NCBI RefSeq assembly: GCF_024266705.1
Contig: NZ_CP100756.1
Location: 1-64,000 of the forward strand
Direction: 5' to 3'
DNA from: Natrinema gelatinilyticum
Lineage (GTDB): Archaea > Halobacteriota > Halobacteria > Halobacteriales > Natrialbaceae
Length of the DNA stretch: 64,000 nucleotides
Part shown: piece by piece, positions 1 through 64,000 of the stretch
Numbering within the stretch: position 1 is the first letter of the stretch
How the letters are laid out: every line of letters begins with the position of its first letter
Made by a program: the position numbers and the translations under genes
The notes under the pieces: generated by a model
The model's input: the letters and a program-made list of their open reading frames with translations, nothing else
Databases searched by the model: none
What the model was told of the DNA's origin: nothing

Positions 1-30
1 CCACCAGCGGGACGGTCCGGAGAAGATAGG

Positions 31-36
31 TATTAA
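31..36 (+). promoter_or_regulatory. TATA-like box for the mvk-ipk operon
   Basis: TATTAA lies 25-30 nt ahead of the mevalonate kinase ATG. This is the spacing expected for a haloarchaeal promoter giving a leaderless or nearly leaderless transcript. No Shine-Dalgarno sequence is visible between the box and the ATG. Confidence 0.5.
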
Positions 37-60
37 CCGTCGTCGTGCGAACGGCCGGGC

Positions 61-1047
61 ATGACACTCTCGAGCGCTCCCGGCAAAGTGTACCTGTTCG
101 GGGAGCATGCGGTAGTTTACGGCGAACCGGCCGTTCCGTGTGCGATCGAGCGGCGGGCGCGGGTCGGCGTGCAACGACGTGACGACGGCAAGCTCCGGGT
201 TCACTCGAAAGATCTCAGTCTGAACGGCTTTACGGTCGAGTACGACGGATCGACCAGCAACGGACCGGACATCGACGTCTCGGAATCGTTGATTAGTGCC
301 GCGATGGGCTACGTCGACCACGCGATCGAGCAGGTCCGCGACGCAACCGACGAAGACGAGGTGGGCTTCGACGTAACGATCGAGAGTGACATCCCGCTCG
401 GCGCGGGACTCGGTTCCTCCGCGGCAGTCGTCGTCGCCGCGATCGATGCCGCCACCCGCGAACTCGGAGTTACCCTCGAGACGGACGAACTCGCAGAGCG
501 AGCCTACCGGACAGAATACCAGGTCCAGGACGGTCAGGCCTCGCGGGCGGACACGTTCTGTTCGGCCACCGGCGGCGCGGTCCGTGTCGAAGGCGAGGAC
601 TGTCGCTCGCTCGATGCGCCGGACTTGCCGATCGTGATCGGATTCGACGGTGGCGCAGGCGATACCGGGAAACTGGTCGCGGGCGTGCGCGACCTGCGCA
701 ACGAGTACGATTTCGCCGCCGATACGGTCGAAGCGATCGGCGACGTCGTCCGCAACGGTGAGGACGCGCTCGCCAACGGGGATATCGACGAACTCGGCCG
801 ATTGATGGATTTCAACCACGGGCTGCTGTCGGCCCTCGGCGTCTCCTCGCGGTCGCTCGACACGATGGTCTGGGCGGCCCGCGATGCGGGCGCACGGGGT
901 GCGAAGCTAACCGGTGCTGGCGGCGGCGGTTGCATCGTGGCGCTGGACCCGACACCGGAGACCGAGACGGCGCTGTCGTTCACGCCCGGCTGCGAGGACG
1001 CCTTCCGTGCCGAACTCTCCGAGAAGGGGGTGGCGCGACTCGAATGA
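61..1047 (+). CDS. mvk: mevalonate kinase
   Basis: Phosphorylates mevalonate with ATP in the cytoplasm, the entry step from mevalonate to the isoprenoid units of archaeal ether lipids. The 328-residue protein is normal for the GHMP kinase family. Three family motifs are visible: LFGEHAVVYG near residue 15, the ATP-binding loop PLGAGLGSSAA near 112-122, and the C-terminal KLTGAGGGGC near 282. The stop overlaps the ATG of the next gene (ATGA), so the two are probably co-translated with isopentenyl phosphate kinase. A TATA-like box sits 25 nt upstream, which supports this start. Identification is secure from motifs and neighbour. Confidence 0.96.
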   Translation: MTLSSAPGKVYLFGEHAVVYGEPAVPCAIERRARVGVQRRDDGKLRVHSKDLSLNGFTVEYDGSTSNGPDIDVSESLISAAMGYVDHAIEQVRDATDEDEVGFDVTIESDIPLGAGLGSSAAVVVAAIDAATRELGVTLETDELAERAYRTEYQVQDGQASRADTFCSATGGAVRVEGEDCRSLDAPDLPIVIGFDGGAGDTGKLVAGVRDLRNEYDFAADTVEAIGDVVRNGEDALANGDIDELGRLMDFNHGLLSALGVSSRSLDTMVWAARDAGARGAKLTGAGGGGCIVALDPTPETETALSFTPGCEDAFRAELSEKGVARLE

Positions 1048-1784
1048 TCGTCCTGAAACTCGGCGGCAGCGTTATCACCGAGAAAGATCGCGCGGAGACG
1101 CTCGATGGCGAGGCGATCGAGCAGGCGAGCGATACGATTTCGGCGGCGCTGACCGGCGGACCCGAAGACCTCGTGGTCGTTCACGGCGGTGGCAGCTTCG
1201 GTCACCCCAACGCGAGCGAACACGGCGTCAGTACGACCGAGGGAACTCGTGACGCGACGGCGGTCATGGACATCCACGGCGCGATGAAGACGCTGAACGA
1301 GTTCGTCCTGAGCCGACTGCTCGAGCGAGACGTACAGGCGGTACCGGTGCATCCGTTTTCGGCAGCCTATCGAGACGGTGCGGGGACGCTTTCCGTGCCG
1401 ACCGGACAGATCGAGGCGATGCTCGCGGAAGGGTTCGTGCCCGTCCTTCACGGAGACGTGATCGCCCACGCCGGTGTCGGTGCGACGGTCGTCAGCGGAG
1501 ACGAACTCGTGGCCGAACTCGCCCGACGCCTCTCGGCAGACCGCGTGGGCCTCTGCTCGACGGTTCCCGGTGTGCTGGACGAAGACGACGACGTCATCGA
1601 TCGCATCGACGATTTTGAGGCCGTCGCGACGGTGCTCGGTGCGAGCGATGCGACCGACGTGACCGGCGGAATGGCCGGCAAGGTTCGAACGCTGCTGGAT
1701 CTCGAGGCCGAGGCGGCGATTTTCGGCCTCGACGCGCTGGAGTCGTTCCTCGACGGGTCGAATCCGGGGACCACGATTGACTGA
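1044..1784 (+). CDS. ipk: isopentenyl phosphate kinase
   Basis: Phosphorylates isopentenyl phosphate to isopentenyl diphosphate, the last step of the archaeal mevalonate route. The 246-residue protein is an amino-acid-kinase fold: LKLGGSVITEK at the N-terminus, then HGGGSFGHP near residues 46-54, whose histidine corresponds to the catalytic histidine of this family. GDELVAELA and the late GGMAGKV also fit. I chose the ATG that overlaps the mvk stop because translation from it starts directly with the conserved MIVLKLGGS strand; a longer reading upstream would run inside mvk. It is followed by a convergent trkH gene. Confidence 0.94.
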   Translation: MIVLKLGGSVITEKDRAETLDGEAIEQASDTISAALTGGPEDLVVVHGGGSFGHPNASEHGVSTTEGTRDATAVMDIHGAMKTLNEFVLSRLLERDVQAVPVHPFSAAYRDGAGTLSVPTGQIEAMLAEGFVPVLHGDVIAHAGVGATVVSGDELVAELARRLSADRVGLCSTVPGVLDEDDDVIDRIDDFEAVATVLGASDATDVTGGMAGKVRTLLDLEAEAAIFGLDALESFLDGSNPGTTID

Positions 1785-1837
1785 TCGCGAGTCGACGAGC
1801 GTGGCGAGCGGCGAGCAGCGAGCGGTATCGTGCGCGG

Positions 1838-3370
1838 TCAACGGGTCCAAAATCCGCCGGTAAACATGACGAGGACCGGGATTATTTCGAGCCGGCCGAT
1901 CCACATGAGAAAGATCAGCAAGAGTTTCGAACCGATCGGGAACTCGTGGTACGACCCAAAGGGGCCGAGAAATCCGAATCCGGGACCGATGTTCCCGATC
2001 GTCGCGAGACTCGCGCTAAACGCCTCGAGCGGCGTATCGACGAGATGGTTGGCGTCGAGAGCGATGAGCAGTGTCGCGATGGCAAAGATGAAGAGGTACA
2101 GGAAGGTGAATCCGAGCACGCCGCGGATCGCGTCCTCGTCGACGACGTTGCCGCCGAGGCGAATCGGGCGGACGACCTCGGGGTGGGAGGCCGTGAACAG
2201 TTCACGGCGGAGGAATTTGAACACGATCAGCCACCGTACGACCTTGACTCCACCGCCGGTGGAGCCGGCACAGCCGCCGACGAGCATTGCGAACAGGAGA
2301 ACGATTTTGCCGGTCGAACTCCACTCCGCGAAATTACTGGTCGCGTACCCTGTCGAGGTCAACAGTGATGCGATCTGGAAGGAACTCTGTCGGAGCGAGT
2401 TCTCGAATACGCCGTCCGTGACGCCGCCGAGTTCCGAAAGCGGCGGTGCGGCACCGGTATATAGTATTCCGGCGAGCACCGCTGTCAACGCGGTGATCGC
2501 CCCGATGTAGGCGCGAAATTCGGAGTTGCGCACGAACCGATGGCGCTCGCCGCTGAAGACGTGCCAGAACAACGCGAAGTTGGTCCCGGCGACGATCATA
2601 AACGGCACGAACGTCCACTGAACGATCGCAGAGAACGCCGCGACGCTGTCGGCTTCGGGCGAGAACCCGCCCGTCGGAAGCGCCGTGAACCCGTGAGCGA
2701 TCGCGTTGTACAGCCCCATTCTGGGAGCCATCCCCACGAGGTGGAGGCCATAGAGAATGGTGATGAATGTGAGGGTAAAGACGAAGTAGACGAGCCAGAG
2801 GATACGCGCTGTCTCGGCGATTCGCGGCGTCAACTTCTGTAACTCCGGTCCCGGTGCCTCCGACTGAACGAGCTGTGCGCCGCTCACCGCTAACTCGGGT
2901 AAAATCGCGACCATTAATACGATGATACCCATCCCGCCGAGCCACTGGGTGAGCTGTCGCCACATCATCACGGCGTGAGAGTGGCGGTCGAGCGAAATCT
3001 CGGCGAGGACGGTCGCTCCCGTCGTCGTGAACCCGGACATCGATTCGAACAGCGCGTTTACCGGATTGGCGAGTGTCGATTCGGTTCCCCAGCCCGCGAG
3101 GATATACGGCACTGCACCGACGGTCGCAACGGCGAGCCACGATATCGCGACGAAGAGCATCGCTTCTCGGACCTGTAAGTCCGGGACGGGACTGAGTCGC
3201 TCGAGTGCGAAGCCGACCACGATTGCCAGGCCGATCGTCGCGACGAACGGAAAGACGGGCTCCGAATAGACGAGCGCGACGACAATCGGAACCAGGAGCG
3301 GGACGGAAAGGTATTTGATGACAGTCCCGACGAGCGCGATACTGGCGCGCCAATCGGTTCGAAGTCTCAT
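1838..3370 (-). CDS. trkH: TrkH-type potassium uptake membrane subunit
   Basis: Ion-conducting subunit of a Trk/Ktr potassium uptake system in the cytoplasmic membrane. Haloarchaea need it because they balance external salt with molar internal potassium. The 510-residue protein is highly hydrophobic, with about ten membrane spans and four pore-loop repeats: SMSGFTTTGATV, TALPTGGFSPE, LTSTGYATSNF and ATIGNIGPGFG, each holding the conserved selectivity-filter glycine. It is convergent with ipk. The gating partner TrkA lies upstream on the same strand at 3803-5134, with a small membrane protein between them on the other strand. Secure. Confidence 0.94.
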   Translation of the reverse strand: MRLRTDWRASIALVGTVIKYLSVPLLVPIVVALVYSEPVFPFVATIGLAIVVGFALERLSPVPDLQVREAMLFVAISWLAVATVGAVPYILAGWGTESTLANPVNALFESMSGFTTTGATVLAEISLDRHSHAVMMWRQLTQWLGGMGIIVLMVAILPELAVSGAQLVQSEAPGPELQKLTPRIAETARILWLVYFVFTLTFITILYGLHLVGMAPRMGLYNAIAHGFTALPTGGFSPEADSVAAFSAIVQWTFVPFMIVAGTNFALFWHVFSGERHRFVRNSEFRAYIGAITALTAVLAGILYTGAAPPLSELGGVTDGVFENSLRQSSFQIASLLTSTGYATSNFAEWSSTGKIVLLFAMLVGGCAGSTGGGVKVVRWLIVFKFLRRELFTASHPEVVRPIRLGGNVVDEDAIRGVLGFTFLYLFIFAIATLLIALDANHLVDTPLEAFSASLATIGNIGPGFGFLGPFGSYHEFPIGSKLLLIFLMWIGRLEIIPVLVMFTGGFWTR

Positions 3371-3568
3371 AGAAATATTCCGACCCCCGATTTTCGTCTG
3401 GACACGTTACAGTATCGATTTTGGGTAAGTCGTATTAATCCATCGTCACACGATTGCCGGCGAGGGGTGCCCGATCCTGAACGGCGCCTACGAAACCAGT
3501 CCCGACAGGGAACGCCCCGGGCCGCCACCGCAGAGAGGTCTATACGTGAATCGCACGTAGGCTGCAAT

Positions 3569-3772
3569 ATGATCGCTCGGTTCCCAAGCATTCGACATCC
3601 ACGTTCGTTTTACGACGTGTTCGGCGTCGTTGCGACGGCAGTAGCCGTCATGGCGGTCGTCCTCGCCGTTCGATATGGATCGGTAGTCCGCCTGGAGATG
3701 GTTCTCTTGATGACGATCGTCTTCTTCTGGGTCGTGTGGGCCATCGAACGTATCCTCGAGGAAGCCAGCTAA
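3569..3772 (+). CDS. small two-helix membrane protein of unknown function
   Basis: I do not recognise a named family. The 67-residue product begins MIARFPSIRH and holds two hydrophobic segments: about residues 16-34 (VFGVVATAVAVMAVVLAV) and 40-60 (LEMVLLMTIVFFWVVWAIE). It ends ILEEAS. It lies between trkH and trkA but on the opposite strand, so it is not in their operon. I chose the ATG at 3569 because the upstream extension is arginine-rich and not hydrophobic. It could be an accessory subunit of the Trk system, but only its location suggests that. Confidence 0.6.
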   Translation: MIARFPSIRHPRSFYDVFGVVATAVAVMAVVLAVRYGSVVRLEMVLLMTIVFFWVVWAIERILEEAS

Positions 3773-3802
3773 CCGTTCGGCGACCGCTGAAACTGTCGCA
3801 GA

Positions 3803-5134
3803 TCAGATCAATTCGACGACATCGTCGAGAACCGTCGCGTCGACGAAGACGATCACGTGATCGCCAGGTTGAACGACCGTCGATCCGCGGGGAGTGATGT
3901 GTTCGCCGCTTCGAGAAATTGCACCGATGACGACGCCGGCCGGAAGGTCGTTCGTCGCGTCGGCGATTTTCCGGCCGACGAGAACGCTGTCGACGCCGAC
4001 TTCGATCTCGATCACCTCCGCGCGATCGTGCTCGAGCATCGCGACCTTTTCCGTGTGATCGGTTCGCGTAAAGCGGACGATTTCCTCGGCGGTCTCCTCT
4101 CGAGGGTTGATCGCGACGTCGATTCCGACGGTCTCGAAGAGATCAGCGTACTCGGCGGTTTCGATGACGGCGACGGTACGGTCGACGCCGAGGCGTTCTG
4201 CGAGCAGGGAGACGAGGAGGTTCTTCTCGTCGCTGTCGAGTGCGGCGACCACGACGTCCGCTTCACCGACGTGTTCCCGTGCGAGGAAATCGGCGTTCGT
4301 CGCGTCGCTTTCCATGACCATCGTGTTCGGTAACGATTCGGCGACCTCACGGGCGCGGTCGTGATCTTGCTCGATCAGTCGTGGACGAAAGCCGTGATCT
4401 TCGAACTCGCGAGCAGCCTGGAATCCAATCTCGCTCGCGCCGACGATGACGACCTCTTCTGCGTCGTCGGGCGCCGTCGCGACCTCGTCGGCGAAGTCGG
4501 TAGTCGATTCGGGGCTGCCGATCACGACGATCCGGTCACCGCCCCGAATGACCGTGTCGCCTCGAGTCACGATCATCTCGTCGTCCCGGAAGAGTGCAGC
4601 GAAGGTCAGCGAATCGTAACAGTCGGCTTCGCTGACGGTCCGGTTCGCGATCGGGCTGTCCGCCGGAATGTCGAACTCGGCCATGCGGACGAGTCCGCTG
4701 GCGAACGTATCGACGTCGTGAGCACTGGGCAATCCGGAGATACGGAAGATCGTCTGGGCCGTCAGCAAGTCGGTACACACCATGAAGTCGACGCCGAAGG
4801 CACCTTGCGATCCCTGCCAGGTTTCGAGTAGCGTCCGCCGACGAACCCGCGCGATGGTGAACACGTCGGTAACGGCCTTCGCCGCGCCGCAGACGACGGC
4901 GTTGGTTTCGTCGTTGTCCGTACAGGCGATGACGAGCCCGGCTTGCGAGAGGCCGGCCTCGCGCAGGATTTCGAGATCAGTCCCGTCGCCGTGGATCGTT
5001 AACACGTCCAGCGCATAGGTGAGTTCTTCGGTCACCTCGGCGTCGCGGTCGACGACGACCACGTCGTGGGTCTCTTCTAAATTTGCGGCGATCGAACGGC
5101 CAACTTCGCCGGCTCCGACGATGATTACGTACAC
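3803..5134 (-). CDS. trkA: TrkA regulatory NAD-binding subunit of potassium uptake
   Basis: Cytosolic gating ring subunit for TrkH. The 443-residue protein has two RCK units in tandem, each opening with a nucleotide-binding Rossmann motif: VIIVGAGEVGRS at residues 3-14 and VVIVGASEIGFQ near 229. Each is followed by a TrkA-C domain; the last one contains GVDSVLVGRKI and PGDHVIVF. I chose the GTG start because it begins the Rossmann strand directly and a GGAGG ribosome-binding site lies 7 nt upstream (5142-5146, complement). A longer frame to 5320 adds an unrelated N-terminus. Length matches full two-domain TrkA. Confidence 0.94.
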   Translation of the reverse strand: MYVIIVGAGEVGRSIAANLEETHDVVVVDRDAEVTEELTYALDVLTIHGDGTDLEILREAGLSQAGLVIACTDNDETNAVVCGAAKAVTDVFTIARVRRRTLLETWQGSQGAFGVDFMVCTDLLTAQTIFRISGLPSAHDVDTFASGLVRMAEFDIPADSPIANRTVSEADCYDSLTFAALFRDDEMIVTRGDTVIRGGDRIVVIGSPESTTDFADEVATAPDDAEEVVIVGASEIGFQAAREFEDHGFRPRLIEQDHDRAREVAESLPNTMVMESDATNADFLAREHVGEADVVVAALDSDEKNLLVSLLAERLGVDRTVAVIETAEYADLFETVGIDVAINPREETAEEIVRFTRTDHTEKVAMLEHDRAEVIEIEVGVDSVLVGRKIADATNDLPAGVVIGAISRSGEHITPRGSTVVQPGDHVIVFVDATVLDDVVELI

Positions 5135-5141
5135 AACGATG

Positions 5142-5146
5142 CCTCC
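5142..5146 (-). promoter_or_regulatory. Shine-Dalgarno site deciding the trkA start
   Basis: GGAGG on the minus strand sits 7 nt ahead of the trkA GTG. This is a clear leadered gene in a genome with many leaderless starts, and it decides the GTG start over longer in-frame alternatives. Confidence 0.7.
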
Positions 5147-5310
5147 AAAATCATAGTTGCTGCCCACCGATTTCGAGGCAACCGGCAAAGGAATTACGAT
5201 GCACGACCCGGTCTCGAGTCGAACCCAAACCATGCGCGACGCAGCCGCCAGCCGCAATCTCCGCCGCGGCACCGAGTGGGTTGGCTCGCGTGACGACCCA
5301 ACCCGCTGCG

Positions 5311-5524
5311 TTTTTAACACCCGGCCGTGTACAGGTACCTAGCGAAACCCGCGGGCAAGTGCGTTCGGGGCTCACGATGTCGTGAGCCGGCGACGACGGG
5401 CCGACCGTCATCCGGGCGCATAGCGGGATGGCCGACGCGCTGCAAGATGCCGGGGCCGCACAACCGGGAGTCCGCGGACCGTTTCGATGAGAGTCCACAA
5501 CGCGACTTTCAGTGCTACAGAATC
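5311..5524 (+). promoter_or_regulatory. rnj promoter and long structured 5' leader or small RNA
   Basis: A TATA-like TTTTTAA at 5311-5317 should start a transcript near 5340, leaving about 185 nt before the RNase J ATG. The stretch is G+C rich and foldable: GGCTCACGA and TCGTGAGCC form a perfect 9-bp hairpin around 5374-5393, and CGGCC near 5322 can pair with GGCCG near 5399. It has no credible coding frame. It could be a leader or a separate RNA (an H/ACA-type guide RNA is one idea). The rest of the 390-bp trkA-rnj gap holds the divergent trkA promoter. Confidence 0.4.
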
Positions 5525-6877
5525 ATGGAAATCGAAATCGCAACCATCGGCGGCTACGAAGAAGTCGGACGGCAGATGACCGCCGTCCGCGCCGGCGACG
5601 ACGTCGTCATCTTCGATATGGGTCTGAACCTCTCGCAGGTACTGATCCACGACAACGTCGAAACCGAACGAATGCACAGCCTCGACCTGATCGACATGGG
5701 TGCTATCCCCGACGACCGGGTCATGAGCGACCTCGAAGGCGACGTAAAGGCGATCGTCCCGACGCACGGTCACCTGGACCACATCGGTGCCATCTCCAAA
5801 CTGGCCCACCGGTACAACGCGCCGGTCGTCGCGACGCCGTTTACGATCGAACTCGTCAAACAGCAGATCGAGGGCGAACAGAAGTTCGGCGTCGAGAACG
5901 ACCTGATCAAGATGGACGCCGGCGAGACGATGGCAATCGGCGACAGCGGCAAGGTCGACCTCGAGTTCGTCAACGTCACCCACTCGATCATCGACGCGAT
6001 CAATCCCGTCCTCCACACACCGGAGGGAGCGGTCGTCTACGGGCTGGACAAGCGAATTGACCACACGCCCGTCATCGGCGATCCGATCGATATGGACCGG
6101 TTCCGAGAGATTGGGCGTGAGGGCAACGGCGTTCTCGCTTACATCGAGGACTGTACCAACGCGAGCAAGAAGGGGCGCACCCCCAGCGAGCGAGTCGCGC
6201 GCGAGCACCTTCGCGACGTCCTCTACAGCCTCGAGGACTACGACGGCGGCATCGTCGCGACGACGTTCTCTAGCCACATCGCTCGTGTAAAGTCGCTGGT
6301 CGAGTTCGCGGACGATATCGGCCGTCAGCCCGTTCTGCTGGGTCGGTCGATGGAGAAGTACTCCGGCACCGCAGAACGGCTCGACTTCATCGACTTCCCG
6401 ACCGATCTGGGAATGTTCGGCCATCGGAAGTCCGTCGACCGCACGTTCAAGCGGATCATGAACGAGGGGAAAGGCGACTACCTACCCGTCGTCACCGGCC
6501 ACCAGGGCGAGCCGCGCGCGATGCTCACCCGGATGGCACGCGGCGAGACGCCGTATGAACTGGACGACGGCGACAAGGTCGTCTTCTCGGCCCGCGTTAT
6601 TCCGGAGCCGACCAACGAAGGCCAGCGCTACCAGGCAGAGAAACTGCTCGGCATGCAGGGCGCGCGGGTGTACGACGACATTCACGTCTCCGGCCACCTC
6701 AATCAAGAGGGCCACTACGAGATGCTCGACGCGCTTCAGCCCCAGCACGTCATTCCGGCTCACCAGGACATGAGCGGCTACTCGAGCTACGTCAACCTTT
6801 GCGAGAGCGAAGGCTACAGCATGGGGCGAGACCTCCACGTTACGCGCAATGGGAACCTCATCCAATTAGTCGACTGA
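5525..6877 (+). CDS. rnj: ribonuclease J, beta-CASP metallo-beta-lactamase nuclease
   Basis: Archaeal RNase J, a 5'-3' exoribonuclease in RNA turnover. The 450-residue product begins [10 protein letters not shown] and carries the zinc-binding THGHLDHIG at residues 80-88. Later catalytic motifs include [18 protein letters not shown] and [10 protein letters not shown], and IPAHQDM supplies the terminal histidine. The beta-CASP insert lies in the middle. Length and motifs match archaeal RNase J rather than CPSF homologues, which carry N-terminal KH domains. The stop is followed after one base by the idsA ATG, so the two are co-transcribed. The ATG was chosen because the upstream frame is non-conserved leader. 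Confidence 0.93.
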
Positions 6878-6878
6878 T

Positions 6879-7931
6879 ATGACGAGCCCCGAGGCACGTG
6901 AGGAAGCGGTGCTCGAGGCAGTCCGGCACCGGCGCGAACAGGTCAACGAGGCGATCACAGAGGAGTTACCGATCCAGCAGCCGGAACGGCTCTACGAAGC
7001 GTCCCGGTACCTGCTCGATGCGGGCGGCAAACGGCTGCGGCCGGCCGTCCTGCTAACGACCGCAGAGGCGCTGTGTGACGTCGAATCTCTCACGGCGGAG
7101 TATCGATCGTTCCCGTCGCTCGACGAGGACGGTCCGGTCGACGTGATGGCAGCCGCTGTCAGCGTCGAGGTCATCCAGTCGTTCACCCTGATCCACGACG
7201 ATATCATGGACGACGACGATCTCCGACGTGGCGTTCCCGCCGTTCACGAGGCCTACGATATCGAGACCGCGATTCTCGCCGGCGACACGCTCTACTCGAA
7301 GGCATTCGAGATCATGCTCGAGACGGGGGCCCAGTCTGATCGACTCGTCGAGGCGTTTTCCATCCTCTCGACGACCTGTACGAAGATCTGTGAGGGCCAG
7401 TCCCTGGACGTCACATTCGAGGAGCGGACCGACGTCTCGCCCACGGAGTACCTCGAGATGGTCGAACAGAAGACGGCCGTCCTGTACGCCGCCTCCGCGT
7501 GTCTCCCCGCAATCTTACTGGGAGCGGATGACGATACGGTCGATGCCCTCTACGGTTACGGCCTGGACATCGGTCGCGCGTTCCAGATTCAGGACGATGT
7601 GTTGGATCTGACGGTTCCGAGCGAGCAACTTGGAAAACAGCGAGGCAGCGACCTCGTCGAGAACAAGCAAACGCTGATAACCGTCCACGCCCGCAGGCAG
7701 GGCGTCGACGTCGATACCTTAGTCGATACAGATGACGTCGACGCGGTCACCGAAGCCGAAATCGACAACGCAGTCGCCGAACTCGAGGCGGCCGGCTCGA
7801 TCTCCTACGCGAACGACACGGCCCGCGACCTCGTCGAACAGGGGAAGAGCCGACTCGATGTGCTGCCGGATAACGAGGCCCGCAACCTCCTCTTCGAGAT
7901 CGCAGACTATCTGATCGAGCGCGGGTACTGA
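6879..7931 (+). CDS. idsA: short-chain polyprenyl (geranylgeranyl/farnesyl) diphosphate synthase
   Basis: Condenses IPP with allylic diphosphates to make the C15/C20 chains of archaeal lipids. The 350-residue protein has both aspartate-rich motifs: DDIMD near residue 105, within LIHDDIMDDDDLRRG, and DDVLD near 235, within FQIQDDVLDL. GGKRLRP near residue 48 is the IPP-binding motif. Product chain length cannot be read with confidence from sequence. It starts one base after the rnj stop and completes the lipid-precursor set with mvk and ipk. Confidence 0.95.
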   Translation: MTSPEAREEAVLEAVRHRREQVNEAITEELPIQQPERLYEASRYLLDAGGKRLRPAVLLTTAEALCDVESLTAEYRSFPSLDEDGPVDVMAAAVSVEVIQSFTLIHDDIMDDDDLRRGVPAVHEAYDIETAILAGDTLYSKAFEIMLETGAQSDRLVEAFSILSTTCTKICEGQSLDVTFEERTDVSPTEYLEMVEQKTAVLYAASACLPAILLGADDDTVDALYGYGLDIGRAFQIQDDVLDLTVPSEQLGKQRGSDLVENKQTLITVHARRQGVDVDTLVDTDDVDAVTEAEIDNAVAELEAAGSISYANDTARDLVEQGKSRLDVLPDNEARNLLFEIADYLIERGY

Positions 7932-8071
7932 GACGTTCGTTGCCCGACCGAACGCGGGTACTGTACGGGATCCGGCTCGCCGTCCAAAAGCCGGCCACAC
8001 TCGCGTCTCGCTGTAACTCACTGCTCGATACCGACCTGATCTTTTTGCGGATACCTCAGCGACCGACGGAC

Positions 8072-8278
8072 GTGACCGAAGGCACGTCTCGATCGGGGGC
8101 GGGGCACTCCCGACGTGGATTCCTCGCAACGGTCGCGGTCGCCGGATCGGCCGCGACGGCAGGTTGCGTCGGGTCGCTGCTCGAGACCTCCCCATCGAAC
8201 GAAATCGAAGCCGAAACGTCGAGTCAGCCGTGCAAGGGGACTCCCGGCGAATTTCACGAAGCGGACCTCGAGGACTGA
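8072..8278 (+). CDS. very small Tat-exported lipoprotein, possibly truncated
   Basis: From a GTG start the 68-residue product carries a twin-arginine signal (SRRGFLATVAVAG) followed by a lipobox-like TAGC, so it should be exported folded and lipid-anchored outside the cell. The mature part is only about 40 residues, acidic, with one further cysteine (QPCKG), and no family is recognisable. A T-rich TATA-like CTTTTTG lies about 25 nt upstream, supporting a leaderless GTG. Its TGA stop is the left edge of a dispersed palindromic element, so the gene may be complete or may have been cut short by that element. Confidence 0.6.
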   Translation: MTEGTSRSGAGHSRRGFLATVAVAGSAATAGCVGSLLETSPSNEIEAETSSQPCKGTPGEFHEADLED

Positions 8279-8360
8279 TACGGACTGCTGTAAGTCATTG
8301 CCGGTGCAACCGCGACCGCCCTGCGGTTGCACCGGTACATCGTTACAGCAGACCGTATGA
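8276..8360 (+). repeat. dispersed palindromic element, copy 1
   Basis: Core 8279-8357 (79 bp), bracketed by TGA on both sides. The ends are TACGGACTGCTGTA and TACAGCAGACCGTA, inverted repeats with one mismatch in 14. Inside, CCGGTGCAACCGC (8301-8313) and GCGGTTGCACCGG (8323-8335) are perfect inverted repeats around a 9-nt loop. The left TGA is the stop codon of the small lipoprotein gene. It lies between that gene and gltX and has no coding capacity. Confidence 0.85.
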
Positions 8361-8457
8361 GGCGGGAGCGAGGTGGCCGCCGTGCGCCCGGGCCGACACG
8401 AGCGGGAGATACGACGAATCGCGAGGGTTTTGGGCCGGGCACGAATACCGGTCGGTA

Positions 8458-10176
8458 ATGAACGATGAGTTACGCGAGCAGGTCGAGCGCGAGGCGGAGA
8501 AGCACGCGCTGTTGAACGCTGTCAAACACCAGAGCGACGCCGCCGTCGGCGCCGTGATGGGGCCGTTGATGGGCGACAATCCGGACTTTCGTGAACACGC
8601 CGATGCCGTTCCAAGCGTCGTCGGCGGCGTCGTCGCACGGGTCAACGAACTCGAGTACGACGAAAAGCGTGCCCGTCTCGAGGAACTGGCACCCGAGGAA
8701 CTCGCCGAAATCGAGGCCGAAGACGAAGCAGACGAACACGATTTGCCAGACCTGCCGAACGCGGACGACTACGACGAGATCCGAATGCGGTGTGCGCCGA
8801 ACCCGAACGGCCCGTGGCACGTCGGCCACGCCAGGATGCCCGCCGTCATCGGCACCTACCGCGACCGCTACGACGGCTGGTTCTGCGTCAGATTCGACGA
8901 TACCGACCCCGAGACCAAGCGCCCGGACCTCGATGCGTACGAAGCGATTCTCGAGGACTGCGACTACCTCGGCTTCAAACCCGACGCGACATACAGGGCG
9001 AGCGATCGACTCGAGACCTACTACGGTCACGCTCGCGACCTGATCGAGATGGGCGGCGCGTACACGTGCTCGTGTTCGGGCGAGGCGTTCTCCGATCTGA
9101 AAAACAGCGGCGAACCGTGTCCACACCGGGACAAAGACGCCGAGACGGTTCTCGAGGAGTTCGAAGCGATGATCGACGGCGAGCACAGCAGCGGCGAGTT
9201 GGTCCTCCGGGTCAAAACCGACATCGAACACAAGAATCCGGCGCTTCGCGACTGGGTCGCGTTCCGGATGATCGATACGCCACACCCCCGGGAAGAGGCG
9301 AGCGGATACCGGTGCTGGCCGATGCTAGACTTCCAGTCCGGTGTTGACGATCATCTGCTCGAGATAACCCACATCATCCGCGGCATCGACCTGCAGGACT
9401 CCGCGAAACGCCAGCGATTCGTTTACGACTACTTCGGCTGGGACTACCCCGAGGTGATTCACTGGGGCCACGTCCAGCTCGACGAATACGACGTGAAGAT
9501 GAGTACGTCGACCATCACGGCGCTGATCGAGGCCGGCGAACTCGACGGCTGGGACGATCCGCGGGCACCGACGCTGAAGAGCCTTCGACGGCGCGGAATT
9601 CGAGGTGAAGCCATCGTGGAGGCGATGGTCGACCTCGGCACCTCGACCAGCGACGTCGACCTCGCGATGAGCACGATTTACGCGAACAACCGCGAACTGA
9701 TCGACGACGAGACCGATCGACGGTTCCTCGTCCGCGACGGCAATCAGCTCCCGCTCGCCGGCAGTCCGCCCGACGAAGCGAATCCGCCACTGCACCCCAA
9801 CCACGAGGACCGCGGCGTTCGCGAGATTCCGGTCGGCGATTCCGTCCTGCTCGAGCCAGAGGACCTTCCCCAGCGCGAGGACCGCATCTGGCTCAAGGGA
9901 CTGGGCTGCTTCCAATTCACGCGCGACGTGTTGCAGTATACGGGCGAGGACATCGACGTCGTCCGCGAGGGTGACGTAGACGTCGTCCACTGGGTGCCGG
10001 CCACAGAGAGCGTCCCTGTCCGCATGCGGACGATGGAAGGCGACGTGACCGGACGGGCGGAGCCGGGCGTCGCCGACATCGAACCAGACGAGATGGTCCA
10101 GTTCGAGCGAGTCGGGTTCGCGAGAATCGACCGCCACGACGAGAAGGAGACCGTCGCGTACTACGCGCATCCCTGA
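8458..10176 (+). CDS. gltX: glutamyl-tRNA synthetase, archaeal type
   Basis: Charges tRNA-Glu, and probably tRNA-Gln before amidation. The 572-residue protein has the class I signatures: the HIGH box as HVGH in PNPNGPWHVGHARM near residue 120, and the KMSTS loop in VKMSTST near 346. The extended N-terminal helical part (residues 1-100) is typical of archaeal/eukaryotic-type GluRS. The C-terminal part is the beta-barrel anticodon-binding domain of that type. The ATG start gives the archaeal-type N-terminus; a longer frame would cross the palindromic element. A tRNA-Glu(CUC) gene is also in this window at 29238. Confidence 0.95.
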   Translation: MNDELREQVEREAEKHALLNAVKHQSDAAVGAVMGPLMGDNPDFREHADAVPSVVGGVVARVNELEYDEKRARLEELAPEELAEIEAEDEADEHDLPDLPNADDYDEIRMRCAPNPNGPWHVGHARMPAVIGTYRDRYDGWFCVRFDDTDPETKRPDLDAYEAILEDCDYLGFKPDATYRASDRLETYYGHARDLIEMGGAYTCSCSGEAFSDLKNSGEPCPHRDKDAETVLEEFEAMIDGEHSSGELVLRVKTDIEHKNPALRDWVAFRMIDTPHPREEASGYRCWPMLDFQSGVDDHLLEITHIIRGIDLQDSAKRQRFVYDYFGWDYPEVIHWGHVQLDEYDVKMSTSTITALIEAGELDGWDDPRAPTLKSLRRRGIRGEAIVEAMVDLGTSTSDVDLAMSTIYANNRELIDDETDRRFLVRDGNQLPLAGSPPDEANPPLHPNHEDRGVREIPVGDSVLLEPEDLPQREDRIWLKGLGCFQFTRDVLQYTGEDIDVVREGDVDVVHWVPATESVPVRMRTMEGDVTGRAEPGVADIEPDEMVQFERVGFARIDRHDEKETVAYYAHP

Positions 10177-10409
10177 CTGTCGGCGACTTTGTCGCTCAGT
10201 CGGCGTTCTGCCTCGGCGTTCTGCCTAATCGTACGCGCTCGCACGTGCGTGGAATTAGCGAACAACCGTTCCGATAACCGACGCGATCGCGTGGTCACGG
10301 TCGGCGCAGTGGCGTGGCCGAATTTCGCTTATCCGGCGCCGGCCACGGGATCGTCGCCGTCCGCGCTCGCCGTGACCCAATGGCAGCCGTGCTCGGGTCT
10401 AACGTTGCG

Positions 10410-10574
10410 TCACTCGAGCAGATCCGCGGCCCGATCCGGATCCGGATCGGCGACGACGCCGTCCTGTCGGCCAAGAACGCGGGCGTGGGCGGCGCAGACG
10501 AATCGGTTCTCGTCCCAGGGGATGTGTAACTCGACGGTACCGGGGCGCTCGCAGTCGGATTCCGAACACTCCAT
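10410..10574 (-). CDS. 54-residue cysteine-containing protein, zinc-ribbon-like
   Basis: This short frame reads MECSESDCERPG at its N-terminus and VCAAHARVLG near residue 26. The C-x4-C pair plus CxxH-like residues look like a small zinc-binding module. The remainder is acidic (DPDPDRAADLLE). Small haloarchaeal proteins of this design are common and mostly uncharacterised. It is oriented with the DUF456 gene upstream of it and convergent with gltX. No function can be assigned. Confidence rests on the cysteine pattern and acidic composition. Confidence 0.55.
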   Translation of the reverse strand: MECSESDCERPGTVELHIPWDENRFVCAAHARVLGRQDGVVADPDPDRAADLLE

Positions 10575-10643
10575 CTAGTCGTGTGAACGGCAGCCACGGC
10601 TTCAGTGTTTCCCCGCGGGAAGACGCGGTCCGCGCTCGAGGAA

Positions 10644-11129
10644 TCAGAGAAGGAAGACGGCGACGACGAACCCGAAGAGGATCGACGTGGTCAGGAGGAC
10701 CTGGACCGCCGTCGACGCGAGGATTCCGATCGTCGTGTAGATGGCCGAGCGGGTGCTCCCCTCGAGTTCCCCGTTTCGGACGAACTCGAGCGCGAAAACT
10801 GTTCCGAAGAGGCCGACGAGGAGGCCGAGTGGCCCAGTGACGACCATGAGGATGAGCCCAACGATAGCCGCGACGGCGGTCGTCATCCAGGACGCGCCAC
10901 CGGCCCGCGCGGCGATCGACCCGCCGAAGAACTCGATGAGTGCAGTCAGGATGGCGAGGGAGACGAGAACCGCGAACGTGAGTACGCTCAGTTCGGTGAA
11001 ACCAGTGCCCCACCAGTAGAGCGCGAGTCCGGCGAGCGAGAGGAGTCCGCTTGGGACCATCGGAGCGGCCGCCCCGACGATACCGCCGAGGAGCAACGCG
11101 ATCGCCAGGACAGTGACGAGATCGACCAT
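10644..11129 (-). CDS. DUF456 family membrane protein
   Basis: The 161-residue hydrophobic protein has about five membrane spans, starting MVDLVTVLAIALLLGGIVGA. It carries the PMVPSG and ARAGGASWMTTAVAAIVG pattern typical of DUF456, a bacterial and archaeal membrane family without known function. I chose the ATG at 11129 because the upstream extension runs into the neighbouring insertion sequence and is not hydrophobic. The IS630 element lies 84 bp upstream and may have displaced its original promoter. Confidence 0.75.
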   Translation of the reverse strand: MVDLVTVLAIALLLGGIVGAAAPMVPSGLLSLAGLALYWWGTGFTELSVLTFAVLVSLAILTALIEFFGGSIAARAGGASWMTTAVAAIVGLILMVVTGPLGLLVGLFGTVFALEFVRNGELEGSTRSAIYTTIGILASTAVQVLLTTSILFGFVVAVFLL

Positions 11130-11215
11130 ATCGGAAGTAACGAACGACGAGGACAAAACGGTGCTGCCTTCGACGGTGTGCAACCGTTCGGAGAGCCGAG
11201 AGACACGAGTCCAGC

Positions 11216-12293
11216 TATAGTGATTAGCAGAGATACTCATAGATTTGCGGTGAGTTGAGTGCTGGCAGAGCCATTGAGAGATATTCGTTGACGTCATCGA
11301 GTGTTCGAAAGAGGTGGTTGGCTCGGCCCTCACGGAGCTGTCGCCAACAGTTTTCGAGCGGGTTCATTTCCGGCGAATGCGCCGGCAAGAATTCCAGAAG
11401 CAGGCCGTCTGCGGCGGCCTGCTTCTTCAGCGTCTTCGCGATGAAGTAGCTCGCATTGTCCAAGACAATGGCGAGCTTCTTGCCGAATTCGTGCTGTATC
11501 GCCCGAAGAAAGTGCTTTGCGATTTCAGCGTTGAACCGATTCGACGTCAGAGCAACAAAGCGCTCACGGTCGTCGGTGACTGCTCCGAGCATGTTCACCT
11601 TCTCACGAGCGCCCGAGACCGGCAGTCTCGGGCGCGAATTCACCGGGAACCAATCGGGTTTTTGCTCGGTTGCGACTTTCTGCGTGTGTTGGTCGATGGC
11701 GACGATTCGATACCCTTCAGCCTTCAGCGTCGGCCACTTTTTTTGAACTCCGCACGCCAGCGTCGCTGTTCTTCTGGGTCAGCCTGGTAGTGAATCGGCC
11801 GGGCTGTCTGGACCGACAGCCCGGCCTTTTTCATCAGGCGGTACATGTGCGCGTGAGAATACTTAACGCCGAAGTTCTCGGCGATGTATTCACGGACGAG
11901 GGATGGTCTCCAGGCTGGTGCGTCGATGCCAGCTTCTGACGGCGGCGCCTGAAGCGTCGCCGTCAGTTCGTCCCACTGATCGTCGGTAAGGCGAGGACGG
12001 CTCCCGCCACGAGGGAGGTCGCCGAGCGCGACGCCCTCGCGCTCGGCGACAGTGTCGAGCCAGTCGTAAACGGTCTGTGCGGGGATCCCAAGGAGACGTT
12101 CGATCTCGTATGGAGAAGAGCCATCGGCGTAGAGCAGTGCAACGGTCAGACGTTTGACCGCCTTTGGATCAGTTTCCGTGCGCAGTTGCTGGCGCAACTG
12201 CTCCTCATCGACATCAGCCAGCTTCTTTCCCCATCCGGTCATACCCGTCTCTACGCACCGTGAAGATATGAACCAGAGTGCTGATCCCTATAG
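11216..12293 (-). mobile_element. IS630-family insertion sequence
   Basis: About 1.08 kb, bounded by similar inverted ends: CTATAGTGATTAGCA at 11215-11229 and, on the other strand, CTATAGGGATCAGCA ending at 12293. That is 13 matches in 15. IS630 elements insert at and duplicate TA, and a TA sits at each edge. The element encodes one transposase in two overlapping frames. It lies between the DUF456 gene and a short-chain dehydrogenase. Exact ends are uncertain by a few bases because the CTATAG terminus is itself palindromic. Confidence 0.8.
11224..12242 (-). CDS. IS630-family transposase, made by -1 frameshift
   Basis: Frame 1 (12242-11724, 172 aa) holds the N-terminal helix-turn-helix region: SPYEIERLLGIPAQTVYDWL and the RPRLTDDQWDEL linker. 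Frame 2 (ending at 11224) carries the DDE catalytic core: VAIDQ just after the junction, AIVLDNASYF, and HSPEMNPLE with the final glutamate. The frames join at a run of seven A residues (complement of 11738-11744), where a -1 slip turns EFKKSGRR-stop into EFKKKWPTLKAEG and onward. Both halves look undamaged, so a programmed frameshift is likelier than decay. Confidence 0.82.
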
Positions 12294-12513
12294 TTCGTAC
12301 ACCCTCGAGATGGCCTGTCAGGGACCGACGGGGTGCGTACGATCCGAGCTCGCAGCGGTGAACGTGGATGCGGTCCGAGACTCGGCGGTAGACATAGATA
12401 CGGTCTGCGTCGGAGGTGATGGATGCGGTCGGAACAGACGGTTGGACGGCTGGAACTGGAACGACTGGAACGAACAGCGAATGATATACGCATCAGCAAC
12501 CGAACGTGTCGGT

Positions 12514-13254
12514 ATGAATCAGCACCGTGGAGCGATCATCGTCGGCGGATCGTCGGGTATCGGGGAAGCGCTGGCCCGACGGCTCGCGGCCGATGGCTAC
12601 GAAATCGGCCTCGCTGCACGCCGAACGGATCGCATGCGTCGGATCGGGAAGGAACTCCCAACCAAATCGTACGTCGCCACGATGGACGTTAGCGATACCG
12701 AGGACGCCCGGGAGGGATTTTGTGAACTCGCCGACGCCATGTCGTCGGTCGACGTCGTCGTCATCAGTTCCGGCGTCGCACACGTAAACCATGACCTCGA
12801 GTGGGGCCCCGAACGCGAGACGATCGACGTCAACGTCCGCGGGTTTACGGCCATCGCGACCGCCGCGATGCAGTACTTCGAGCACCACTCCGATCAGGTG
12901 AGCGAAACGGACGGCCACCTCGTGGGCATCTCTTCGGTCGCGGCCCACTTCGGGACCGGCGGCGTACAGGCCTACAATGCCTCGAAGGCCTACGTGTCGA
13001 CGTACCTCGAAGGACTGCGCAGTCGGCAAGCAGACAGCGATACGAACGTGACGATCACGACCGTCGAGCCGGGGTTCGTCGACACTGATCTCTCCCTGGG
13101 TGGTTTCTGGGAGTCGTCGCCGGAGACGGCGGCCGACCGGATCGCTCGAGCGATCTACAAGAAACGAAACCACGCGTACGTTACCCGACGGTGGCGGCTG
13201 ATCGCGTGGTTCCTGGATCTGGTCCCCGAGAGGTTGCTTCGGCGGTTGTTCTGA
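12514..13254 (+). CDS. short-chain dehydrogenase/reductase
   Basis: The 246-residue NAD(P)-dependent oxidoreductase starts MNQHRGAIIVGGSSGIGEALA, a Rossmann glycine motif of the SDR type (GGSSGIG). The catalytic YxxxK is YNASK near residue 154, preceded by the serine in GISSVAAHF. The C-terminus (WRLIAWFLDLVPERLLRRLF) is an amphipathic or membrane-associating helix, as in many lipid-related SDRs. Substrate is unknown. An ATG at 12481 is an alternative start; I prefer 12514 because it leads straight into the Rossmann strand. The 220 bp upstream, next to the IS630 element, show loosely repeated GATRCGGTC motifs. Confidence 0.85.
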   Translation: MNQHRGAIIVGGSSGIGEALARRLAADGYEIGLAARRTDRMRRIGKELPTKSYVATMDVSDTEDAREGFCELADAMSSVDVVVISSGVAHVNHDLEWGPERETIDVNVRGFTAIATAAMQYFEHHSDQVSETDGHLVGISSVAAHFGTGGVQAYNASKAYVSTYLEGLRSRQADSDTNVTITTVEPGFVDTDLSLGGFWESSPETAADRIARAIYKKRNHAYVTRRWRLIAWFLDLVPERLLRRLF

Positions 13255-13280
13255 CACCTCTGTGATATCAGCTGCGGGAC

Positions 13281-13365
13281 TCATACGGTCTGCTGTAACG
13301 GTTTATCGGCGCAACCGCAGGGTGGTCGCGGTTGCACCGGAACTGACGTACACCAGTCCGTATCA
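13281..13365 (-). repeat. dispersed palindromic element, copy 2
   Basis: Core 13284-13362 (79 bp), same family as 8279-8357 and in reverse orientation. Read on the minus strand it begins TGATACGGACTGG and ends CAGACCGTATGA. The inner hairpin is GGTGCAACCGC paired with GCGGTTGCGCC. The TGA at 13363-13365 (complement) is the stop codon of tmcA, so the element starts exactly where that gene ends. It sits between convergent genes. Confidence 0.85.
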
Positions 13366-15726
13366 GTCGTCGGCGAAGCGATTTCGTACCGAACGCGCCG
13401 CATCCGTCCCGTAGTGATCGACGAGCGGGCACAACGCGTCGCCGAGTGCACGCATGCACTGCCCGGTGGAGTGGTACTCGAGTCGGTCGGCGACGGTCGA
13501 CCAGTCGCGTCCCTGAAGCACGCGGAGGACGAGCAGTCGTTCCTCGCGGTCGTTCAGGTCGACGGGATTGGGATCGGTGATGAAGTATCGGACGACGAGT
13601 CGCCTGAACGGACCGGGATCGACGTCGAACAGTCCCGGTCCGTAGGCGGCACCGGCGACGACGTGCCACTCGTGGTCGGTCAGCGTGAGGGGCGGTCCAG
13701 CGCTCGATTCGACGCTCCGGAGTACTGCTCGGGCGACGTCCGGATCAAGGTCGTCCAGCGCATCCGAACAGAGGGCGGCGAATCGGCCGGCGAACCAGTC
13801 CGCGTGGCGGTCGTGGAGCGTCCGACCCGCGTCGCTCGTGGGAGCGAGCATGAGCGCGGAGTACTCGCCACTGGCGTCGTTACGAGTAGTCGAGACGTGA
13901 ACGGTCCGGTAGCCGTTTTCGGTCCAGAACTCGAGGAGGCCGGGCGTCGCGCCGAAGCCGGTTCCGAGCCAGTCGAGTGCGTCGTCGCCGTCCTCGTCGG
14001 CGACGATGGCCTCACCCCCTGCATTGCTGAATTCCTCCTTGACGCGTTCCAGCAGGCAGGAACCCAGCCCACGCGACCGAACGGCGTGGTGGGTCGCGAT
14101 GCGGACGACGCGAATTCCCGCAGACTCGCCCGCCGCTTCGTCGCGTAACTGGCTCGTTAGCACGTCCGGAAGCATGTTGCCGCGAACGCGGCCCCCCTCG
14201 TACATCATCGATCGAGTTTCCGGGGACAGGTTTCCCTCGCGTGCCAGCAGTGCGACGCTGACCACGTGGCCATCGTAACGGAGTGCGCGGGCCTCGAGGT
14301 TCGGTGCGTCGAGCAGTCTCGCGAGGTCGTTCGGTTCCGTTCGGTAATGTGCGAGGACGAGGAGACCGAACGCCTCCCGGAGGAGAGTTTCGTCCTCGAT
14401 GAGGGCCGCCGGCTCGAGTCGACGATAGACGACGGTTTCCGGCCGAGCGTCGGTCACAAGCGCCTCGACCGGCGGTCGAGCGTCGAGGAGCAGCGCGCGG
14501 AAGGCCCACACTTCGACGGGATCACCCGCGGCGTATCGAATCGGCTCGACCAACGTGCACTCGGTTACGTCGTGACCGCTCTCTGCGAGTCGGTCCCGGA
14601 ATCGGACGGAGAATCCACGGCCGGCACCCTCGTAGCCGTGGACGGTCGTCGCGAACGCGACCCGGTCGGCGGCGAGCAGCGCTTCGAGCGTCGCAACCGG
14701 GAGCGCAGCAGCCTCATCGACCACGACGATATCGGCCGCCTCGAGTCCCGCGACGGCCGCCGTCGGTTCGAGAAATCGAACGGTTCCGCCGGTCGCGGTT
14801 TCGACCCGCCCAGGCTCGATGACTGTGGTCCTCTCGAGGCCTTCGATGCGCTCGCCGTCGCTCCCGCTTTCGTGGTCGCTGTCGTCCTCGTCGTGCTCCC
14901 TCGCGAGTGTCTCGCAGAGTTCGCCGGCACGGTCGAACAGTTCGCTCGCGTTTCCGGCGGCCGGTGCGGTCACGAGGACGTCGTTTCCGCAGGTGGCGAA
15001 CGCACCAGCCGCGAGCCCTGCCGCGCTCGATTTGCCGCGGCCGCGGTCCGCCTCGAGGACGACTGCTCGCTCGTCGTCGAACAGTCCCTCCAGCGCAGCG
15101 ACGGCTTCGGCCTGATCCGACGTGAGGCAGGCCTCGTAGGTGGCGTCCGGAAAACGGTGCTCCCGTGGAAGGCCCGGGGCGACCGTGGCAAGTCTGGGTG
15201 CGGGATCGGTCAGCCCGTTGGTCTCGAGTCGACCGCGCTCAAGGTCGACAATCGCGACACCCCGATGTGCTCTGAGGGTCTCGACGAAACGGCGTTTGAA
15301 TCGGCCGGTGACGTCGTCCAGTTCGAACGGCGGGACGGCCAGCGAGGCGTCGAACTCGGTTCGGCGATCCGGCCAGGCCTCAAGCGACGGCAGTAGTAAG
15401 ACGAGCAGCCCACCGCCGTCGACTGCGCCGACGACTTTCCCGAGCGCGTTCGGCCGAAAGTCGTCGTGGGCGTCGAGAGCGATCACCGTGCGGGTCTTCC
15501 CGAGGAGTTCGCCCGCGTGTTCCTGCGGGAGTTGCTCACAACGGAGTCGATCCTCCGTGCCGATGAGCGTCGTCTCGGTGATCGCAACGGGGAGCGATTC
15601 GAGGATCGACTGGAGAGCGTCGTATCCACGGTTGCGTGGGCCGGAAAGAACGACAATTCTGCGTTCGTTCGTTCGCGTCGCTTCCTCGTGGAGCGAGACG
15701 GCACAGTCGACGACGTCGACGTCCAT
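13363..15726 (-). CDS. tmcA: tRNA(Met) cytidine acetyltransferase TmcA
   Basis: ATP- and acetyl-CoA-dependent RNA cytidine N4-acetyltransferase of the TmcA/Kre33/NAT10 family, forming ac4C in tRNA and rRNA. The 787-residue protein has the domains in order: an N-terminal DUF1726-like region, a helicase-like ATPase with Walker A ADRGRGKSSAA near residue 225 and Walker B VVVDEAAALP near 330, a GNAT acetyltransferase region with VVRIATHHAVRSRGLGSCLL, and the C-terminal tRNA-binding domain ending near RNRFADD. Full length. Its stop codon is shared with palindromic element copy 2. Confidence 0.94.
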   Translation of the reverse strand: MDVDVVDCAVSLHEEATRTNERRIVVLSGPRNRGYDALQSILESLPVAITETTLIGTEDRLRCEQLPQEHAGELLGKTRTVIALDAHDDFRPNALGKVVGAVDGGGLLVLLLPSLEAWPDRRTEFDASLAVPPFELDDVTGRFKRRFVETLRAHRGVAIVDLERGRLETNGLTDPAPRLATVAPGLPREHRFPDATYEACLTSDQAEAVAALEGLFDDERAVVLEADRGRGKSSAAGLAAGAFATCGNDVLVTAPAAGNASELFDRAGELCETLAREHDEDDSDHESGSDGERIEGLERTTVIEPGRVETATGGTVRFLEPTAAVAGLEAADIVVVDEAAALPVATLEALLAADRVAFATTVHGYEGAGRGFSVRFRDRLAESGHDVTECTLVEPIRYAAGDPVEVWAFRALLLDARPPVEALVTDARPETVVYRRLEPAALIEDETLLREAFGLLVLAHYRTEPNDLARLLDAPNLEARALRYDGHVVSVALLAREGNLSPETRSMMYEGGRVRGNMLPDVLTSQLRDEAAGESAGIRVVRIATHHAVRSRGLGSCLLERVKEEFSNAGGEAIVADEDGDDALDWLGTGFGATPGLLEFWTENGYRTVHVSTTRNDASGEYSALMLAPTSDAGRTLHDRHADWFAGRFAALCSDALDDLDPDVARAVLRSVESSAGPPLTLTDHEWHVVAGAAYGPGLFDVDPGPFRRLVVRYFITDPNPVDLNDREERLLVLRVLQGRDWSTVADRLEYHSTGQCMRALGDALCPLVDHYGTDAARSVRNRFADD

Positions 15727-15956
15727 GTGTTCGTACTTGGCGCTCGAGAGTAATAGGCACCGACGACCGACTAGAGGCGCTCACCGCCGCGGACCTCGCG
15801 CGCCGTCCACTGGACCCGTGCGGCCCACCACGTATTACCCGGCACCACCACACTCGTCCGGCCCGACCACAACGGAAGAATGTAGCTCGCACAACACGTC
15901 CTGATGCCGAACGGTCCATGCGGTAGTATCGCATGGCTTCGGTCGTTTGAACACGC
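15727..15956. other. intergenic stretch between tmcA and the L7Ae leader
   Basis: Divergent promoter region of tmcA and the ribosomal protein operon. No frame here looks coding; the open frames are arginine/serine-rich shadows. No repeat or RNA gene was recognised upstream of the TATA box at 15957. Confidence 0.5.
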
Positions 15957-15962
15957 TTTTAA
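15957..15962 (+). promoter_or_regulatory. TATA-like box of the rpl7ae operon
   Basis: TTTTAA in the context ACGCTTTTAAGG. Transcription should begin about 25 nt downstream near 15985, which leaves a leader of roughly 125 nt before the rpl7ae ATG. Confidence 0.5.
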
Positions 15963-15984
15963 GGGGGGCAGCGCTATTCGAGTG

Positions 15985-16112
15985 TACACCCTACGCGGGG
16001 TTGATGATGCTCCTAGCCTCACAGGACTTCCGCCGAGTCGAACTCGGCCCGGGTGCCCAGCTCCCGGATGGCAGGGGAGTGCGAGCCCGCGCGTAGGAGA
16101 GGTGAACAACCA
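15985..16112 (+). promoter_or_regulatory. structured 5' leader of rpl7ae, candidate L7Ae autoregulatory element
   Basis: The leader folds readily. CTCCTA (16010-16015) pairs with TAGGAG (16094-16099), which directly abuts and overlaps the ribosome-binding region GGAGAGGTGA, so the pairing can hide it. Inside are a perfect hairpin GCCGAGT-CGA-ACTCGGC (16032-16048) and a CTCCC/GGGAG hairpin near 16060. TGATGA, a box C-like sequence, flanks the closing stem opposite AGGTGA, as in a kink-turn. L7Ae is a kink-turn binding protein and is known to regulate its own mRNA in archaea. The link here is inference. Confidence 0.5.
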
Positions 16113-16475
16113 ATGTCAGTCTACGTAACAACCGACATCCCAGCCGACCTCGCCGACGACGCCCTCGAGGCGCTCGAGGTCGCACGAGATACAGGACGTG
16201 TAAAGAAAGGAACCAACGAAACGACGAAGGCCATCGAGCGCGGTAACGCCGACCTCGTCTACGTCGCCGAAGACGTGTCTCCCGAGGAGATCGTGATGCA
16301 CCTCCCGGAACTCGCCGACGAGAAGGGCATTTCGGTCGTCTTCATCGAGACCCAGGACGATGTCGGCCACGCCGCCGGTCTCGAAGTTGGCTCGGCCGCC
16401 GCGGCGATCGTCGATGCCGGTGAAGCGGAAGACGACGTCGAGGACATCGCCGACAAGGTCGAGGAACTCGACTGA
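16113..16475 (+). CDS. rpl7ae: ribosomal protein L7Ae
   Basis: RNA-binding protein of the large ribosomal subunit; it also binds kink-turns in box C/D and H/ACA RNAs and RNase P. The 120-residue protein has the family core [20 protein letters not shown] around residues 29-48, followed by [17 protein letters not shown] and an acidic C-terminus. First gene of a tight operon with rps28e, rpl24e and ndk. A GGAGAGGTGA ribosome-binding region precedes the ATG, so this gene is leadered. The leader appears structured (see 15985-16112). Confidence 0.96.
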
Positions 16476-16486
16476 GGTGATCAGAG

Positions 16487-16711
16487 ATGAGTGCTGAAGA
16501 GGAAGAAAGCGGCTCTACGCCCGCCGAGGTCATCGAGATCGTCGGCAAGACCGGCATGCACGGCGAAGCCATGCAGGTCAAATGCCGAATCAAGGAGGGC
16601 GAGAACCAGGGACGCATCATCACCCGTAACTGCCTCGGGCCGGTCCGCGAAGGGGACGTACTCCAACTTCGCGAGACCGCTCGCGAGGCTGATTCCATCG
16701 GTGGACAATAA
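16487..16711 (+). CDS. rps28e: ribosomal protein S28e
   Basis: Small-subunit ribosomal protein found in archaea and eukaryotes. The 74-residue product contains the S28e core [20 protein letters not shown] and the terminal [11 protein letters not shown], with READSIGG near the end. It starts 11 nt after the rpl7ae stop, behind a GAGGTGATC ribosome-binding region, and its TAA overlaps the rpl24e ATG. Part of the ribosomal operon. Confidence 0.95.
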
Positions 16712-17103
16712 TGGTCGAAAAACGAACCTGCGACTACACGGGCGAAGAAATCGAGCCCGGCACGGGCATCATGTACGTCCAGAACGACGGTACTGTACTC
16801 CACTTCGTCGACTCGAAGGCGGAGAAAAACTACAAGCTCGGGCGCGAACCGCGCGACCTCGAGTGGACCCAGGAAGGCCGCCGCGGCAAGGGCACCGCCC
16901 AGACCGACACGGCCACCGACGAGGACGTTTCCGCTGACGAAGGCGCAGAAGCGGAAGCCGAAGCGGAATCCGAGGCCGAAGCCGACGGCGACGAAGACAG
17001 CGACGAGGCCGCTGCCGACGGCGATGAAGACAGCGACGAGGCCGCTGCCGACGGCGATGAAGACAGCGACGAGGACGAAGCCGAGACCGAGGCCGAACAA
17101 TGA
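16711..17103 (+). CDS. rpl24e: ribosomal protein L24e with long acidic repeat tail
   Basis: Residues 1-65 are the L24e fold ([18 protein letters not shown], then [11 protein letters not shown] and LEWTQEG). Only one of the four zinc-ribbon cysteines remains: CxxC reads CDYT and the second pair reads VDSKA, so this is the zinc-less form of the protein. Residues about 70-130 form an extension of almost only D, E, A, S and G. It includes three near-identical 33-bp repeats encoding [11 protein letters not shown] (16981-17079). L24e proteins usually end near residue 60-70. The ATG overlaps the rps28e stop, and the stop overlaps ndk. Confidence 0.93.
16981..17079 (+). repeat. three tandem 33-bp repeats in rpl24e
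   Basis: Units begin at 16981, 17014 and 17047. Units 1 and 2 differ at one silent site (GAC/GAT); unit 3 diverges at its last two codons. All are in frame and encode [15 protein letters not shown] units, so repeat number can change without breaking the gene. Confidence 0.9.
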
Positions 17104-17564
17104 GCGAGCACGAGCGCACGTTCGTGATGGTCAAGCCAGACGCGTTCGCACGCGGTTTAGTCGGCGAAGTCATCTCCCGACTCGAGGACCGCGGACTCAA
17201 ACTCGTCGGCATAAAAGTCGAGACCATGCCCCGCGAGCGAGCGGAGGAACACTACAGCGAGCACGAGGACAAGTCGTTCTACGACGATCTCGTCGAGTTC
17301 ATCACCTCCGGTCCGGTCGTTCCGATGGTCTGGGAAGGCCAGGACGCGACACGGCAGGTCCGCCATATGATCGGCGAAACCGATCCCCTCGAGGCCGACC
17401 CCGGCACTATCCGTGGTGACTACGCGCTGGACCTCGGTCGGAACGTCGTTCACGCCGCGGATCACGAGGACGAAGGCGCGAACGAACGAGAAATTGGGAT
17501 TCACTTCGACGACGACGAATTGACCGACTACGAACAACACGACGCCGAGTGGCTTTACGAATAA
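17100..17564 (+). CDS. ndk: nucleoside diphosphate kinase
   Basis: Transfers gamma-phosphate between nucleoside di- and triphosphates in the cytoplasm. The 154-residue protein begins with the family strand [19 protein letters not shown]. The catalytic histidine lies in NVVHAAD near residue 119, after GTIRGDYA. Length and order match Ndk. Its ATG overlaps the rpl24e stop codon; the rpl7ae-rps28e-rpl24e-ndk order is a familiar haloarchaeal operon. Confidence 0.96.
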
Positions 17565-17738
17565 CTCTCTCGAGGTCCGTTGACCGTCCCACCCTAGGCG
17601 AACGACGTGCCAAGAAATCGAGTCCGAATGTTCCCGACCGTTCCTCCCAGTCTACGGTGACCGAGCAACGTGTACGCTCAGCGCGGTCGGTCTCTCCACT
17701 ATCAGCGGTCGGCCCATCACCGCCAGTCGCTGACCGTC

Positions 17739-18735
17739 TTTTTTTGTGCTCTGTAGGATCGCTAGACGGCGTCGCCTCAATCTCGTTATCTTCGTAGAAA
17801 GCGAAGAGACGGATTACTTTGGTATCCGAATTCCGTCTCCTCACCCGAGAAATCGTTGCGAAAGCTAAAAACGTTGTCGAGAATCCGGACGAACCCGCCG
17901 ACCCCGTAGGGGGTGGCGGGTTCGCCGAATGGGCGATGCTCACGTTGCAAGCACTGCGGATCGAACTCGGGAAATCCTACCGCCAGACAATCGATCTGTT
18001 GAGCGAAATGCCCGGCATTCTCGACGAAATCGGCCTCACGCGGCTTCCGCATTTTACCGTCCTGCGTGACTGGTTTGAGACTATCTCGATGGAGACCTAT
18101 CGTGCGTTTCTCGGCGAATCAGCCGAGAAACGCACTGGCCATGCCGCGATCGACTCGACTGGTTTCGACCGCGACCAGCCCTCGCGGTACTACGCGACGC
18201 GAAAACACTACCGCGTTCGCTCGCTCAAAGTCACTGCCCTCGTGGACGTGAAAACGCTGTACGTCTACGATGTTCACTGTACGACCACGAAAAAACATGA
18301 TGCGAAGATTGGTCCGCAGGTCGCTCGGCGAAACGCCGAGGACCTGCGGTCATTGGCCGCTGACCGTGCTTACGATGGAAAGCCATTCCGAGACGATCTT
18401 CATCTTGATCGCATCCGACCGTTGATCAAACACCGGATCTACTCCTCGCTCGACCGGGCACACAACGCCCGGATGAGCAGCTGCTGGTACAATCGCCGCT
18501 GGATGGTTGAGACTGTCTTTTCGTCGATCAAGCGCACGCTCGGCTCCGCCGTGCGTGCGCGAAGCTGGCACCTCGAATTCCGCGAGATGGTGCTCAAATG
18601 TGCCGTCTACAATCTTCGTCGAACAGTTAGATATCCGTAGAATCAACCGCAGTGTATCGGTTTTCGACCGGCGGTGGCATTAGTGAAAACGCCGAAATCA
18701 AGCTTCGTCTAGCGATCCTACGAAGCATTTTTTTG
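17739..18735 (+). mobile_element. IS5-family insertion sequence with 8-bp target duplication
   Basis: Element 17747-18727 (981 bp). The terminal inverted repeats are 22 bp: left TGCTCTGTAGGATCGCTAGA(CG), right its complement with two mismatches (18706-18727). TTTTTTTG occurs directly outside both ends (17739-17746 and 18728-18735) as an 8-bp target duplication. The single transposase gene is open throughout. Intact ends, intact gene and a perfect duplication suggest a recent insertion, into the gap between ndk and the HTH gene at 19148. Confidence 0.88.
17819..18640 (+). CDS. IS5-family transposase
   Basis: DDE transposase of 273 residues from a TTG start. The three catalytic regions are present: AAIDSTGFDR (first D, near residue 116), LAADRAYDG (second D, near 179), and RWMVETVFSSIKRTLG (E, near 228) with the IS5 Y-R-E-type spacing. 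The N-terminal part holds LPHFTVLRDWF. The start is uncertain: no ATG is available upstream within the element, and ATT at 17813 is an alternative to TTG. The gene fills most of the insertion sequence. Confidence 0.88.
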   Translation: MVSEFRLLTREIVAKAKNVVENPDEPADPVGGGGFAEWAMLTLQALRIELGKSYRQTIDLLSEMPGILDEIGLTRLPHFTVLRDWFETISMETYRAFLGESAEKRTGHAAIDSTGFDRDQPSRYYATRKHYRVRSLKVTALVDVKTLYVYDVHCTTTKKHDAKIGPQVARRNAEDLRSLAADRAYDGKPFRDDLHLDRIRPLIKHRIYSSLDRAHNARMSSCWYNRRWMVETVFSSIKRTLGSAVRARSWHLEFREMVLKCAVYNLRRTVRYP

Positions 18736-19147
18736 CTCACGGTCGTTCTCGATCGACCCATCGACGGCTACGTTCGTCCACGAGAAACGGATTATCTCGG
18801 TCGGGGTGGCAGCAGTCGTCGGGGGAAATCACGATTCGAAGCGCACACCGAACACGGAACATCGAGAACGAGGGCGGTCCGAGTCGACGCCGCGTGAGGC
18901 AAGCTCTTTCCAGTCAGTCACGTCTCCGTTCGAGGTCAAATTCGTCTCGACGGTACCGAAACAGTCGGTTTATTACTATTATATTCCTTGTTTTAACTGG
19001 GAAAGAACCGATTTCCGGTTATAATACCGAAACATCGTAACGGATATAACACAGGTATTTTTCTAGGTAGACGTAAGGTCTAATGTGTCGGCCCGAGAAA
19101 GATCGACCGGTGGTTTCGAATGGTAACATACGGTAGGTGGTTCGTGA
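18736..19147. other. intergenic stretch between the IS5 element and the HTH gene
   Basis: About 410 bp with no credible gene. The last 180 bp are markedly A/T-rich (around 18965-19085) and probably hold the promoter of the HTH gene at 19148. Separation from ndk by the insertion sequence suggests this was once the ordinary ndk downstream region. Confidence 0.5.
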
Positions 19148-19561
19148 ATGCGTGAAACAGAGGGAGAAGCGACATCATTTACGGCAGATACGACGCCGTC
19201 GCTCAGCCTCGTTTTCGATCTGCTCTCGAATAACAGACGCCGGTACGCGCTGTACTATCTCAATGATCAACCGGACGGCGTCGCCTCCGTGGAGGCCCTC
19301 ACCGAGAACGTTTTCAAGATCGAGCGAACGACCGAAACTCCGGAAGGAACGCTGACGAGTTCGGCGTCAGATATTGGTCCCGCAGGCGACCCGGAGGACC
19401 AGCAAACCGGAATCCGCACGGAACTTCAGCACGTTCATCTCCCGAAACTCGAGGATGCAGGCATTCTCGAACACGATCAGCGGAGCGAGACGGTTCGATA
19501 CTGGAGTCAACCGTCGCTCGAGGAGTGGCTCGAACACGCGTACCACAAAGAAATCGCGTAA
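19148..19561 (+). CDS. winged-HTH protein of the haloarchaeal DUF7344 type
   Basis: The 137-residue protein has the pattern of the haloarchaeal DUF7344 winged helix: SLVFDLLSNNRRRYALYYL at residues 18-36, then VASVEALTENV, and after an acidic insertion ELQHVHLPKLEDAGILEHD followed by ETVRYW (beta wing). Proteins of this type are presumed transcription regulators, but targets are unknown. It has an A/T-rich upstream region and a following sod gene 215 bp downstream in the same direction. A second, shorter member occurs at 51440-51769. Confidence 0.78.
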   Translation: MRETEGEATSFTADTTPSLSLVFDLLSNNRRRYALYYLNDQPDGVASVEALTENVFKIERTTETPEGTLTSSASDIGPAGDPEDQQTGIRTELQHVHLPKLEDAGILEHDQRSETVRYWSQPSLEEWLEHAYHKEIA

Positions 19562-19775
19562 GCGAACCTGATATCACACAACGTCACAGTCGACGTGACG
19601 ATGGGGACGTTCTGATAGAAGGCGCTGAAAGGTTTAACACGCAGCCCGTGGTGGGGTCCACCGGAGTGTCGGTACATCGCCCGACAGACCGGCCGAGTAT
19701 TTATGAGGTGTGATACCGTTTCACTCCTCAAAACTTAACAAGCGAGATACCGATACAGACAGTGAGGTGCATACT

Positions 19776-20378
19776 ATGGCTAACAATGAACTTCCACCAC
19801 TCCCATACGATTACGACGCGCTCGAACCGTCGATTTCCGAGCAGGTACTGACCTGGCATCACGATACCCATCATCAGGGGTACGTCAACGGCCTCAATGC
19901 CGCCGAGGAAACCCTCGCGGAGAACCGCGAGAGCGGGGACTTCGGCTCAACGCCCGGCGCACTGAGCAACGTCACCCACAACGGCTGTGGTCACTACCTT
20001 CACACGCTGTTCTGGGAGAACATGTCCCCTGACGGCGGCGGTGAACCCGAAGGCGACCTCGCCGACCGTATCGAGGAGGACTTCGGCTCGTACGAGGGCT
20101 GGAAGGGCGAGTTCGAGGCTGCTGCCGGTGCCGCCGGTGGCTGGGCGCTTCTGGTATACGACCCGGTCGCAAAGCAACTCCGAAACGTGGCGGTCGACAA
20201 GCACGATCAGGGTGCGCTCTGGGGCTCCCACCCCATTCTCGCGCTCGACGTCTGGGAACACTCGTATTACTACGACTACGGCCCGGACCGTGGGGACTTC
20301 ATCGACGCGTTCTTCGACGTCGTCAACTGGGAGAAGTCCGAAGAAGAGTATCAGAAGTGCCTCGACCACTTCGAATAA
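19776..20378 (+). CDS. sod: superoxide dismutase, Mn/Fe type
   Basis: Dismutates superoxide in the cytoplasm. The 200-residue protein starts MANNELPPLPYDYDALEP. It carries the metal ligands in order: histidine in LTWHHDTHHQGYV near residue 27, HYLHTLFWENM near 75, and DVWEHSYYYDYGPDRGDF, which gives the Asp and His near 158-162. Length is standard. I chose the ATG at 19776 because the family N-terminus begins there; the upstream frame is unrelated. TATA-like AACTTAAC lies about 45 nt upstream. Confidence 0.96.
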   Translation: MANNELPPLPYDYDALEPSISEQVLTWHHDTHHQGYVNGLNAAEETLAENRESGDFGSTPGALSNVTHNGCGHYLHTLFWENMSPDGGGEPEGDLADRIEEDFGSYEGWKGEFEAAAGAAGGWALLVYDPVAKQLRNVAVDKHDQGALWGSHPILALDVWEHSYYYDYGPDRGDFIDAFFDVVNWEKSEEEYQKCLDHFE

Positions 20379-20574
20379 TTCGGCCACCGAGACGAGCGAC
20401 GAGCCAGTCAATCCCGACGTTTTTATCGCCGGTGAAAAATTCATCGCGAGTGATACCACAGGCCAGTATGCTACCAGTTCGACCCCCATCGCCGATTCGC
20501 TCGAGTTAATATCGTTTCTGTGATACGTCTGGCTGCGATGGTTTAACTACGTGTGGGACAATTTCACATCGTAC

Positions 20575-23500
20575 ATGGCTGCCGAGGACAGCAGCGCGGA
20601 AACGACCGCCGAGGACCGGACACAAGAGCGCCAGCGCTCACGACTCGAGGCGCACCAGGAACCAGACGCCCTCGTCGAGGGGCTCGCAGCCGACCTGCGG
20701 GCCGCCTGTGACGGTGACGTTCGATTCGACGAGTACACCAGGGTTCTCTACGCAACGGACGGCAGCATTTACGGCGCGCAACCGGCGGGCGTCGTCTTCC
20801 CCCGAGACACGGCCGACGTCCGCGCGGCCGTGGCCGTTGCTGCCGATTACGACGCACCCCTGTTGCCGCGCGGTGCTGGCTCCTCACTCGCAGGACAGGC
20901 GGTAGGTCCGGGATGTGTGATCCTCGATCTGTCACGACACATGGACGCGATCCGCGAGATCGATCCGGCCGAGCGAACTGCCGTCGTTCAGCCGGGCGTC
21001 GTACAAGACGTACTCGATACTGCACTCGAACCACACGGCCTCCGCTTCGCGCCCGATCCCGCTTCCTCGAACCGTGCGACGATCGGGGGTGGGATCGGAA
21101 ACAACTCGACTGGGGCGCATTCGGTGCGCTACGGTATCACCGATGCCTACGTCGAAGAGTGCGAGGTGGTCCTCGCCGACGGGTCACTGATCCGGACGCG
21201 AGATGTCGTCCTCGACGGTCCGACGTGGGATCGGATCGTCTCGAAGGACGACCGCGAGGCCGCGATTTATCGAACGGTGCGAGCGATCGTCGAGAACAAT
21301 GCAGACGAGATCGAGTCGCGCTATCCGAACCTCAAGCGCAGCGTCAGCGGGTACAACCTGCAGAAGGTGATCACTGAAACAGGCGAGGGAGACCGGATCA
21401 TCAACCTCTCGAAACTGCTGGTCGGCGCCGAAGGGACGCTCGGAGTCGTCGTCGAAGCAACGCTCTCGCTCGTGACCCGACCCGATGAAACGGCTCTCGC
21501 CGTCTACTGTTACGACGACCTGCTCGAGGCGCTGGCCGCTGTCCCGGACGCGCTCGATGTCGAGGCCAGCGCGGTCGAACTCATGGACCGAGAAGTGTTC
21601 CGACTGGCTGCCGAATCGTCGGAGTACGCCGAGTACGCGGAGCCGATTCCCGACGGAACGGCGGCGGCGCTGATGCTCGAATTCGACTCCGAAGTGGTCG
21701 ACGAGTTGCCGGACGCGATTGACGTGGCGACGACGGCTCTGGTAGCTGACGGAAACGCGTTCGACTCCCTCGAGGCGTTCTCACTGGCGAAGCAGGATCG
21801 GCTCTGGAAGCTCAGGAAGGCCGCCATTCCGCTGTTGATGAGCATGAAAGGCGATCCGAAGCCGTACCCGTTCGTCGAGGACGCGTCCGTCCCACCTGCG
21901 GAACTCGCTGAGTACGTGGCCGGGTTTCAGGACATCCTCGACGCGCACGATACGGCGGCCGCCTACTTCGCACACGCAGGCGTCGGCACGCTTCACATTC
22001 GGCCGGTGTTAAACCTGAAAGACGGTGACGACGTCGAGAAAATGCGTGCGATCGCCGACGACGTCACGTCGCTCGTCGTCGAACACAACGGTTCGTTCTC
22101 GGGCGAACACGGCGACGGCCTCGCACGAACCGAGTTCAACCCCAAACTGTACGGTCCCGACCTCTGGGCGGCGTTCAAAGACCTCAAGTCGGCGTTCGAC
22201 CCGGACTGGCGGATGAATCCAGGGAAGGTCGTCTATCGAGATGAAGAGCCGACCGACATCCGCGAACACCTTCGATATGGGCCAGACTACGCCTCGCTCG
22301 AGCCGCAAACGACGCTTGACTTCGAGGAGGACGGCGGCTTCTCGCACCTCGTGGAGCTCTGCAACGGTTGTGGGACCTGTCGGCAGACCGATACCGATGT
22401 GATGTGTCCGACGTATCGAGCGACCGAGGAGGAAATCGCCACTACGCGGGGGCGAGCCAACCTGCTCAGAGCCGCGATCAGCGGGGAGATCGATCCCGAG
22501 GAGCTCTACGGCGAGCGATTCCAGGACGACGTACTCGACCTCTGTATCGGGTGCAAGGGCTGTCAGAGCGACTGTCCCACGGGGGTCGACCTCGCGAAGC
22601 TCAAGGCCGAGGTCAAACACCAGTACCACGACCGCGAGGGGACCAGCCTCCGAGAACGGCTGTTCGCGAACGTCGACCGGCTCGCGTCGATCGGGAGTGC
22701 GCTCGCGCCCGTTTCCAACCGTGCCGCGAGGCTGCCTGGCTCCCGAACCGCCCTCGAGAAGACGGTCGGGATCGCGCACGACCGAACCATGCCGACGTTC
22801 CGGCGGGAATCGCTCGTCGAATGGTTCCGGGAGCGAAGCGCCGCCGTCGATCCAGAGACCGCGACGGCCGGAGTCGTCCTCTACCCCGACACGGACACGA
22901 ACTACTCGAATCCGGCACCAGGCAAAGCCGCCGTCGAGGTTCTCGAGGCCGCGAACATCCACGTCGCCGTCCCCGACCTGGGACCGACCGGGCGCGCGGC
23001 CTACTCCCAGGGGATGCTCGAGGTCGCAGCCGAGCAGGCGCAGGCATTACTGGACGACCTCGAGCCCTATCTCGAGCGGGGCTGGTCTGTTCTGTTCGTC
23101 GAACCGTCAGACGTCGCGATGGTCGTCGACGAATATCGGTCCCTGATCGCTGATACGCGCACAGAGACGCTCGCAGCGAACGCGTTCGGTGTCTGTGAGT
23201 ACGTAGACGTGAATCGGCTGGACGACGCGTTGTCGTTCGACGCCGCAGTGACGACGGACACACCCCTGACATTTCACGGCCACTGCCACCAGAAGGCCCG
23301 TGGTGTGGATCATCACGCGGTCGGCGTGCTTCGGCGAGCGGGCTACGCCGTCGACCCCGTCGAGTCAGGCTGCTGTGGGATGGCCGGCAGCTTCGGCTAC
23401 GAGGCCGAACACTACGACCTCTCAAAAGCGATCGGGTCGCTCCTTCGGCAGCAACTCGAGGCGAGCCAGAACCGCGACTCCGGGAACGGCCGACCGACGG

Positions 23501-23637
23501 CCGACGAATCCGGTGAGGGCGGCGAACCGGCCGTCGTCGCGCCGGGGACCTCCTGTCGGACGCAGATCGGCGACTTTGACGGGTACGACCGGCCCGACCA
23601 TCCCGTCGAACTCCTCGCGCGAGGACTCGAAACGTAG
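20575..23637 (+). CDS. FAD-linked oxidase/Fe-S fusion, D-lactate dehydrogenase type
   Basis: The 1020-residue fusion protein joins an FAD-binding-4 domain (about residues 50-220, with PRGAGSSLAGQ), an FAD-oxidase C-terminal domain to about 550, a pair of 4Fe-4S ferredoxin-like motifs (CNGCGTCRQ near 597, CIGCKGCQSDCP near 660), and a CCG-domain region with GHCHQKA near 902 and SGCCGMAGSFG near 930. This is the layout of membrane-associated D-lactate or 2-hydroxyacid dehydrogenases feeding electrons to the quinone pool. Substrate is inferred from the family only. A GTG at 20551 is an alternative start. Confidence 0.88.
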   Translation: MAAEDSSAETTAEDRTQERQRSRLEAHQEPDALVEGLAADLRAACDGDVRFDEYTRVLYATDGSIYGAQPAGVVFPRDTADVRAAVAVAADYDAPLLPRGAGSSLAGQAVGPGCVILDLSRHMDAIREIDPAERTAVVQPGVVQDVLDTALEPHGLRFAPDPASSNRATIGGGIGNNSTGAHSVRYGITDAYVEECEVVLADGSLIRTRDVVLDGPTWDRIVSKDDREAAIYRTVRAIVENNADEIESRYPNLKRSVSGYNLQKVITETGEGDRIINLSKLLVGAEGTLGVVVEATLSLVTRPDETALAVYCYDDLLEALAAVPDALDVEASAVELMDREVFRLAAESSEYAEYAEPIPDGTAAALMLEFDSEVVDELPDAIDVATTALVADGNAFDSLEAFSLAKQDRLWKLRKAAIPLLMSMKGDPKPYPFVEDASVPPAELAEYVAGFQDILDAHDTAAAYFAHAGVGTLHIRPVLNLKDGDDVEKMRAIADDVTSLVVEHNGSFSGEHGDGLARTEFNPKLYGPDLWAAFKDLKSAFDPDWRMNPGKVVYRDEEPTDIREHLRYGPDYASLEPQTTLDFEEDGGFSHLVELCNGCGTCRQTDTDVMCPTYRATEEEIATTRGRANLLRAAISGEIDPEELYGERFQDDVLDLCIGCKGCQSDCPTGVDLAKLKAEVKHQYHDREGTSLRERLFANVDRLASIGSALAPVSNRAARLPGSRTALEKTVGIAHDRTMPTFRRESLVEWFRERSAAVDPETATAGVVLYPDTDTNYSNPAPGKAAVEVLEAANIHVAVPDLGPTGRAAYSQGMLEVAAEQAQALLDDLEPYLERGWSVLFVEPSDVAMVVDEYRSLIADTRTETLAANAFGVCEYVDVNRLDDALSFDAAVTTDTPLTFHGHCHQKARGVDHHAVGVLRRAGYAVDPVESGCCGMAGSFGYEAEHYDLSKAIGSLLRQQLEASQNRDSGNGRPTADESGEGGEPAVVAPGTSCRTQIGDFDGYDRPDHPVELLARGLET

Positions 23638-23646
23638 CCGGTCCGG

Positions 23647-24330
23647 TCACTCGTCCTCGATGCCGGTCGCTCGCAGATATTCCTGGAGTAGCGTCGGGAA
23701 CTGCCCGCCGCGAACGTACCGGAGTCCGAACTCGTCGGCCCAGGAGATGATACCCCGGTCTTCGGTGACCACGCCTGCGTCCAGTTCTCGCGCGAGGATC
23801 AGCAAATCGAAATCTTCCCGAGAATCGAGGACGCCCTGTCGGAGGGCGCGCCGGTACTTGTCTCGCATGTCCGAGAGGATCCGATCGGCCTCGGTCATGT
23901 ATTCGTCTCGACCGTCCGTGTCCGAGCTGGTGACGAGCTCGTCCGGGTCGAGCTGTTCGACCTCGCGGATCGCCTTCTCCGACACGCGGAGGCCGCGATC
24001 CACTCGGTCACTCATCTCGTCGATGAAATTATTGACGACGTTCGCCGGAATCGTCACGCCGTACCGGTCAGGGCTCTTACGAACGACCCACGTGTCGAGC
24101 CGCGAGAACACATCCTCGTCGACGTTTCGCTCGCGCAACATCGTTCCGAGTTCATCGTGGATCGACGGAGGCACGTAACAGGAGATATTGAGCTCGAGTC
24201 GAGCCGTCGAGATCAGATCGAGCAGGCGATGGATGGCTTCTTCTAGCGACTCGTCGTCCTCGCGTATCTCCTCGGTGATGAACAGCGACGTGTCCAGTAC
24301 GAACCGTTGACGTGGCAATGCTCCGGGCAT
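23647..24330 (-). CDS. RNA ligase partner protein, PIN-like
   Basis: The 227-residue protein begins with the PIN-type strand [10 protein letters not shown] near residue 9, with further acidic residues in [22 protein letters not shown] near 186. That is the RNA ligase partner family found beside archaeal ATP-dependent RNA ligases. PIN folds are usually metal-dependent RNases, but activity of this family is not established to my knowledge. It is divergent from the RNA ligase gene at 24469, sharing a 138-bp promoter region. No other PIN or antitoxin gene lies nearby, so it is not a toxin-antitoxin pair. Confidence 0.85.
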
Positions 24331-24468
24331 AGTCGTCGTTTGGACGCTAACCTACATAGGCTCCAGCCCCAGGTCCCCCCGCGACGCATCATCGAAACCG
24401 ACCGTCGACACCATCCGTCGACAGACGACCAACTCGGTTTTTTCACCGAGAGCGTCGTCGAACGACGT

Positions 24469-25593
24469 ATGGATCGGGACGCGTACCTCGAGCGGCTCGA
24501 CGCCTCCACCACGGAGCCCACCGACCTCTTCGAACACTTCGAGCAGCGGTCGGTGGCAGGTCGAACGCACCACATTCTTACCGCTGCCCGCCACGGCGTG
24601 GAGCGCGGGACCGTCGTCGTCGAGGAGACCGACATCATCGTCCGCGGCTATCCGAGCGTTCCGCGGACCCTCGTACTCGATCCAGGGATTCCCTCGTTCT
24701 TCGAGGGGGACGAAACCGTCACGATCGAGGAGAAACTCGACGGGTTCAATGTCCGGATCGCGGACGTCGGCGATCACCTCGCGTTCACTAGGAGCGGATA
24801 CGTCTGTCCGTACACGACGGCTCGAGCGCGCGATCGTCTCCCGCTTGCGGACTTCTTTGCGGACCACCCGGATCGAACCATCTGTGCCGAGCTTATCGGG
24901 CCGGAGACGCCGTACACGATACACGAGTACGATGACGTCGACTCCCACGACTTTCGAGTGTTCGACGTCCGCCACCGCGAAACGGGCTCGCCGCTCCCCG
25001 TCGACGACCGGCGGGCGCTCTGCGAAGAGTATGGCTTTTCCCAACCACAGCTCTTCGGGCGAGAGGAACCGTCCGACGCCGTCGCGGCGGTTCGGGACGC
25101 CATCGCCGACCTCGACGTGGCAGGGCGAGAAGGGGTCGTCCTCAAATCGGGAGACGGAGATGCGATGATCAAGTACACGACGGCGTCCCAGCACCACGAC
25201 GAACTCGCATACGCGTTTTCGCTTCCGTTCGATCACGGTCGGGACTTCGTCTTTTCGCGGATCGTTCGCGACGCGTTTCAGGCCGCCGAGCTAGACGACG
25301 ACGACCGGATTCGGGAGCGAGCGCAAGACCTCGGCGAGTCGATCCTCACTCCGATGGTTTCGACGATTCGAGACGTGGCCGACAGCGAGACCGTCGGAGA
25401 ACGGCATACAGTCAGGGGCGATCCCGACTCGATCGACGCGCTATTCGATCACCTGCACGACCAATCGATGACGATCGAGCTGAAATCGGACCGCCTCGAG
25501 GACGGCGAGCGCGTCGTCGAGTTCGTAAAAGTGGCCGAGTCGACCCGCGATCGCATCCAGTACTACCTGGCGGGCGGAACACGACAGGAATGA
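24469..25593 (+). CDS. ATP-dependent RNA ligase, archaeal family
   Basis: The 374-residue nucleotidyltransferase has the adenylation motif KLDG (EKLDGFNVR, K near residue 90). Further motifs are TRSGYVCPYT, ELIGPETPY near 144, FRVFDVR, and the motif V strand EGVVLKSGDGDAMIKYT near 225. The C-terminal half matches the extra domain of the Pab1020-type archaeal RNA ligases. These ligases join or circularise RNA in vitro, and their cellular role is open. The ATG at 24469 begins a typical N-terminus; the upstream frame is non-conserved. Confidence 0.88.
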   Translation: MDRDAYLERLDASTTEPTDLFEHFEQRSVAGRTHHILTAARHGVERGTVVVEETDIIVRGYPSVPRTLVLDPGIPSFFEGDETVTIEEKLDGFNVRIADVGDHLAFTRSGYVCPYTTARARDRLPLADFFADHPDRTICAELIGPETPYTIHEYDDVDSHDFRVFDVRHRETGSPLPVDDRRALCEEYGFSQPQLFGREEPSDAVAAVRDAIADLDVAGREGVVLKSGDGDAMIKYTTASQHHDELAYAFSLPFDHGRDFVFSRIVRDAFQAAELDDDDRIRERAQDLGESILTPMVSTIRDVADSETVGERHTVRGDPDSIDALFDHLHDQSMTIELKSDRLEDGERVVEFVKVAESTRDRIQYYLAGGTRQE

Positions 25594-25838
25594 CCGATCC
25601 AGTTCTCTCGACGCGATCGGCTCCGACGAGTCGGGCGTCTCCCGGCAGCTCTGTTCGGCCTGTCCGCGCCGATCAGCGTCGGTCACGTCGTTGAGGGCTG
25701 TCGTCGATCCGGCGGTTTCGATATCGGTGAATTTCGAGGGAAGAGAAGAGTACTATCTCGTGGACTCGCGAGTCCCAACCATCGCACACGCGAGCGCGAA
25801 CGAACGATTATAGGCCTCGACCCCCAGTACGAAGTTGT

Positions 25839-26105
25839 ATGCCCGTCCCGAAATCCGAATTCGAGAACCTTCCGCCGTGTGACTTCTACACGCCCGAAGA
25901 ACTCCTCGAGACGGATCAGATGTACACCGTTTACGAAATCGCACGCCTGTTGCAGGGTCTAGAGCCCGACGCGGACATCGACCGCGAGACCGAAGACATC
26001 CTCTTGGACTGGGCAATTCCGTGGATCATGACCCACGCGGACGACCTCGTCGTCGCCGAACCTCGCCATGAGGACGAACCTGGGTACTACGGCCTGAAAG
26101 AATGA
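25839..26105 (+). CDS. conserved haloarchaeal protein, DUF5827-like
   Basis: The 88-residue acidic protein, MPVPKSEFENLPPCDFYTP onward, is helix-rich (ETDQMYTVYEIARLLQGL), with no catalytic motif. I believe it matches the haloarchaeal family DUF5827, which has no known function, but I could not check. A TATA-like GATTATAGG lies about 30 nt upstream, indicating leaderless expression. Its stop overlaps the ATG of the following ATPase gene, so the two are translated together and may act together. Confidence 0.75.
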   Translation: MPVPKSEFENLPPCDFYTPEELLETDQMYTVYEIARLLQGLEPDADIDRETEDILLDWAIPWIMTHADDLVVAEPRHEDEPGYYGLKE

Positions 26106-26932
26106 TCCTCCTCGTGGTCGGTTCTGATCGGGTCGACGCTGGCAAGACGACCTTTTCTACTGGGCTGCTCGATCGAACCGGTGCAGTCGGCTACAAACCG
26201 CGTGCTGGGAACGATTTCTGGTTCGATCACGACGATTGTCGGCGGGCGCTCGCCGACGGTCGACTCTACGGGAAGGACGCGGCGTCGCTCTCGGTTGCCG
26301 AGGGCCGGAGTCGACTGCCGGAGGACGTAAACCCCGTCCATCGGCTCTGGCAGCCTGCACCCGGCGGTGGAAGTGGGCTGCTCGGTCGAACGGACCGCGA
26401 GTTCGTCGTCGATCGAGTCGGTCACAGTATCGACGAACCGCTGTTCGTCCGCAACGCCACCGCAGACGTGCCGGACGCGGTGGCCGACGCGCTCCCACTC
26501 CAGGACGCGATTCCCATCGAGACGGTCGAGGAATTCAACGAACTCGCCCAGCGGCGATACGTTCCCGTGTTCGATCGATTGGCCGACGAGATAGAAGGGA
26601 CCGATGTCGCCGTGGTCGAATCGTACAGCGACATCGCACTCCCCCTCGCGTCACTCGATCCGACGTCGGTCGCGGCAGTCGCAGCCGTCGAACCCAGTCG
26701 GGCGCGGATCTATCCGGGAGATCGGTACTGTCGCGCATGTGAAATCGCCAGTTCGAGTCCGAGAGACGGCGCTATTGAGAAGCGCGTTCCCGACGTCCTC
26801 GACTATCTCGACCCGCTCGAGCGCCTGGAACTTCCGCCACTGGGCGGTGACAGCCGGGCAAATCCAGCGCATGTCGCTCGCGCGTACGCGGCTGCGTACG
26901 ATGCATTGCTCGACGCCGCCAGACAGGGGTAA
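26102..26932 (+). CDS. P-loop ATPase, dethiobiotin-synthetase-like fold
   Basis: The 276-residue protein opens MILLVVGSDRVDAGKTTFS, a Walker A motif of the SIMIBI/BioD type, and VAVVESYSDIALP near residue 170 is the likely Walker B and following switch region. A CRACEI pair of cysteines lies near residue 218. No biotin genes are nearby and the length and C-terminus differ from BioD, so I would not call it dethiobiotin synthase. It is translationally coupled to the 88-residue gene before it. Substrate unknown. Confidence 0.75.
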   Translation: MILLVVGSDRVDAGKTTFSTGLLDRTGAVGYKPRAGNDFWFDHDDCRRALADGRLYGKDAASLSVAEGRSRLPEDVNPVHRLWQPAPGGGSGLLGRTDREFVVDRVGHSIDEPLFVRNATADVPDAVADALPLQDAIPIETVEEFNELAQRRYVPVFDRLADEIEGTDVAVVESYSDIALPLASLDPTSVAAVAAVEPSRARIYPGDRYCRACEIASSSPRDGAIEKRVPDVLDYLDPLERLELPPLGGDSRANPAHVARAYAAAYDALLDAARQG

Positions 26933-27068
26933 GACGTCCGTTCGCCGGACGGTTCGAAGTGATTGCCGTGGCAGGTCGGTCGAGATTTCGGCACTACCGG
27001 ACGACAGGTGTCCACCGTCCCGCTGGCGGTTCACCGGGTCGGAAAGCGGTCGAGACCGGCAAGCTGTC

Positions 27069-27647
27069 TCACATCTGGCGAGCCATTCGCGACGAGAGTT
27101 CGACGTGATCGTACGGATTCGCGGTCACGCTCGGCCCGTGTCCGGTGTGCATTTCCTCGAGTTCGGGATCGATCCGCTCGAGAACACGGTCGATACTCTC
27201 GATAAGGGTCCCCCGGTCACCTTCCTCGAGGTCCGTGCGCCCGAAGCTCCCGTTCTGGAAGACGAGGTCGCCTGCGAACAACACGCTCGCTTCTTCGGAG
27301 TAGAAACAGAGGTGGTCGTTCTTGTGCCCGGGTGTGTGCAGCGCCACGTATTCGTGGTCGCCAAGCTGAACCGTCTCCTCGTCGGCAATGGCGTGGTCGA
27401 TGCCGTCGATCGACGTGTCGTATCCCCACGCGTCGATACCGAAGGCGTCGGTGACCGCGTCGAGATTGCCGACGTGATCGGGATGAGTGTGCGTGAGGAC
27501 GACCGCCTCGAGCTCGTCGACGCGGGAGCGAACGGCGTCGACGACGTCGAAGTTCGCGCCGGTGTCGACGAGAACCGATCGATCGCCCGTCACGAGAAAG
27601 GCGTTGCTCGTAAACACCTGCACCCCCTGTGCGAGATTCGATATCAT
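27069..27647 (-). CDS. metallo-beta-lactamase fold hydrolase
   Basis: The 192-residue protein has the zinc-binding THTHPDHVG near residue 50, followed by ALHTPGHKNDHLCFY and LFAGDLVF (later His and Asp ligands), and MHTGHGPSV near the C-terminus. This is a glyoxalase II-like MBL hydrolase. Substrate cannot be read from sequence. I chose the ATG at 27647; a longer in-frame start at 27800 would overlap the promoter of the divergent gene at 27837. Confidence 0.85.
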   Translation of the reverse strand: MISNLAQGVQVFTSNAFLVTGDRSVLVDTGANFDVVDAVRSRVDELEAVVLTHTHPDHVGNLDAVTDAFGIDAWGYDTSIDGIDHAIADEETVQLGDHEYVALHTPGHKNDHLCFYSEEASVLFAGDLVFQNGSFGRTDLEEGDRGTLIESIDRVLERIDPELEEMHTGHGPSVTANPYDHVELSSRMARQM

Positions 27648-27836
27648 GGGATCCGCTACGCAGTCGATCACTTTGTGGGTGTCGACACGGATCGCGGCGC
27701 CTACGTCGCAAGGAAAACGGCGTCCGAACCGTCGGTGCCGGGACGATTCGGGGACGAGACGTGGAACCGACCGGTACTCATCACCCCCTTTCGTATTCAC
27801 AAGGATTTTTAGCTACGGCACGTAGTGGGTAGACGA

Positions 27837-29111
27837 ATGAATCGGCCGGTCTTCGTCGGGGTCGTCGTTCTCGCCATCCTCGCAGCGTTCGTCGGTGTCA
27901 GCGGACCGGTCGCGCTGGCGACCACTGGACCGCTCGTCCCGTCGCCAGCGGATACGTCCCCTGGGGGAGTTCAGCCAGCGACGATTGCCGCTGCTGACTC
28001 GAGTACTCTCGTCTCACAGGAGACCCAAAACTTCGACACGACGACGTTCGAAATCGTGGTTCACGAAAACGGGAGTGCGACGTGGACCTTTCGTCACGAA
28101 CAGCGGTTCTCGAACGATGAAAACGCGACCGCAGCCCGGGAGGACTTCGAGACGTTCGCCGAAGAGTTCGAGACCAACGAGACGGGACTGTACGACCGGT
28201 TTCAAAACCAATCACAGCTACTGACGAAAACGGGGGCAGAAGAGACTGGCCGCGAAATGAAAGCGACGAACTTTCGACGGTCGGCCTATATCGAAGAACA
28301 GTTCACCGCGACGGGCGTCGTCGAAATGTCGTTCACGTGGGAGAAATTCGCCGTATTGAAGGATGGCCAACTCATCGCGGGTGACGTCTTTCAGGGGATT
28401 TACCTCGCGTCCGATCAATCGATCGTGCTCGAAGCCGGCGGCGACCTGCGGTTTCATAGCGTCGAACCCGAGGGAAGATACGCGGGCAGTTCGCTCGAGG
28501 ATGCGGATTCGGTCCGGTGGAACGGCGAACGCGAGTTCGTCAACGGCCGTCCGCGCGCGGTTTTCGACCAATCTGACGGGAGCACCGTCGGGACCGACGG
28601 CGATGACCCCTCTACGGATAACAGCGGCGTCGGTTCCGTCTGGTACCTCGCAGGCGGATTCTTCGTTATCGGGGCTGCTATCGCACTAGCCGCGTGGTAC
28701 AGCAGATACGGTCCCGGAGCTGCAAAATCCGCCGACAAAACGGCCGATCGGTCGGAGGAGCAACCACAGCCGTCTGCACGTGCGGGCGCAGCGGTCGAGG
28801 TAGCCGAGGAACCCGAACCGGAGCGACAGGCGACGATGGAAGCCGCCGACGGAACCGGTCCCGTTCCGCTCTCCGAGGACGATCTCCTGACCGACGAAGA
28901 CCGCGTCGTCAAACTCATTCGGAAAAACGGTGGCCGGATGAAACAGGTCAACATCGTCGACGAGACCGGATGGTCGAAATCGAAGGTGAGCATGCTCCTC
29001 TCCGACATGGAAGACGAGGGGACGATCAGCAAGCTCCGGGTGGGCCGCGAAAACATAATCAGTCTCGAAGGCTTCGAACCCGAAGCGACGAAGTCGCCGT
29101 TCGAGGAATAG
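27837..29111 (+). CDS. exported or membrane-anchored protein with cytoplasmic winged HTH
   Basis: The 424-residue protein has an N-terminal signal or anchor (VFVGVVVLAILAAFVGVSG), an extracellular domain of about 240 residues rich in acidic and beta segments, and one membrane span near residues 270-292 (WYLAGGFFVIGAAIALAAW). After a charged linker comes a C-terminal winged HTH at about 355-415 (DRVVKLIRKNGGRMKQVNIV, then WSKSKVSMLLSDMEDEG). The layout is like a one-component membrane sensor-regulator. The family is widespread in haloarchaea and uncharacterised as far as I know. An in-frame GTG lies 12 nt upstream. Confidence 0.8.
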   Translation: MNRPVFVGVVVLAILAAFVGVSGPVALATTGPLVPSPADTSPGGVQPATIAAADSSTLVSQETQNFDTTTFEIVVHENGSATWTFRHEQRFSNDENATAAREDFETFAEEFETNETGLYDRFQNQSQLLTKTGAEETGREMKATNFRRSAYIEEQFTATGVVEMSFTWEKFAVLKDGQLIAGDVFQGIYLASDQSIVLEAGGDLRFHSVEPEGRYAGSSLEDADSVRWNGEREFVNGRPRAVFDQSDGSTVGTDGDDPSTDNSGVGSVWYLAGGFFVIGAAIALAAWYSRYGPGAAKSADKTADRSEEQPQPSARAGAAVEVAEEPEPERQATMEAADGTGPVPLSEDDLLTDEDRVVKLIRKNGGRMKQVNIVDETGWSKSKVSMLLSDMEDEGTISKLRVGRENIISLEGFEPEATKSPFEE

Positions 29112-29237
29112 CGCTCTCGCGCTCTTCGACCGTCACGCGCGTGGGACTGTGCGCCACGCCCGAATCGAAAGCGCCCGACTCGAAACGGAATGCTTAAACA
29201 TCGTACTGCGCTACGATGGGGTACGCAAGCGCGGTGG

Positions 29238-29312
29238 GCTCCGATAGTGTAGTCCGGCCAATCATATTGCCCTCTCACGGCAATGACCAGGGTTCGAATC
29301 CCTGTCGGAGCA
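29238..29312 (+). tRNA. tRNA-Glu (anticodon CUC)
   Basis: The acceptor stem GCTCCGA pairs with TCGGAGC. The anticodon arm TTGCC-CTCTCAC-GGCAA gives anticodon CTC, and the T arm CAGGG-TTCGAAT-CCCTG is canonical. 75 nt with discriminator base A; CCA is not encoded. A run of four T at 29313-29316 is the probable terminator. No intron is visible. It stands alone between the membrane HTH gene and asparaginase. Confidence 0.96.
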
Positions 29313-29316
29313 TTTT
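29313..29316 (+). terminator. T-run after tRNA-Glu
   Basis: TTTT directly follows the discriminator base, a typical archaeal intrinsic termination signal for a short RNA gene. Confidence 0.4.
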
Positions 29317-29406
29317 CCCGTTTTCAAGTGTTGTCTCCGTGAAACTACGCGAGCGGTCAGGACGACGGGCCGGGAAGCAAAGTAGTTCCGATCGAAATAC
29401 CAGTAC

Positions 29407-30387
29407 ATGCCACAGGTTCGTGTGTTGAGTACCGGTGGAACGATCGCATCGACTGCTGGACCGAGTGGGGCGACGCCATCCAAAGACGGAGACGATCTTG
29501 TTGCTGCCGTCCCTCAGCTAACGGCGATTGCGGATACCGATGTTGAGTCCATCTGTGACGAACTCAGTTTCCATCTCTCGTTCTCGAATGTCGCATCGTT
29601 GGCTCGGGCTGTCGAACGCGCAGCCGACGAGGGTGTCGACGGTGTCGTCGTCACCCACGGAACCGACACGATGGAAGAATCTGCGTATTACCTCGATTTA
29701 GTGGTTGAGGCGACGGTGCCGGTCGTGTTCACCGGTGCACAGCGCCCCGCAGATAGGCCAGGTGCGGATGGACCGGCGAATCTTCTGCAGGCAGTCCGTG
29801 TCGCGGCTGACGACCGCTTTGTGGATGGTTCGTACATCACCTTTGGGAATCTCGTCCACGCGGCCAGATGGGTGACGAAGGCGCGGGCAGGTCGCCCAGA
29901 TGCGTACGCATCTCCCGATGCAGGTCCCGTTGCAGAAATCACGGCTGACGGGCTATCGCTTCGACGCGATCCGCGCAGCGAGTCGGTATCGCTTCCCACC
30001 GTCGAGACAACGGCGCGGGTCGAACTGATTCCGAGTGGCTTGGCCGTCGACGGTCGGCAACTCGAGCGCGCCGTCGCTGATGGCGTCGACGGACTCGTCT
30101 TGGCGGCGAGCGGGATCGGCAACACGACACCCGAGGTCGGTGACGCGGTTGCCGACGCGATTGATATAGGTGTCCCGGTCGTCGTCGCAACGCGGTGTTT
30201 CGACGGTGCTGTGGGCGCTCGGTACGGCGGTCCAGGGGGCAGCCAGACGCTTCGTGATCATGGGGCAATTCCGGCCGGTGATCTGCCACCCTGGAAAGCG
30301 CGAATCAAACTCGGTCTGGCGCTCTCAGCCTACGACTCTGAGGACGTCTCGAAGGCATTCGAACGCCAGCGTGGTACACCGGAGTAA
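29407..30387 (+). CDS. ansA: L-asparaginase
   Basis: Hydrolyses asparagine to aspartate and ammonia. The 326-residue protein has the two asparaginase signatures: VLSTGGTIAST near residue 6-16 (nucleophile threonine) and VVTHGTDTMEESAYYL near 83-98. GAQRPADRPGADGPANL also fits the family. No signal peptide is visible, so it is probably cytoplasmic. The ATG sits 94 nt after the tRNA gene. Confidence 0.93.
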   Translation: MPQVRVLSTGGTIASTAGPSGATPSKDGDDLVAAVPQLTAIADTDVESICDELSFHLSFSNVASLARAVERAADEGVDGVVVTHGTDTMEESAYYLDLVVEATVPVVFTGAQRPADRPGADGPANLLQAVRVAADDRFVDGSYITFGNLVHAARWVTKARAGRPDAYASPDAGPVAEITADGLSLRRDPRSESVSLPTVETTARVELIPSGLAVDGRQLERAVADGVDGLVLAASGIGNTTPEVGDAVADAIDIGVPVVVATRCFDGAVGARYGGPGGSQTLRDHGAIPAGDLPPWKARIKLGLALSAYDSEDVSKAFERQRGTPE

Positions 30388-30614
30388 TCTGCTGGTAGTA
30401 GGGAAAGCACGTCATTCGGGGTACGATGTGCCTATTCCGGTCGTTGTCGTACTTCCGATTCGGCATGGGTACGAACCCACTTGGTCAGCACTTCTGCCGT
30501 ATCGGATTTCTGTACGTGTCTCCGATTCGTCGAAAATACGGATACTATAAGTCTGGTCTCGATACTGATTTTGGACTTTGTGGCCTTATTGAAACCCTCA
30601 ATCAGTGATGGTTC
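30388..30614. other. gap after ansA
   Basis: Lower G+C than the surroundings, with no convincing gene. A patch near 30585-30605 (GGCCTTATTGAAACCCTC) looks like an insertion-sequence edge or relic, but no partner end was found. Confidence 0.3.
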
Positions 30615-30821
30615 TCAGAGGGACCGCCGTCTCGAGGTAAACCCACTGTTCGCCGAAATCGACGTAGGCAAACGGTACACACGATTGTGGTTTCCGTCGT
30701 CCGCCTTCGACTGGTCGGTGGTAGTGACCCGCTGTGTGGACCAGTTGCCGTCGACGATACTATCCCCGAGTTCGACCGCCTCCATCAGAATGACGTATTG
30801 CTCAGAGGAGTCATCACGCAT
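30615..30821 (-). CDS. hypothetical 68-residue protein
   Basis: A short frame, MRDDSSEQYVILMEAVELGD onward, ending ISANSGFTSRRRSL. The composition of the middle part (VDGNWSTQRVTTTD) resembles a protein rather than a shadow, but no family is recognised. It lies 28 bp downstream of the GerW-like gene on the same strand and could be co-transcribed. It may equally be a remnant. Confidence 0.3.
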   Translation of the reverse strand: MRDDSSEQYVILMEAVELGDSIVDGNWSTQRVTTTDQSKADDGNHNRVYRLPTSISANSGFTSRRRSL

Positions 30822-30849
30822 AGAATCCCGGCAGAAAGTCAGCCAACCC

Positions 30850-31209
30850 TTATTTCCGGCCCAGCAAATATCCGAGAATTAGACAGATACTAGCTACTAT
30901 GGCCAATTTCATCTTCTCGTTATATGAGATGAAACGGGTGTTAGCATCTGTTATTTCGACAACCCCCGCTGGAGTAGCCCAGACACCGCCTCCCATCCCT
31001 GCTCCCTCGCTATTTTCTCGTTCATTAGAAAGGGCTTCGGCGTCCTCACCGTCTTCCGGACCATATCCTCCGCCAAATCCATATGCTACCCTTGCAACGG
31101 GGATGATCTTTTTCTCATTGTGAGTGATTGGGTCACCGTACACGTGGGCGACGCCTGCGTGATCCTGTACCCGGTCAACGAATGCAGAGAGACGGTCTCC
31201 GCTATTCAT
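30850..31209 (-). CDS. GerW/YtfJ-like protein with C-terminal membrane anchor
   Basis: The 119-residue protein has the YtfJ/GerW pattern: GVAHVYGDPIT near residue 19, KKIIPVARVAYGFGGGYG near 33-50, and GAGMGGGVWATPAGVVEIT near 70-88. In bacilli GerW is a spore protein, but members occur in non-sporulating archaea with unknown role. The last 17 residues (LAIVASICLILGYLLGRK) form a membrane-tail anchor. G+C and codon use are lower than in the neighbouring genes, which hints at acquisition. Confidence 0.78.
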   Translation of the reverse strand: MNSGDRLSAFVDRVQDHAGVAHVYGDPITHNEKKIIPVARVAYGFGGGYGPEDGEDAEALSNERENSEGAGMGGGVWATPAGVVEITDANTRFISYNEKMKLAIVASICLILGYLLGRK

Positions 31210-31369
31210 ACGTTTAATCTGGCGAGCCCCGACTATGTAGCTTCTGCCCCTGATAACGATAGTATCCGTTTCGCCCGAGATTGCACTCTAACGGGTCACT
31301 AGACACCGGAGACTGACGGTCGATCACGTCGTGAGTATCGGTACAGACCGTCCGGTCGCTAGAGAACGC

Positions 31370-31455
31370 TGATACGGACTACTGTACGTCCTGACCGGTG
31401 CAACCGCAGGACGGTCGCGGTTGCACCAGTACATCGGTACAAGCAGACCGTATGA
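31370..31455 (+). repeat. dispersed palindromic element, copy 3
   Basis: Core 31373-31452 (80 bp), bracketed by TGA both sides. The ends TACGGACTACTGTA and TACAAGCAGACCGTA (one inserted A) match the family. The inner stem GGTGCAACCGC/GCGGTTGCACC is intact. The central 9 bases between the stems read AGGACGGTC, the reverse complement of the GACCGTCCT-like centre of the other copies read in the same orientation. No gene ends at its left TGA. It precedes the Tat protease gene. Confidence 0.85.
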
Positions 31456-31700
31456 CGCACGAGCGCCTCAATCGCGCCGACCGCTGCCATGCCCGACGTA
31501 CGGAACGCCGACCCGTAGCCGCTGGCGTCAAGTGCCGCACCGGATTCGATCGAATCGAGACTCACCGACTACGGCTATCTCACAGGGCCGGAAAGGGCGG
31601 AAAGAACATTAAGACTGAGTCCGTTACTCGGTGCAGACGGACCTCGCCGGTTCATCGAAGCCGATCCCAGCCGGCGACTGGTTTGACCGAGGGTGATATC

Positions 31701-32843
31701 ATGGTACCAGCGAACGGCGGCCGGGGCTCGAGGAGCGGGAGCGGCCGCCGTGAGTTCCTCCGGACGGTCGCCACGTCCGGCTACGCTATCGGTGTCGCTA
31801 CGTTCCTCGGCGTCGAGGACTTCCTCGGTGCCGGCTCCGGGGACGTCTCCATCGTGACAGCACTCGTCAGGTCGGATCCGGACGATCCGTGGTCGATCGA
31901 ACAGCGGACGAAACGCGTTCCCGCGGACTGGTACGCTGCGGTCACGAAGGCGTTCGAGATCAACGACCTCCTCGCTCGAACCGGTGTGACCGGGTACCTC
32001 GGTAGTGCAGTCGTTCCGGGCGAGTATCGAAATCCCGGGGCGAGTATCACGGTCGATGTCTCTGTACGAGACTTCGATCAGACCGTCGATCTCATCGAGT
32101 CTCTGGTGAACGAGGTTTCCTTCCACGTCAACGCGGTCGCACAGGGAACTGCGTCGTCAAGCGACCGAGAGGGAAGACCGTTCAGGCACCTCTCCCACGT
32201 CGAGGACGGCCGTATTCCCGGCGGTGTCACCTGTCAAGTGGAGACCAGTAGGGCGACGCTTACTCCGACGCTCTACGATCCGAGTACGTCACAGACGCTC
32301 TTCGCGACGGCCAGTCACACCTTCGAGGGCCCATCTCCGGCTCGAGGCGAACTCTCACTCCTATTCGAAAACGGACAGAAAGCTCCGCTGGGCCACGTAA
32401 AAGCCGATCACACGGTTGAAGACGTGGTGACGGTCGCCCCCAATGGCACGTTCAGGCCCGACAGCGCCATCGACGGATTCCCCATGAAGCGCGTCCGAGG
32501 CCAGTTCACGAGGATGGGGCTGGCCGACCTCGCTGCCAGGGGAAAATCGCTCGAGAAAGTGGGCGCCAGAACCGGCCGGACGACCGGTCGAATCGAGGGC
32601 ATCGACGCTATCACGTGTCTCACCGGGGACACGTGTCGACACGGCCAGCTGAGATGGGGAGACGAACGCGACATGGCCGATGGCGATAGCGGCTCCGTCA
32701 GTTACCGATGGGACTCCGACGCACAGGACGGGGGCGTCCTCGTCGCTGGATTCAACAACGCCCGGACCTGGTGGCCCGGGCAGAACTACATCTGGGGAAC
32801 GGCCGCCTATCTCCTCACTGAACGGTACGGGTACCACTTCTAG
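31701..32843 (+). CDS. Tat-exported serine protease-like protein
   Basis: The 380-residue protein has a twin-arginine signal (SGRREFLRTVATSGYAIG), indicating folded export. The C-terminal half includes TCLTGDTCRHGQLRW and DMADGDSGSVSY near residue 325-335. GDSGS is the trypsin-fold catalytic serine motif, and the cysteine pair just before it could form a disulfide. The histidine and aspartate of the triad cannot be assigned with certainty (the H in ASHTF near 210 is a candidate). The remainder is not recognised. I chose the ATG just ahead of the Tat motif; upstream sequence crosses palindromic element copy 3. Confidence 0.75.
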   Translation: MVPANGGRGSRSGSGRREFLRTVATSGYAIGVATFLGVEDFLGAGSGDVSIVTALVRSDPDDPWSIEQRTKRVPADWYAAVTKAFEINDLLARTGVTGYLGSAVVPGEYRNPGASITVDVSVRDFDQTVDLIESLVNEVSFHVNAVAQGTASSSDREGRPFRHLSHVEDGRIPGGVTCQVETSRATLTPTLYDPSTSQTLFATASHTFEGPSPARGELSLLFENGQKAPLGHVKADHTVEDVVTVAPNGTFRPDSAIDGFPMKRVRGQFTRMGLADLAARGKSLEKVGARTGRTTGRIEGIDAITCLTGDTCRHGQLRWGDERDMADGDSGSVSYRWDSDAQDGGVLVAGFNNARTWWPGQNYIWGTAAYLLTERYGYHF

Positions 32844-32915
32844 AACCATGCGACGACGACTACCGCGTCGACTGAACGAGACCTCGAGCACTCGAGGGAC
32901 GGAGCGACGTCGCGG

Positions 32916-33161
32916 ATGACCGAGGACGGACGCGAGAGTACCCGGTCTACACGGGGACGATCGAGCCCGCGATGGCTCGTCACGGTCGCGGGTCGACTAC
33001 TGACGGATCTCGTCATCGTCGGCGGATGGACGGTCCTCATCACGCTGCTCACGCTGTCGTCGAACTGGTCGCGAGTGCAGTTTTACGGCTTGCTCTTCAT
33101 CGGAATCGGCTGCTACGTCCTGGTGACGGCCCCCTGGGTTCCTCGAGCTGGGAGCGACTGA
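32916..33161 (+). CDS. small membrane protein, DUF8119-like
   Basis: The 81-residue protein has a charged N-terminus and two hydrophobic segments: LLTDLVIVGGWTVLITLLTL (about residues 28-47) and FYGLLFIGIGCYVLVTAPWV (about 56-75). I believe it fits a haloarchaeal two-helix family (DUF8119), of unknown function, but could not check. It starts 72 bp after the protease-like gene in the same direction. Confidence 0.6.
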   Translation: MTEDGRESTRSTRGRSSPRWLVTVAGRLLTDLVIVGGWTVLITLLTLSSNWSRVQFYGLLFIGIGCYVLVTAPWVPRAGSD

Positions 33162-33586
33162 ATTCGTGGAACGCTTGTTGGAACTGCCGATTCGTCGACT
33201 TCGGGGCGGAATTAAAAGACCAGCGACGGAACGGTGGTCCGGAATATGAGAAACACTCGAGTGTACCACATTCTGGGGCGAAAACCATCAGATAGTATGA
33301 TATATGAACTGATTCTACTGTTTCGGGTGTCGCGGGGTGACGCATCCGTTGTCGCGTACCCCCGGCACCCCCGATTCGTCTCGAAAGCGCGTGCATGGTC
33401 GAGGACGATCCGTCCATCGCGATCGTTTCGCGCGGTGATTATGCGCGAGACAGTCGAATCCATCGTCGTGCGGTGGCTCGAGACCGATATGGTCGACGCC
33501 GGCCGTGTCGACGATCACACAGTGGTGTGCATTCGTGGGTGCGACGCGAAATCGAACGTCACGATCGCGTCGGGTCCGGCCACGTG
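33162..33586. other. intergenic stretch before dsrE
   Basis: 425 bp. A promoter-like A/T patch (GATAGTATGATATATGAACT) lies near 33290-33310. A frame starting at 33308 runs rightward into antisense of dsrE and is arginine-rich at first, so I do not accept it. Nothing else is recognised. Confidence 0.4.
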
Positions 33587-34177
33587 TTACACCAGTAGCT
33601 GGACGTCGGACTCGGCCATGTGCTGGATCGCGGTGGCCGCACCGACACCTGTCGTCACGCCGTCGTAGAAGTCGTCCTCGTCGTAATCCATCAACTCGAT
33701 GGTCATCTGACAGGCCTGGAGATCGACACCGCTCTCGAGCGAGAGGTCGATCAGTTCCTCGATGGTGGCGGTCCCGTTCTCGTCAATCTTCTTTTGCATC
33801 ATCTTCGTCGCCATGGTGTCCATCCCGGGGAGTGCGGCGACCGCGTTCGGAACGGGCATGTTGGGGTTGCCGACCGCACTTAGCTTGAGCTTCTTCGACT
33901 TCTCCTCGTGGAGAATGTCGAGCCCCCAGAACGTGTGGAAGACGACGACGTCCCAGCCGAAGGCGGCCGCCGTACTCGCCAGGATCAGCGGCGGGTACGC
34001 CATGTCGAAGCTGCCCTGGGTAGCGACGATCGTCATCTTCTGTTGGTCGTCGCCGCCCTCCAGGTCAGCAATCGACTCTTCGAGTTCCTCGACGCGCTTG
34101 CGCAGCGCCTGTACCTCCGTCGAGTCGGGTTCGACCTCTCCGTCGTCGACCGAAGCCGTGGTTTTATCCGTACTCAT
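33587..34177 (-). CDS. DsrE/DsrF-family sulfur-carrier protein
   Basis: The 196-residue protein has a charged N-terminal coiled-coil (VQALRKRVEELEESIADLEG near residues 23-42), followed by a DsrE fold beginning MTIVATQGSFDMAYPPLILA. GVDLQACQMTIELM near 150 has the cysteine in the position of the active DsrE/TusD thiol. The family hands sulfur between carriers. It starts one base after the tusA stop, forming a two-gene operon, divergent from a rhodanese/MBL gene. Confidence 0.85.
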   Translation of the reverse strand: MSTDKTTASVDDGEVEPDSTEVQALRKRVEELEESIADLEGGDDQQKMTIVATQGSFDMAYPPLILASTAAAFGWDVVVFHTFWGLDILHEEKSKKLKLSAVGNPNMPVPNAVAALPGMDTMATKMMQKKIDENGTATIEELIDLSLESGVDLQACQMTIELMDYDEDDFYDGVTTGVGAATAIQHMAESDVQLLV

Positions 34178-34178
34178 C

Positions 34179-34424
34179 TCAGGCCGTCTTCTTCACGTAG
34201 TGGCTGTAGAGGTCGCCGTCCTCGATTTGCTCGAGGAGGTCGACGCCGTCGGTTCCCTCGGCCCAGCCCCGAATGTCGCTCATACTACCCGAATCCGTCG
34301 CGACGACCTCGAGTACCTCTCCGGCCTCTATGTCATCGATGGCCTGCTTGGTCTTCACGATGGGCATTGGGCAAGACAGTCCTTTCACGTCGAGTGTCTC
34401 TGAAACGGTGTATTCTGAACTCAT
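34179..34424 (-). CDS. tusA: TusA-family sulfur carrier
   Basis: The 81-residue protein contains the TusA signature DVKGLSCPMPIVKTKQAI near residues 12-29. The CPxP cysteine carries persulfide sulfur. The rest matches the alpha/beta sandwich, with EVLEVVATDSG and the IRGWAEG helix. The ATG was chosen because the upstream frame adds 31 unrelated residues. First gene of the tusA-dsrE operon. A TATA-like CTTTTAT (complement of 34481-34487) lies about 60 nt upstream. Confidence 0.93.
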   Translation of the reverse strand: MSSEYTVSETLDVKGLSCPMPIVKTKQAIDDIEAGEVLEVVATDSGSMSDIRGWAEGTDGVDLLEQIEDGDLYSHYVKKTA

Positions 34425-34463
34425 AGATGCGTTCTTTTTGTGCTCTGTATTGGAGCTATCATA

Positions 34464-34504
34464 CAATATTGACCGATCCCATAAAAGGGTGTCGATTATT
34501 GTGC
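34464..34504 (-). promoter_or_regulatory. tusA promoter with candidate operator half-site
   Basis: On the minus strand GCACAAT (34498-34504) stands 10 nt ahead of the TATA-like CTTTTAT (34481-34487). A perfect CAATATTG palindrome (34464-34471) lies downstream, near the expected start of transcription. The GCACAAT to CCCTTTTAT arrangement resembles that ahead of the HTH gene at 46185. Confidence 0.4.
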
Positions 34505-34686
34505 TATTCACGAACATCCGTTTGCCTACCGATTCCGGCCCATACTTCGATATGGGTGCATATGCGCACTAATACTGCCCCAGTCTCTCGATTTCTAGTT
34601 CGACGCTCGCTCAGTAGTATTGCGTAGATTAGTGCATATTATGAAAAACCTTATTACGTGGTAGCGTGTACTAACCACCGTATATC

Positions 34687-35880
34687 ATGGACGACATGAA
34701 CTTTCCCACGCCGGACGTCGAAATCGAGTCGGTGAGCCCGGACGACCTGAAGGATCGTATCGACGCGGGCGAGGACGTCACGCTCCTCGACGCGCGAATG
34801 GAATCGGATTACGACGAGTGGCGAATCGAAGGCGAGACCGTCGAGTCGATCAACGTCCCGTACTTCGAGTTTCTCGAGGACGATATCGACGCTCACGTCC
34901 TCGAGAAGATTCCCGACGGTCGCGAAGTGACGGTGCTCTGTGCGAAAGGCGGTGCAAGCGAGTACGTAGCTGGTACCCTCGCCGAGCGAGGATACGACGT
35001 CAACCACCTCGAGGACGGCATGAACGGGTGGGCGCGAATCTACGAGACCGTCGAGGTCGAGCGCTACGATGGCGCCGGAACCCTCCTCCAGTACCAGCGG
35101 CCCTCGAGCGGTTGTCTCGGATACCTGGTCTACGACGATGACGAGGCGGCAGTGATAGACCCGCTTCGCGCGTTCACGAGCCGGTACCTGTCGGACGCCG
35201 ACGACCTCGGCGTCGACCTGAAATACGCGATCGACACGCACATTCACGCCGATCACATCTCGGGCGTTCGCGCGCTCGACGCCGTCGGTGTCGAGGGGAT
35301 CATCCCCGAGGCGTCTGTCGACCGCGGGGTCACCTACGGCGACGAACTCACTCTCGCCGCGGACGGTGACGAATTCGAAGTCGGAAACGCTGTCATCGAG
35401 ACGGTGTCTACCCCCGGACATACGTCCGGTATGACCTCCTACCTGATCGACGGCTCGCTGCTCGCTACCGGCGACGGCCTGTTCGTCGAAAGCGTTGCCC
35501 GTCCCGACCTGGAAGAAGGCGATGACGGCGCACCAGAGGCCGCCAGCCAGCTCTACGAGTCCCTGCAGGAGCGCGTGCTGACACTTCCCGACGAAACGCT
35601 CGTTGGCGGGGCACACTTCAGCGATGCGGCAGAATCGGCCGAAGACGGAACCTATACGGCATCGATCGGCCAACTAACCGACGAAATGGACGCACTGACG
35701 ATGGAGGAAGACGAGTTCGTGGAGTTGATCCTCTCGGATATGCCGCCGCGGCCGGCTAACTACGAGGACATTATTCCGACGAACCTCGGTCAACAGGAGG
35801 CCACCGACGACGAAGCGTTCGAACTGGAACTCGGCCCGAACAACTGCGCTGCCAGCCAGGAATCGTTGGCCGGGGACTGA
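34687..35880 (+). CDS. rhodanese plus metallo-beta-lactamase fusion, persulfide dioxygenase-like
   Basis: Residues 1-130 form a rhodanese domain with the thiol in VLCAKGGAS near 80. Residues 140-397 form an MBL domain with HIHADHISG near 187, then STPGHTSGMTSY and ATGDGLFVE. The combination is typical of persulfide dioxygenase/sulfurtransferase enzymes that handle glutathione- or thiol-bound sulfane sulfur. Rhodanese-first order differs from the common MBL-rhodanese order. It is upstream of two YeeE-type genes and divergent from tusA-dsrE, which together make a sulfur island. A TATA-like CTTATTA lies about 31 nt upstream. Confidence 0.87.
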   Translation: MDDMNFPTPDVEIESVSPDDLKDRIDAGEDVTLLDARMESDYDEWRIEGETVESINVPYFEFLEDDIDAHVLEKIPDGREVTVLCAKGGASEYVAGTLAERGYDVNHLEDGMNGWARIYETVEVERYDGAGTLLQYQRPSSGCLGYLVYDDDEAAVIDPLRAFTSRYLSDADDLGVDLKYAIDTHIHADHISGVRALDAVGVEGIIPEASVDRGVTYGDELTLAADGDEFEVGNAVIETVSTPGHTSGMTSYLIDGSLLATGDGLFVESVARPDLEEGDDGAPEAASQLYESLQERVLTLPDETLVGGAHFSDAAESAEDGTYTASIGQLTDEMDALTMEEDEFVELILSDMPPRPANYEDIIPTNLGQQEATDDEAFELELGPNNCAASQESLAGD

Positions 35881-35900
35881 TCGGAAGAGGCCGCTACAAA

Positions 35901-36392
35901 ATGGTTCCCGAACAGGCCGTCCTCTCGCTTGCCGCTGACCCGTTTCCCAACGGGATCAGTCGGTATGCCGTCGGTGGGTTGCTCGTCGGACTCGGCGCAC
36001 TCGTGATTTACGTCGGAACTGGAATCGCAGCTGGCGCGAGTACGTTCCTCGAGTCGACGCTGTCGTACGTTTCAGATCGATCGCAATTCCAGCGATACCG
36101 GCCGTCTCGTGATTGGCGTCTCGTGTTCACGCTCGGGATCATCCTGGGCGCGGCAGTCTACGCGGTCCGCTGGCAGGGCGAGGCCTGGACGACGGAGGTT
36201 ACGGCCTGGCGACTACTGCTCGGTGGCTTCTTGGTCGGCATCGGGACGCGCATCGGCAAGGGCTGTACGTCGGGACATGGGGTCTGCGGGGTCGGCTCGG
36301 CCTCGAAAACGTCGATCGTCGGCGTGATCACGTTCCTGACCGTCGCGATCGTGACCGCACAGATTGTCGCTGCACTGGGGGTGTCTCCGTAA
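35901..36392 (+). CDS. YeeE/YedE (TsuA)-type sulfur transport protein, half 1
   Basis: The 163-residue membrane protein has about four spans and the YeeE motif GTRIGKGCTSGHGVCGVG near residues 112-130, whose cysteine is thought to relay thiosulfate. It starts 20 nt after the rhodanese/MBL gene. It is about half the length of full-length YeeE; the second half is the next gene. Confidence 0.88.
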   Translation: MVPEQAVLSLAADPFPNGISRYAVGGLLVGLGALVIYVGTGIAAGASTFLESTLSYVSDRSQFQRYRPSRDWRLVFTLGIILGAAVYAVRWQGEAWTTEVTAWRLLLGGFLVGIGTRIGKGCTSGHGVCGVGSASKTSIVGVITFLTVAIVTAQIVAALGVSP

Positions 36393-36393
36393 C

Positions 36394-36855
36394 GTGAGTC
36401 CCGAGAGACATCAGTGGTTCATGCCGCTCGTCTTCGTCGGCGGCTTAGTATTCGGCTTCGGACTCGCGTTCAGTCACATGGCTCGCCCCGAAGTGGTGCT
36501 TTCGTTCCTCCAGTTTAGCGACTTCGGCTTGCTGTTCGTCATGTTCGGCGCGGCGACCGTCACTGGAATCGCCTTCGCGGTCATGCCGCGACTTGGCGTT
36601 CGTGCGCCGCTAACCGGAGATCGGTACGAGCGGCGGTTGAAGTCGTTCGACCGTAACGTCCTGATCGGCGGCTCGATCTTCGGCCTCGGCTGGGGCCTGT
36701 CGGGAATCTGTCCCGGCGCGGCCTACGCCAGCCTTGGTATTGGGAACGTCTCCATCCTCTGGGCGATCGGTGGAATGTTCGCCGGCGCATACCTCCAGGG
36801 TGCTTTGCGGAGCAACGAAATGGCGTCCGATACTGCCACGACCAGCGTAGACTGA
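36394..36855 (+). CDS. YeeE/YedE (TsuA)-type sulfur transport protein, half 2
   Basis: The 153-residue membrane protein starts at GTG, one base after the previous stop. It has GLAFSHMARPEVVLSFL, NVLIGGSIFGLGWGLSGICPGAAYASLG, and the cysteine of the second YeeE motif (GICPGA) near residue 110. The two halves together match a complete TsuA-like transporter and are expected to dimerise. Alternative ATG starts would lie upstream inside the previous gene. Confidence 0.87.
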   Translation: MSPERHQWFMPLVFVGGLVFGFGLAFSHMARPEVVLSFLQFSDFGLLFVMFGAATVTGIAFAVMPRLGVRAPLTGDRYERRLKSFDRNVLIGGSIFGLGWGLSGICPGAAYASLGIGNVSILWAIGGMFAGAYLQGALRSNEMASDTATTSVD

Positions 36856-36883
36856 GCGCCGTTCGCAACGCCCTTACGGCAAC

Positions 36884-37582
36884 TTACAACGGTAGGACGG
36901 ACACGCCGAAGACGTACTGGGCAACGATGTCCACTGCGAAAAGCAAGAACATAGCGGCCGCACTGCGTAGCACCCACGTGAGATTCAGGACCTGTGTCGT
37001 TCGAGAGAAAAACACCGCTGTCGCCAGGCTCACGGGAACGATCGCGAACATTTCTCCCACCCAGATTGCAGGCGAGGCGCCGTACTGGGCAGCGAGACTG
37101 ATCGTGATCAACTGCGTTTTATCGCCGAATTCCGCGACTCCCATCGCCGAGAACGACGACAGATATCCACCGATACTCCACGACAGTCCGGATTTCGCCT
37201 CGTGCAGGAACCCATCTTCGTCGGCCTCGTGATCCCGCTGCGGGGTGCCACCGTCACTTCGTGGATCTCCGGAATCGGTGCGTAGCTGGTCGCCGCTGGT
37301 CTTCGCTATCTCGCTCGCGTATAGGATCCAGATCGCGAAAAATACGAACAGGGCGGCCGTTACTCCGTCGAGATACACCACCGGGATGGCACCTTTGAGC
37401 GCGTTGCCAAGAAGGATCTCGAGTGCCGTCCAACCGCCGAAGGCGGTCGCTGCACCGGCGACGACCACGTACGGATTGTACGTCGTCGCGAGCCCCGCGA
37501 TCACGAGTTGCCCTTTTTCACCGGGCAGTGCGAGCAGTTGCAACAGAAATGCCGTTGCGAAGATTTCGATCCACGCCGCCAT
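36884..37582 (-). CDS. GDT1/TMEM165 (UPF0016) family cation transporter
   Basis: The 232-residue membrane protein has about six or seven spans and the UPF0016 signature in its second half: GVAEFGDKTQLITISLAAQ near residue 146, with the conserved E-x-G-D-K-T. The first-half copy reads ALPGEKGQL near residue 18 and lacks the usual leading glutamate and the threonine. The family transports Ca2+ and Mn2+ in exchange for protons. A hydrophilic acidic loop (residues 100-135) joins the halves. It is convergent with the YeeE genes. Confidence 0.85.
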   Translation of the reverse strand: MAAWIEIFATAFLLQLLALPGEKGQLVIAGLATTYNPYVVVAGAATAFGGWTALEILLGNALKGAIPVVYLDGVTAALFVFFAIWILYASEIAKTSGDQLRTDSGDPRSDGGTPQRDHEADEDGFLHEAKSGLSWSIGGYLSSFSAMGVAEFGDKTQLITISLAAQYGASPAIWVGEMFAIVPVSLATAVFFSRTTQVLNLTWVLRSAAAMFLLFAVDIVAQYVFGVSVLPL

Positions 37583-37797
37583 GTCCCAATACTGTCCGAC
37601 TGGCCGTATGAACGCTTCGAGACCGATATCGCACGACTGCTCCCGATACGGTTTCTCGAGACCGATCCTGATTCGTGTTTCGGTGGAACGAATCGATTCT
37701 GGTGCGAGAACGCGACGGACGCCGCATCTGCCACGTCAATACGACGGGGTTGCGTTCCGTGATACGTCTATAAGCCTACAGGACGAAGACGGTCGCA

Positions 37798-40392
37798 ATG
37801 CTCGAGTCGCCATACGAGGTCACGTCGGAGCAGGTCGTCGCTGACCTCGAGTCGCGACCCGAAGGGTTGACGAGCGACGAAGTGCGTCGACGTCTGGAGC
37901 GATACGGCGAGAACGAGATCGTTCGGGGCGGTGGACGGTCGCCCGTCGAGATCCTCCTCGCGCAGTTCGACAGCGTCCTGATCTGGGTGTTGCTGGCGGC
38001 GGCGATTCTCTCGATCTGGGCGGGTCACGCCGTCGACGCGGTTCTGATCGCGGTCATCGTCGTTGCAAACGGCGTCTTCGGATTCCTCCAGGACTACCGC
38101 GCCGAGCAGAGCCTCCAGGCGCTCCGCGAACTGGCCGCACCGACTGCGACCGTTCGCCGGGACGGCGAGTCGCTGCGAGTCGACGCCACCGAACTCGTTC
38201 CCGGCGACGTCGTCGTGTTTCGTGGGGGGGACGTTGTCCCCGCCGACGGCCGATTACTCGAGGAAACCGATCTCGAGGTCGACGAGGCTGCGCTGACCGG
38301 CGAGAGTGTTCCGGTCTCGAAATCAGCGGCGCCGGTGGAATCGGAAACGCCCCTCGCAGAGCGGGCGAGCATGGTCTACAAGGGGACCAGCGTCACCCGC
38401 GGGAAGGGCATCGCGGTCGTCACAGACACGGGCATGGAGACCGCAGTCGGCGAAATTGCTCGTGAACTCGCCGTAATCGAAGAGACGGAGACGCCGCTTC
38501 AGGGTGAACTCGACCGGCTGGGTCGTACTCTCGGGATCGGCGTCCTCGTTCTCTCCATGCTGGTCGGTCCGCTGTTGCTCTTGCGCGGAACGGGGGTGGT
38601 TCAGGCCACACTCACCGCCGTGTCGCTCGCGGTCGCCGCGATTCCCGAAGGATTGCCGGCGGTGGTCACGCTCACGCTCGCGCTCGGCGTTCGACGGATA
38701 TCGGACGAGAACGCGCTTATCCGCCGGCTCCCGGCAGTAGAGGCCCTCGGTGCAGTCGACGTAGTCTGTACCGACAAAACCGGCACGCTCACGAAAGGGC
38801 AGATGACCGTTAGCAGGCTCTGGATCAACGACACGGTCCTCGCTATCGATGCCGGCCAGGATTCGGACCGGTCCGTCCACGGGAACGACGGCGACCAGCT
38901 TTCCGACCGCGAGGAATTGCTCTTGCGAATCGGCGTGCTCTGTAACGATTCGACGCTCGAAGATGGCAATCCGACCGAGCAGGCGCTGCTCGAGGCGGCA
39001 GACCGTCGCGGGCTCGATCGTGAGTCACTGCAGGACGAGAATCCGCGAACCGGCGAGATTCCGTTCTCTTCCGACCGAAAATGGATGGGGACCGTCCACG
39101 GCGACGTGGGCTACGTCAAGGGCGCGCCGGAGGTCGTCGTCGAGAACTGTGGTCGAATTCTGACGGCCGACGGCCCGATTCCCCTGACCGACGATCGTCG
39201 CGACCGGATCGAGACGGTCGTTCGCTCGTTCGGCGACGACGCGCTTCGTGTCCTCGCGATGGCCTACCGCGACGCGCCGGCGGGTTCCGACGATCTCAGG
39301 GATGGGTTGACGTTCGTGGGGCTTACCGGAATGATCGATCCACCGCGGACGGAAGTGGCCGACGCGATCGCGGCGACGAGGCGTGCCGGCATCGACGTAA
39401 AGATGGTAACTGGTGACAACGTACGAACGGCCGGCGCGATCGCCGAAACGCTCGGAATCGGTAGTGAGGTACTCGGTGGCCGGGAAATCGAACGGATGGA
39501 CGACGAGACGCTGCGCGATCGAGTCGGGTCGATCGACGTCTTCGCGCGGACCTCCCCGGAGCACAAGGTGCGCATCCTGCGGGCGCTCCAGGGCCGCGGT
39601 CACAACGTCGCGATGACTGGCGATGGGGTCAACGACGCCCCGGCGCTGAAAAACGCGGATGTCGGTGTCGCGATGGGAATCCGCGGGACGGATGTCGCCA
39701 GACAGGCCTCGGACATCGTCCTGCTGGACGATAATTACGCGACGATCGAGCGGGCCGTCGAACGTGGACGGACGATCTTCGATAACATTTGGAAGTTCGT
39801 CGCCTACCTTCTCAGTGCGAACGTCGCGGAAGTCGCGCTGGTTTTTCTCGCCTCGCTGGCCGGCTATCTCATTCTGCCGGCCGTGCAGTTGCTCTGGATC
39901 AACCTGTTGACCGACGGCCTACCGGCGCTCGCACTCGGTGCAGATCCGAAAAGCGGCGACGTGATGGACCGGCCGCCGCGCGATCCGGATCGGGGAATCG
40001 TTAGCCGCGAGATGGTCGGACTGATCAGCGGAACCGGACTGGTCACGACTACCGTCATGCTCGCGCTCATGGTGGTCACTCTCCAGGGCGCGGCCGACGT
40101 CACTCCCTACGCGATGACGATGGTGTTTACCGGCTTCGTGTTCCTCGAGTTCGAGAAGCTCTACGTCATCCGCTGGCTGCGCGAGACGCCCGTACTGTCG
40201 AATCGATGGCTCGCGATCGCGGTCAGTGCGTCGATCGGACTCCAGCTCGCAGTACTTTACACGCCGCTCAATCGGTACTTCGAGACGGTTCCACTCGGCG
40301 TCGCGGATTGGGGGCTCATCGCGACCGTCCTCGCCGTCTGTTTACCCGCGTACGTCGGAATCGCGATCCTGGTCCGACGAATTCGGCGGTGA
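37798..40392 (+). CDS. P-type cation-transporting ATPase, P2 class
   Basis: The 864-residue pump has an N-terminal cation-ATPase region ([15 protein letters not shown]), the A-domain TGES motif ([12 protein letters not shown]) near residue 165, and the M4 motif [11 protein letters not shown] near 280. The phosphorylation site is [13 protein letters not shown] near 325, and the hinge [22 protein letters not shown] lies near 605. PEGLP and overall length fit Ca2+/Na+-type P2 pumps, not heavy-metal P1B. Transported ion not decided. It stands alone in its direction. Confidence 0.93.
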
Positions 40393-40506
40393 ACCGGCCT
40401 CGAGACGCGTCTCCGACCCGATGTTGAACTGGCCGGCTCAGGGCGTAATGAGCGGGTTCGTCGACTCGTCCCACCGTCTATACCGATCGTCGTCGTAGTG
40501 GCCGGC

Positions 40507-41139
40507 ATGAACCCTCCGGTGGGTCGCGAGAGAGAAGAAACGGACCGGCTCATTGCGTTGAGCGACGGCGTGATCGCGATCGCGATCACCCTGTTGGTGC
40601 TCGAAATCTCCGTTCCGACCGTCCCCGCGGGAAGTTCGCTGTCGTTTCTCCCCGAACTCGTCGCCGAGCAGTGGCACGAGTTCGTCGGATACGCGTTGAG
40701 CTTTCTGGTCGTCGGACTCTACTGGATCCTTCACCGCCGCGTATTCGTTCATATCGAGCGCCACGACCGGGGCGTGCTCTGGCTCAATCTCTGTTTTTTG
40801 CTCATGGTCGCGTTCGTCCCGTACGGAACCAATCTGTTCATCAACTATCCGAATCAGTTCGGGATCACGTTCTACTCGGGCGTGTTGGCACTAACCGGAT
40901 TGAGTCTCGCGCTCCTATGGGGCTACGTGTCGCGAGAAGACCTTTTGGAGGAAGGTCTCGCGTCTCGGACCGTCCTCATTCAGGAGGCGCGGTTTCTCGC
41001 CTCGCCACTCGTGTTCATCCTCTCGATGGTCGTTGCGGTCGTCGATCCGTCGCTTGCGATCCTCACCTGGGTACTCCTGATACCGATCAACGCCGTCCTG
41101 CAGTCACGACTTATCGAGAGCCTGGAACGATCGGCGTGA
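40507..41139 (+). CDS. TMEM175 (DUF1211)-family potassium channel-like protein
   Basis: The 210-residue protein has about six membrane spans and the family signature RLIALSDGVIAIAITLLVLEI near residue 14-34. Prokaryotic TMEM175 members are potassium-permeable channels. HEFVGYALSFLVVGLYWILHRRVF also fits. I chose ATG at 40507; a GTG three codons upstream is possible. The gene comes 114 nt after the P-type ATPase, in the same direction. Confidence 0.87.
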   Translation: MNPPVGREREETDRLIALSDGVIAIAITLLVLEISVPTVPAGSSLSFLPELVAEQWHEFVGYALSFLVVGLYWILHRRVFVHIERHDRGVLWLNLCFLLMVAFVPYGTNLFINYPNQFGITFYSGVLALTGLSLALLWGYVSREDLLEEGLASRTVLIQEARFLASPLVFILSMVVAVVDPSLAILTWVLLIPINAVLQSRLIESLERSA

Positions 41140-41282
41140 TGAGTACCTCGAGAGAACGCGCCAGAAACTCTCGGACTCGACAGCGCCGAATCGGCAATCG
41201 ACGAAGGGATTACGGCATCGCGCGCGCGTGGAACCTGTTCGCTCCATTGTGCGTTTATGCACGGGCGCGTTGTACCGTCAGT

Positions 41283-42656
41283 ATGCGCCTCGTGCAGGTG
41301 TTGATTCCGGAGGGGAATCGAAAGTCGGTACTGAGTGCGCTGGACGAACAGGGAGTCGACTACGCCGTGTTCGATGAGACGGGCAGAGGCGAGTTCGAGG
41401 CGATGGTCCAGTTTCCGGTCCCACCGACCGGTGTCGAACCAGTGCTCGATCAGTTACGAGCGGCCGGTATCAGCGAGAGCGCCTACACCATCGTGATGCC
41501 GACCGAGACCGTCGTCTCGAAGCGCATCACGGCGCTACAGGAGTTGTATCCCGGCGACCGAGTCTCGCGGGAGGAGATGAAGTCAACCGCACAGAGTCTC
41601 GCACCGGAACCCTTCACGTATTTCGCGTTCATCGTGTTGAGCACGGTCATCGCGGTCGGTGGCCTGTTACTCAATTCAGCCGCGACGATTATCGGCGCCA
41701 TGGTCGTCGCGCCGTTGATGGGACCCGCGATTACCGCGAGCGCGGGCAGCGTCCTCGCGGATCGAGACCTGGCGACTCGGGGGGTCGCGCTGCAGGTCGT
41801 CGGTCTGTTGCTTTCGATCGCTGTGGCCGCGGTCCTCGGGGCGATACTCAGGGGAACGGTGATCATTCCGCCCGGGACGGATATCAGGGCGATCCCGCAG
41901 GTCGCAGAACGGACGAGCCCCGGCTTCCTCTCGTTGTTTATCGCCTTCGGATCGGGGATCGCAGGGGCGATCAGCGTCTCGCGCGGGTCGGGGTCGACGC
42001 TCGTGGGTGTCGCGATTGCGGTCGCGCTCATTCCGCCCGCGGGAACGGCCGGACTGGGAATCGCCTGGGGATTCGTCGGGGTCGCCACGACCGCCTCGGT
42101 GCTGGTATTGGTAAACCTCCTCTCGATCAACCTCTCAGCGCTGGCTATCTTCTGGTTCAGTGGGTATCGACCCGAATTGAGCGACCAACGAGAATCCGTG
42201 CGCCGTGCGGTGCTCAGACGCGGTCTAGTCCTCATCGTCGCGCTCGTCGGGCTGTCGATGGTTCTCGGACTGGTCACGGTAGCGTCCTACCAGACGACGA
42301 CGTTCGAGCAGCGCGCGACCGCCGAAACGGAGCGGTTCTTCGACGAGGCCGCGCTCTCGGCGTACGAACTCGAGACCGTGGAGGTCCAGTACGACACCCA
42401 GGATATCATCCTCGGGGACGATCCAACCGTCTCGGTCATCGTCGGACGCTCGAACACGGCGGCCGTTCCGCCAGACATCGCGGACCGCCTCGATCGACAC
42501 CTCCAGGAAACGACCGACGAGGACCCAGCAGTACGGGTCGGGTTCGTTGTCGCCCAGGAAACCGAACGGATTCCGCCGACGAGCGATCCCCCGACGAGTG
42601 TGTCGCTGGACGAGACGCCTCCTGTACACCTCCGTTCTGAACGGTCTGGATTGTGA
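41283..42656 (+). CDS. DUF389 (TIGR00341-type) membrane protein, copy A
   Basis: The 457-residue protein starts with a cytoplasmic domain, MRLVQVLIPEGNRKSVLSAL, then VVSKRITALQEL near residue 80. About six to seven membrane spans follow, including the family core NSAATIIGAMVVAPLMGPAI near 136. A soluble C-terminal domain runs from about 330. Function is unknown. A related gene lies at 51945. I chose the ATG that starts directly on the conserved N-terminus. Confidence 0.88.
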   Translation: MRLVQVLIPEGNRKSVLSALDEQGVDYAVFDETGRGEFEAMVQFPVPPTGVEPVLDQLRAAGISESAYTIVMPTETVVSKRITALQELYPGDRVSREEMKSTAQSLAPEPFTYFAFIVLSTVIAVGGLLLNSAATIIGAMVVAPLMGPAITASAGSVLADRDLATRGVALQVVGLLLSIAVAAVLGAILRGTVIIPPGTDIRAIPQVAERTSPGFLSLFIAFGSGIAGAISVSRGSGSTLVGVAIAVALIPPAGTAGLGIAWGFVGVATTASVLVLVNLLSINLSALAIFWFSGYRPELSDQRESVRRAVLRRGLVLIVALVGLSMVLGLVTVASYQTTTFEQRATAETERFFDEAALSAYELETVEVQYDTQDIILGDDPTVSVIVGRSNTAAVPPDIADRLDRHLQETTDEDPAVRVGFVVAQETERIPPTSDPPTSVSLDETPPVHLRSERSGL

Positions 42657-42688
42657 CCGGAAATCCGCAAAAATCGAACGGCGCTCGA

Positions 42689-43270
42689 TCACGCCGCAGT
42701 AGCCGATTCCCCTCTGACGATGCGCCGTTCGGCCGACCCGACCGACAGTAACGCGACGCCACTGATGAGCAGATTGATGCCGAACAGTGTGCCGATCGCC
42801 CACAGCGCGGTCGACGGCCAGCCGGCCCAGAGCAAACCCGCGAGGAGGATCCCGATGACGCCGCTGACGGCCATCCAGAGCCCGTTGGCTCCACTCGGCA
42901 TACTCAGTCCAGCGACGATTTCGACGATTCCAGCCACGAGCAGGTACGCGATCACGAGCAGCGTAAGCGTCGATAATCCGAGTACCGGGTTCGCTAGCAA
43001 GCCGATCCCCGCGACGACGTAAATCACCGCGAGTAACAGCTGTACCGCGCTCCCAGTCCAGCCGGGAACGGAAAACGCGTGGGCTACGTGGGCGAAGCCA
43101 CCGACGACGAGCAGCGCACCGAGGAGTACCGACAGCGATACGCCGGTGACGAACGGGAACAGGATCGCAAGCAGCCCGAGGACGACCAGCAAGACCCCGC
43201 CCCCAGCAGGGATCCGCCAGTCCTGATCAGGGTCGATACCAGTCGAGTGTTCTACTGAAGTGTCTGCCAT
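42689..43270 (-). CDS. HdeD/DUF308-family membrane protein
   Basis: The 193-residue protein has three pairs of membrane helices in DUF308 repeats, each with a motif such as GGVLLVVLGLLAILFPFVTG (residue 24 onward) and GIGLLANPVLGLSTLTL. HdeD in enterobacteria is an acid-resistance membrane protein, but archaeal roles are not known. It is convergent with DUF389 copy A. Confidence 0.9.
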   Translation of the reverse strand: MADTSVEHSTGIDPDQDWRIPAGGGVLLVVLGLLAILFPFVTGVSLSVLLGALLVVGGFAHVAHAFSVPGWTGSAVQLLLAVIYVVAGIGLLANPVLGLSTLTLLVIAYLLVAGIVEIVAGLSMPSGANGLWMAVSGVIGILLAGLLWAGWPSTALWAIGTLFGINLLISGVALLSVGSAERRIVRGESATAA

Positions 43271-43657
43271 TTCGTGTCACCCAGTTATGGAGTACGACGC
43301 TACCGACCGTAAATACCACTTCTCAACGGGTAGTAGTTCACTCCATGCAACCTGTCACCGCCGAGTTCGACAGTCAAACCCGCTCGGACACTATCGTCGT
43401 GGCGGTTCTCGAGCAGGAGCAATCCGCGTCACGGCGTCCCCGACTAGCACTCGAGATGGCGTGGTCGGCTGTAGTGGCACAACGGTGCAATCGGCTGTGA
43501 GAACTGCCACGACGGCTTTCGTCCTCGACTGCTCGCCCGACTCCTGGACGTTCGTCCGTCGAACGATCGATCGTATCGGTGTTCGATCAACAATATCTGC
43601 CTGCTGCCGGTCTCGTCGTCCCCCGTCACTAAGGCCGTCGAACGAGAGGTACGCACC
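43271..43657. other. intergenic stretch after hdeD
   Basis: 387 bp. A short frame 43345-43500 (MQPVTAEFDSQTRSDTIVV onward, 51 codons) is open but ends in an unlikely sequence, so I do not annotate it. The promoter of the gene at 43658 is presumably in its last part. Otherwise nothing is seen. Confidence 0.4.
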
Positions 43658-43951
43658 ATGGCCAACCCGTTCCGTCGGCTCGTACTCGACGTAATGAAAC
43701 CGCACGAGCCGGACATCCTCGAGTTTGCACAGGCTGTCGCTGACTGCGAAGGCGTCGACGGTGCGAACGTCGCACTGATCGAGACCGATCGGGTCGTCCA
43801 GAATCTCAAACTGACGATCGAAGGCGACGACATCGACGTGACAGCTGTCGAGGAAGACATCGCCGGTCTCGGCGGGACTGTCCACTCGATCGACGAGGTC
43901 GTCTGTGGAAATCGACTGGTAGACCAACAGGACACGCCACAGGATCACTGA
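43658..43951 (+). CDS. DUF211 family protein
   Basis: The 97-residue protein has the DUF211 core: RRLVLDVMKPHEPDILEFAQ (residues 6-25), GVDGANVALIETDRVVQNLK, and GGTVHSIDEVVCG near residue 72. The ferredoxin-like fold family of archaea is uncharacterised. It overlaps no gene and lies 12 nt upstream of the CCC1-like gene, suggesting one operon. Confidence 0.88.
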   Translation: MANPFRRLVLDVMKPHEPDILEFAQAVADCEGVDGANVALIETDRVVQNLKLTIEGDDIDVTAVEEDIAGLGGTVHSIDEVVCGNRLVDQQDTPQDH

Positions 43952-43963
43952 TCGGGTGAGATC

Positions 43964-44533
43964 GTGACTTCCCTTCGGACACTCCTCGAGGACGAGGACG
44001 TTAGATCGATCTCGCGACGATATTTCATCTCGAACGGGTTCGACGGCACGCTGACGAGCATCGGGATCGTCGTCGGAGCGTACCTGTCCGGCGTCACCGA
44101 CGGGTTCACGGTGTTCACTATCGGACTGGGAGCGGCCGTCGGTCTCGGGACGTCGGGAGTCTGGAGCGTCTGGGAGATCGAACGGGCCGAGAAACAGGCG
44201 GAGTTGTTGCGAATCGAGCGTGCCATGCTGACCGACCTGCAGGACACGTCGCTGGAACAGCGACGGGCAGGCGCCCGGAAAGTAAACGCGGTCGCGAGCG
44301 GAATCGGACCGCTCATCGGAATCATCCTCCCGTTGGTACCGTTTCTCGCACACGAGGCCCTCTTCTCGTTGCTCGAGGCGACAGTGGTCGCAGTCGGCAT
44401 CGGCGTGACCGTGCTGTTCACGTTCGGCGCGTATCTCGGATCGATCTCGAAGCAGAATTGGATCGTCGCCGGTATCCGCATGGGGCTTGCGGGCGTCGTC
44501 GTCGCGGTCCTCAATCTGTTCCTGCCCGGGTGA
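43964..44533 (+). CDS. VIT1/CCC1-like transporter
   Basis: The 189-residue membrane protein from a GTG start contains RRYFISNGFDGTLTSIGIVVGA near residue 18, the first VIT1/CCC1-like helix. A charged cytoplasmic region (EIERAEKQAELLRIERAML) follows, then three hydrophobic segments. VIT1/CCC1 proteins move Fe2+ or Mn2+. Linked to the DUF211 gene before it. Confidence 0.85.
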   Translation: MTSLRTLLEDEDVRSISRRYFISNGFDGTLTSIGIVVGAYLSGVTDGFTVFTIGLGAAVGLGTSGVWSVWEIERAEKQAELLRIERAMLTDLQDTSLEQRRAGARKVNAVASGIGPLIGIILPLVPFLAHEALFSLLEATVVAVGIGVTVLFTFGAYLGSISKQNWIVAGIRMGLAGVVVAVLNLFLPG

Positions 44534-44650
44534 CCGTGGGCCGCGAATTCGCGACGAAAATCGGCCAGTGGCCGTTTCGTCTGTCACTGACGTCGGGTCG
44601 CGCCGGTGATTCGTGGTGAGGGCGCGAATACGAGAACTGTGCTCGGGTGC

Positions 44651-45520
44651 TCAGGCGACCCGTGACGGCGGGACGAGCATGACGTTCCCGCTCGCACGGG
44701 CGACGACGTCCTCGGAGACGCTGCCGAGTAACAGTCGACGGAGCCTGCTGTGGCCCCGTGACCCGACAAGAATCGTCGTCGGTTCGTATTCGGCCTCCGC
44801 GGCGAGGATCTCGTCGGCCGGATCCCCCGCACGAACGTCGATGCGGGTCTCGATCCCCCACTCCTCGAGCCGATCTGCTGACTCCTCGAGTCGCTCGCTG
44901 GGGTCGTGCTCCTCGCCGGTAGACGGATCCGGTGGCGTTCTGACGTGGACCAGCGTGACCTCCTGTGTCGCGTGGTGCAGGTACGAAAACGCGTCGAACG
45001 CGCGCTCCGCGGTCGTGGAGAAGTCAGTCGCGTACAATATTCGTCGAAACAGGTGCTCCCTGACGACGTCCGGTTCCTCGGCGCCCCGTTCGATCCGATT
45101 GACGAGCAGTGGTGTCACGGTCGTTCGTGCGACGTTGCGCGCGGTCGATCCGATGACCCGGTTCTCGAGCGGGCTCGTCCCTCGAGAGCCGACGACGGTC
45201 AGACTCGCGCCAATCGCCTCGGCTAACCCGTTGATACGCCTGTACGGGGTGCCTCGCACGACGTGTGTCTCGACGTCGAAGCCGGCCGATTTGATGACGC
45301 GACGGTAGCGATCGATGGACCGCTTGCGTCTCTCATCGAAGTCGATACCGGGCATCCCGACGTGGACGTTGGACGGAATCACTGTCACGAGATTGATCTC
45401 CTCGATACCGATCCGACCGAGACACTCGAGACAGGTCTCGTTCTCGATCGTCGCTTCGCTTGCTGCCGATAGGTCTGTCGCACACACCGCGTTCATATCT
45501 GTCGTTCGTTCTCCACCCAT
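44651..45520 (-). CDS. universal stress protein, two Usp domains
   Basis: The 289-residue protein has two UspA units. The first starts MNAVCATDLSAASEATIEN and ends with the ATP motif GSRGTSPLENRVIGST near residue 115. The second begins RRILYATDFSTTAERAF near 155 and has GSRGHSRLRRLLLGSVS near 262. Each G-2x-G-9x-G(S/T) motif fits ATP-binding Usp. It is convergent with the CCC1-like gene. I chose the ATG at 45520 because the longer frame to 45667 adds basic residues unlike the family. Confidence 0.88.
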   Translation of the reverse strand: MGGERTTDMNAVCATDLSAASEATIENETCLECLGRIGIEEINLVTVIPSNVHVGMPGIDFDERRKRSIDRYRRVIKSAGFDVETHVVRGTPYRRINGLAEAIGASLTVVGSRGTSPLENRVIGSTARNVARTTVTPLLVNRIERGAEEPDVVREHLFRRILYATDFSTTAERAFDAFSYLHHATQEVTLVHVRTPPDPSTGEEHDPSERLEESADRLEEWGIETRIDVRAGDPADEILAAEAEYEPTTILVGSRGHSRLRRLLLGSVSEDVVARASGNVMLVPPSRVA

Positions 45521-46126
45521 ACTATTGTTTCCCGACCCCAATATCGTACGGGTCCGTGGGTACTTCGACTGACTGACTCGACCGCCGTTGACGGCAGCGA
45601 CCGAGCGGTTCCGCGATGTTGTATCCGAGAATCCCGGCCGCGGCCACGCTGTTCGACGCTTTCTCACCCTCAGTAGACGGCGTCCGATGCGTCGGTACGC
45701 TGCCTCTGCCTGGCGGTGGTCCGTCGTCGTGTGAATCGACTACTTCGTCGTCGACACGGGCCGAATCAGTTCAGTATAGACACGGTGGATGCGATGGGGT
45801 GACACCGCGGTCGTCCCACCACTGCTTCACGACGGCGCGTATGGCGCATGTATCGCGTCGAACACGGTCGAAACCGCCGATGTGGGAGCGGCGATTTCTC
45901 AGTCGTATTGCTACTCCGTGGTGGCTCGGTCGGCACCATTCGTCGCCGGACTCGAGGCGTGTCAGTCTCGGAAGCGGAGACTGCGGGCAGAGATACGTCG
46001 CGCGTGCTCTCAGCGTCGCTCGTCTCTGTCACGGTCGCGTCCGACGTAGTAACGACGGACACGGAGACTACACGTGCCAGACTGCTGACTGGCGTGTGGT
46101 CTCGATCCATGGAGTTGGTCGTCGAA
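45521..46126. other. non-coding stretch of about 600 bp
   Basis: No acceptable gene on either strand. Frames here are serine- or arginine-rich and lack the D/E-rich composition of real genes in this window. The promoter of the HTH gene at 46185 lies at its right edge. The left part presumably holds the Usp promoter. Confidence 0.4.
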
Positions 46127-46155
46127 ATTGCACAATACTCACAAAACCCTTTTAT
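46127..46155 (+). promoter_or_regulatory. promoter and candidate operator of the HTH regulator gene
   Basis: ATTGCACAAT (46127-46136), an inverted-repeat motif of form ATTG-YR-CAAT, lies 12 nt ahead of the TATA-like CTTTTAT (46149-46155). The BRE-like CACAAAACC stands between them. The ATG is 30 nt after the TATA box, so the transcript is near leaderless. The motif recurs at 48461-48475 and, as a half, ahead of tusA. Confidence 0.45.
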
Positions 46156-46184
46156 CGGTTCGGGCCCTCCCTTGAGACAGTACC

Positions 46185-46586
46185 ATGGCAAATTCAATGG
46201 CGGAACAACTGCAGCAGGATATGGTCTGCGAAGGGTTACTGGAGTGCGTCCACGGCCTCAAACAGCTCGATAAAGATTGCTTTAGGGTAATGGTCGGCAG
46301 TGAGAAGCCGTTGACGATCGACGAGGTCGCCGAGAAGGTCGACCGCGAGCGGTCGACCGCCTACCGGTCGATCCAGCGCCTGCTCCAGAGCGGGTTCATC
46401 CAGAAAGAGCAGATCAACTACGATCAGGGCGGCTACTATCACGTCTACCGTCCGACCGATCCGTCCCAGATCGCAAGCGACATGCAGCGGATGTTGAACG
46501 ACTGGTACGCGAAGATGGGTCAACTCATCCAGGAGTTCGAGGACAAATACGAGCAGGCCGACGGTGTAGCCACCATCGAGGGATAA
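46185..46586 (+). CDS. winged-HTH regulator with three cysteines, OxsR/TrmB-like
   Basis: The 133-residue protein has a winged helix-turn-helix: PLTIDEVAEKVDRERSTAYR near 43-62, then IQRLLQSGFIQKEQ, with a wing of GGYYHVYRP near 85-93. A C-terminal coiled coil (MLNDWYAKMGQLIQEFEDKY) follows. Three cysteines lie early in the protein (MVCEGLLECVHG, KDCFRV). The layout resembles thiol-sensing haloarchaeal regulators such as OxsR of Haloferax, but I cannot confirm orthology. Confidence 0.78.
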   Translation: MANSMAEQLQQDMVCEGLLECVHGLKQLDKDCFRVMVGSEKPLTIDEVAEKVDRERSTAYRSIQRLLQSGFIQKEQINYDQGGYYHVYRPTDPSQIASDMQRMLNDWYAKMGQLIQEFEDKYEQADGVATIEG

Positions 46587-46814
46587 GGCCTCTCCAGGAT
46601 CCCGCACACGTGACCGACCGGTCCGCCAAGCACGATGCTCGCGCTAATCGGGGATGCGGGTCAGTTTGAGAGCCACTACGTCCGGCAGCCGCGTCGATCG
46701 GGCGGCACTCGAGAGACGGGACCGCCGGTCCGAACAGTGGCTGAAATGAACCTCGCGTTCCAACACATGTGAGACGGGCGCGAGAGAAACGATGTGACGT
46801 CCGGCTCGCGGGCC
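46587..46814. other. intergenic stretch before palindromic element copy 4
   Basis: Nothing coding is seen between the HTH gene and element copy 4. Together with the element the gene-free gap is about 310 bp. Confidence 0.4.
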
Positions 46815-46899
46815 TCATTCGGTCTGCGATACCGATGTGCCGGCGTACCCACAGGACGGTCGGGGTTGCTCCAGAACTGACGGACGGCAGTCCGTATCA
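46815..46899 (-). repeat. dispersed palindromic element, copy 4
   Basis: Core 46818-46896 (79 bp), on the minus strand beginning TGATACGGACTGC and ending CAGACCGAATGA. The outer repeats are less perfect than in other copies. The inner stem is altered to GGAGCAACCCC against GTGGGTACGCC, shared with copy 5 at 50654. The TGA at 46897-46899 (complement) is the stop codon of the Yip1-like gene. Confidence 0.82.
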
Positions 46900-47551
46900 G
46901 AGAAGGCCGACGAGCCGTATGAGAAACGCGATTGTGACAGGGATGCCCACGGTAAGCATCACGTTACGGCGGGAAATGTCGTGTAGTTGTTCCATTGCAA
47001 CGGTCCAGATGGCACCACTCCATACTAACAGAACCAATCCCAGGATACCGCTACCGAGGAGTATCGGATCGTTTTGTAACTCCCGGAAGGCGTCCTGTGC
47101 GGCTTGCGTCGATTTCGGGAGTGACACGCCAGAGAACACGTAGTATGCGGCGATCGCCCCGCTGAACTTCTCGACGAGCAGCGGAATGAATCCCCACCCG
47201 GTGAACGAGAAGGTATGCTTGATCGACCCGGTCCCGCCGAATGCGAAGCGCGCGATGAGATAGAATACGACGCTGTACAGTATCCACGCCAGTAATACGA
47301 CACCGAATGCGATGGCGATCCCGAAGAATGCCGAGACCGAACCGATCGTCTCAGCGGTTGATTCGTTTAATTGTTCGCCTTGGGCTTGAGCGGAATCAGA
47401 CACGAATTGGCCCGTCAGTTCAGCACCCGGGATCGCACCGACTCCTGCGACGATGGCTGTTAGAACGACGATAAGCAGCGGAATGAGGATTCCGGGGGTT
47501 ACTGACACGTCGACGAAAAAACTCGCTCGGATTAGTGAGTATTCCTACCAT
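46897..47551 (-). CDS. Yip1-domain membrane protein with a probable frameshift at its start
   Basis: The open frame 46897-47508 (203 residues from a GTG) has about five membrane spans, including PGILIPLLIVVLTAIVAGVG, GIAIAFGVVLLAWILYSVVFYLIA and FTGWGFIPLLVEK, as in archaeal Yip1-like proteins. Just upstream, the alternate frame starts MVGILTNPSEFF at 47551, a natural N-terminus for this family. Removing one base from the six-A run 47516-47521 joins MVGILTNPSEFF to VDVSVTPGI in frame. Either a genuine frameshift or a sequencing error is possible; the GTG start would otherwise lose the family N-terminus. Confidence 0.7.
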
Positions 47552-47932
47552 CGGCTAAAAATATTGTAGGTCAATATTAATATTTTGTTTATGGATATTG
47601 GTCGAATTAAAACCTCCGTGTCGATGGAGAGGACCACTGACCGCCCCCCACGCGAACGCCCCAGTGGAACTCCTCGTGCCCGAGAGGCGAAGTTCGCATC
47701 AGTACTGACGGGAGTCAGAGCCTGGCCAGTCCAAATCACCTGGTAAAAACGGTGTGTTCTCGAGACCGCAGAGAGAGCGGTCGATGGATCCCTTCGAATG
47801 AATCGTGCCACTCTCGAGATCGGTCCATCGCACACGACAGTTTCACTCGAGTGACAACCGAGCCAGGTGAACTGTCAGTTCGATACCGGCCAGCAACTAT
47901 AGCGCTCGTCGTGGGAGGTACGAGGGGATATC
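47552..47932. other. intergenic stretch between the Yip1-like and CBS genes
   Basis: 380 bp. The region next to 47552 is A/T-rich (about 47555-47610) and looks like the promoter of the divergent Yip1-like gene. No gene is seen; open frames here are shadows. Confidence 0.4.
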
Positions 47933-48355
47933 ATGCCAGTCGAAAACCTCGCCCGAAGCGACGTGATTTCGGCCACGACCGACGAATCGATTTACGAACT
48001 CGCATCGACGATGGACGACGAATCCGTCGGCAGCGTCGTCATCACCGACGACGGGATGCCGGTCGGCATCGTCACCGATCGAGACCTGATGAGGCACGTG
48101 CTCGCGGAGCAAACCGATCCCGACGACGTCGTCGCGGGAGACGTGATGTCGGAGGATCTGTGCACGATCGAACACGACGCCGGCTTCTATCAGGCGACGG
48201 AAATGATGAGCGAGCACGGGGTCAGAAGACTTCCGGTCACCGGTTCGGACGGCGAACTCGCGGGAATCATCACGATAGACGACCTGAACGAACTGCTTGC
48301 GGACGAACATCAGGAACTGGCGGAGATTATCCGGAAACAACGACCGCCGTACTGA
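47933..48355 (+). CDS. CBS-domain pair protein
   Basis: The 140-residue protein has two CBS domains: residues about 10-58 (SATTDESIYELASTMDDESV, then GMPVGIVTDRDLM) and 70-125 (GFYQATEMMSEHGVRRLPVT, then GELAGIITIDDL). CBS pairs bind adenosine nucleotides as energy sensors, usually next to an effector domain that is missing here. The context of stress genes supports a regulatory role. Start ATG is 13 nt after an A/T-poor region; no clear promoter motif. Confidence 0.92.
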   Translation: MPVENLARSDVISATTDESIYELASTMDDESVGSVVITDDGMPVGIVTDRDLMRHVLAEQTDPDDVVAGDVMSEDLCTIEHDAGFYQATEMMSEHGVRRLPVTGSDGELAGIITIDDLNELLADEHQELAEIIRKQRPPY

Positions 48356-48460
48356 GCGTCTGACGGCAGATACCGACCGATCGCAACCGGTGGTCTCGTT
48401 TTCTGCTGACGGCGCGAGAGTCGACCACAGTGTGCACCGAACGGATTCCGGAATTATATT

Positions 48461-48475
48461 GTGCAATTATTGCAC
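48461..48475. promoter_or_regulatory. 15-bp perfect palindrome upstream of trxA
   Basis: GTGCAAT-T-ATTGCAC, 7 + 1 + 7. It overlaps ATTGTGCAAT (48459-48468), the reverse complement of the ATTGCACAAT ahead of the HTH gene at 46185. It lies 126 bp before the trxA TATA box, in a 277-bp gene-free gap. Confidence 0.5.
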
Positions 48476-48600
48476 TACAAAGGTCAATGGAACCCGTCTG
48501 TGTCTGGATAATTTTCTGCTCATACCGGAACTTTCCCAGCATCTCGCAATCTTTTCCGAGGGTTGCGGAGAGAGAGAGTATTGTATTGTAAACACAAAAC

Positions 48601-48607
48601 CTTTAAA
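48601..48607 (+). promoter_or_regulatory. TATA-like box of trxA
   Basis: CTTTAAA, preceded by the BRE-like CACAAAAC, which is nearly the same as the sequence ahead of the HTH regulator's TATA box. The trxA ATG follows 25 nt later, so the transcript is probably leaderless and the ATG at 48633 is supported. Confidence 0.5.
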
Positions 48608-48632
48608 CACTCCTGGTTCGTACGTGGGAGTG

Positions 48633-48995
48633 ATGGCAACTGATGCATACGGCAGCGACTCCGAACGATCGACCGACGAACCGATCTATATCGATGGTGC
48701 GAGCCACCTCGATGACGTCGTTGACGAACACGACGTCGTCCTCGCGGACTTCTACGCCGACTGGTGTGGTCCCTGCAAGATGATCGAGCCCGTCCTCGAG
48801 CGGCTGGCAGCCGAGACGGACGCGGTGATCGCCAAGATAGACGTCGACCAAAACCAGCAGCTCGCCGGGGCCTACGGCGTCCGTGGGGTTCCGACGCTCG
48901 CGTTCTTCGCGGGCGGCGAGCAGGTCGAACAACACACCGGGGTCCTCCCGGCGGACCGTCTGCGAACGATGATCGAGGGATACGCGAACGAATGA
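48633..48995 (+). CDS. trxA: thioredoxin
   Basis: The 120-residue protein has the thioredoxin active site WCGPCK near residue 48, within ADFYADWCGPCKM, then the cis-proline in GVRGVPTLAFF near 90. Reduces protein disulfides with TrxB in the cytoplasm. The stop codon overlaps the ATG of trxB, so the two are translationally coupled. I chose the ATG at 48633, 25 nt after the TATA box; a GTG four codons upstream is less likely. Confidence 0.93.
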   Translation: MATDAYGSDSERSTDEPIYIDGASHLDDVVDEHDVVLADFYADWCGPCKMIEPVLERLAAETDAVIAKIDVDQNQQLAGAYGVRGVPTLAFFAGGEQVEQHTGVLPADRLRTMIEGYANE

Positions 48996-50038
48996 ATGAG
49001 GAATCGGGCCGATCCACGTCCGTCAGAGACGTCGTTATCGTCGGGTCCGGCGTTGCCGGTCTCTCGGCGGCAGTCTACGCCGCGCGAGCCGACCTCGAGC
49101 CGCTGGTCCTCGAGGGTCCGGAACCTGGCGGCCAGCTAACGCTGACGACCGACGTGGAAAACTACCTCGGCTTCCCCGAGGGAGTCGGTGGGATGGAACT
49201 GATCCAGCGCGGAAAGGATCAGGCCCGGAACTTCGGTGCCGAATTCAGCCACGGGAGGGTCGAGCGTGCGAGCCTCGACGAGCGCCCGTTCGAACTCGAC
49301 CTCGCGAACGGCGACACGCTTCGAGCGCGGTCGCTGATCGTCGCGACGGGCGCGAGCGCTCGCTGGGTCGGGGCCGAAAATGAGGACGAACTGATGGGGT
49401 ATGGCCTCTCGACGTGTGCGACCTGCGATGGCGCGTTCCACCGCGGCGACGACGTCCTCGTGATCGGGGGCGGCGACAGCGCGATGGAGGAAGCGCTCTT
49501 CCTCACAAAGTTCGCCGACAGCGTGACGATCGTTCACCGGCGTGACGAACTGCGCGCCTCCGACATCATGGCCCGCAGGGCCCGCGAGCACGAGACGATT
49601 TCATTCCGCTGGAACACCGAACTGCTCGAGATTCACGGCTCGCAGGACGACGGCGTGACGGGGGTGACGCTCGTCCGACACCCTGACGGCCACCCGAAAG
49701 AGAAGATCGACGCAGGCGAGGACGTCGAGTACGAGACGGTCGACGTCGGCGGCATCTTCTACGGCGTCGGCCACGTCCCGAACACGGACTTCCTTGCGGA
49801 CACCGCCGTCGAACTCGACGACGCCGGACACGTGGGAACGCTTGATGGGCGGACGACCGAAACCTCGGTCGACGGTGTCTTCGGTGCCGGCGACGTGATG
49901 GACCCCGAGTACAGACAGGCCATCACAGCCGCAGGGACCGGAAGCATGGCCGCACTCGACGCGGAGACGTGGCTCGAGGAACGAGCAGTAGCGGAGACGC
50001 AGCCGGGGTCCGTCGTCGAGATGGAAGCAGACGATTAA
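48992..50038 (+). CDS. trxB: thioredoxin reductase
   Basis: The 348-residue flavoprotein has the FAD-binding motif VVIVGSGVAGLSAAVYAARA near residue 14, the redox-active CATCDG near 144, and the NAD(P)H-binding GGGDSAMEEALFL near 162. GVFGAGDVMDPEYRQAITAAG near 288 completes the FAD site. NADPH or NADH preference is not decided from sequence. Its start overlaps the trxA stop. Confidence 0.93.
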   Translation: MNEESGRSTSVRDVVIVGSGVAGLSAAVYAARADLEPLVLEGPEPGGQLTLTTDVENYLGFPEGVGGMELIQRGKDQARNFGAEFSHGRVERASLDERPFELDLANGDTLRARSLIVATGASARWVGAENEDELMGYGLSTCATCDGAFHRGDDVLVIGGGDSAMEEALFLTKFADSVTIVHRRDELRASDIMARRAREHETISFRWNTELLEIHGSQDDGVTGVTLVRHPDGHPKEKIDAGEDVEYETVDVGGIFYGVGHVPNTDFLADTAVELDDAGHVGTLDGRTTETSVDGVFGAGDVMDPEYRQAITAAGTGSMAALDAETWLEERAVAETQPGSVVEMEADD

Positions 50039-50195
50039 CGCAGTCGACCGGCCTGTGCATCGGTGGGGGCAAATTCTCGCCTCGCCTATCGGGATTCGTA
50101 TCGGCGGCTGTTACGTCGGCATCTTCTACCGGCGACTCCCGTTTCCGACGGATCGGTAACTTATATGTCTCGCCCGGTGGTGGATGGCCCCGTCC

Positions 50196-50600
50196 ATGTA
50201 CGATACGATCCTCGTCGCGACGGACGGAAGCGATCCCGCCACTCGGGCCGCCGATCAGGCAATCGACCTCGCGTCGACGTTCGACGCCGACCTCCACGCG
50301 CTGTACGTCGTCGACACGCGACGGTACGGGAGTTCGATGATGGCGGACGCGGATGCGGTCGCCGAGGACCTGAAAGAGCAGGGGCAGGAAATTCTGGCGG
50401 ACATCGCGTCCCGGGCCGACGTCGATGTGACGACCGACGTTCGAAGCGGACAGCCCTCTCGGCAGATCGGTGACTACGCGGACGAGATCGATGCCGACCT
50501 GGTGGTCATCGGCAATCGCGGCCTCACGTCCGGTGGCGAAATCGGGAGCACCGCCGAACGAGTCGTCAGGTACGTTAACCGTCCCGTAATCACGGCCTGA
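50196..50600 (+). CDS. universal stress protein, single domain
   Basis: The 134-residue protein starts MYDTILVATDGSDPATRAAD, with the ATP motif VIGNRGLTSGGEIGSTAERV near 108-127. A typical ATP-binding UspA. It follows trxB by 157 bp and lies ahead of palindromic element copy 5. The ATG at 50196 begins the family strand exactly. Confidence 0.92.
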   Translation: MYDTILVATDGSDPATRAADQAIDLASTFDADLHALYVVDTRRYGSSMMADADAVAEDLKEQGQEILADIASRADVDVTTDVRSGQPSRQIGDYADEIDADLVVIGNRGLTSGGEIGSTAERVVRYVNRPVITA

Positions 50601-50653
50601 GGCGTGTTAGCTGGGGAAGAGAGTGTTACAGAAGATCACCCCCGTGTTGATTA

Positions 50654-50731
50654 TACGGACTGCTGTACTCAGTTCCGGAGCACCCGCGACCGTCCTGTGG
50701 GTACGCCGGCACATCGGTACAGCAGACCGTA
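50654..50731 (+). repeat. dispersed palindromic element, copy 5
   Basis: Core 78 bp. The outer repeats are intact: TACGGACTGCTGTA and TACAGCAGACCGTA. The inner stem has the GTGGGTACGCCGG variant also seen in copy 4. Unlike the other four copies, no TGA brackets it (TTA on the left, CAT on the right). It lies 53 bp after a universal stress gene stop. Confidence 0.82.
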
Positions 50732-50882
50732 CATACCCTCTTTTGTGGTGAGTAGTCGACCAGCCATTCTGGTCCTGTAATAGGTTTATCACAGCTGTTC
50801 AATATCTATGACGCCCTCGGGGAAGCGAACGTGAGAGACGGCATCCATCGAAATTATTGATCGAGAGCGAGAACCGATACCC

Positions 50883-51380
50883 ATGACGTTCGTCGTTCCA
50901 TTTGACGGATCCGTTCTCGCAGAAGCCGCCCTCGTTCGGGCCATCGAATACGGTGACGCGCTCGACGAGGACGTAACCGTCGTTTCGGTGATCCCCGAAC
51001 GAACGCGATACGCACGAGAGAAGGGCTGGATCGGCGAGGACGAGGAGTACGACATCCCGGCTGTGGTCGACCGGCTTCGAGACCAGGTTCGATCGATCGC
51101 TCCCGATGCGACGTTCGCATACGAACGAATTCGGGAGTTCCCGCCGGAATCCCAGCTTGCGGATCACATCGAGCGACTGGTTCTCGAACACGACCCGAGC
51201 GTCGTCTTCCTCGGGAGCGACAACGTCGGCCGCGTCGTGACCCCACTGACGAGTGTGGGGGTCCACGTCGCCGCCGACGAGGCCTACGACGTCCTCATCG
51301 TTCGACATCGGCATCCGCCCAAACTCGAGGCAATCGACCAGCACGCAGACTTCTACGACGACACGGACTCGGTATCGTAG
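50883..51380 (+). CDS. Usp-like protein with degenerate ATP motif
   Basis: The 165-residue protein has the Usp fold at its N-terminus (FVVPFDGSVLAEAALVRAIE) and CBS-free helices later. The G-2x-G-9x-G(S/T) signature is replaced by FLGSDNVGRVVTPLTSVGVH near residue 109, so nucleotide binding is doubtful. Such non-ATP Usp paralogues are known. A single gene between element copy 5 and an HTH gene on the opposite strand. Confidence 0.82.
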   Translation: MTFVVPFDGSVLAEAALVRAIEYGDALDEDVTVVSVIPERTRYAREKGWIGEDEEYDIPAVVDRLRDQVRSIAPDATFAYERIREFPPESQLADHIERLVLEHDPSVVFLGSDNVGRVVTPLTSVGVHVAADEAYDVLIVRHRHPPKLEAIDQHADFYDDTDSVS

Positions 51381-51439
51381 GATCCGTCAGCGGGACGTTC
51401 GACTCGGTCGTGGCCGGGTCGCGCTGCAGCCGGTCCGAT

Positions 51440-51769
51440 TCACACCGTCGTCTGTTCGATCAACCCGAGAACGCTCGAGACGAGTTCGCACTCGTAATAT
51501 CGGATCGTCTCGGTACGGGCATCGTACTCGACCAGCCCGTGATCCTCGAGTAACGGCAAGTGGACGTGAGCGAGTTCGAGTGCCCAGTCGTCGTCAGTCG
51601 TCGGTACCGAATCGAGCAGCGTCTCGCGGTCCATCCAGTTTCCTGATGCCGATTCCAGAACTGCGATCACCGATCGACGACGGGAGTCAGCGAGCAGCGA
51701 CAGGATCTCGTCGACCTTGCACGTACATCGGATGGCTCCGTCCGAATAGCGGATCTGGCACTCGCACAT
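51440..51769 (-). CDS. small winged-HTH protein with CxC/CxC N-terminus, DUF7344-like
   Basis: The 109-residue protein starts MCECQIRYSDGAIRCTCKVD, giving two C-x-C pairs spaced 10 residues apart, a possible metal or redox site. The winged helix follows: EILSLLADSRRRSVIAVLES, then a linker, LELAHVHLPLLEDHGLVEYD and ETIRYYEC. This is the same pattern as the gene at 19148. I chose the ATG at 51769; an upstream in-frame ATG at 51898 adds 43 residues of unclear value. Confidence 0.72.
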   Translation of the reverse strand: MCECQIRYSDGAIRCTCKVDEILSLLADSRRRSVIAVLESASGNWMDRETLLDSVPTTDDDWALELAHVHLPLLEDHGLVEYDARTETIRYYECELVSSVLGLIEQTTV

Positions 51770-51944
51770 GATCTTCAGTACTCCTCGAATCGACGTCGGT
51801 GAATAAAGCCGCACAGCGTGTTCCCACGAACTGAAAGCAACCGGCGTTTCGGACAGTTCATCGAGCAAGATAGTTCTGCGGGCCGCCCGATCGATCACGG
51901 ACGACAGCGTACTATTATCGGTCTAATCGTCGTCAGAAAACCGC

Positions 51945-53327
51945 ATGCGCTATCTCGAGATCACGGTTCCGAAGGGACGTCGACAGGCCGTCATCGAGAT
52001 CCTCGAAGCGGAGGGAGTCGATTACGTCGTCAGCGACGAGACGAGCGACAGGGGATACACCGCAGTCATCCGATTCCCACTTCCGACGCGGGCCGTCGAG
52101 CCGGTACTCGATCAGCTGGCCGAGGCCGGGATCGACGACGCGCGCGTCGTCGTCATCGACGCGGAGGCGGTCATCTCGCGGGATTTCGACGACCTGCTGG
52201 AGCGCTACAGCCACGGCGGGACGGGCGAGCGAACCTCGCGCCAGGTTCTGCGGACGAAAGCCGACGAGCTCACACCCGCATTTTCGACGTACCTCGTCAT
52301 GTTGGTGATCAGCGCCGTCGTCGCCACGTCGGGCCTGCTATTGGACTCGCCGGCCGTCGTCGTCGGGTCGATGGTCATCGCGCCGCTGCTCGGTCCCGCA
52401 CTCGCCGCCAACGTCGGTATCGTTACCGCCGACGACCACCTTCGAACCACTGGATTTCGCTACCAACTCGTCGGCATCGCCGTCGTTATCGGGGCCTCAA
52501 CTGTCCTCGCGCTGCTCGCCCGGCTCGCCGGTCTCGAGCCCGCGGGGGTCGACATCGTGATCGTCGCCGAACTGGAAGAGCGAGTTTCACCGAATCTCCT
52601 CTCGCTGGCCGTCGCACTGGGCGCCGGTGTCGCTGGAATCCTGAGCCTCACGAGGGGGTTCTCGGAGGCGATCGTCGGTGTGATGATCGCAGCCGCGCTC
52701 ATTCCACCCGCGAGCGCCGTCGGGATTACGGCCGCGTGGGGGATGGACGGCGCCGCGATCGGTGCGTTCGTCCTCGTCGTCGTCAACGTTCTGTCGATTA
52801 ACGCCGCAGCGCTGGTCACGCTGTGGATCGCGGGCTATCGACCCCAGGGGCTCTTCGAGGTGTCCCCCTCGCGCAGGCCGACGATCACGTACGCGGCGGT
52901 TTTCGGCATTACACTGCTCGTGCTCGCCGCTCCCCTCGCCGGCATCACGCTGCTCGAGATACGTACGACGCAACTGAAATCGACCGCCGAGGAAGAGGTC
53001 GCTACCGTCGTCGATGGCTCGGAGTATCACGCGGGAGAGGATTCGGTCGAGGTGATCCTGAACGACGACTATCCGGTCCAATCGATCGACCGCATCGTCG
53101 TCACGGTCACCGGGCGTGATCCCGGCCCGCATCCGACGCTCGGGGATCGAATTTACGAGAACATTTCGGCTCACGTGTCGGGTCCGCTCGTGGTCGAAGT
53201 TCAGTACATCGTCGCCGAGCGCCACGGGAACCGAACCGGCGAGCGACGGGTCGTCCACACCACGGGCGGGATTCGTGACCGGAGCCTCGAGCGAGTCAGA
53301 GACAGGGGTCGACGGCCGGTACACTGA
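51945..53327 (+). CDS. DUF389 (TIGR00341-type) membrane protein, copy B
   Basis: The 460-residue protein has the same order as the copy at 41283: N-terminal MRYLEITVPKGRRQAVIEIL, then VISRDFDDLLERYS near residue 78. The membrane core has SPAVVVGSMVIAPLLGPAL near 135, GIAVVIGASTVLALLARL, and later hydrophobic segments to about 335. A soluble C-terminal domain follows. Function unknown. Located near a cluster of universal stress genes. Confidence 0.88.
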   Translation: MRYLEITVPKGRRQAVIEILEAEGVDYVVSDETSDRGYTAVIRFPLPTRAVEPVLDQLAEAGIDDARVVVIDAEAVISRDFDDLLERYSHGGTGERTSRQVLRTKADELTPAFSTYLVMLVISAVVATSGLLLDSPAVVVGSMVIAPLLGPALAANVGIVTADDHLRTTGFRYQLVGIAVVIGASTVLALLARLAGLEPAGVDIVIVAELEERVSPNLLSLAVALGAGVAGILSLTRGFSEAIVGVMIAAALIPPASAVGITAAWGMDGAAIGAFVLVVVNVLSINAAALVTLWIAGYRPQGLFEVSPSRRPTITYAAVFGITLLVLAAPLAGITLLEIRTTQLKSTAEEEVATVVDGSEYHAGEDSVEVILNDDYPVQSIDRIVVTVTGRDPGPHPTLGDRIYENISAHVSGPLVVEVQYIVAERHGNRTGERRVVHTTGGIRDRSLERVRDRGRRPVH

Positions 53328-53463
53328 CGCGTCCGCAGTGAGAATCCGATTCTCAGTGCCCCGCCCAGCGCATCTCCCATGCACAGAGCCTCCAGCCTCC
53401 GATTCTCGGCGTTACCCGCTCACAGAACGCCACTCGTGGGACCTCCCACGGTATCGCGGACGG

Positions 53464-53892
53464 CTAGTCGACCGTCTCTCGACCGGCGACGGACGCCATC
53501 TCGAGTTCGTAGAGTTCGAATTCGACGTCTTCGACCGCTTCGTCGAACAGGTGAAACGGCGGGAACCACTCGTTGAGCGTCGCCTCGTCGACGTCGCGTT
53601 CCGACCTGGTAATGGGTCCGCGGATGTGGACGCTCCACGATCCGTCGGTCGCCCCACCGTAACAGACGAAGGTGGCGGTGTCGGTCGTCTCCAGGTAGCG
53701 ACGCTTCGTGGTATCGTCGTGATAGCTCACGCGCAACAGGAACTGATCCTCGTCGTAGTGGTAGCTCAGTGGGACCGCGTACGCGTCGTTGCCATCTGCC
53801 AGTGCGAGGACGCCGTGATCACCGGTCCGCAGGCGCTTCTCGAGATCAGATTCGTCCATCCCCGTCGTGTAAACGTAGTCAGCGTGCTCCAT
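53464..53892 (-). CDS. pyridoxamine 5'-phosphate oxidase-like flavin-binding protein
   Basis: The 142-residue protein has the split-barrel pattern of the PNPOx-like family: HGVLALADGNDAYAVPLSYH near residue 25, then FLLRVSYHDDTTKRRYL and ATFVCYGG. This family binds FMN or F420, but cofactor and substrate are unknown here. The ATG at 53892 starts MEHADYVYTTG, as in many haloarchaeal relatives. Confidence 0.85.
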   Translation of the reverse strand: MEHADYVYTTGMDESDLEKRLRTGDHGVLALADGNDAYAVPLSYHYDEDQFLLRVSYHDDTTKRRYLETTDTATFVCYGGATDGSWSVHIRGPITRSERDVDEATLNEWFPPFHLFDEAVEDVEFELYELEMASVAGRETVD

Positions 53893-53956
53893 AGGGGACG
53901 AAACGGGGCGAAGTGCCAAGTAGACTCACCCGTTTTCCGCTCACGGTCCGACTCGA

Positions 53957-54664
53957 TCACCGGCGTCGGCCGAGATAAACGATCAGTGCCATGACCAGTG
54001 ACCCGCCGAGGATCACTACGCCGCTTCCCACCAGCAGTCGTCTCGTCGTACGGGGATATGCAGCCGCGACCGGGACGAAGAGTCGCAGGTCGAGGACGAC
54101 GACGATCAGGGTTCCGACCACGTCGAAAACGAGGTCCGACGCGGTGTCGCGCCATCCGTAGTGGACGAGGACGGGTTCGACGTCGTATCGGTCGCCGACG
54201 GCGCGGGCGACGAGTTCGATCAGTTCCCAGAAAACGCCGACGGCGATCATGAACAGTATTGTGATCACGGCGACACCACCGGCCCACTGACCACCAACGG
54301 CTGTCTCTTCGGCGATGACCACGAGCCCAGCGTAGACCAGTGCCGCAACGAGCATCGCCGACACCGTGTGCGTGAGCGTATCCCACCACCGAACGGAATC
54401 GTACGGCCCCAACATGCCGATCGAATGCAACAATCCGGCGACGGCGATCCACAGCGGAAGTTCCGGGCCGAAATCGACGGTCGCCGATCCCCCCTCTCGA
54501 GCGACCAGTTCGACGAGCAGCGGCAGGAACACGACGACGAAGGACACGAACGCGTTCACAGCCGCGGCGATGTCACGGCGGCGCATCGCCTCGAGGAGGA
54601 CAACGAGAATACAGCCCTGAAATATCACCACGCCGAGCGACGGGAGACCGGAAATGAACCCCAT
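53957..54664 (-). CDS. multi-pass membrane protein, YjdF/DUF2238-like
   Basis: The 235-residue protein has about seven membrane spans. The region SVRWWDTLTHTVSAML near residue 90, then GVFWELIELVARAVGD near 144, resembles the WWDTLxH and FWEL pattern of the YjdF-type family. No function is known. It lies 65 bp upstream of the flavin-binding gene on the same strand, probably one transcript. Confidence 0.72.
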   Translation of the reverse strand: MGFISGLPSLGVVIFQGCILVVLLEAMRRRDIAAAVNAFVSFVVVFLPLLVELVAREGGSATVDFGPELPLWIAVAGLLHSIGMLGPYDSVRWWDTLTHTVSAMLVAALVYAGLVVIAEETAVGGQWAGGVAVITILFMIAVGVFWELIELVARAVGDRYDVEPVLVHYGWRDTASDLVFDVVGTLIVVVLDLRLFVPVAAAYPRTTRRLLVGSGVVILGGSLVMALIVYLGRRR

Positions 54665-54825
54665 TCGTTGGCCCGAATCACTGTCACGGAACTACTATAG
54701 TATTGGTGAACCGATCCGCCGATCGAAACCGGTCTCGATGAAATCGAATTCGAGGGCCCGCTTCGTTCGGGTCGCGTCACTCGAGTCGGTCGTCGGACCG
54801 GTCCGCTGGTCGGACGCGGTGACCC

Positions 54826-55446
54826 TCACTTGTCCAGATACCGCGTTGGGACGTACGCGATGACGCTGGCCGGCAGGGTCGTGACCAGTTGGCCGTCGAA
54901 GAAAACTTCGGCGATCGCAGGGAGAAGGCGACGGACCGCAGTGTACACGACTGCGACGGCCAGCGACGTCACGACGACCCATCGGAGTGCCCCCTCGAGA
55001 GTGAACAATAACGGGACGGCGAGCGTGACCGAGAGCAGGAGGTCCTCGGGTGCCCCGTCGTAGCGCACCCATCGGTAGGGAGCAATCCACCGATCGCGGT
55101 AGTGGTCGTAAACGGCGCGCTCCGAGGTCGCTTCCCACGGACGCAACTCGAGTCCGCCCCCGAAGATATCCGTGACGCTGTGGACGGCTGCACCGAGCAG
55201 GAAAAACGCGGCGACGACCGTCAGCAACGTCGGCGCGAACACGGCTATCGGCACGGTTACCACCCCGAGCGCGGAGAAGTAGACGGGGTAGTGAAGCGTC
55301 TTCCGATGCCCGATGTACATATCGAGGTCTGGGAATACGCCCCCCAGGAATCCCGCACCGAGTGCTGCGCCGGCGTACTCCGGCATCGCGAGCGCGTACG
55401 GAAGTGCGAGCAGCAAGCCAGTGAACGCGTGAGTCGGAAGCATCAT
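54826..55446 (-). CDS. YdjM-type membrane metal-dependent hydrolase family protein
   Basis: The 206-residue membrane protein opens MMLPTHAFTGLLLALPYAL and has HSVTDIFGGG near residue 92, plus GGVFPDLDMYIGHRKTLHY near 36-54. The His and Asp pattern (THAFTG, PDLD, HSVTD) is the YdjM/DUF457 family signature. Activity is unproven in archaea. It stands alone on the minus strand between unlike genes. Confidence 0.8.
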   Translation of the reverse strand: MMLPTHAFTGLLLALPYALAMPEYAGAALGAGFLGGVFPDLDMYIGHRKTLHYPVYFSALGVVTVPIAVFAPTLLTVVAAFFLLGAAVHSVTDIFGGGLELRPWEATSERAVYDHYRDRWIAPYRWVRYDGAPEDLLLSVTLAVPLLFTLEGALRWVVVTSLAVAVVYTAVRRLLPAIAEVFFDGQLVTTLPASVIAYVPTRYLDK

Positions 55447-55618
55447 CGTGTTGTATTACAAGGGACGGAACGGTTTTAACGCATCGGTGGGATCGACATC
55501 CCTCTGTTGTCCGACACAATACCGTGTTACCCGTGTGGTGGGTGTGCTTACCAGGGCCCAACTGTCCTGAGCGGACCACTGCGACACGCGCCCGCCCACG
55601 GCAGCATCAACCGGGCCG

Positions 55619-56515
55619 TTATTCCGGCCGCGCTACGACCAGTATCGGAACGTCGATCGTCCGTAACAGCGTCGAGGTAACGCTGCCGAGAACGTGGCGC
55701 TCGAGGTTCGATCGGCCGTGGGAGCCCATGACGACCAGATCGATGCCGTGGTCGGCGACGTACTCGCTGATTCCCGCGGCCGCACCGTCGAGTGCGGTCG
55801 TCCGAACGACCTCGGTCTCGACGTCCACGTTCGGTGCCGTCTCTGTGATCCCACTCGCGACCGCATCGACGGCGTCTCTTCCCTCCATTTCGAGTCGGTC
55901 GATGAATTCCGCCTCGAGGCCGCCCGCGCTGAACGCCCCACCTGCGTTCTGTATGTCGACGACGTTCAGCACGTGGACGGCGCCGCCGCAGTACCGAGCG
56001 ATCGTCACGGCGGGGTCGATGGCGGCCTCGGCGTTCTCGCTGCCGTCCGTCGGAACGAGGAGGCGGGAGTAGTCCGTCGCCTTCGTCGTCGCACCGTCGC
56101 TGTGGGGCACGACCAGAACGGGTATCTCACTGCGGTGAAGCACGTACTCCGTAACACCACCGAGGAGACGCTTTCCGAGCCCCGTTAGTCCCTGTCTACC
56201 GATGACGATCATCGTCGCGTCCCGTTGCGCTGCGTACTCGCAAATCTGCTTGCCGGGCTTACCCTCGGCCAGTTCCGTCCGCACCGGCTGCCCGAGGTCC
56301 GCTGCGATCTCCGCGATCTCCTCGAGAACCGACTCACCTCGTTCGCGGAGTCGTGTCCGTTCCTCGGTCGAAGTAGCGAGTCGGATCGATTTCTTCTCGA
56401 CGACGTGTACCACGTCGACAGTCGCATCGACGACGGTCGCTAGCTCGAGGCCCCGCGTTGCGGCTCGCTTTGATTCGTCGCTTCCGTCGACGGGGATCAC
56501 GATATGGTCGACCAT
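55619..56515 (-). CDS. universal stress protein, two Usp domains
   Basis: The 298-residue protein has two Usp units. The first begins MVDHIVIPVDGSDESKRAAT and ends with VIGRQGLTGLGKRLLGGVTEY near residue 134. The second starts SRLLVPTDGSENAEAAI near 160 and ends VVMGSHGRSNLERHVLGSVTS near 278. The second carries the full ATP motif, the first ends GG rather than GS. I chose ATG 56515, which matches the family start. Confidence 0.9.
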   Translation of the reverse strand: MVDHIVIPVDGSDESKRAATRGLELATVVDATVDVVHVVEKKSIRLATSTEERTRLRERGESVLEEIAEIAADLGQPVRTELAEGKPGKQICEYAAQRDATMIVIGRQGLTGLGKRLLGGVTEYVLHRSEIPVLVVPHSDGATTKATDYSRLLVPTDGSENAEAAIDPAVTIARYCGGAVHVLNVVDIQNAGGAFSAGGLEAEFIDRLEMEGRDAVDAVASGITETAPNVDVETEVVRTTALDGAAAGISEYVADHGIDLVVMGSHGRSNLERHVLGSVTSTLLRTIDVPILVVARPE

Positions 56516-56568
56516 TCGTATAGGGTGTTCGAAGCCCGCACCCTTCACTATTTGTGGCGGTCTCGTGC

Positions 56569-56970
56569 TCAGTCGACGACGAGGACCTGAGCCGTCGCCT
56601 CGTCGGCGACCTGTTTCGAGACGCTTCCTCGGACGAGGTGGTCCAGTTCTCTGTGCCTGCCCATGACGATGAGATCGACGTCGTTTTCGGCCGCGTATCT
56701 CAGGATCGAGTCGCCGCGAAGGCCGTGTGTTACGCACTGCTCGACGCGGTCGACCCCGGCTTCCATGGCACGGTCGCGCACGTACTCGACCGCCTGCTGT
56801 CCGATCGTCTCGAGGTCCGCAAACGTTATTCCCGGAGCGATTGCGGCCGAGTTGATCACGTACATCGTATGGAGCGTCGCGTCCTGATCGGCCGCAAGTT
56901 CGATGGCTTCGTCGATCGCCCGCTCGGTGTTCGTTCGCCCGTCGGTCGGAATGAGGATATCGTGGTACAT
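56569..56970 (-). CDS. universal stress protein, single domain
   Basis: The 133-residue protein begins MYHDILIPTDGRTNTERAID and ends its fold with LIVMGRHRELDHLVRGSVS near 105. The motif has GRHR instead of GxxG, otherwise like ATP-binding Usp. It lies 53 bp upstream of the two-domain Usp gene on the same strand. Confidence 0.9.
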   Translation of the reverse strand: MYHDILIPTDGRTNTERAIDEAIELAADQDATLHTMYVINSAAIAPGITFADLETIGQQAVEYVRDRAMEAGVDRVEQCVTHGLRGDSILRYAAENDVDLIVMGRHRELDHLVRGSVSKQVADEATAQVLVVD

Positions 56971-57118
56971 ACGACTCCGTCCATCGAGGAGTGTGATAAA
57001 GACGGTGAGCGCACTTCCATCTTCAGGCGGGGTTCGAGCGGTAGGCCGAGCGAATCGCGGCTAAGATACCACCCGTGAGTAGTGCTGACTGGCCGACGCG
57101 CCGACGTCGGATACCGGT

Positions 57119-57538
57119 TCAGGCGGTCAACACCGGCCGATCTGCCGTTCGAACGACCCGTTCGGCGGTGCTCCCGATCCGCCGGTCGCGGGTGTGACTC
57201 TGGCCCTGGTATCCGATCACGATGAGATCCGCGTCGACGTCCGCAGCACGCGCCAGTATTTCCTCCCAGGGACGACCGTGACAGAGACACGTCGACACGT
57301 CGGTCCCGTAATTGTCGGCGCGCTCGGCCAAGTCAGTCAACAGGTCCTGGCCGCGGTCCTCGAGTTCGTCGAGCACGATTTCGGTGCTGCTCAGCGCCGG
57401 TTCGCCGTACCGGAACGTCTCGACGCAGTAGAGGAGATCGATCTGTGCGTCGTATTCGTCTGCAATGGCCAACGCATGTTCGACGGCACGGTTCGCCGGG
57501 TCGCTTCCGTCTATGGGAACGAGGATCGTCTCGTACAT
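57119..57538 (-). CDS. universal stress protein, single domain
   Basis: The 139-residue protein begins MYETILVPIDGSDPANRAVE and carries VIGYQGQSHTRDRRIGSTAERV near residue 109-130. It is the third consecutive Usp gene on this strand (55619-57538), the closest in sequence being the protein at 50196. The ATG at 57538 starts the family strand. Confidence 0.9.
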   Translation of the reverse strand: MYETILVPIDGSDPANRAVEHALAIADEYDAQIDLLYCVETFRYGEPALSSTEIVLDELEDRGQDLLTDLAERADNYGTDVSTCLCHGRPWEEILARAADVDADLIVIGYQGQSHTRDRRIGSTAERVVRTADRPVLTA

Positions 57539-57872
57539 TATCGGAACATCACGTACAACGTGAAATCGCCGCAAATAGTTTTCACCCCACCGCGTGACAC
57601 GTCCGGCGGTAGAGGCGCCGTGAGAAAACGGAAGTCCTGCGTATGGCGACCGGCCGTTCATCACCGATCACCTCGAACACGACGAGTGAATATGCGTTCT
57701 CACCGAACACATCGAAGGGCAGACTCGCCCGCCCGACACGACGCGTCACGTTCCGGTCGATCCAACGGCCGCGAGCATCCAACCGTCGTCGACGACTCCA
57801 GTATCCAGGTGGATACTCCTCGAGCGGATCGCTAGCCTCGAGTCGCGGACCGCCGAGGCACTCCACCGCGAC
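57539..57872. other. intergenic stretch between the Usp and MaoC genes
   Basis: 334 bp with no acceptable gene; the frames present are arginine-rich or serine-rich. No repeat or RNA gene was recognised. Confidence 0.4.
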
Positions 57873-58334
57873 TCACTCCTCCGGTGGATTTCGGCGCGCG
57901 ATCATGCCGAGCCCGATCCACGAAATGACGACGTCGCCGTTCTGCGTGATGCCCTCAAGACGGCTGTCGACGTATCCCCGCCGGGGATCGCTTTCCGAGA
58001 CCCGCTTGTCCAGGACCTCCGTGCGGATAGAGAGCGTATCCCCGGGTTTCACTGGCCGTTTCCACCGAAGTTCGTCGACGCCGCGGGCACCCATGCTCGC
58101 TCGATCCTGTATCGGGCCGTCGACGAGCATCCGCATGCAAATCGAGGCGGTGTGCCACCCCGAGGCGACCAGTTCGCCGAATGCCGACTCCGCGGCGGCG
58201 TCCTCGTCGACGTGGAACGGCTGCGGGTCGTAGCGTTCGGCGAACTCGATGATTTCCTCTTTCGTGACGTGGTATTCGCCGAATTCCTGTGTCTCACCGA
58301 CTTCGATGTCCTCGTAGTACCGCATGGACGTCAT
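57873..58334 (-). CDS. MaoC-family dehydratase
   Basis: The 153-residue hot-dog-fold protein has the MaoC-like pattern: YYEDIEVGETQEFGEYHVTK near residue 6-25, then EIIEFAERYDPQPFHVDEDAA with the YDPQPFH hydratase 2 motif, and GELVASGWHTASIC near 57. Members hydrate enoyl-CoA, but substrate is unknown here. Two in-frame ATGs (58334, 58325) are possible; I use the first. Confidence 0.88.
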   Translation of the reverse strand: MTSMRYYEDIEVGETQEFGEYHVTKEEIIEFAERYDPQPFHVDEDAAAESAFGELVASGWHTASICMRMLVDGPIQDRASMGARGVDELRWKRPVKPGDTLSIRTEVLDKRVSESDPRRGYVDSRLEGITQNGDVVISWIGLGMIARRNPPEE

Positions 58335-58440
58335 ATGGACGTCGTACCGGCAAGAATCTGTGGACCGAGGTAGAGCAAGTTGCCGAGCTGGTGACTGGAT
58401 GCGAGTCCGAGTCAAACACTCGACGGCCGGTTCCGTACGG

Positions 58441-59763
58441 TCATCCCGTCGATCGATCGATGTCGGTGTTCGACTCGAGCGACCGTTCGTCTTGTGTCCG
58501 AAGGGACAGGAGAATCGCACAGGTGGCGGCGATCAGCCCGGAAACCGTCGCGATCGTGAATGCGATCCGGTATCCGAACTCCGTGTAGACTCGCGCGCCG
58601 TTGACGGTTTCGCCGGTCCAGTAGGCATCGAGTGCAGCACCGAGAATGACCGGAAAGACGGCCGCGCCGATCCAGGCCATCGTGTTGATCAGTCCGATGA
58701 CGGTGCCGCTCGCCCCGTCCGGGTGGCGTTCCTTGATGACGGTGTAGGCAAGCGGGATGCCGCCGCGCAGGACCCGTGAGAAAAGGAAAATCGCGCCGAC
58801 GAGAATGAGGGGGACGGTACCGAACGCGGCGAAGACGCCCCATGTTAGGCCGAAGACGAACGTCGAGAGGACGATGAGGCCAAATCGCTTGCCCGATCGG
58901 TCCGAGAGCCAGCCGAACAGCGTTGGGCCAACCATGCCGCCGACGTTGCCTAGGAGGAGGTAGACCGACGCTTCCGTCACCGAAATGTCGTGCGTCTGAA
59001 CGAGATAGGGGATTCCCCAGAGGCCGAAAATCGTGATTCCGATGCCGGTCATGAAAAAGAGCATGACGCCGAGCAGCCACGTCTCGGGTTCTCTCACTGC
59101 GGCCGTGACGTACCGTTTGAGCGTCGCGGCCGAGGTTACGTCCGGCCGGTCGGGGACGTTCTCGATCGGTGGCAGGTCGGCGGCCGACGGTGAATCGTGC
59201 GAGAGCAGGGTGATACCGACCGCGGCCGCGAGACCGACTGCACCGAGCCCGATCATCGCGGACCGCCAACCGACGGTCGTGACGGCCACCGCCAGCGGCG
59301 TCGTAGCCGCCAACCCTCCCAGGATGCCGACGCTGAACGTCACACCCGTCATCGTGGCGAACTCGTCCGGACGGAACCAGTTCGCACAGAACCGGAGCGC
59401 GGCGACGAACAGGACGCTCGCACCCATTCCGATCAGCAGCCGTCCGACGAACGCCAGCACGTACGTCGGTGAGAGGCCGAAGACGAGCGCGCCAACGCTC
59501 ATCAGTATCGTCCCCGCTGCGGCGATCACTCGCGATCCGTATCGATCCGCAAGCAGACCGGCCGGTACTTGAAAGGCCGCATAGAGGTAGAAAAACGACG
59601 AGTGCAATAAGCCGAGACTCGTCCCCGTCGTGTCGAACGACCGCATCAACTGTTCCGACAGGACCGCGGTCGACGAGCGATGGAGGCTTACCAGGAAAAA
59701 CGCCGAGACCAGCACACCCCACCCAATCCACCGCCGACGATACGGATCCGAGAGCGTATTCAC
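58441..59763 (-). CDS. major facilitator superfamily transporter
   Basis: The 440-residue protein starts at GTG and has 12 predicted membrane spans. The MFS loop 2-3 motif is GLLADRYGSRVI near residue 70, and a second, GWLSDRSGKRFG, is near 286. Substrate not determinable; the family is broad. It follows the MaoC gene by about 100 bp on the same strand, and the promoter is probably A/T-rich sequence near 59780-59800. Confidence 0.9.
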   Translation of the reverse strand: MNTLSDPYRRRWIGWGVLVSAFFLVSLHRSSTAVLSEQLMRSFDTTGTSLGLLHSSFFYLYAAFQVPAGLLADRYGSRVIAAAGTILMSVGALVFGLSPTYVLAFVGRLLIGMGASVLFVAALRFCANWFRPDEFATMTGVTFSVGILGGLAATTPLAVAVTTVGWRSAMIGLGAVGLAAAVGITLLSHDSPSAADLPPIENVPDRPDVTSAATLKRYVTAAVREPETWLLGVMLFFMTGIGITIFGLWGIPYLVQTHDISVTEASVYLLLGNVGGMVGPTLFGWLSDRSGKRFGLIVLSTFVFGLTWGVFAAFGTVPLILVGAIFLFSRVLRGGIPLAYTVIKERHPDGASGTVIGLINTMAWIGAAVFPVILGAALDAYWTGETVNGARVYTEFGYRIAFTIATVSGLIAATCAILLSLRTQDERSLESNTDIDRSTG

Positions 59764-60103
59764 CTGCAGAAATTTGCTACCAGTTTTATTAAATCTAGGT
59801 CCGGATTGGGATTCTCCGAGTCGCCGTGAGAGTGTCCCGATCGTGGCTCTCCACCTGTCGAGTCTTCCCTACCGCTCGAGCCGGGATGCGTTCGATGGGC
59901 AGTGGAAACGATCGAACGCCGGCGGAACCGAGCGAGCGGTGACTGTGGCCGGTCCAGTGGCGACGGAATCGAGCGACGGTAACTGGGCCGAGCGAGTACT
60001 GATTGGAACGGACGCCGTCTGCGAACTGTCGGTCGTCTCCTCATACTGCCAACGACGCCTGGGCTTTCATAACACCTATGCAGCGCCGAATTGGGATTTC
60101 GGT
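59764..60103. other. intergenic stretch between the MFS and epimerase genes
   Basis: 340 bp divergent promoter region. A/T-rich AGTTTTATTAAATC near 59783-59797 fits a promoter for the MFS gene. No gene is accepted here. Confidence 0.45.
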
Positions 60104-61033
60104 ATGGACCTCGAGGATTACTCCGTTCTCGTCACCGGCGGGGCAGGATTTATCGGATCGAACCTGGCGAACTATCTATCGGATGCGAACGACGTGACCG
60201 TCGTCGACGACTGTTATCTCGGAACGCCGGAGAACCTGGCCGAGGACGTCGATTTCGTCGACGCGAGCGTTTTGGACGACGATCTGCCGACCGACGTCGA
60301 CGTCGTCTTCCATCTGGCGGCCCTGTCCTCGTACGCGATGCACGAGAACGATCCCACGACCGGCGCACGGGTGAACGTCGAGGGCTTCGTCAACGTGGTC
60401 GAACAGGCGCGACGGGACGGGTGCGAAACCATCGTCTACGCCTCGACGTCGTCGATTTACGGCAGCCGAACGGAACCCTCACCCGAGGAGATGGACGTCA
60501 GCGTCAACACCGGCTACGAGGCCTCGAAGCTCGCCCGTGAACGGTACGGTGAGTACTTCTCGAACCACTACGATATGACGGCGGCCGGCATGCGCTTCTT
60601 TTCCGTCTACCAGGGCTACGGGGGTGCCGAAGAACACAAGGGCGAGTACGCAAACGTGATCGCGCAGTTCGCCGACGACATCGCCAACGGGGAGTCGCCC
60701 GTGTTGTACGGCGACGGTACGCAGACCCGGGACTTCACTCACGTCTCCGATATCGTCCGCGGACTCGAGGGCGCTGCGCTCTACGAACTCGACGGTATCT
60801 ACAACCTCGGAACCGGCGACGCCTACGACTTCAATACGGTCGTTGCGATGATCAACGACGAACTCGGAACCGACGTGGAACCGGAGTACGTCGACAATCC
60901 GATTCCGGAGTCCGTCTACGTCCACGACACCTGCGCCGACGTCTCGAAGATTCGGGCGGAAACGGGCTGGGAACCGCGAATCGATTTCGAGGAAGGAATT
61001 CAACGAGTCTGTGCGCAGTACACCGGCGAGTAA
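60104..61033 (+). CDS. NAD-dependent nucleotide-sugar epimerase/dehydratase
   Basis: The 309-residue extended SDR protein starts MDLEDYSVLVTGGAGFIGSN with the TGGAGFIG NAD-binding motif near residue 11-18. The catalytic YxxxK is YEASK near residue 143, after STSSIYG. GTQTRDFTHVSDIVRG near 205-220 and the C-terminal GWEPRIDFEEGI are typical of UDP-glucose 4-epimerase-like enzymes for surface glycans. Exact substrate is not known. I chose the ATG at 60104 because it leads directly into the Rossmann motif. Confidence 0.9.
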   Translation: MDLEDYSVLVTGGAGFIGSNLANYLSDANDVTVVDDCYLGTPENLAEDVDFVDASVLDDDLPTDVDVVFHLAALSSYAMHENDPTTGARVNVEGFVNVVEQARRDGCETIVYASTSSIYGSRTEPSPEEMDVSVNTGYEASKLARERYGEYFSNHYDMTAAGMRFFSVYQGYGGAEEHKGEYANVIAQFADDIANGESPVLYGDGTQTRDFTHVSDIVRGLEGAALYELDGIYNLGTGDAYDFNTVVAMINDELGTDVEPEYVDNPIPESVYVHDTCADVSKIRAETGWEPRIDFEEGIQRVCAQYTGE

Positions 61034-61677
61034 CGGAATGAAGGAGGACCCGATGTCGGTACGCCGCGGCGGTCGCGCGGCAGTTTCCCGTTGTGCGCCA
61101 CTCGTCGAACGCGTCCCTTCCCGTAGGAAGCGCCATCGAGGCTGCGCGACGAGCACGAACAGGACCGGTGATTTCGCCGCTGCTTGCATCTCCCGTCCGA
61201 GCGGCCCGTACGGACGACCGCCAGGGAAACCGGCGAGGGCCCCGACAGTGACGCCGATCTGACCGGACCAACTCGGCTCGGAACCGTCTCTCGTCCGGAG
61301 AGTACGTACGAGCTCGGGGGGAGCAGATCCCGCTTCTCCGTCCGTCGTCTTTTTACGTGCCGGTGCTCAGTCGGTTCTTCGCCGCGGTCCGTATGCGTAG
61401 TGGGGAAGACCAGCCTCGCCGCCGGGTCTGTGATCGCTATCGGTATCGGAACGCTCGGGGCGCTCGGGAAGGCTTTCGGGCAGTGCGGTACGCCCACGTC
61501 GATACGCTCCAGTCCTGATACGTCACCGTCCCCAGTTCGCCGCGAGAAAGCGGTTAGAATCGACGAACGTATCGATCACGATTCTGGTGCTCGATAAATA
61601 TTGTCATGAAAAACGATAGATGAATTGGCGGGTGGCCTTGCAAGGAGTTTTTAGTATGGCACGCTCATTCTCGCGAT
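61034..61677. other. gene-free stretch before ppc
   Basis: About 640 bp without an acceptable gene. A/T-rich sequence near 61595-61620 and TTTTTAGTATGG around 61648 are likely parts of the ppc promoter. The remainder is high G+C and shows no coding pattern on either strand. Confidence 0.45.
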
Positions 61678-64000
61678 ATGCGACTCCACAACAGGGACGT
61701 CCGACAGGACGTCCGCGAACTCGGCGCCTTGCTCGGGGACGTCCTCGAGGACCAGACCTCTCGTCGATCGTTCGAGACGGTCGAGTCGTGTCGGCGGGCC
61801 GCGATCGATTACCGGTCCGGAGAACTCGAATCTCGGACGCCACTGATCACGGAACTCGAAGGGTTGTCGCCCCATCAACAGCGGATCGTCGCTCGCGCGT
61901 TTACGACTTACTTCGAGTTGATCAACCTCGCGGAGGAACGCGAACGGGTCCGAACGATCCGGACGGAATCCCACGAAGGTTCGTTAGACGACAGTCTCGA
62001 GACCGCAGCCGAGGAACTCGGCGAAGCCGACGTCGAGACGGTCGAGCAGGTGCTTTCCGACGTGCTGATCGAGCCGACGTTCACCGCCCATCCGACCGAG
62101 GCCCGGCGCAAGACGGTCAAATCGAAGCTTCGAACGATCTCGACCAACCTCGAGACGCTCGACGAACGCCTGCTGACCAACAAAGAAGAGGGACAGGTCT
62201 GGCGGGACATCGACGCCGAGGTGACGAGCCTCTGGCAGACGCCGCAGGTCCGCAATCGACAGCCGGAGCCAGAAGACGAGGCGCGCAACGTACAGTGGTA
62301 CCTCGAGAATACGCTGTTCGAAGTCGTCGGCGAGGTGTACGACGAACTCGACGACGCCATCGATGCGGAAGTTCCCGGCAACATCGATATTCCGAAGCTC
62401 TTCGAGTTCCGATCGTGGGCGGGAAGCGACCGCGACGGTAATCCCTACGTGACCCCCGAAGTCACCGCGAACACGCTCGAACGCCAGCGGTCGGTCATCC
62501 TCGAGCAGTATCACGAACAGCTCAAGCGTCTCTCGGGCGTCTTGAGCCAGGACGGCAGTCGGATCGATGCTGGGTCGGCGTTCCAGGCCTCGCTCGAGGA
62601 AGACCGAGATCGATTGCCCGGCAGCGCCCGCACTGCCAGAGAGCGGTATCCGGGCGAACCCTACCGACAAAAGCTCAAGCTCATGCGCGAACGGCTTCGC
62701 CGCGTCGGCGACGTCCGTCCGGGCGGCTACGACGAGGCCGAGGCGCTCCTCGAGGATCTCTCGGTCATCGCCGAGAGCCTCCGCAACAACGCCGCCGAGA
62801 GTGTCGTCGACGCTCACGTCGATCCGATCCGGCGCCAGGTCGCGACCTTCGGGTTCTCCCTGGCGAGCCTCGATCTGCGGGACCATCAGCAAAAACATAC
62901 CGACGCCATCGCCGAGGCCCTCGAGACCGAAGGGATCGACTATCACGGGCTCTCTGAAGACGAGCGCGTCGAGTTCCTGACCGACGCCATCCTGCAAGAC
63001 GAACCAGTGCTCGACCTAGGTGACACCGACGACCTCTCGGAGGCGTCGGCGCGCGCTCTTACGTTGTTCGATAGTCTCGCGGAGTGGCAGACCGAGTACG
63101 GCGTCCACGCGATCGACACGTACTGCATTTCGATGACCGAGGAACCGAGCCACGTTCTCGAGGTGCTGTTCCTCGCCAATCAAGCCGGTGTCGTTTCCCT
63201 CCCGGAACACGCCGGAATCGACATCGTTCCCCTGCTCGAGACCGAGTACGCACTCTCCGGTGCGCGGCGGATCATGGGGACGCTGTTCGAGAACGAGGCC
63301 TACGCGAAAGCGCTCGAGGCCCGCGGCCGGACCCAGGAGATCATGCTCGGCTACTCGGACTCGAACAAGGAGAACGGCTTCCTCGCGGCCAACTGGTCGC
63401 TGTACAAGAACCAGCGCCGACTGGGAGAGATCTGCGACGATTTCGACGTGACCATGCGGTTGTTCCACGGCCGCGGCGGCTCGATCTCGCGAGGGGGCGG
63501 GCCGATGAACGAGGCGCTGCTTGCGCTTCCGAACTCGACGGTAACGGGTCAGGTCAAGTTCACCGAACAGGGCGAGGCAATCGCGGAGAAGTACGCCAAT
63601 CCGCGCATCGCCGAGCGCAACATCGAGCAGATGCTCAACGCCCAGCTCAGGGCGCGGAAACGTGCGATGGACCAGCCGGAAGAGGAGATCCGAGAGGAGT
63701 GGATCGACGCGATGGATACCATGACCGACGTCGCGCGAACGGAATATCGTGATCTCCTCGAGAGCGACGGGTTCGTCCGCTATTTCGAGCAGGCGACGCC
63801 GATCACCGTCATCGAGGATCTGGATCTGGGGTCGCGCCCGGCTTCTCGGTCGGGTGAACGGACCGTCGAAGATCTGCGGGCGATCCCGTGGGTGTTCTCC
63901 TGGACACAATCGCGGTGTATCCTGCCGGGGTGGTACGCCATCGCGACGGGACTCGAGGCCTATCTGGACGATGATGGCTCGATGGAAACGCTCCAGACAA
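61678..64000 (+). CDS. ppc: phosphoenolpyruvate carboxylase, 5' part (runs off the window)
   Basis: Carboxylates phosphoenolpyruvate to oxaloacetate to refill the citric acid cycle. From the ATG, about 774 residues lie in the window. The product opens MRLHNRDVRQDVRELGALLG. Catalytic motifs include FTAHPTEARRKT near residue 137, the GYSDSNKENG loop near 560, and FHGRGGSISRGGGP near 596. The family averages about 900 residues, so roughly the last 120 are beyond the edge. The G+C content and codon use match the neighbours. No internal stop was seen. Confidence 0.93.
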   Translation, partial: MRLHNRDVRQDVRELGALLGDVLEDQTSRRSFETVESCRRAAIDYRSGELESRTPLITELEGLSPHQQRIVARAFTTYFELINLAEERERVRTIRTESHEGSLDDSLETAAEELGEADVETVEQVLSDVLIEPTFTAHPTEARRKTVKSKLRTISTNLETLDERLLTNKEEGQVWRDIDAEVTSLWQTPQVRNRQPEPEDEARNVQWYLENTLFEVVGEVYDELDDAIDAEVPGNIDIPKLFEFRSWAGSDRDGNPYVTPEVTANTLERQRSVILEQYHEQLKRLSGVLSQDGSRIDAGSAFQASLEEDRDRLPGSARTARERYPGEPYRQKLKLMRERLRRVGDVRPGGYDEAEALLEDLSVIAESLRNNAAESVVDAHVDPIRRQVATFGFSLASLDLRDHQQKHTDAIAEALETEGIDYHGLSEDERVEFLTDAILQDEPVLDLGDTDDLSEASARALTLFDSLAEWQTEYGVHAIDTYCISMTEEPSHVLEVLFLANQAGVVSLPEHAGIDIVPLLETEYALSGARRIMGTLFENEAYAKALEARGRTQEIMLGYSDSNKENGFLAANWSLYKNQRRLGEICDDFDVTMRLFHGRGGSISRGGGPMNEALLALPNSTVTGQVKFTEQGEAIAEKYANPRIAERNIEQMLNAQLRARKRAMDQPEEEIREEWIDAMDTMTDVARTEYRDLLESDGFVRYFEQATPITVIEDLDLGSRPASRSGERTVEDLRAIPWVFSWTQSRCILPGWYAIATGLEAYLDDDGSMETLQT

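Follow-up and report, generated by a model that had tools for sequence, protein, structure and literature searches.

Analysis of the first 64,000 nucleotides of contig NZ_CP100756.1 of the haloarchaeon Natrinema gelatinilyticum (the whole stretch is referred to below as the window) led to the recognition of what is very probably a mobile DNA element of 79 bp, non-coding and with inverted-repeat ends, which duplicates 3 bp, nearly always TGA/TCA, centred in a palindromic target and whose transposase is likely provided in trans. This hairpin element is a genuine mobile, MITE-like element that is widespread in haloarchaea. Five copies in the window had been picked out by an initial annotation from the sequence alone, and all five were recovered at the positions given there, with the outer repeats and the inner stem that had been described for them. 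Copy 1 (79 bp, 8279-8357, plus strand) has its arms at 8279-8292 and 8344-8357 and an inner stem formed by 8301-8313 with 8323-8335. It stands between two TGA triplets (8276-8278 and 8358-8360, plus strand), the left of which is also the stop of a predicted gene from the list of open reading frames, a 112-aa ORF with a TTG start (7940-8278, plus strand), so that this stop is the insertion target of the copy. Copy 2 (79 bp, 13284-13362, minus strand) lies between TCA at 13281-13283 and TCA at 13363-13365, and the latter triplet is the stop of a called gene of 787 aa (13363-15726, minus strand). The same arrangement is found for copy 4 (79 bp, 46818-46896, minus strand), flanked by TCA at 46815-46817 and 46897-46899, where the stop of a called gene of 203 aa (46897-47508, minus strand) provides one copy of the duplicated triplet. 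Copy 3 (80 bp, 31373-31452, plus strand) is intergenic, between TGA at 31370-31372 and TGA at 31453-31455, with no called gene end. The diverged copy 5 (78 bp, 50654-50731, plus strand) has unmatched flanks, TTA and CAT, its 3-bp duplication being either lost or never present. Three of the five window copies (8279, 13284 and 46818) therefore directly adjoin a stop codon, either of a called gene or of an ORF. Neither the 3-bp flanking repeats nor the exact abutment on stop codons had been mentioned in the initial annotation.

The five copies belong to a large family. Searching the genome of N. gelatinilyticum itself (G000; 5.44 Mb, in three contigs) with a covariance model built from them gave 148 rows over the two strands, and a profile re-search of the loci followed by removal of double-strand duplicates left at least 112 distinct copies, a lower bound because 150 of the 1532 first-look candidates were scored. 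The expectation that five copies in the window announced many more in the genome was thus borne out. The 14-bp arm, allowing at most one mismatch, occurs 83 and 78 times on the two strands of this genome, compared with 2 and 0 occurrences of a reversed-pattern control. The unit starts with TACGG and ends with CCGTA, and measures 79 bp in 103 of the 112 copies; when all genomes are taken together, 138 of the 216 full-length copies have 79 nt and 54 have 80 nt. Its terminal inverted repeats of 14 bp are imperfect (usual left arm TACGGACTRCTGTA; right arm, read from its own end, TACGGTCTGCTGTA), and these ends, like the small size, the lack of coding capacity and the high copy number, are those of a MITE. 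The imperfection is itself conserved: an A-A mismatch at arm position 6 is retained in 97 of the 112 copies, and a mismatch at outer-stem position 6 or 7 is present in 87 of 98 diverse copies. Inside the arms lies the inner stem of 13 bp, and the DNA fold of one copy has an energy of −31.1 kcal/mol, 8 s.d. below that of shuffled sequences. Identical copies occur in the genome in groups of 2, 2, 2 and 3. No match to the element above the Rfam gathering score was found in the window, where a tRNA was the sole match. Two longer variants, of 112 bp (L077:247-358) and 136 bp (L149:7742-7877), share these arms and are likewise bounded by matching triplets. One locus of the N. gelatinilyticum genome (C1:1479318-1481735) holds three copies in 2.4 kb, all of them adjoining the stops of called genes, and one of them, at 1479899, is shortened to 71 bp.

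Mobility was deduced from two observations, the flanks of the copies and the state of the corresponding sites in relatives. An identical triplet stands on both sides of 88 of the 112 copies (TCA 55, TGA 32 and TAA 1, in element orientation), and the proportion is similar in other genomes, with identical triplets around 76 of 94 full-length copies (TCA 47, TGA 28, TTA 1). The 24 copies of the N. gelatinilyticum genome that do not have a TGA, TCA or TAA duplication may be the result of decay or truncation; one of these, with a damaged end, has GAC on both flanks. The closest relative by gene identity (G018) was compared at 14 copy sites, of which nine aligned, none of them holding an element, and a single TGA/TCA was found at five. 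For 1461567 and 1509922 the alignment runs through the site from both sides, the two flanks sharing exactly one triplet. For 8279, 13284 and 46818 the alignment of the right flank reaches a single triplet, and some 8-15 bases on its left also match by eye (about 14 at 8279, where the right flank matches in full); beyond these the two sequences diverge, in the case of 8279 through an indel several hundred bases long. Four sites were empty but not clean, with one flank only aligned up to the site at 1479899 and 1481657 and diverged gaps at 50654 and 1451542, and five of the 14 gave no useful alignment (two discordant, three none). A scan for both arms in 240 kb of this relative returned no element. 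Inspection by eye of the relatives shown, the closest included, found site 1481657 empty in nine and window site 13284 empty in seven. Because the flanking triplets match and the sites of relatives are empty with a single triplet, the element is an insertion with a 3-bp duplication, mobile and MITE-like. Mobility was what the initial annotation had expected empty sites to reveal, and of the three identities that it had offered, a MITE, a REP-like element or the structured 3′ end of transcripts, the first is the one upheld, by the terminal inverted repeats, by the duplication with its empty sites and by a copy number that is patchy among close relatives. At the stop codon orthologous to that at C1:1479899, diverged elements were seen by eye in two other species (L258 in G008 and L261 in G019) and other relatives, the closest included, are empty, which reflects either one site used repeatedly or an old insertion followed by losses. 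Tandem copies exactly 3 bp apart, with one triplet in common, occurred as two pairs in each of two of the three locus sets and, further, among coordinates in high-copy genomes; examples are G064:C1:917556-917718, 1151276-1151438 and 710912-711074, L097:2019-2181 and L081:5808-5970. They look as if the new copy had used the flanking triplet of the older one.

The distribution of the family extends well beyond the genus. Matches were present in 24 of 28 same-genus genomes and absent from four, and six genomes gave at least 73 rows, both strands counted. In the order-wide search, 48 of 146 sampled genomes matched at E 0.001, in nine numbered family groups, some of which contributed one or two weak matches only. 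The named matches, among those listed, belong mostly to Natrialbaceae, and also to Halorientalis, Halorhabdus, Halomicrobium and a Halococcaceae MAG. Two genomes (G064 and G182) contain groups of seven and five copies with equal scores, an equality of score rather than of compared letters. A pattern search for the arm with TSA in front and an unusual next base gave matches in 21 of 61 family genomes and none for the control, and reading of 30 loci, with 24 copies measured, showed that these were more subfamilies of the same size. Phage records contained no match to one element copy. Viral contigs gave 22 pattern matches, none with a paired arm, which were taken as chance, and two pattern matches in bacterial MAGs (L111 and L122) turned out to contain no element.

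The search for the mobiliser was centred on transposase genes with the ends of the element. There are 84 DDE_Tnp_1 matches in the N. gelatinilyticum genome; 48 loci were inspected, and element ends were found at none of 30 (up to five mismatches per arm) and none of 18 (up to three). The boundaries of these loci, where workable, mostly showed duplications of 5-10 bp, and several loci had no clear boundary. One ORF of the window (17819-18640) holds a DDE_Tnp_1 match (C1:18137-18616) and belongs to a multi-copy group in which 8-bp duplications were seen at four of the other members. A transposase element at two loci (L347, C2 near 194 kb; L351, C1 near 1570 kb) has a 3-bp duplication, TAT, and was set aside since its ends, TCGGTACTTCCCGA, are unrelated. 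PF13586 genes were absent from the N. gelatinilyticum genome and PF13359 genes from 41 genomes. In the part of the transposase families that was covered (the 48 DDE_Tnp_1 loci, PF13586 and PF13359), then, no transposase shares the ends of the element. Among the genes that recur next to copies there was no mobiliser-like one, the 14 largest groups looking by eye like ordinary host families. A search of the genome for arms followed by an unusual base gave four matches, all of them ordinary copies, and no long version was seen among the 30 loci read in the TSA-arm search. Seven of these 30 at first had no regular partner and were later recognised as diverged or truncated copies, one pair 268 bp long and two solitary arms, with no transposase-like ORF noticed by eye near any of the seven. 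The pair is formed by a perfect arm behind TGA/TCA (L386, from 1504) and an arm with one mismatch that ends 268 bp on; the solitary arms (L391 and L392, both from 1504) are perfect, also stand behind TGA/TCA and have no partner within 1.5 kb. The long arm pairs in the examined loci proved to be neighbouring copies or the 112- and 136-bp variants.

The interior of the element shows a covariation that has to be accounted for. In a structural alignment of 98 copies, from 121 chosen for diversity, 90.1% of the cells are paired, and the value falls to 22-41% when the partners are slid by 1-3 columns; the numbers of the column-shuffle control, which ignores relatedness, are not probabilities. Changes on both sides were seen in 11 of the 13 inner pairs, pair 27/55 appearing as CG, UA, AU and GC. 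The inner stem differs strongly across the family (for example, stems on CCGCCGATCGCC versus CCGGTGCAACCGC), whereas the size and the ends are constant. Complementarity within a copy exceeded that of mixed halves in the subfamilies found by pattern (11.83 versus 9.01 of 13, n = 24) and in the set from other genomes (11.22 versus 10.04, n = 94), and was 11.51 versus 11.38 in the N. gelatinilyticum genome, where the copies are alike (n = 98). Departures from pairing in the inner stem are G-U in 52 cases and A-C in 64; in the outer stem A-C (59, of which 27 at one position) outnumber G-U (26). No fixed strand of the element is thus favoured as RNA, a weak test given that copies lie both ways relative to genes. 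Further, mean pairing of the 13 positions declines with the number of arm mutations, from 11.84 with none (n = 49) to 11.36 with one, 11.25 with two and 10.77 with three or more (n = 13). The covariation fits both a role of folded DNA in movement and the correction of the palindrome by template switching.

Template switching across an inverted repeat during replication can flip the loop and correct the arms. We give an even chance to the reading in which the element is an ordinary MITE whose inner palindrome is kept by this mutational correction alone, with no role in movement. The loop is indeed present in both orientations (GACCGTCCT-like in 58 of the 112 copies, AGGACGGTC-like in 29 and unclassified in 25), as expected from template switching across the stem, and the lack of strand bias agrees with it. 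However, this leaves unexplained why the length is nearly fixed and why varied stems keep the same architecture, and copies with decayed ends pair less well instead of being corrected, although the difference is small. A more tentative reading is that the folded strand, as a hairpin or cruciform, is itself recognised by the mobilising enzyme, so that the element would be a mobile unit defined by its structure and not a MITE with an irrelevant interior. It would account for the tightly held length, for the subfamilies whose inner stems differ and remain complementary, for the outer-stem mismatch that persists at position 6 or 7, for the drop in pairing as the ends decay and for the near equality of G-U and A-C in the inner stem, with no single RNA strand favoured. 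Against it, three identical copies of the N. gelatinilyticum genome (1213096, 1982916 and 3419835) have multiplied despite a mismatch in the inner stem, a 3-bp duplication agrees with the action of a conventional transposase, the stem would stay complementary under template switching as well, and the shuffle control for the covariation does not consider relatedness.

The location of the copies relative to stop codons, a check that the initial annotation had advised, revealed a strong preference. A gene caller trained on loci of the same genome places 56 of the 112 copies, and 49 of the 88 with a duplication, exactly against a called stop. Called genes contain no copy, and the single overlap is with a weak call, in agreement with the earlier remark that the element lies only between genes. 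The share at stops may be an underestimate, since the caller misses some genes, probably among them ORF 7940-8278, whose absence from the calls leaves copy 1 outside the 49 counted sites. TGA/TCA triplets of the same sequences occur 165 times at stops, 2146 times at other extragenic places and 6089 times inside genes, so that stops represent 165 of 2311 extragenic triplets (7%), whereas of the 87 copies flanked by TGA/TCA 48 are at called stops and 39 away from them (odds ratio 15.7, p 1.6e-29). The same caller placed 45 of 77, 15 of 23 and 11 of 30 copies at stops in sets from other genomes, each above its own background of 8-10%; in the named-genome set several loci come from the same genome and are not independent throughout.

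The explanation resides to a large extent in the sequence of the target. Insertion sites resemble the near-palindrome CGACT(G/C)AGTCG, whose centre falls on the second base of the duplicated triplet; when all are turned so as to show TGA, they read CGAC, TGA, usually a purine, a C/G-rich third base and G, alike at stop sites and at other sites. Over the eight flanking positions, palindrome matches average 4.49 at non-stop sites versus 2.02 in background intergenic sites (p 3.5e-18), and 4.62 at stop sites versus 2.87 at background TGA stops (p 2.5e-10). GAC precedes TGA at 23 of the 48 stop sites and at 15 of the 39 others, compared with 22 of 169 and 56 of 2160 in the respective backgrounds. 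Much of the stop-codon habit therefore arises because gene ends such as GAC-TGA are half of the target. A weight matrix derived from the 39 non-stop sites places 39% of extragenic insertions at stops, compared with 7% unweighted and 55% observed; the predicted share would be too high if stops had been overlooked among these 39 sites, as may be the case for some, and an extra factor (missed genes, selection or targeting) may account for the excess of the observed value over that predicted from the motif. At stop sites of this genome, 34 of 48 copies have one orientation relative to the gene and 14 the other (binomial p 0.0055), the numbers at non-stop sites being 21 and 18.

A strong hairpin located directly after stop codons could also be selected at the RNA level, as a terminator or a stabiliser of the mRNA 3′ end. 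The RNA fold of one copy (−51.6 kcal/mol, z −8.1 versus shuffles) and the predominance of one orientation at stop sites, as a strand-specific effect would give, speak for such a role. We consider it improbable, because the 39 copies away from called stops share the same target motif, because the duplication and the patchy copy number indicate mobility and, as a weaker argument given that copies lie both ways relative to genes, because departures from pairing in the inner stem are A-C as often as G-U. The suggestion that the element represents structured transcript 3′ ends finds no support as the main reason for its presence, since it is mobile, is found in both orientations and lies off called stops in those 39 copies. 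Even less probable is that the excess at stops comes wholly from selection removing other insertions: selection against insertions in genes is likely, as no copy lies inside a called gene, but selection alone predicts 93% of the copies at extragenic TGA/TCA outside stops, where 39 of 88 (44%) were observed, and non-stop sites carry the motif as well.

A mobile element with a target motif thus remains the preferred reading, and the following sequence of events is proposed. A transposase supplied in trans likely moves the element, and its insertion duplicates a triplet, nearly always TGA/TCA, at the centre of a target close to CGACT(G/C)AGTCG. As many genes end in GAC-TGA, which is half of this target, stop codons are favoured sites. 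The duplication preserves the stop of the gene, so that insertions at gene ends are likely harmless and persist, and insertions in the interior of genes are likely purged by selection, as their absence suggests. The inner stem would be kept complementary in the DNA itself, whether through a part played by the folded form (hairpin or cruciform) in movement or through copying errors across the palindrome that correct one arm to the other. It is possible, though rather doubtful, that the family represents a structure-encoded class of mobile DNA whose substrate is the hairpin or cruciform fold rather than the sequence; a haloarchaeal transposition enzyme would then read nothing beyond the terminal arms and the fold, and would have become specialised for a palindrome contained in acidic gene ends (GAC-TGA), with stops as a safe haven.

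Comparison with known systems places the element close to MITEs, which are also short, non-coding and of high copy number, with terminal inverted repeats, target duplication and no transposase of their own. It differs from them in that no related full-length element was found in the tested part of the transposase families, in its interior, a co-varying hairpin of nearly fixed length, and in the duplicated triplet, TGA/TCA, which is often a stop codon. The ERIC, RUP and Correia elements of bacteria are likewise small, largely palindromic, intergenic, MITE-like and of high copy number, and they duplicate TA, in contrast to the TGA/TCA duplicated here within an 11-bp palindromic target. REP/REPIN sequences with their RAYT are likewise repeated extragenic hairpin DNA, but a single 79-bp unit with a 3-bp target duplication does not look REP-like. 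Integron attC sites also act as folded DNA with conserved outer arms, a variable complementary inner stem and a conserved asymmetry; the likeness is one of architecture only, as the present element has no cassette, has a 3-bp target duplication and occurs mostly as dispersed copies. The nearest described class, compared by description, is that of the SMRs of Haloquadratum walsbyi. As far as that account describes them, SMR-A and SMR-B are of about 80-110 bp, with prominent inverted terminal repeats unmatched to known transposons; they are reported without target duplication and insert into PATEs and other mobile elements, SMR-A with a strong preference for PATE/IS605 palindromes (PMC3119063). 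The haloarchaeal setting, the similar size and the inverted terminal repeats are common to both, whereas the present element duplicates 3 bp, as the empty sites of the closest relative show, and favours a target near CGACT(S)AGTCG, with about half of its copies at called gene stops. PATEs (palindrome-associated transposable elements) are palindromic, mostly non-coding and haloarchaeal as well, and according to the same account they have neither inverted terminal repeats nor target duplication (PMC3119063), in contrast to the terminal inverted repeats and the 3-bp duplication found here. Neither the element nor a MITE that duplicates a stop codon is described in the literature searched, consistent with the initial view of an undescribed family. 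As far as that literature shows, the element is new in its target, a palindrome that contains a stop triplet, and it is unusual in having a co-varying interior of nearly fixed length.

These results explain a common intergenic repeat that might be mistaken for a terminator or for a non-coding RNA. The very high copy number in some genomes makes the mobiliser gene findable, and the co-varying inner stem permits a clean test of the role of folded DNA in movement. The results also show that the target duplication of a mobile element can be the stop codon itself, so that the element lands on the end of a gene and leaves the gene unbroken. That genes offer such ends, GAC-TGA, plausibly follows from the abundance of acidic residues in the proteins of salt-loving archaea.
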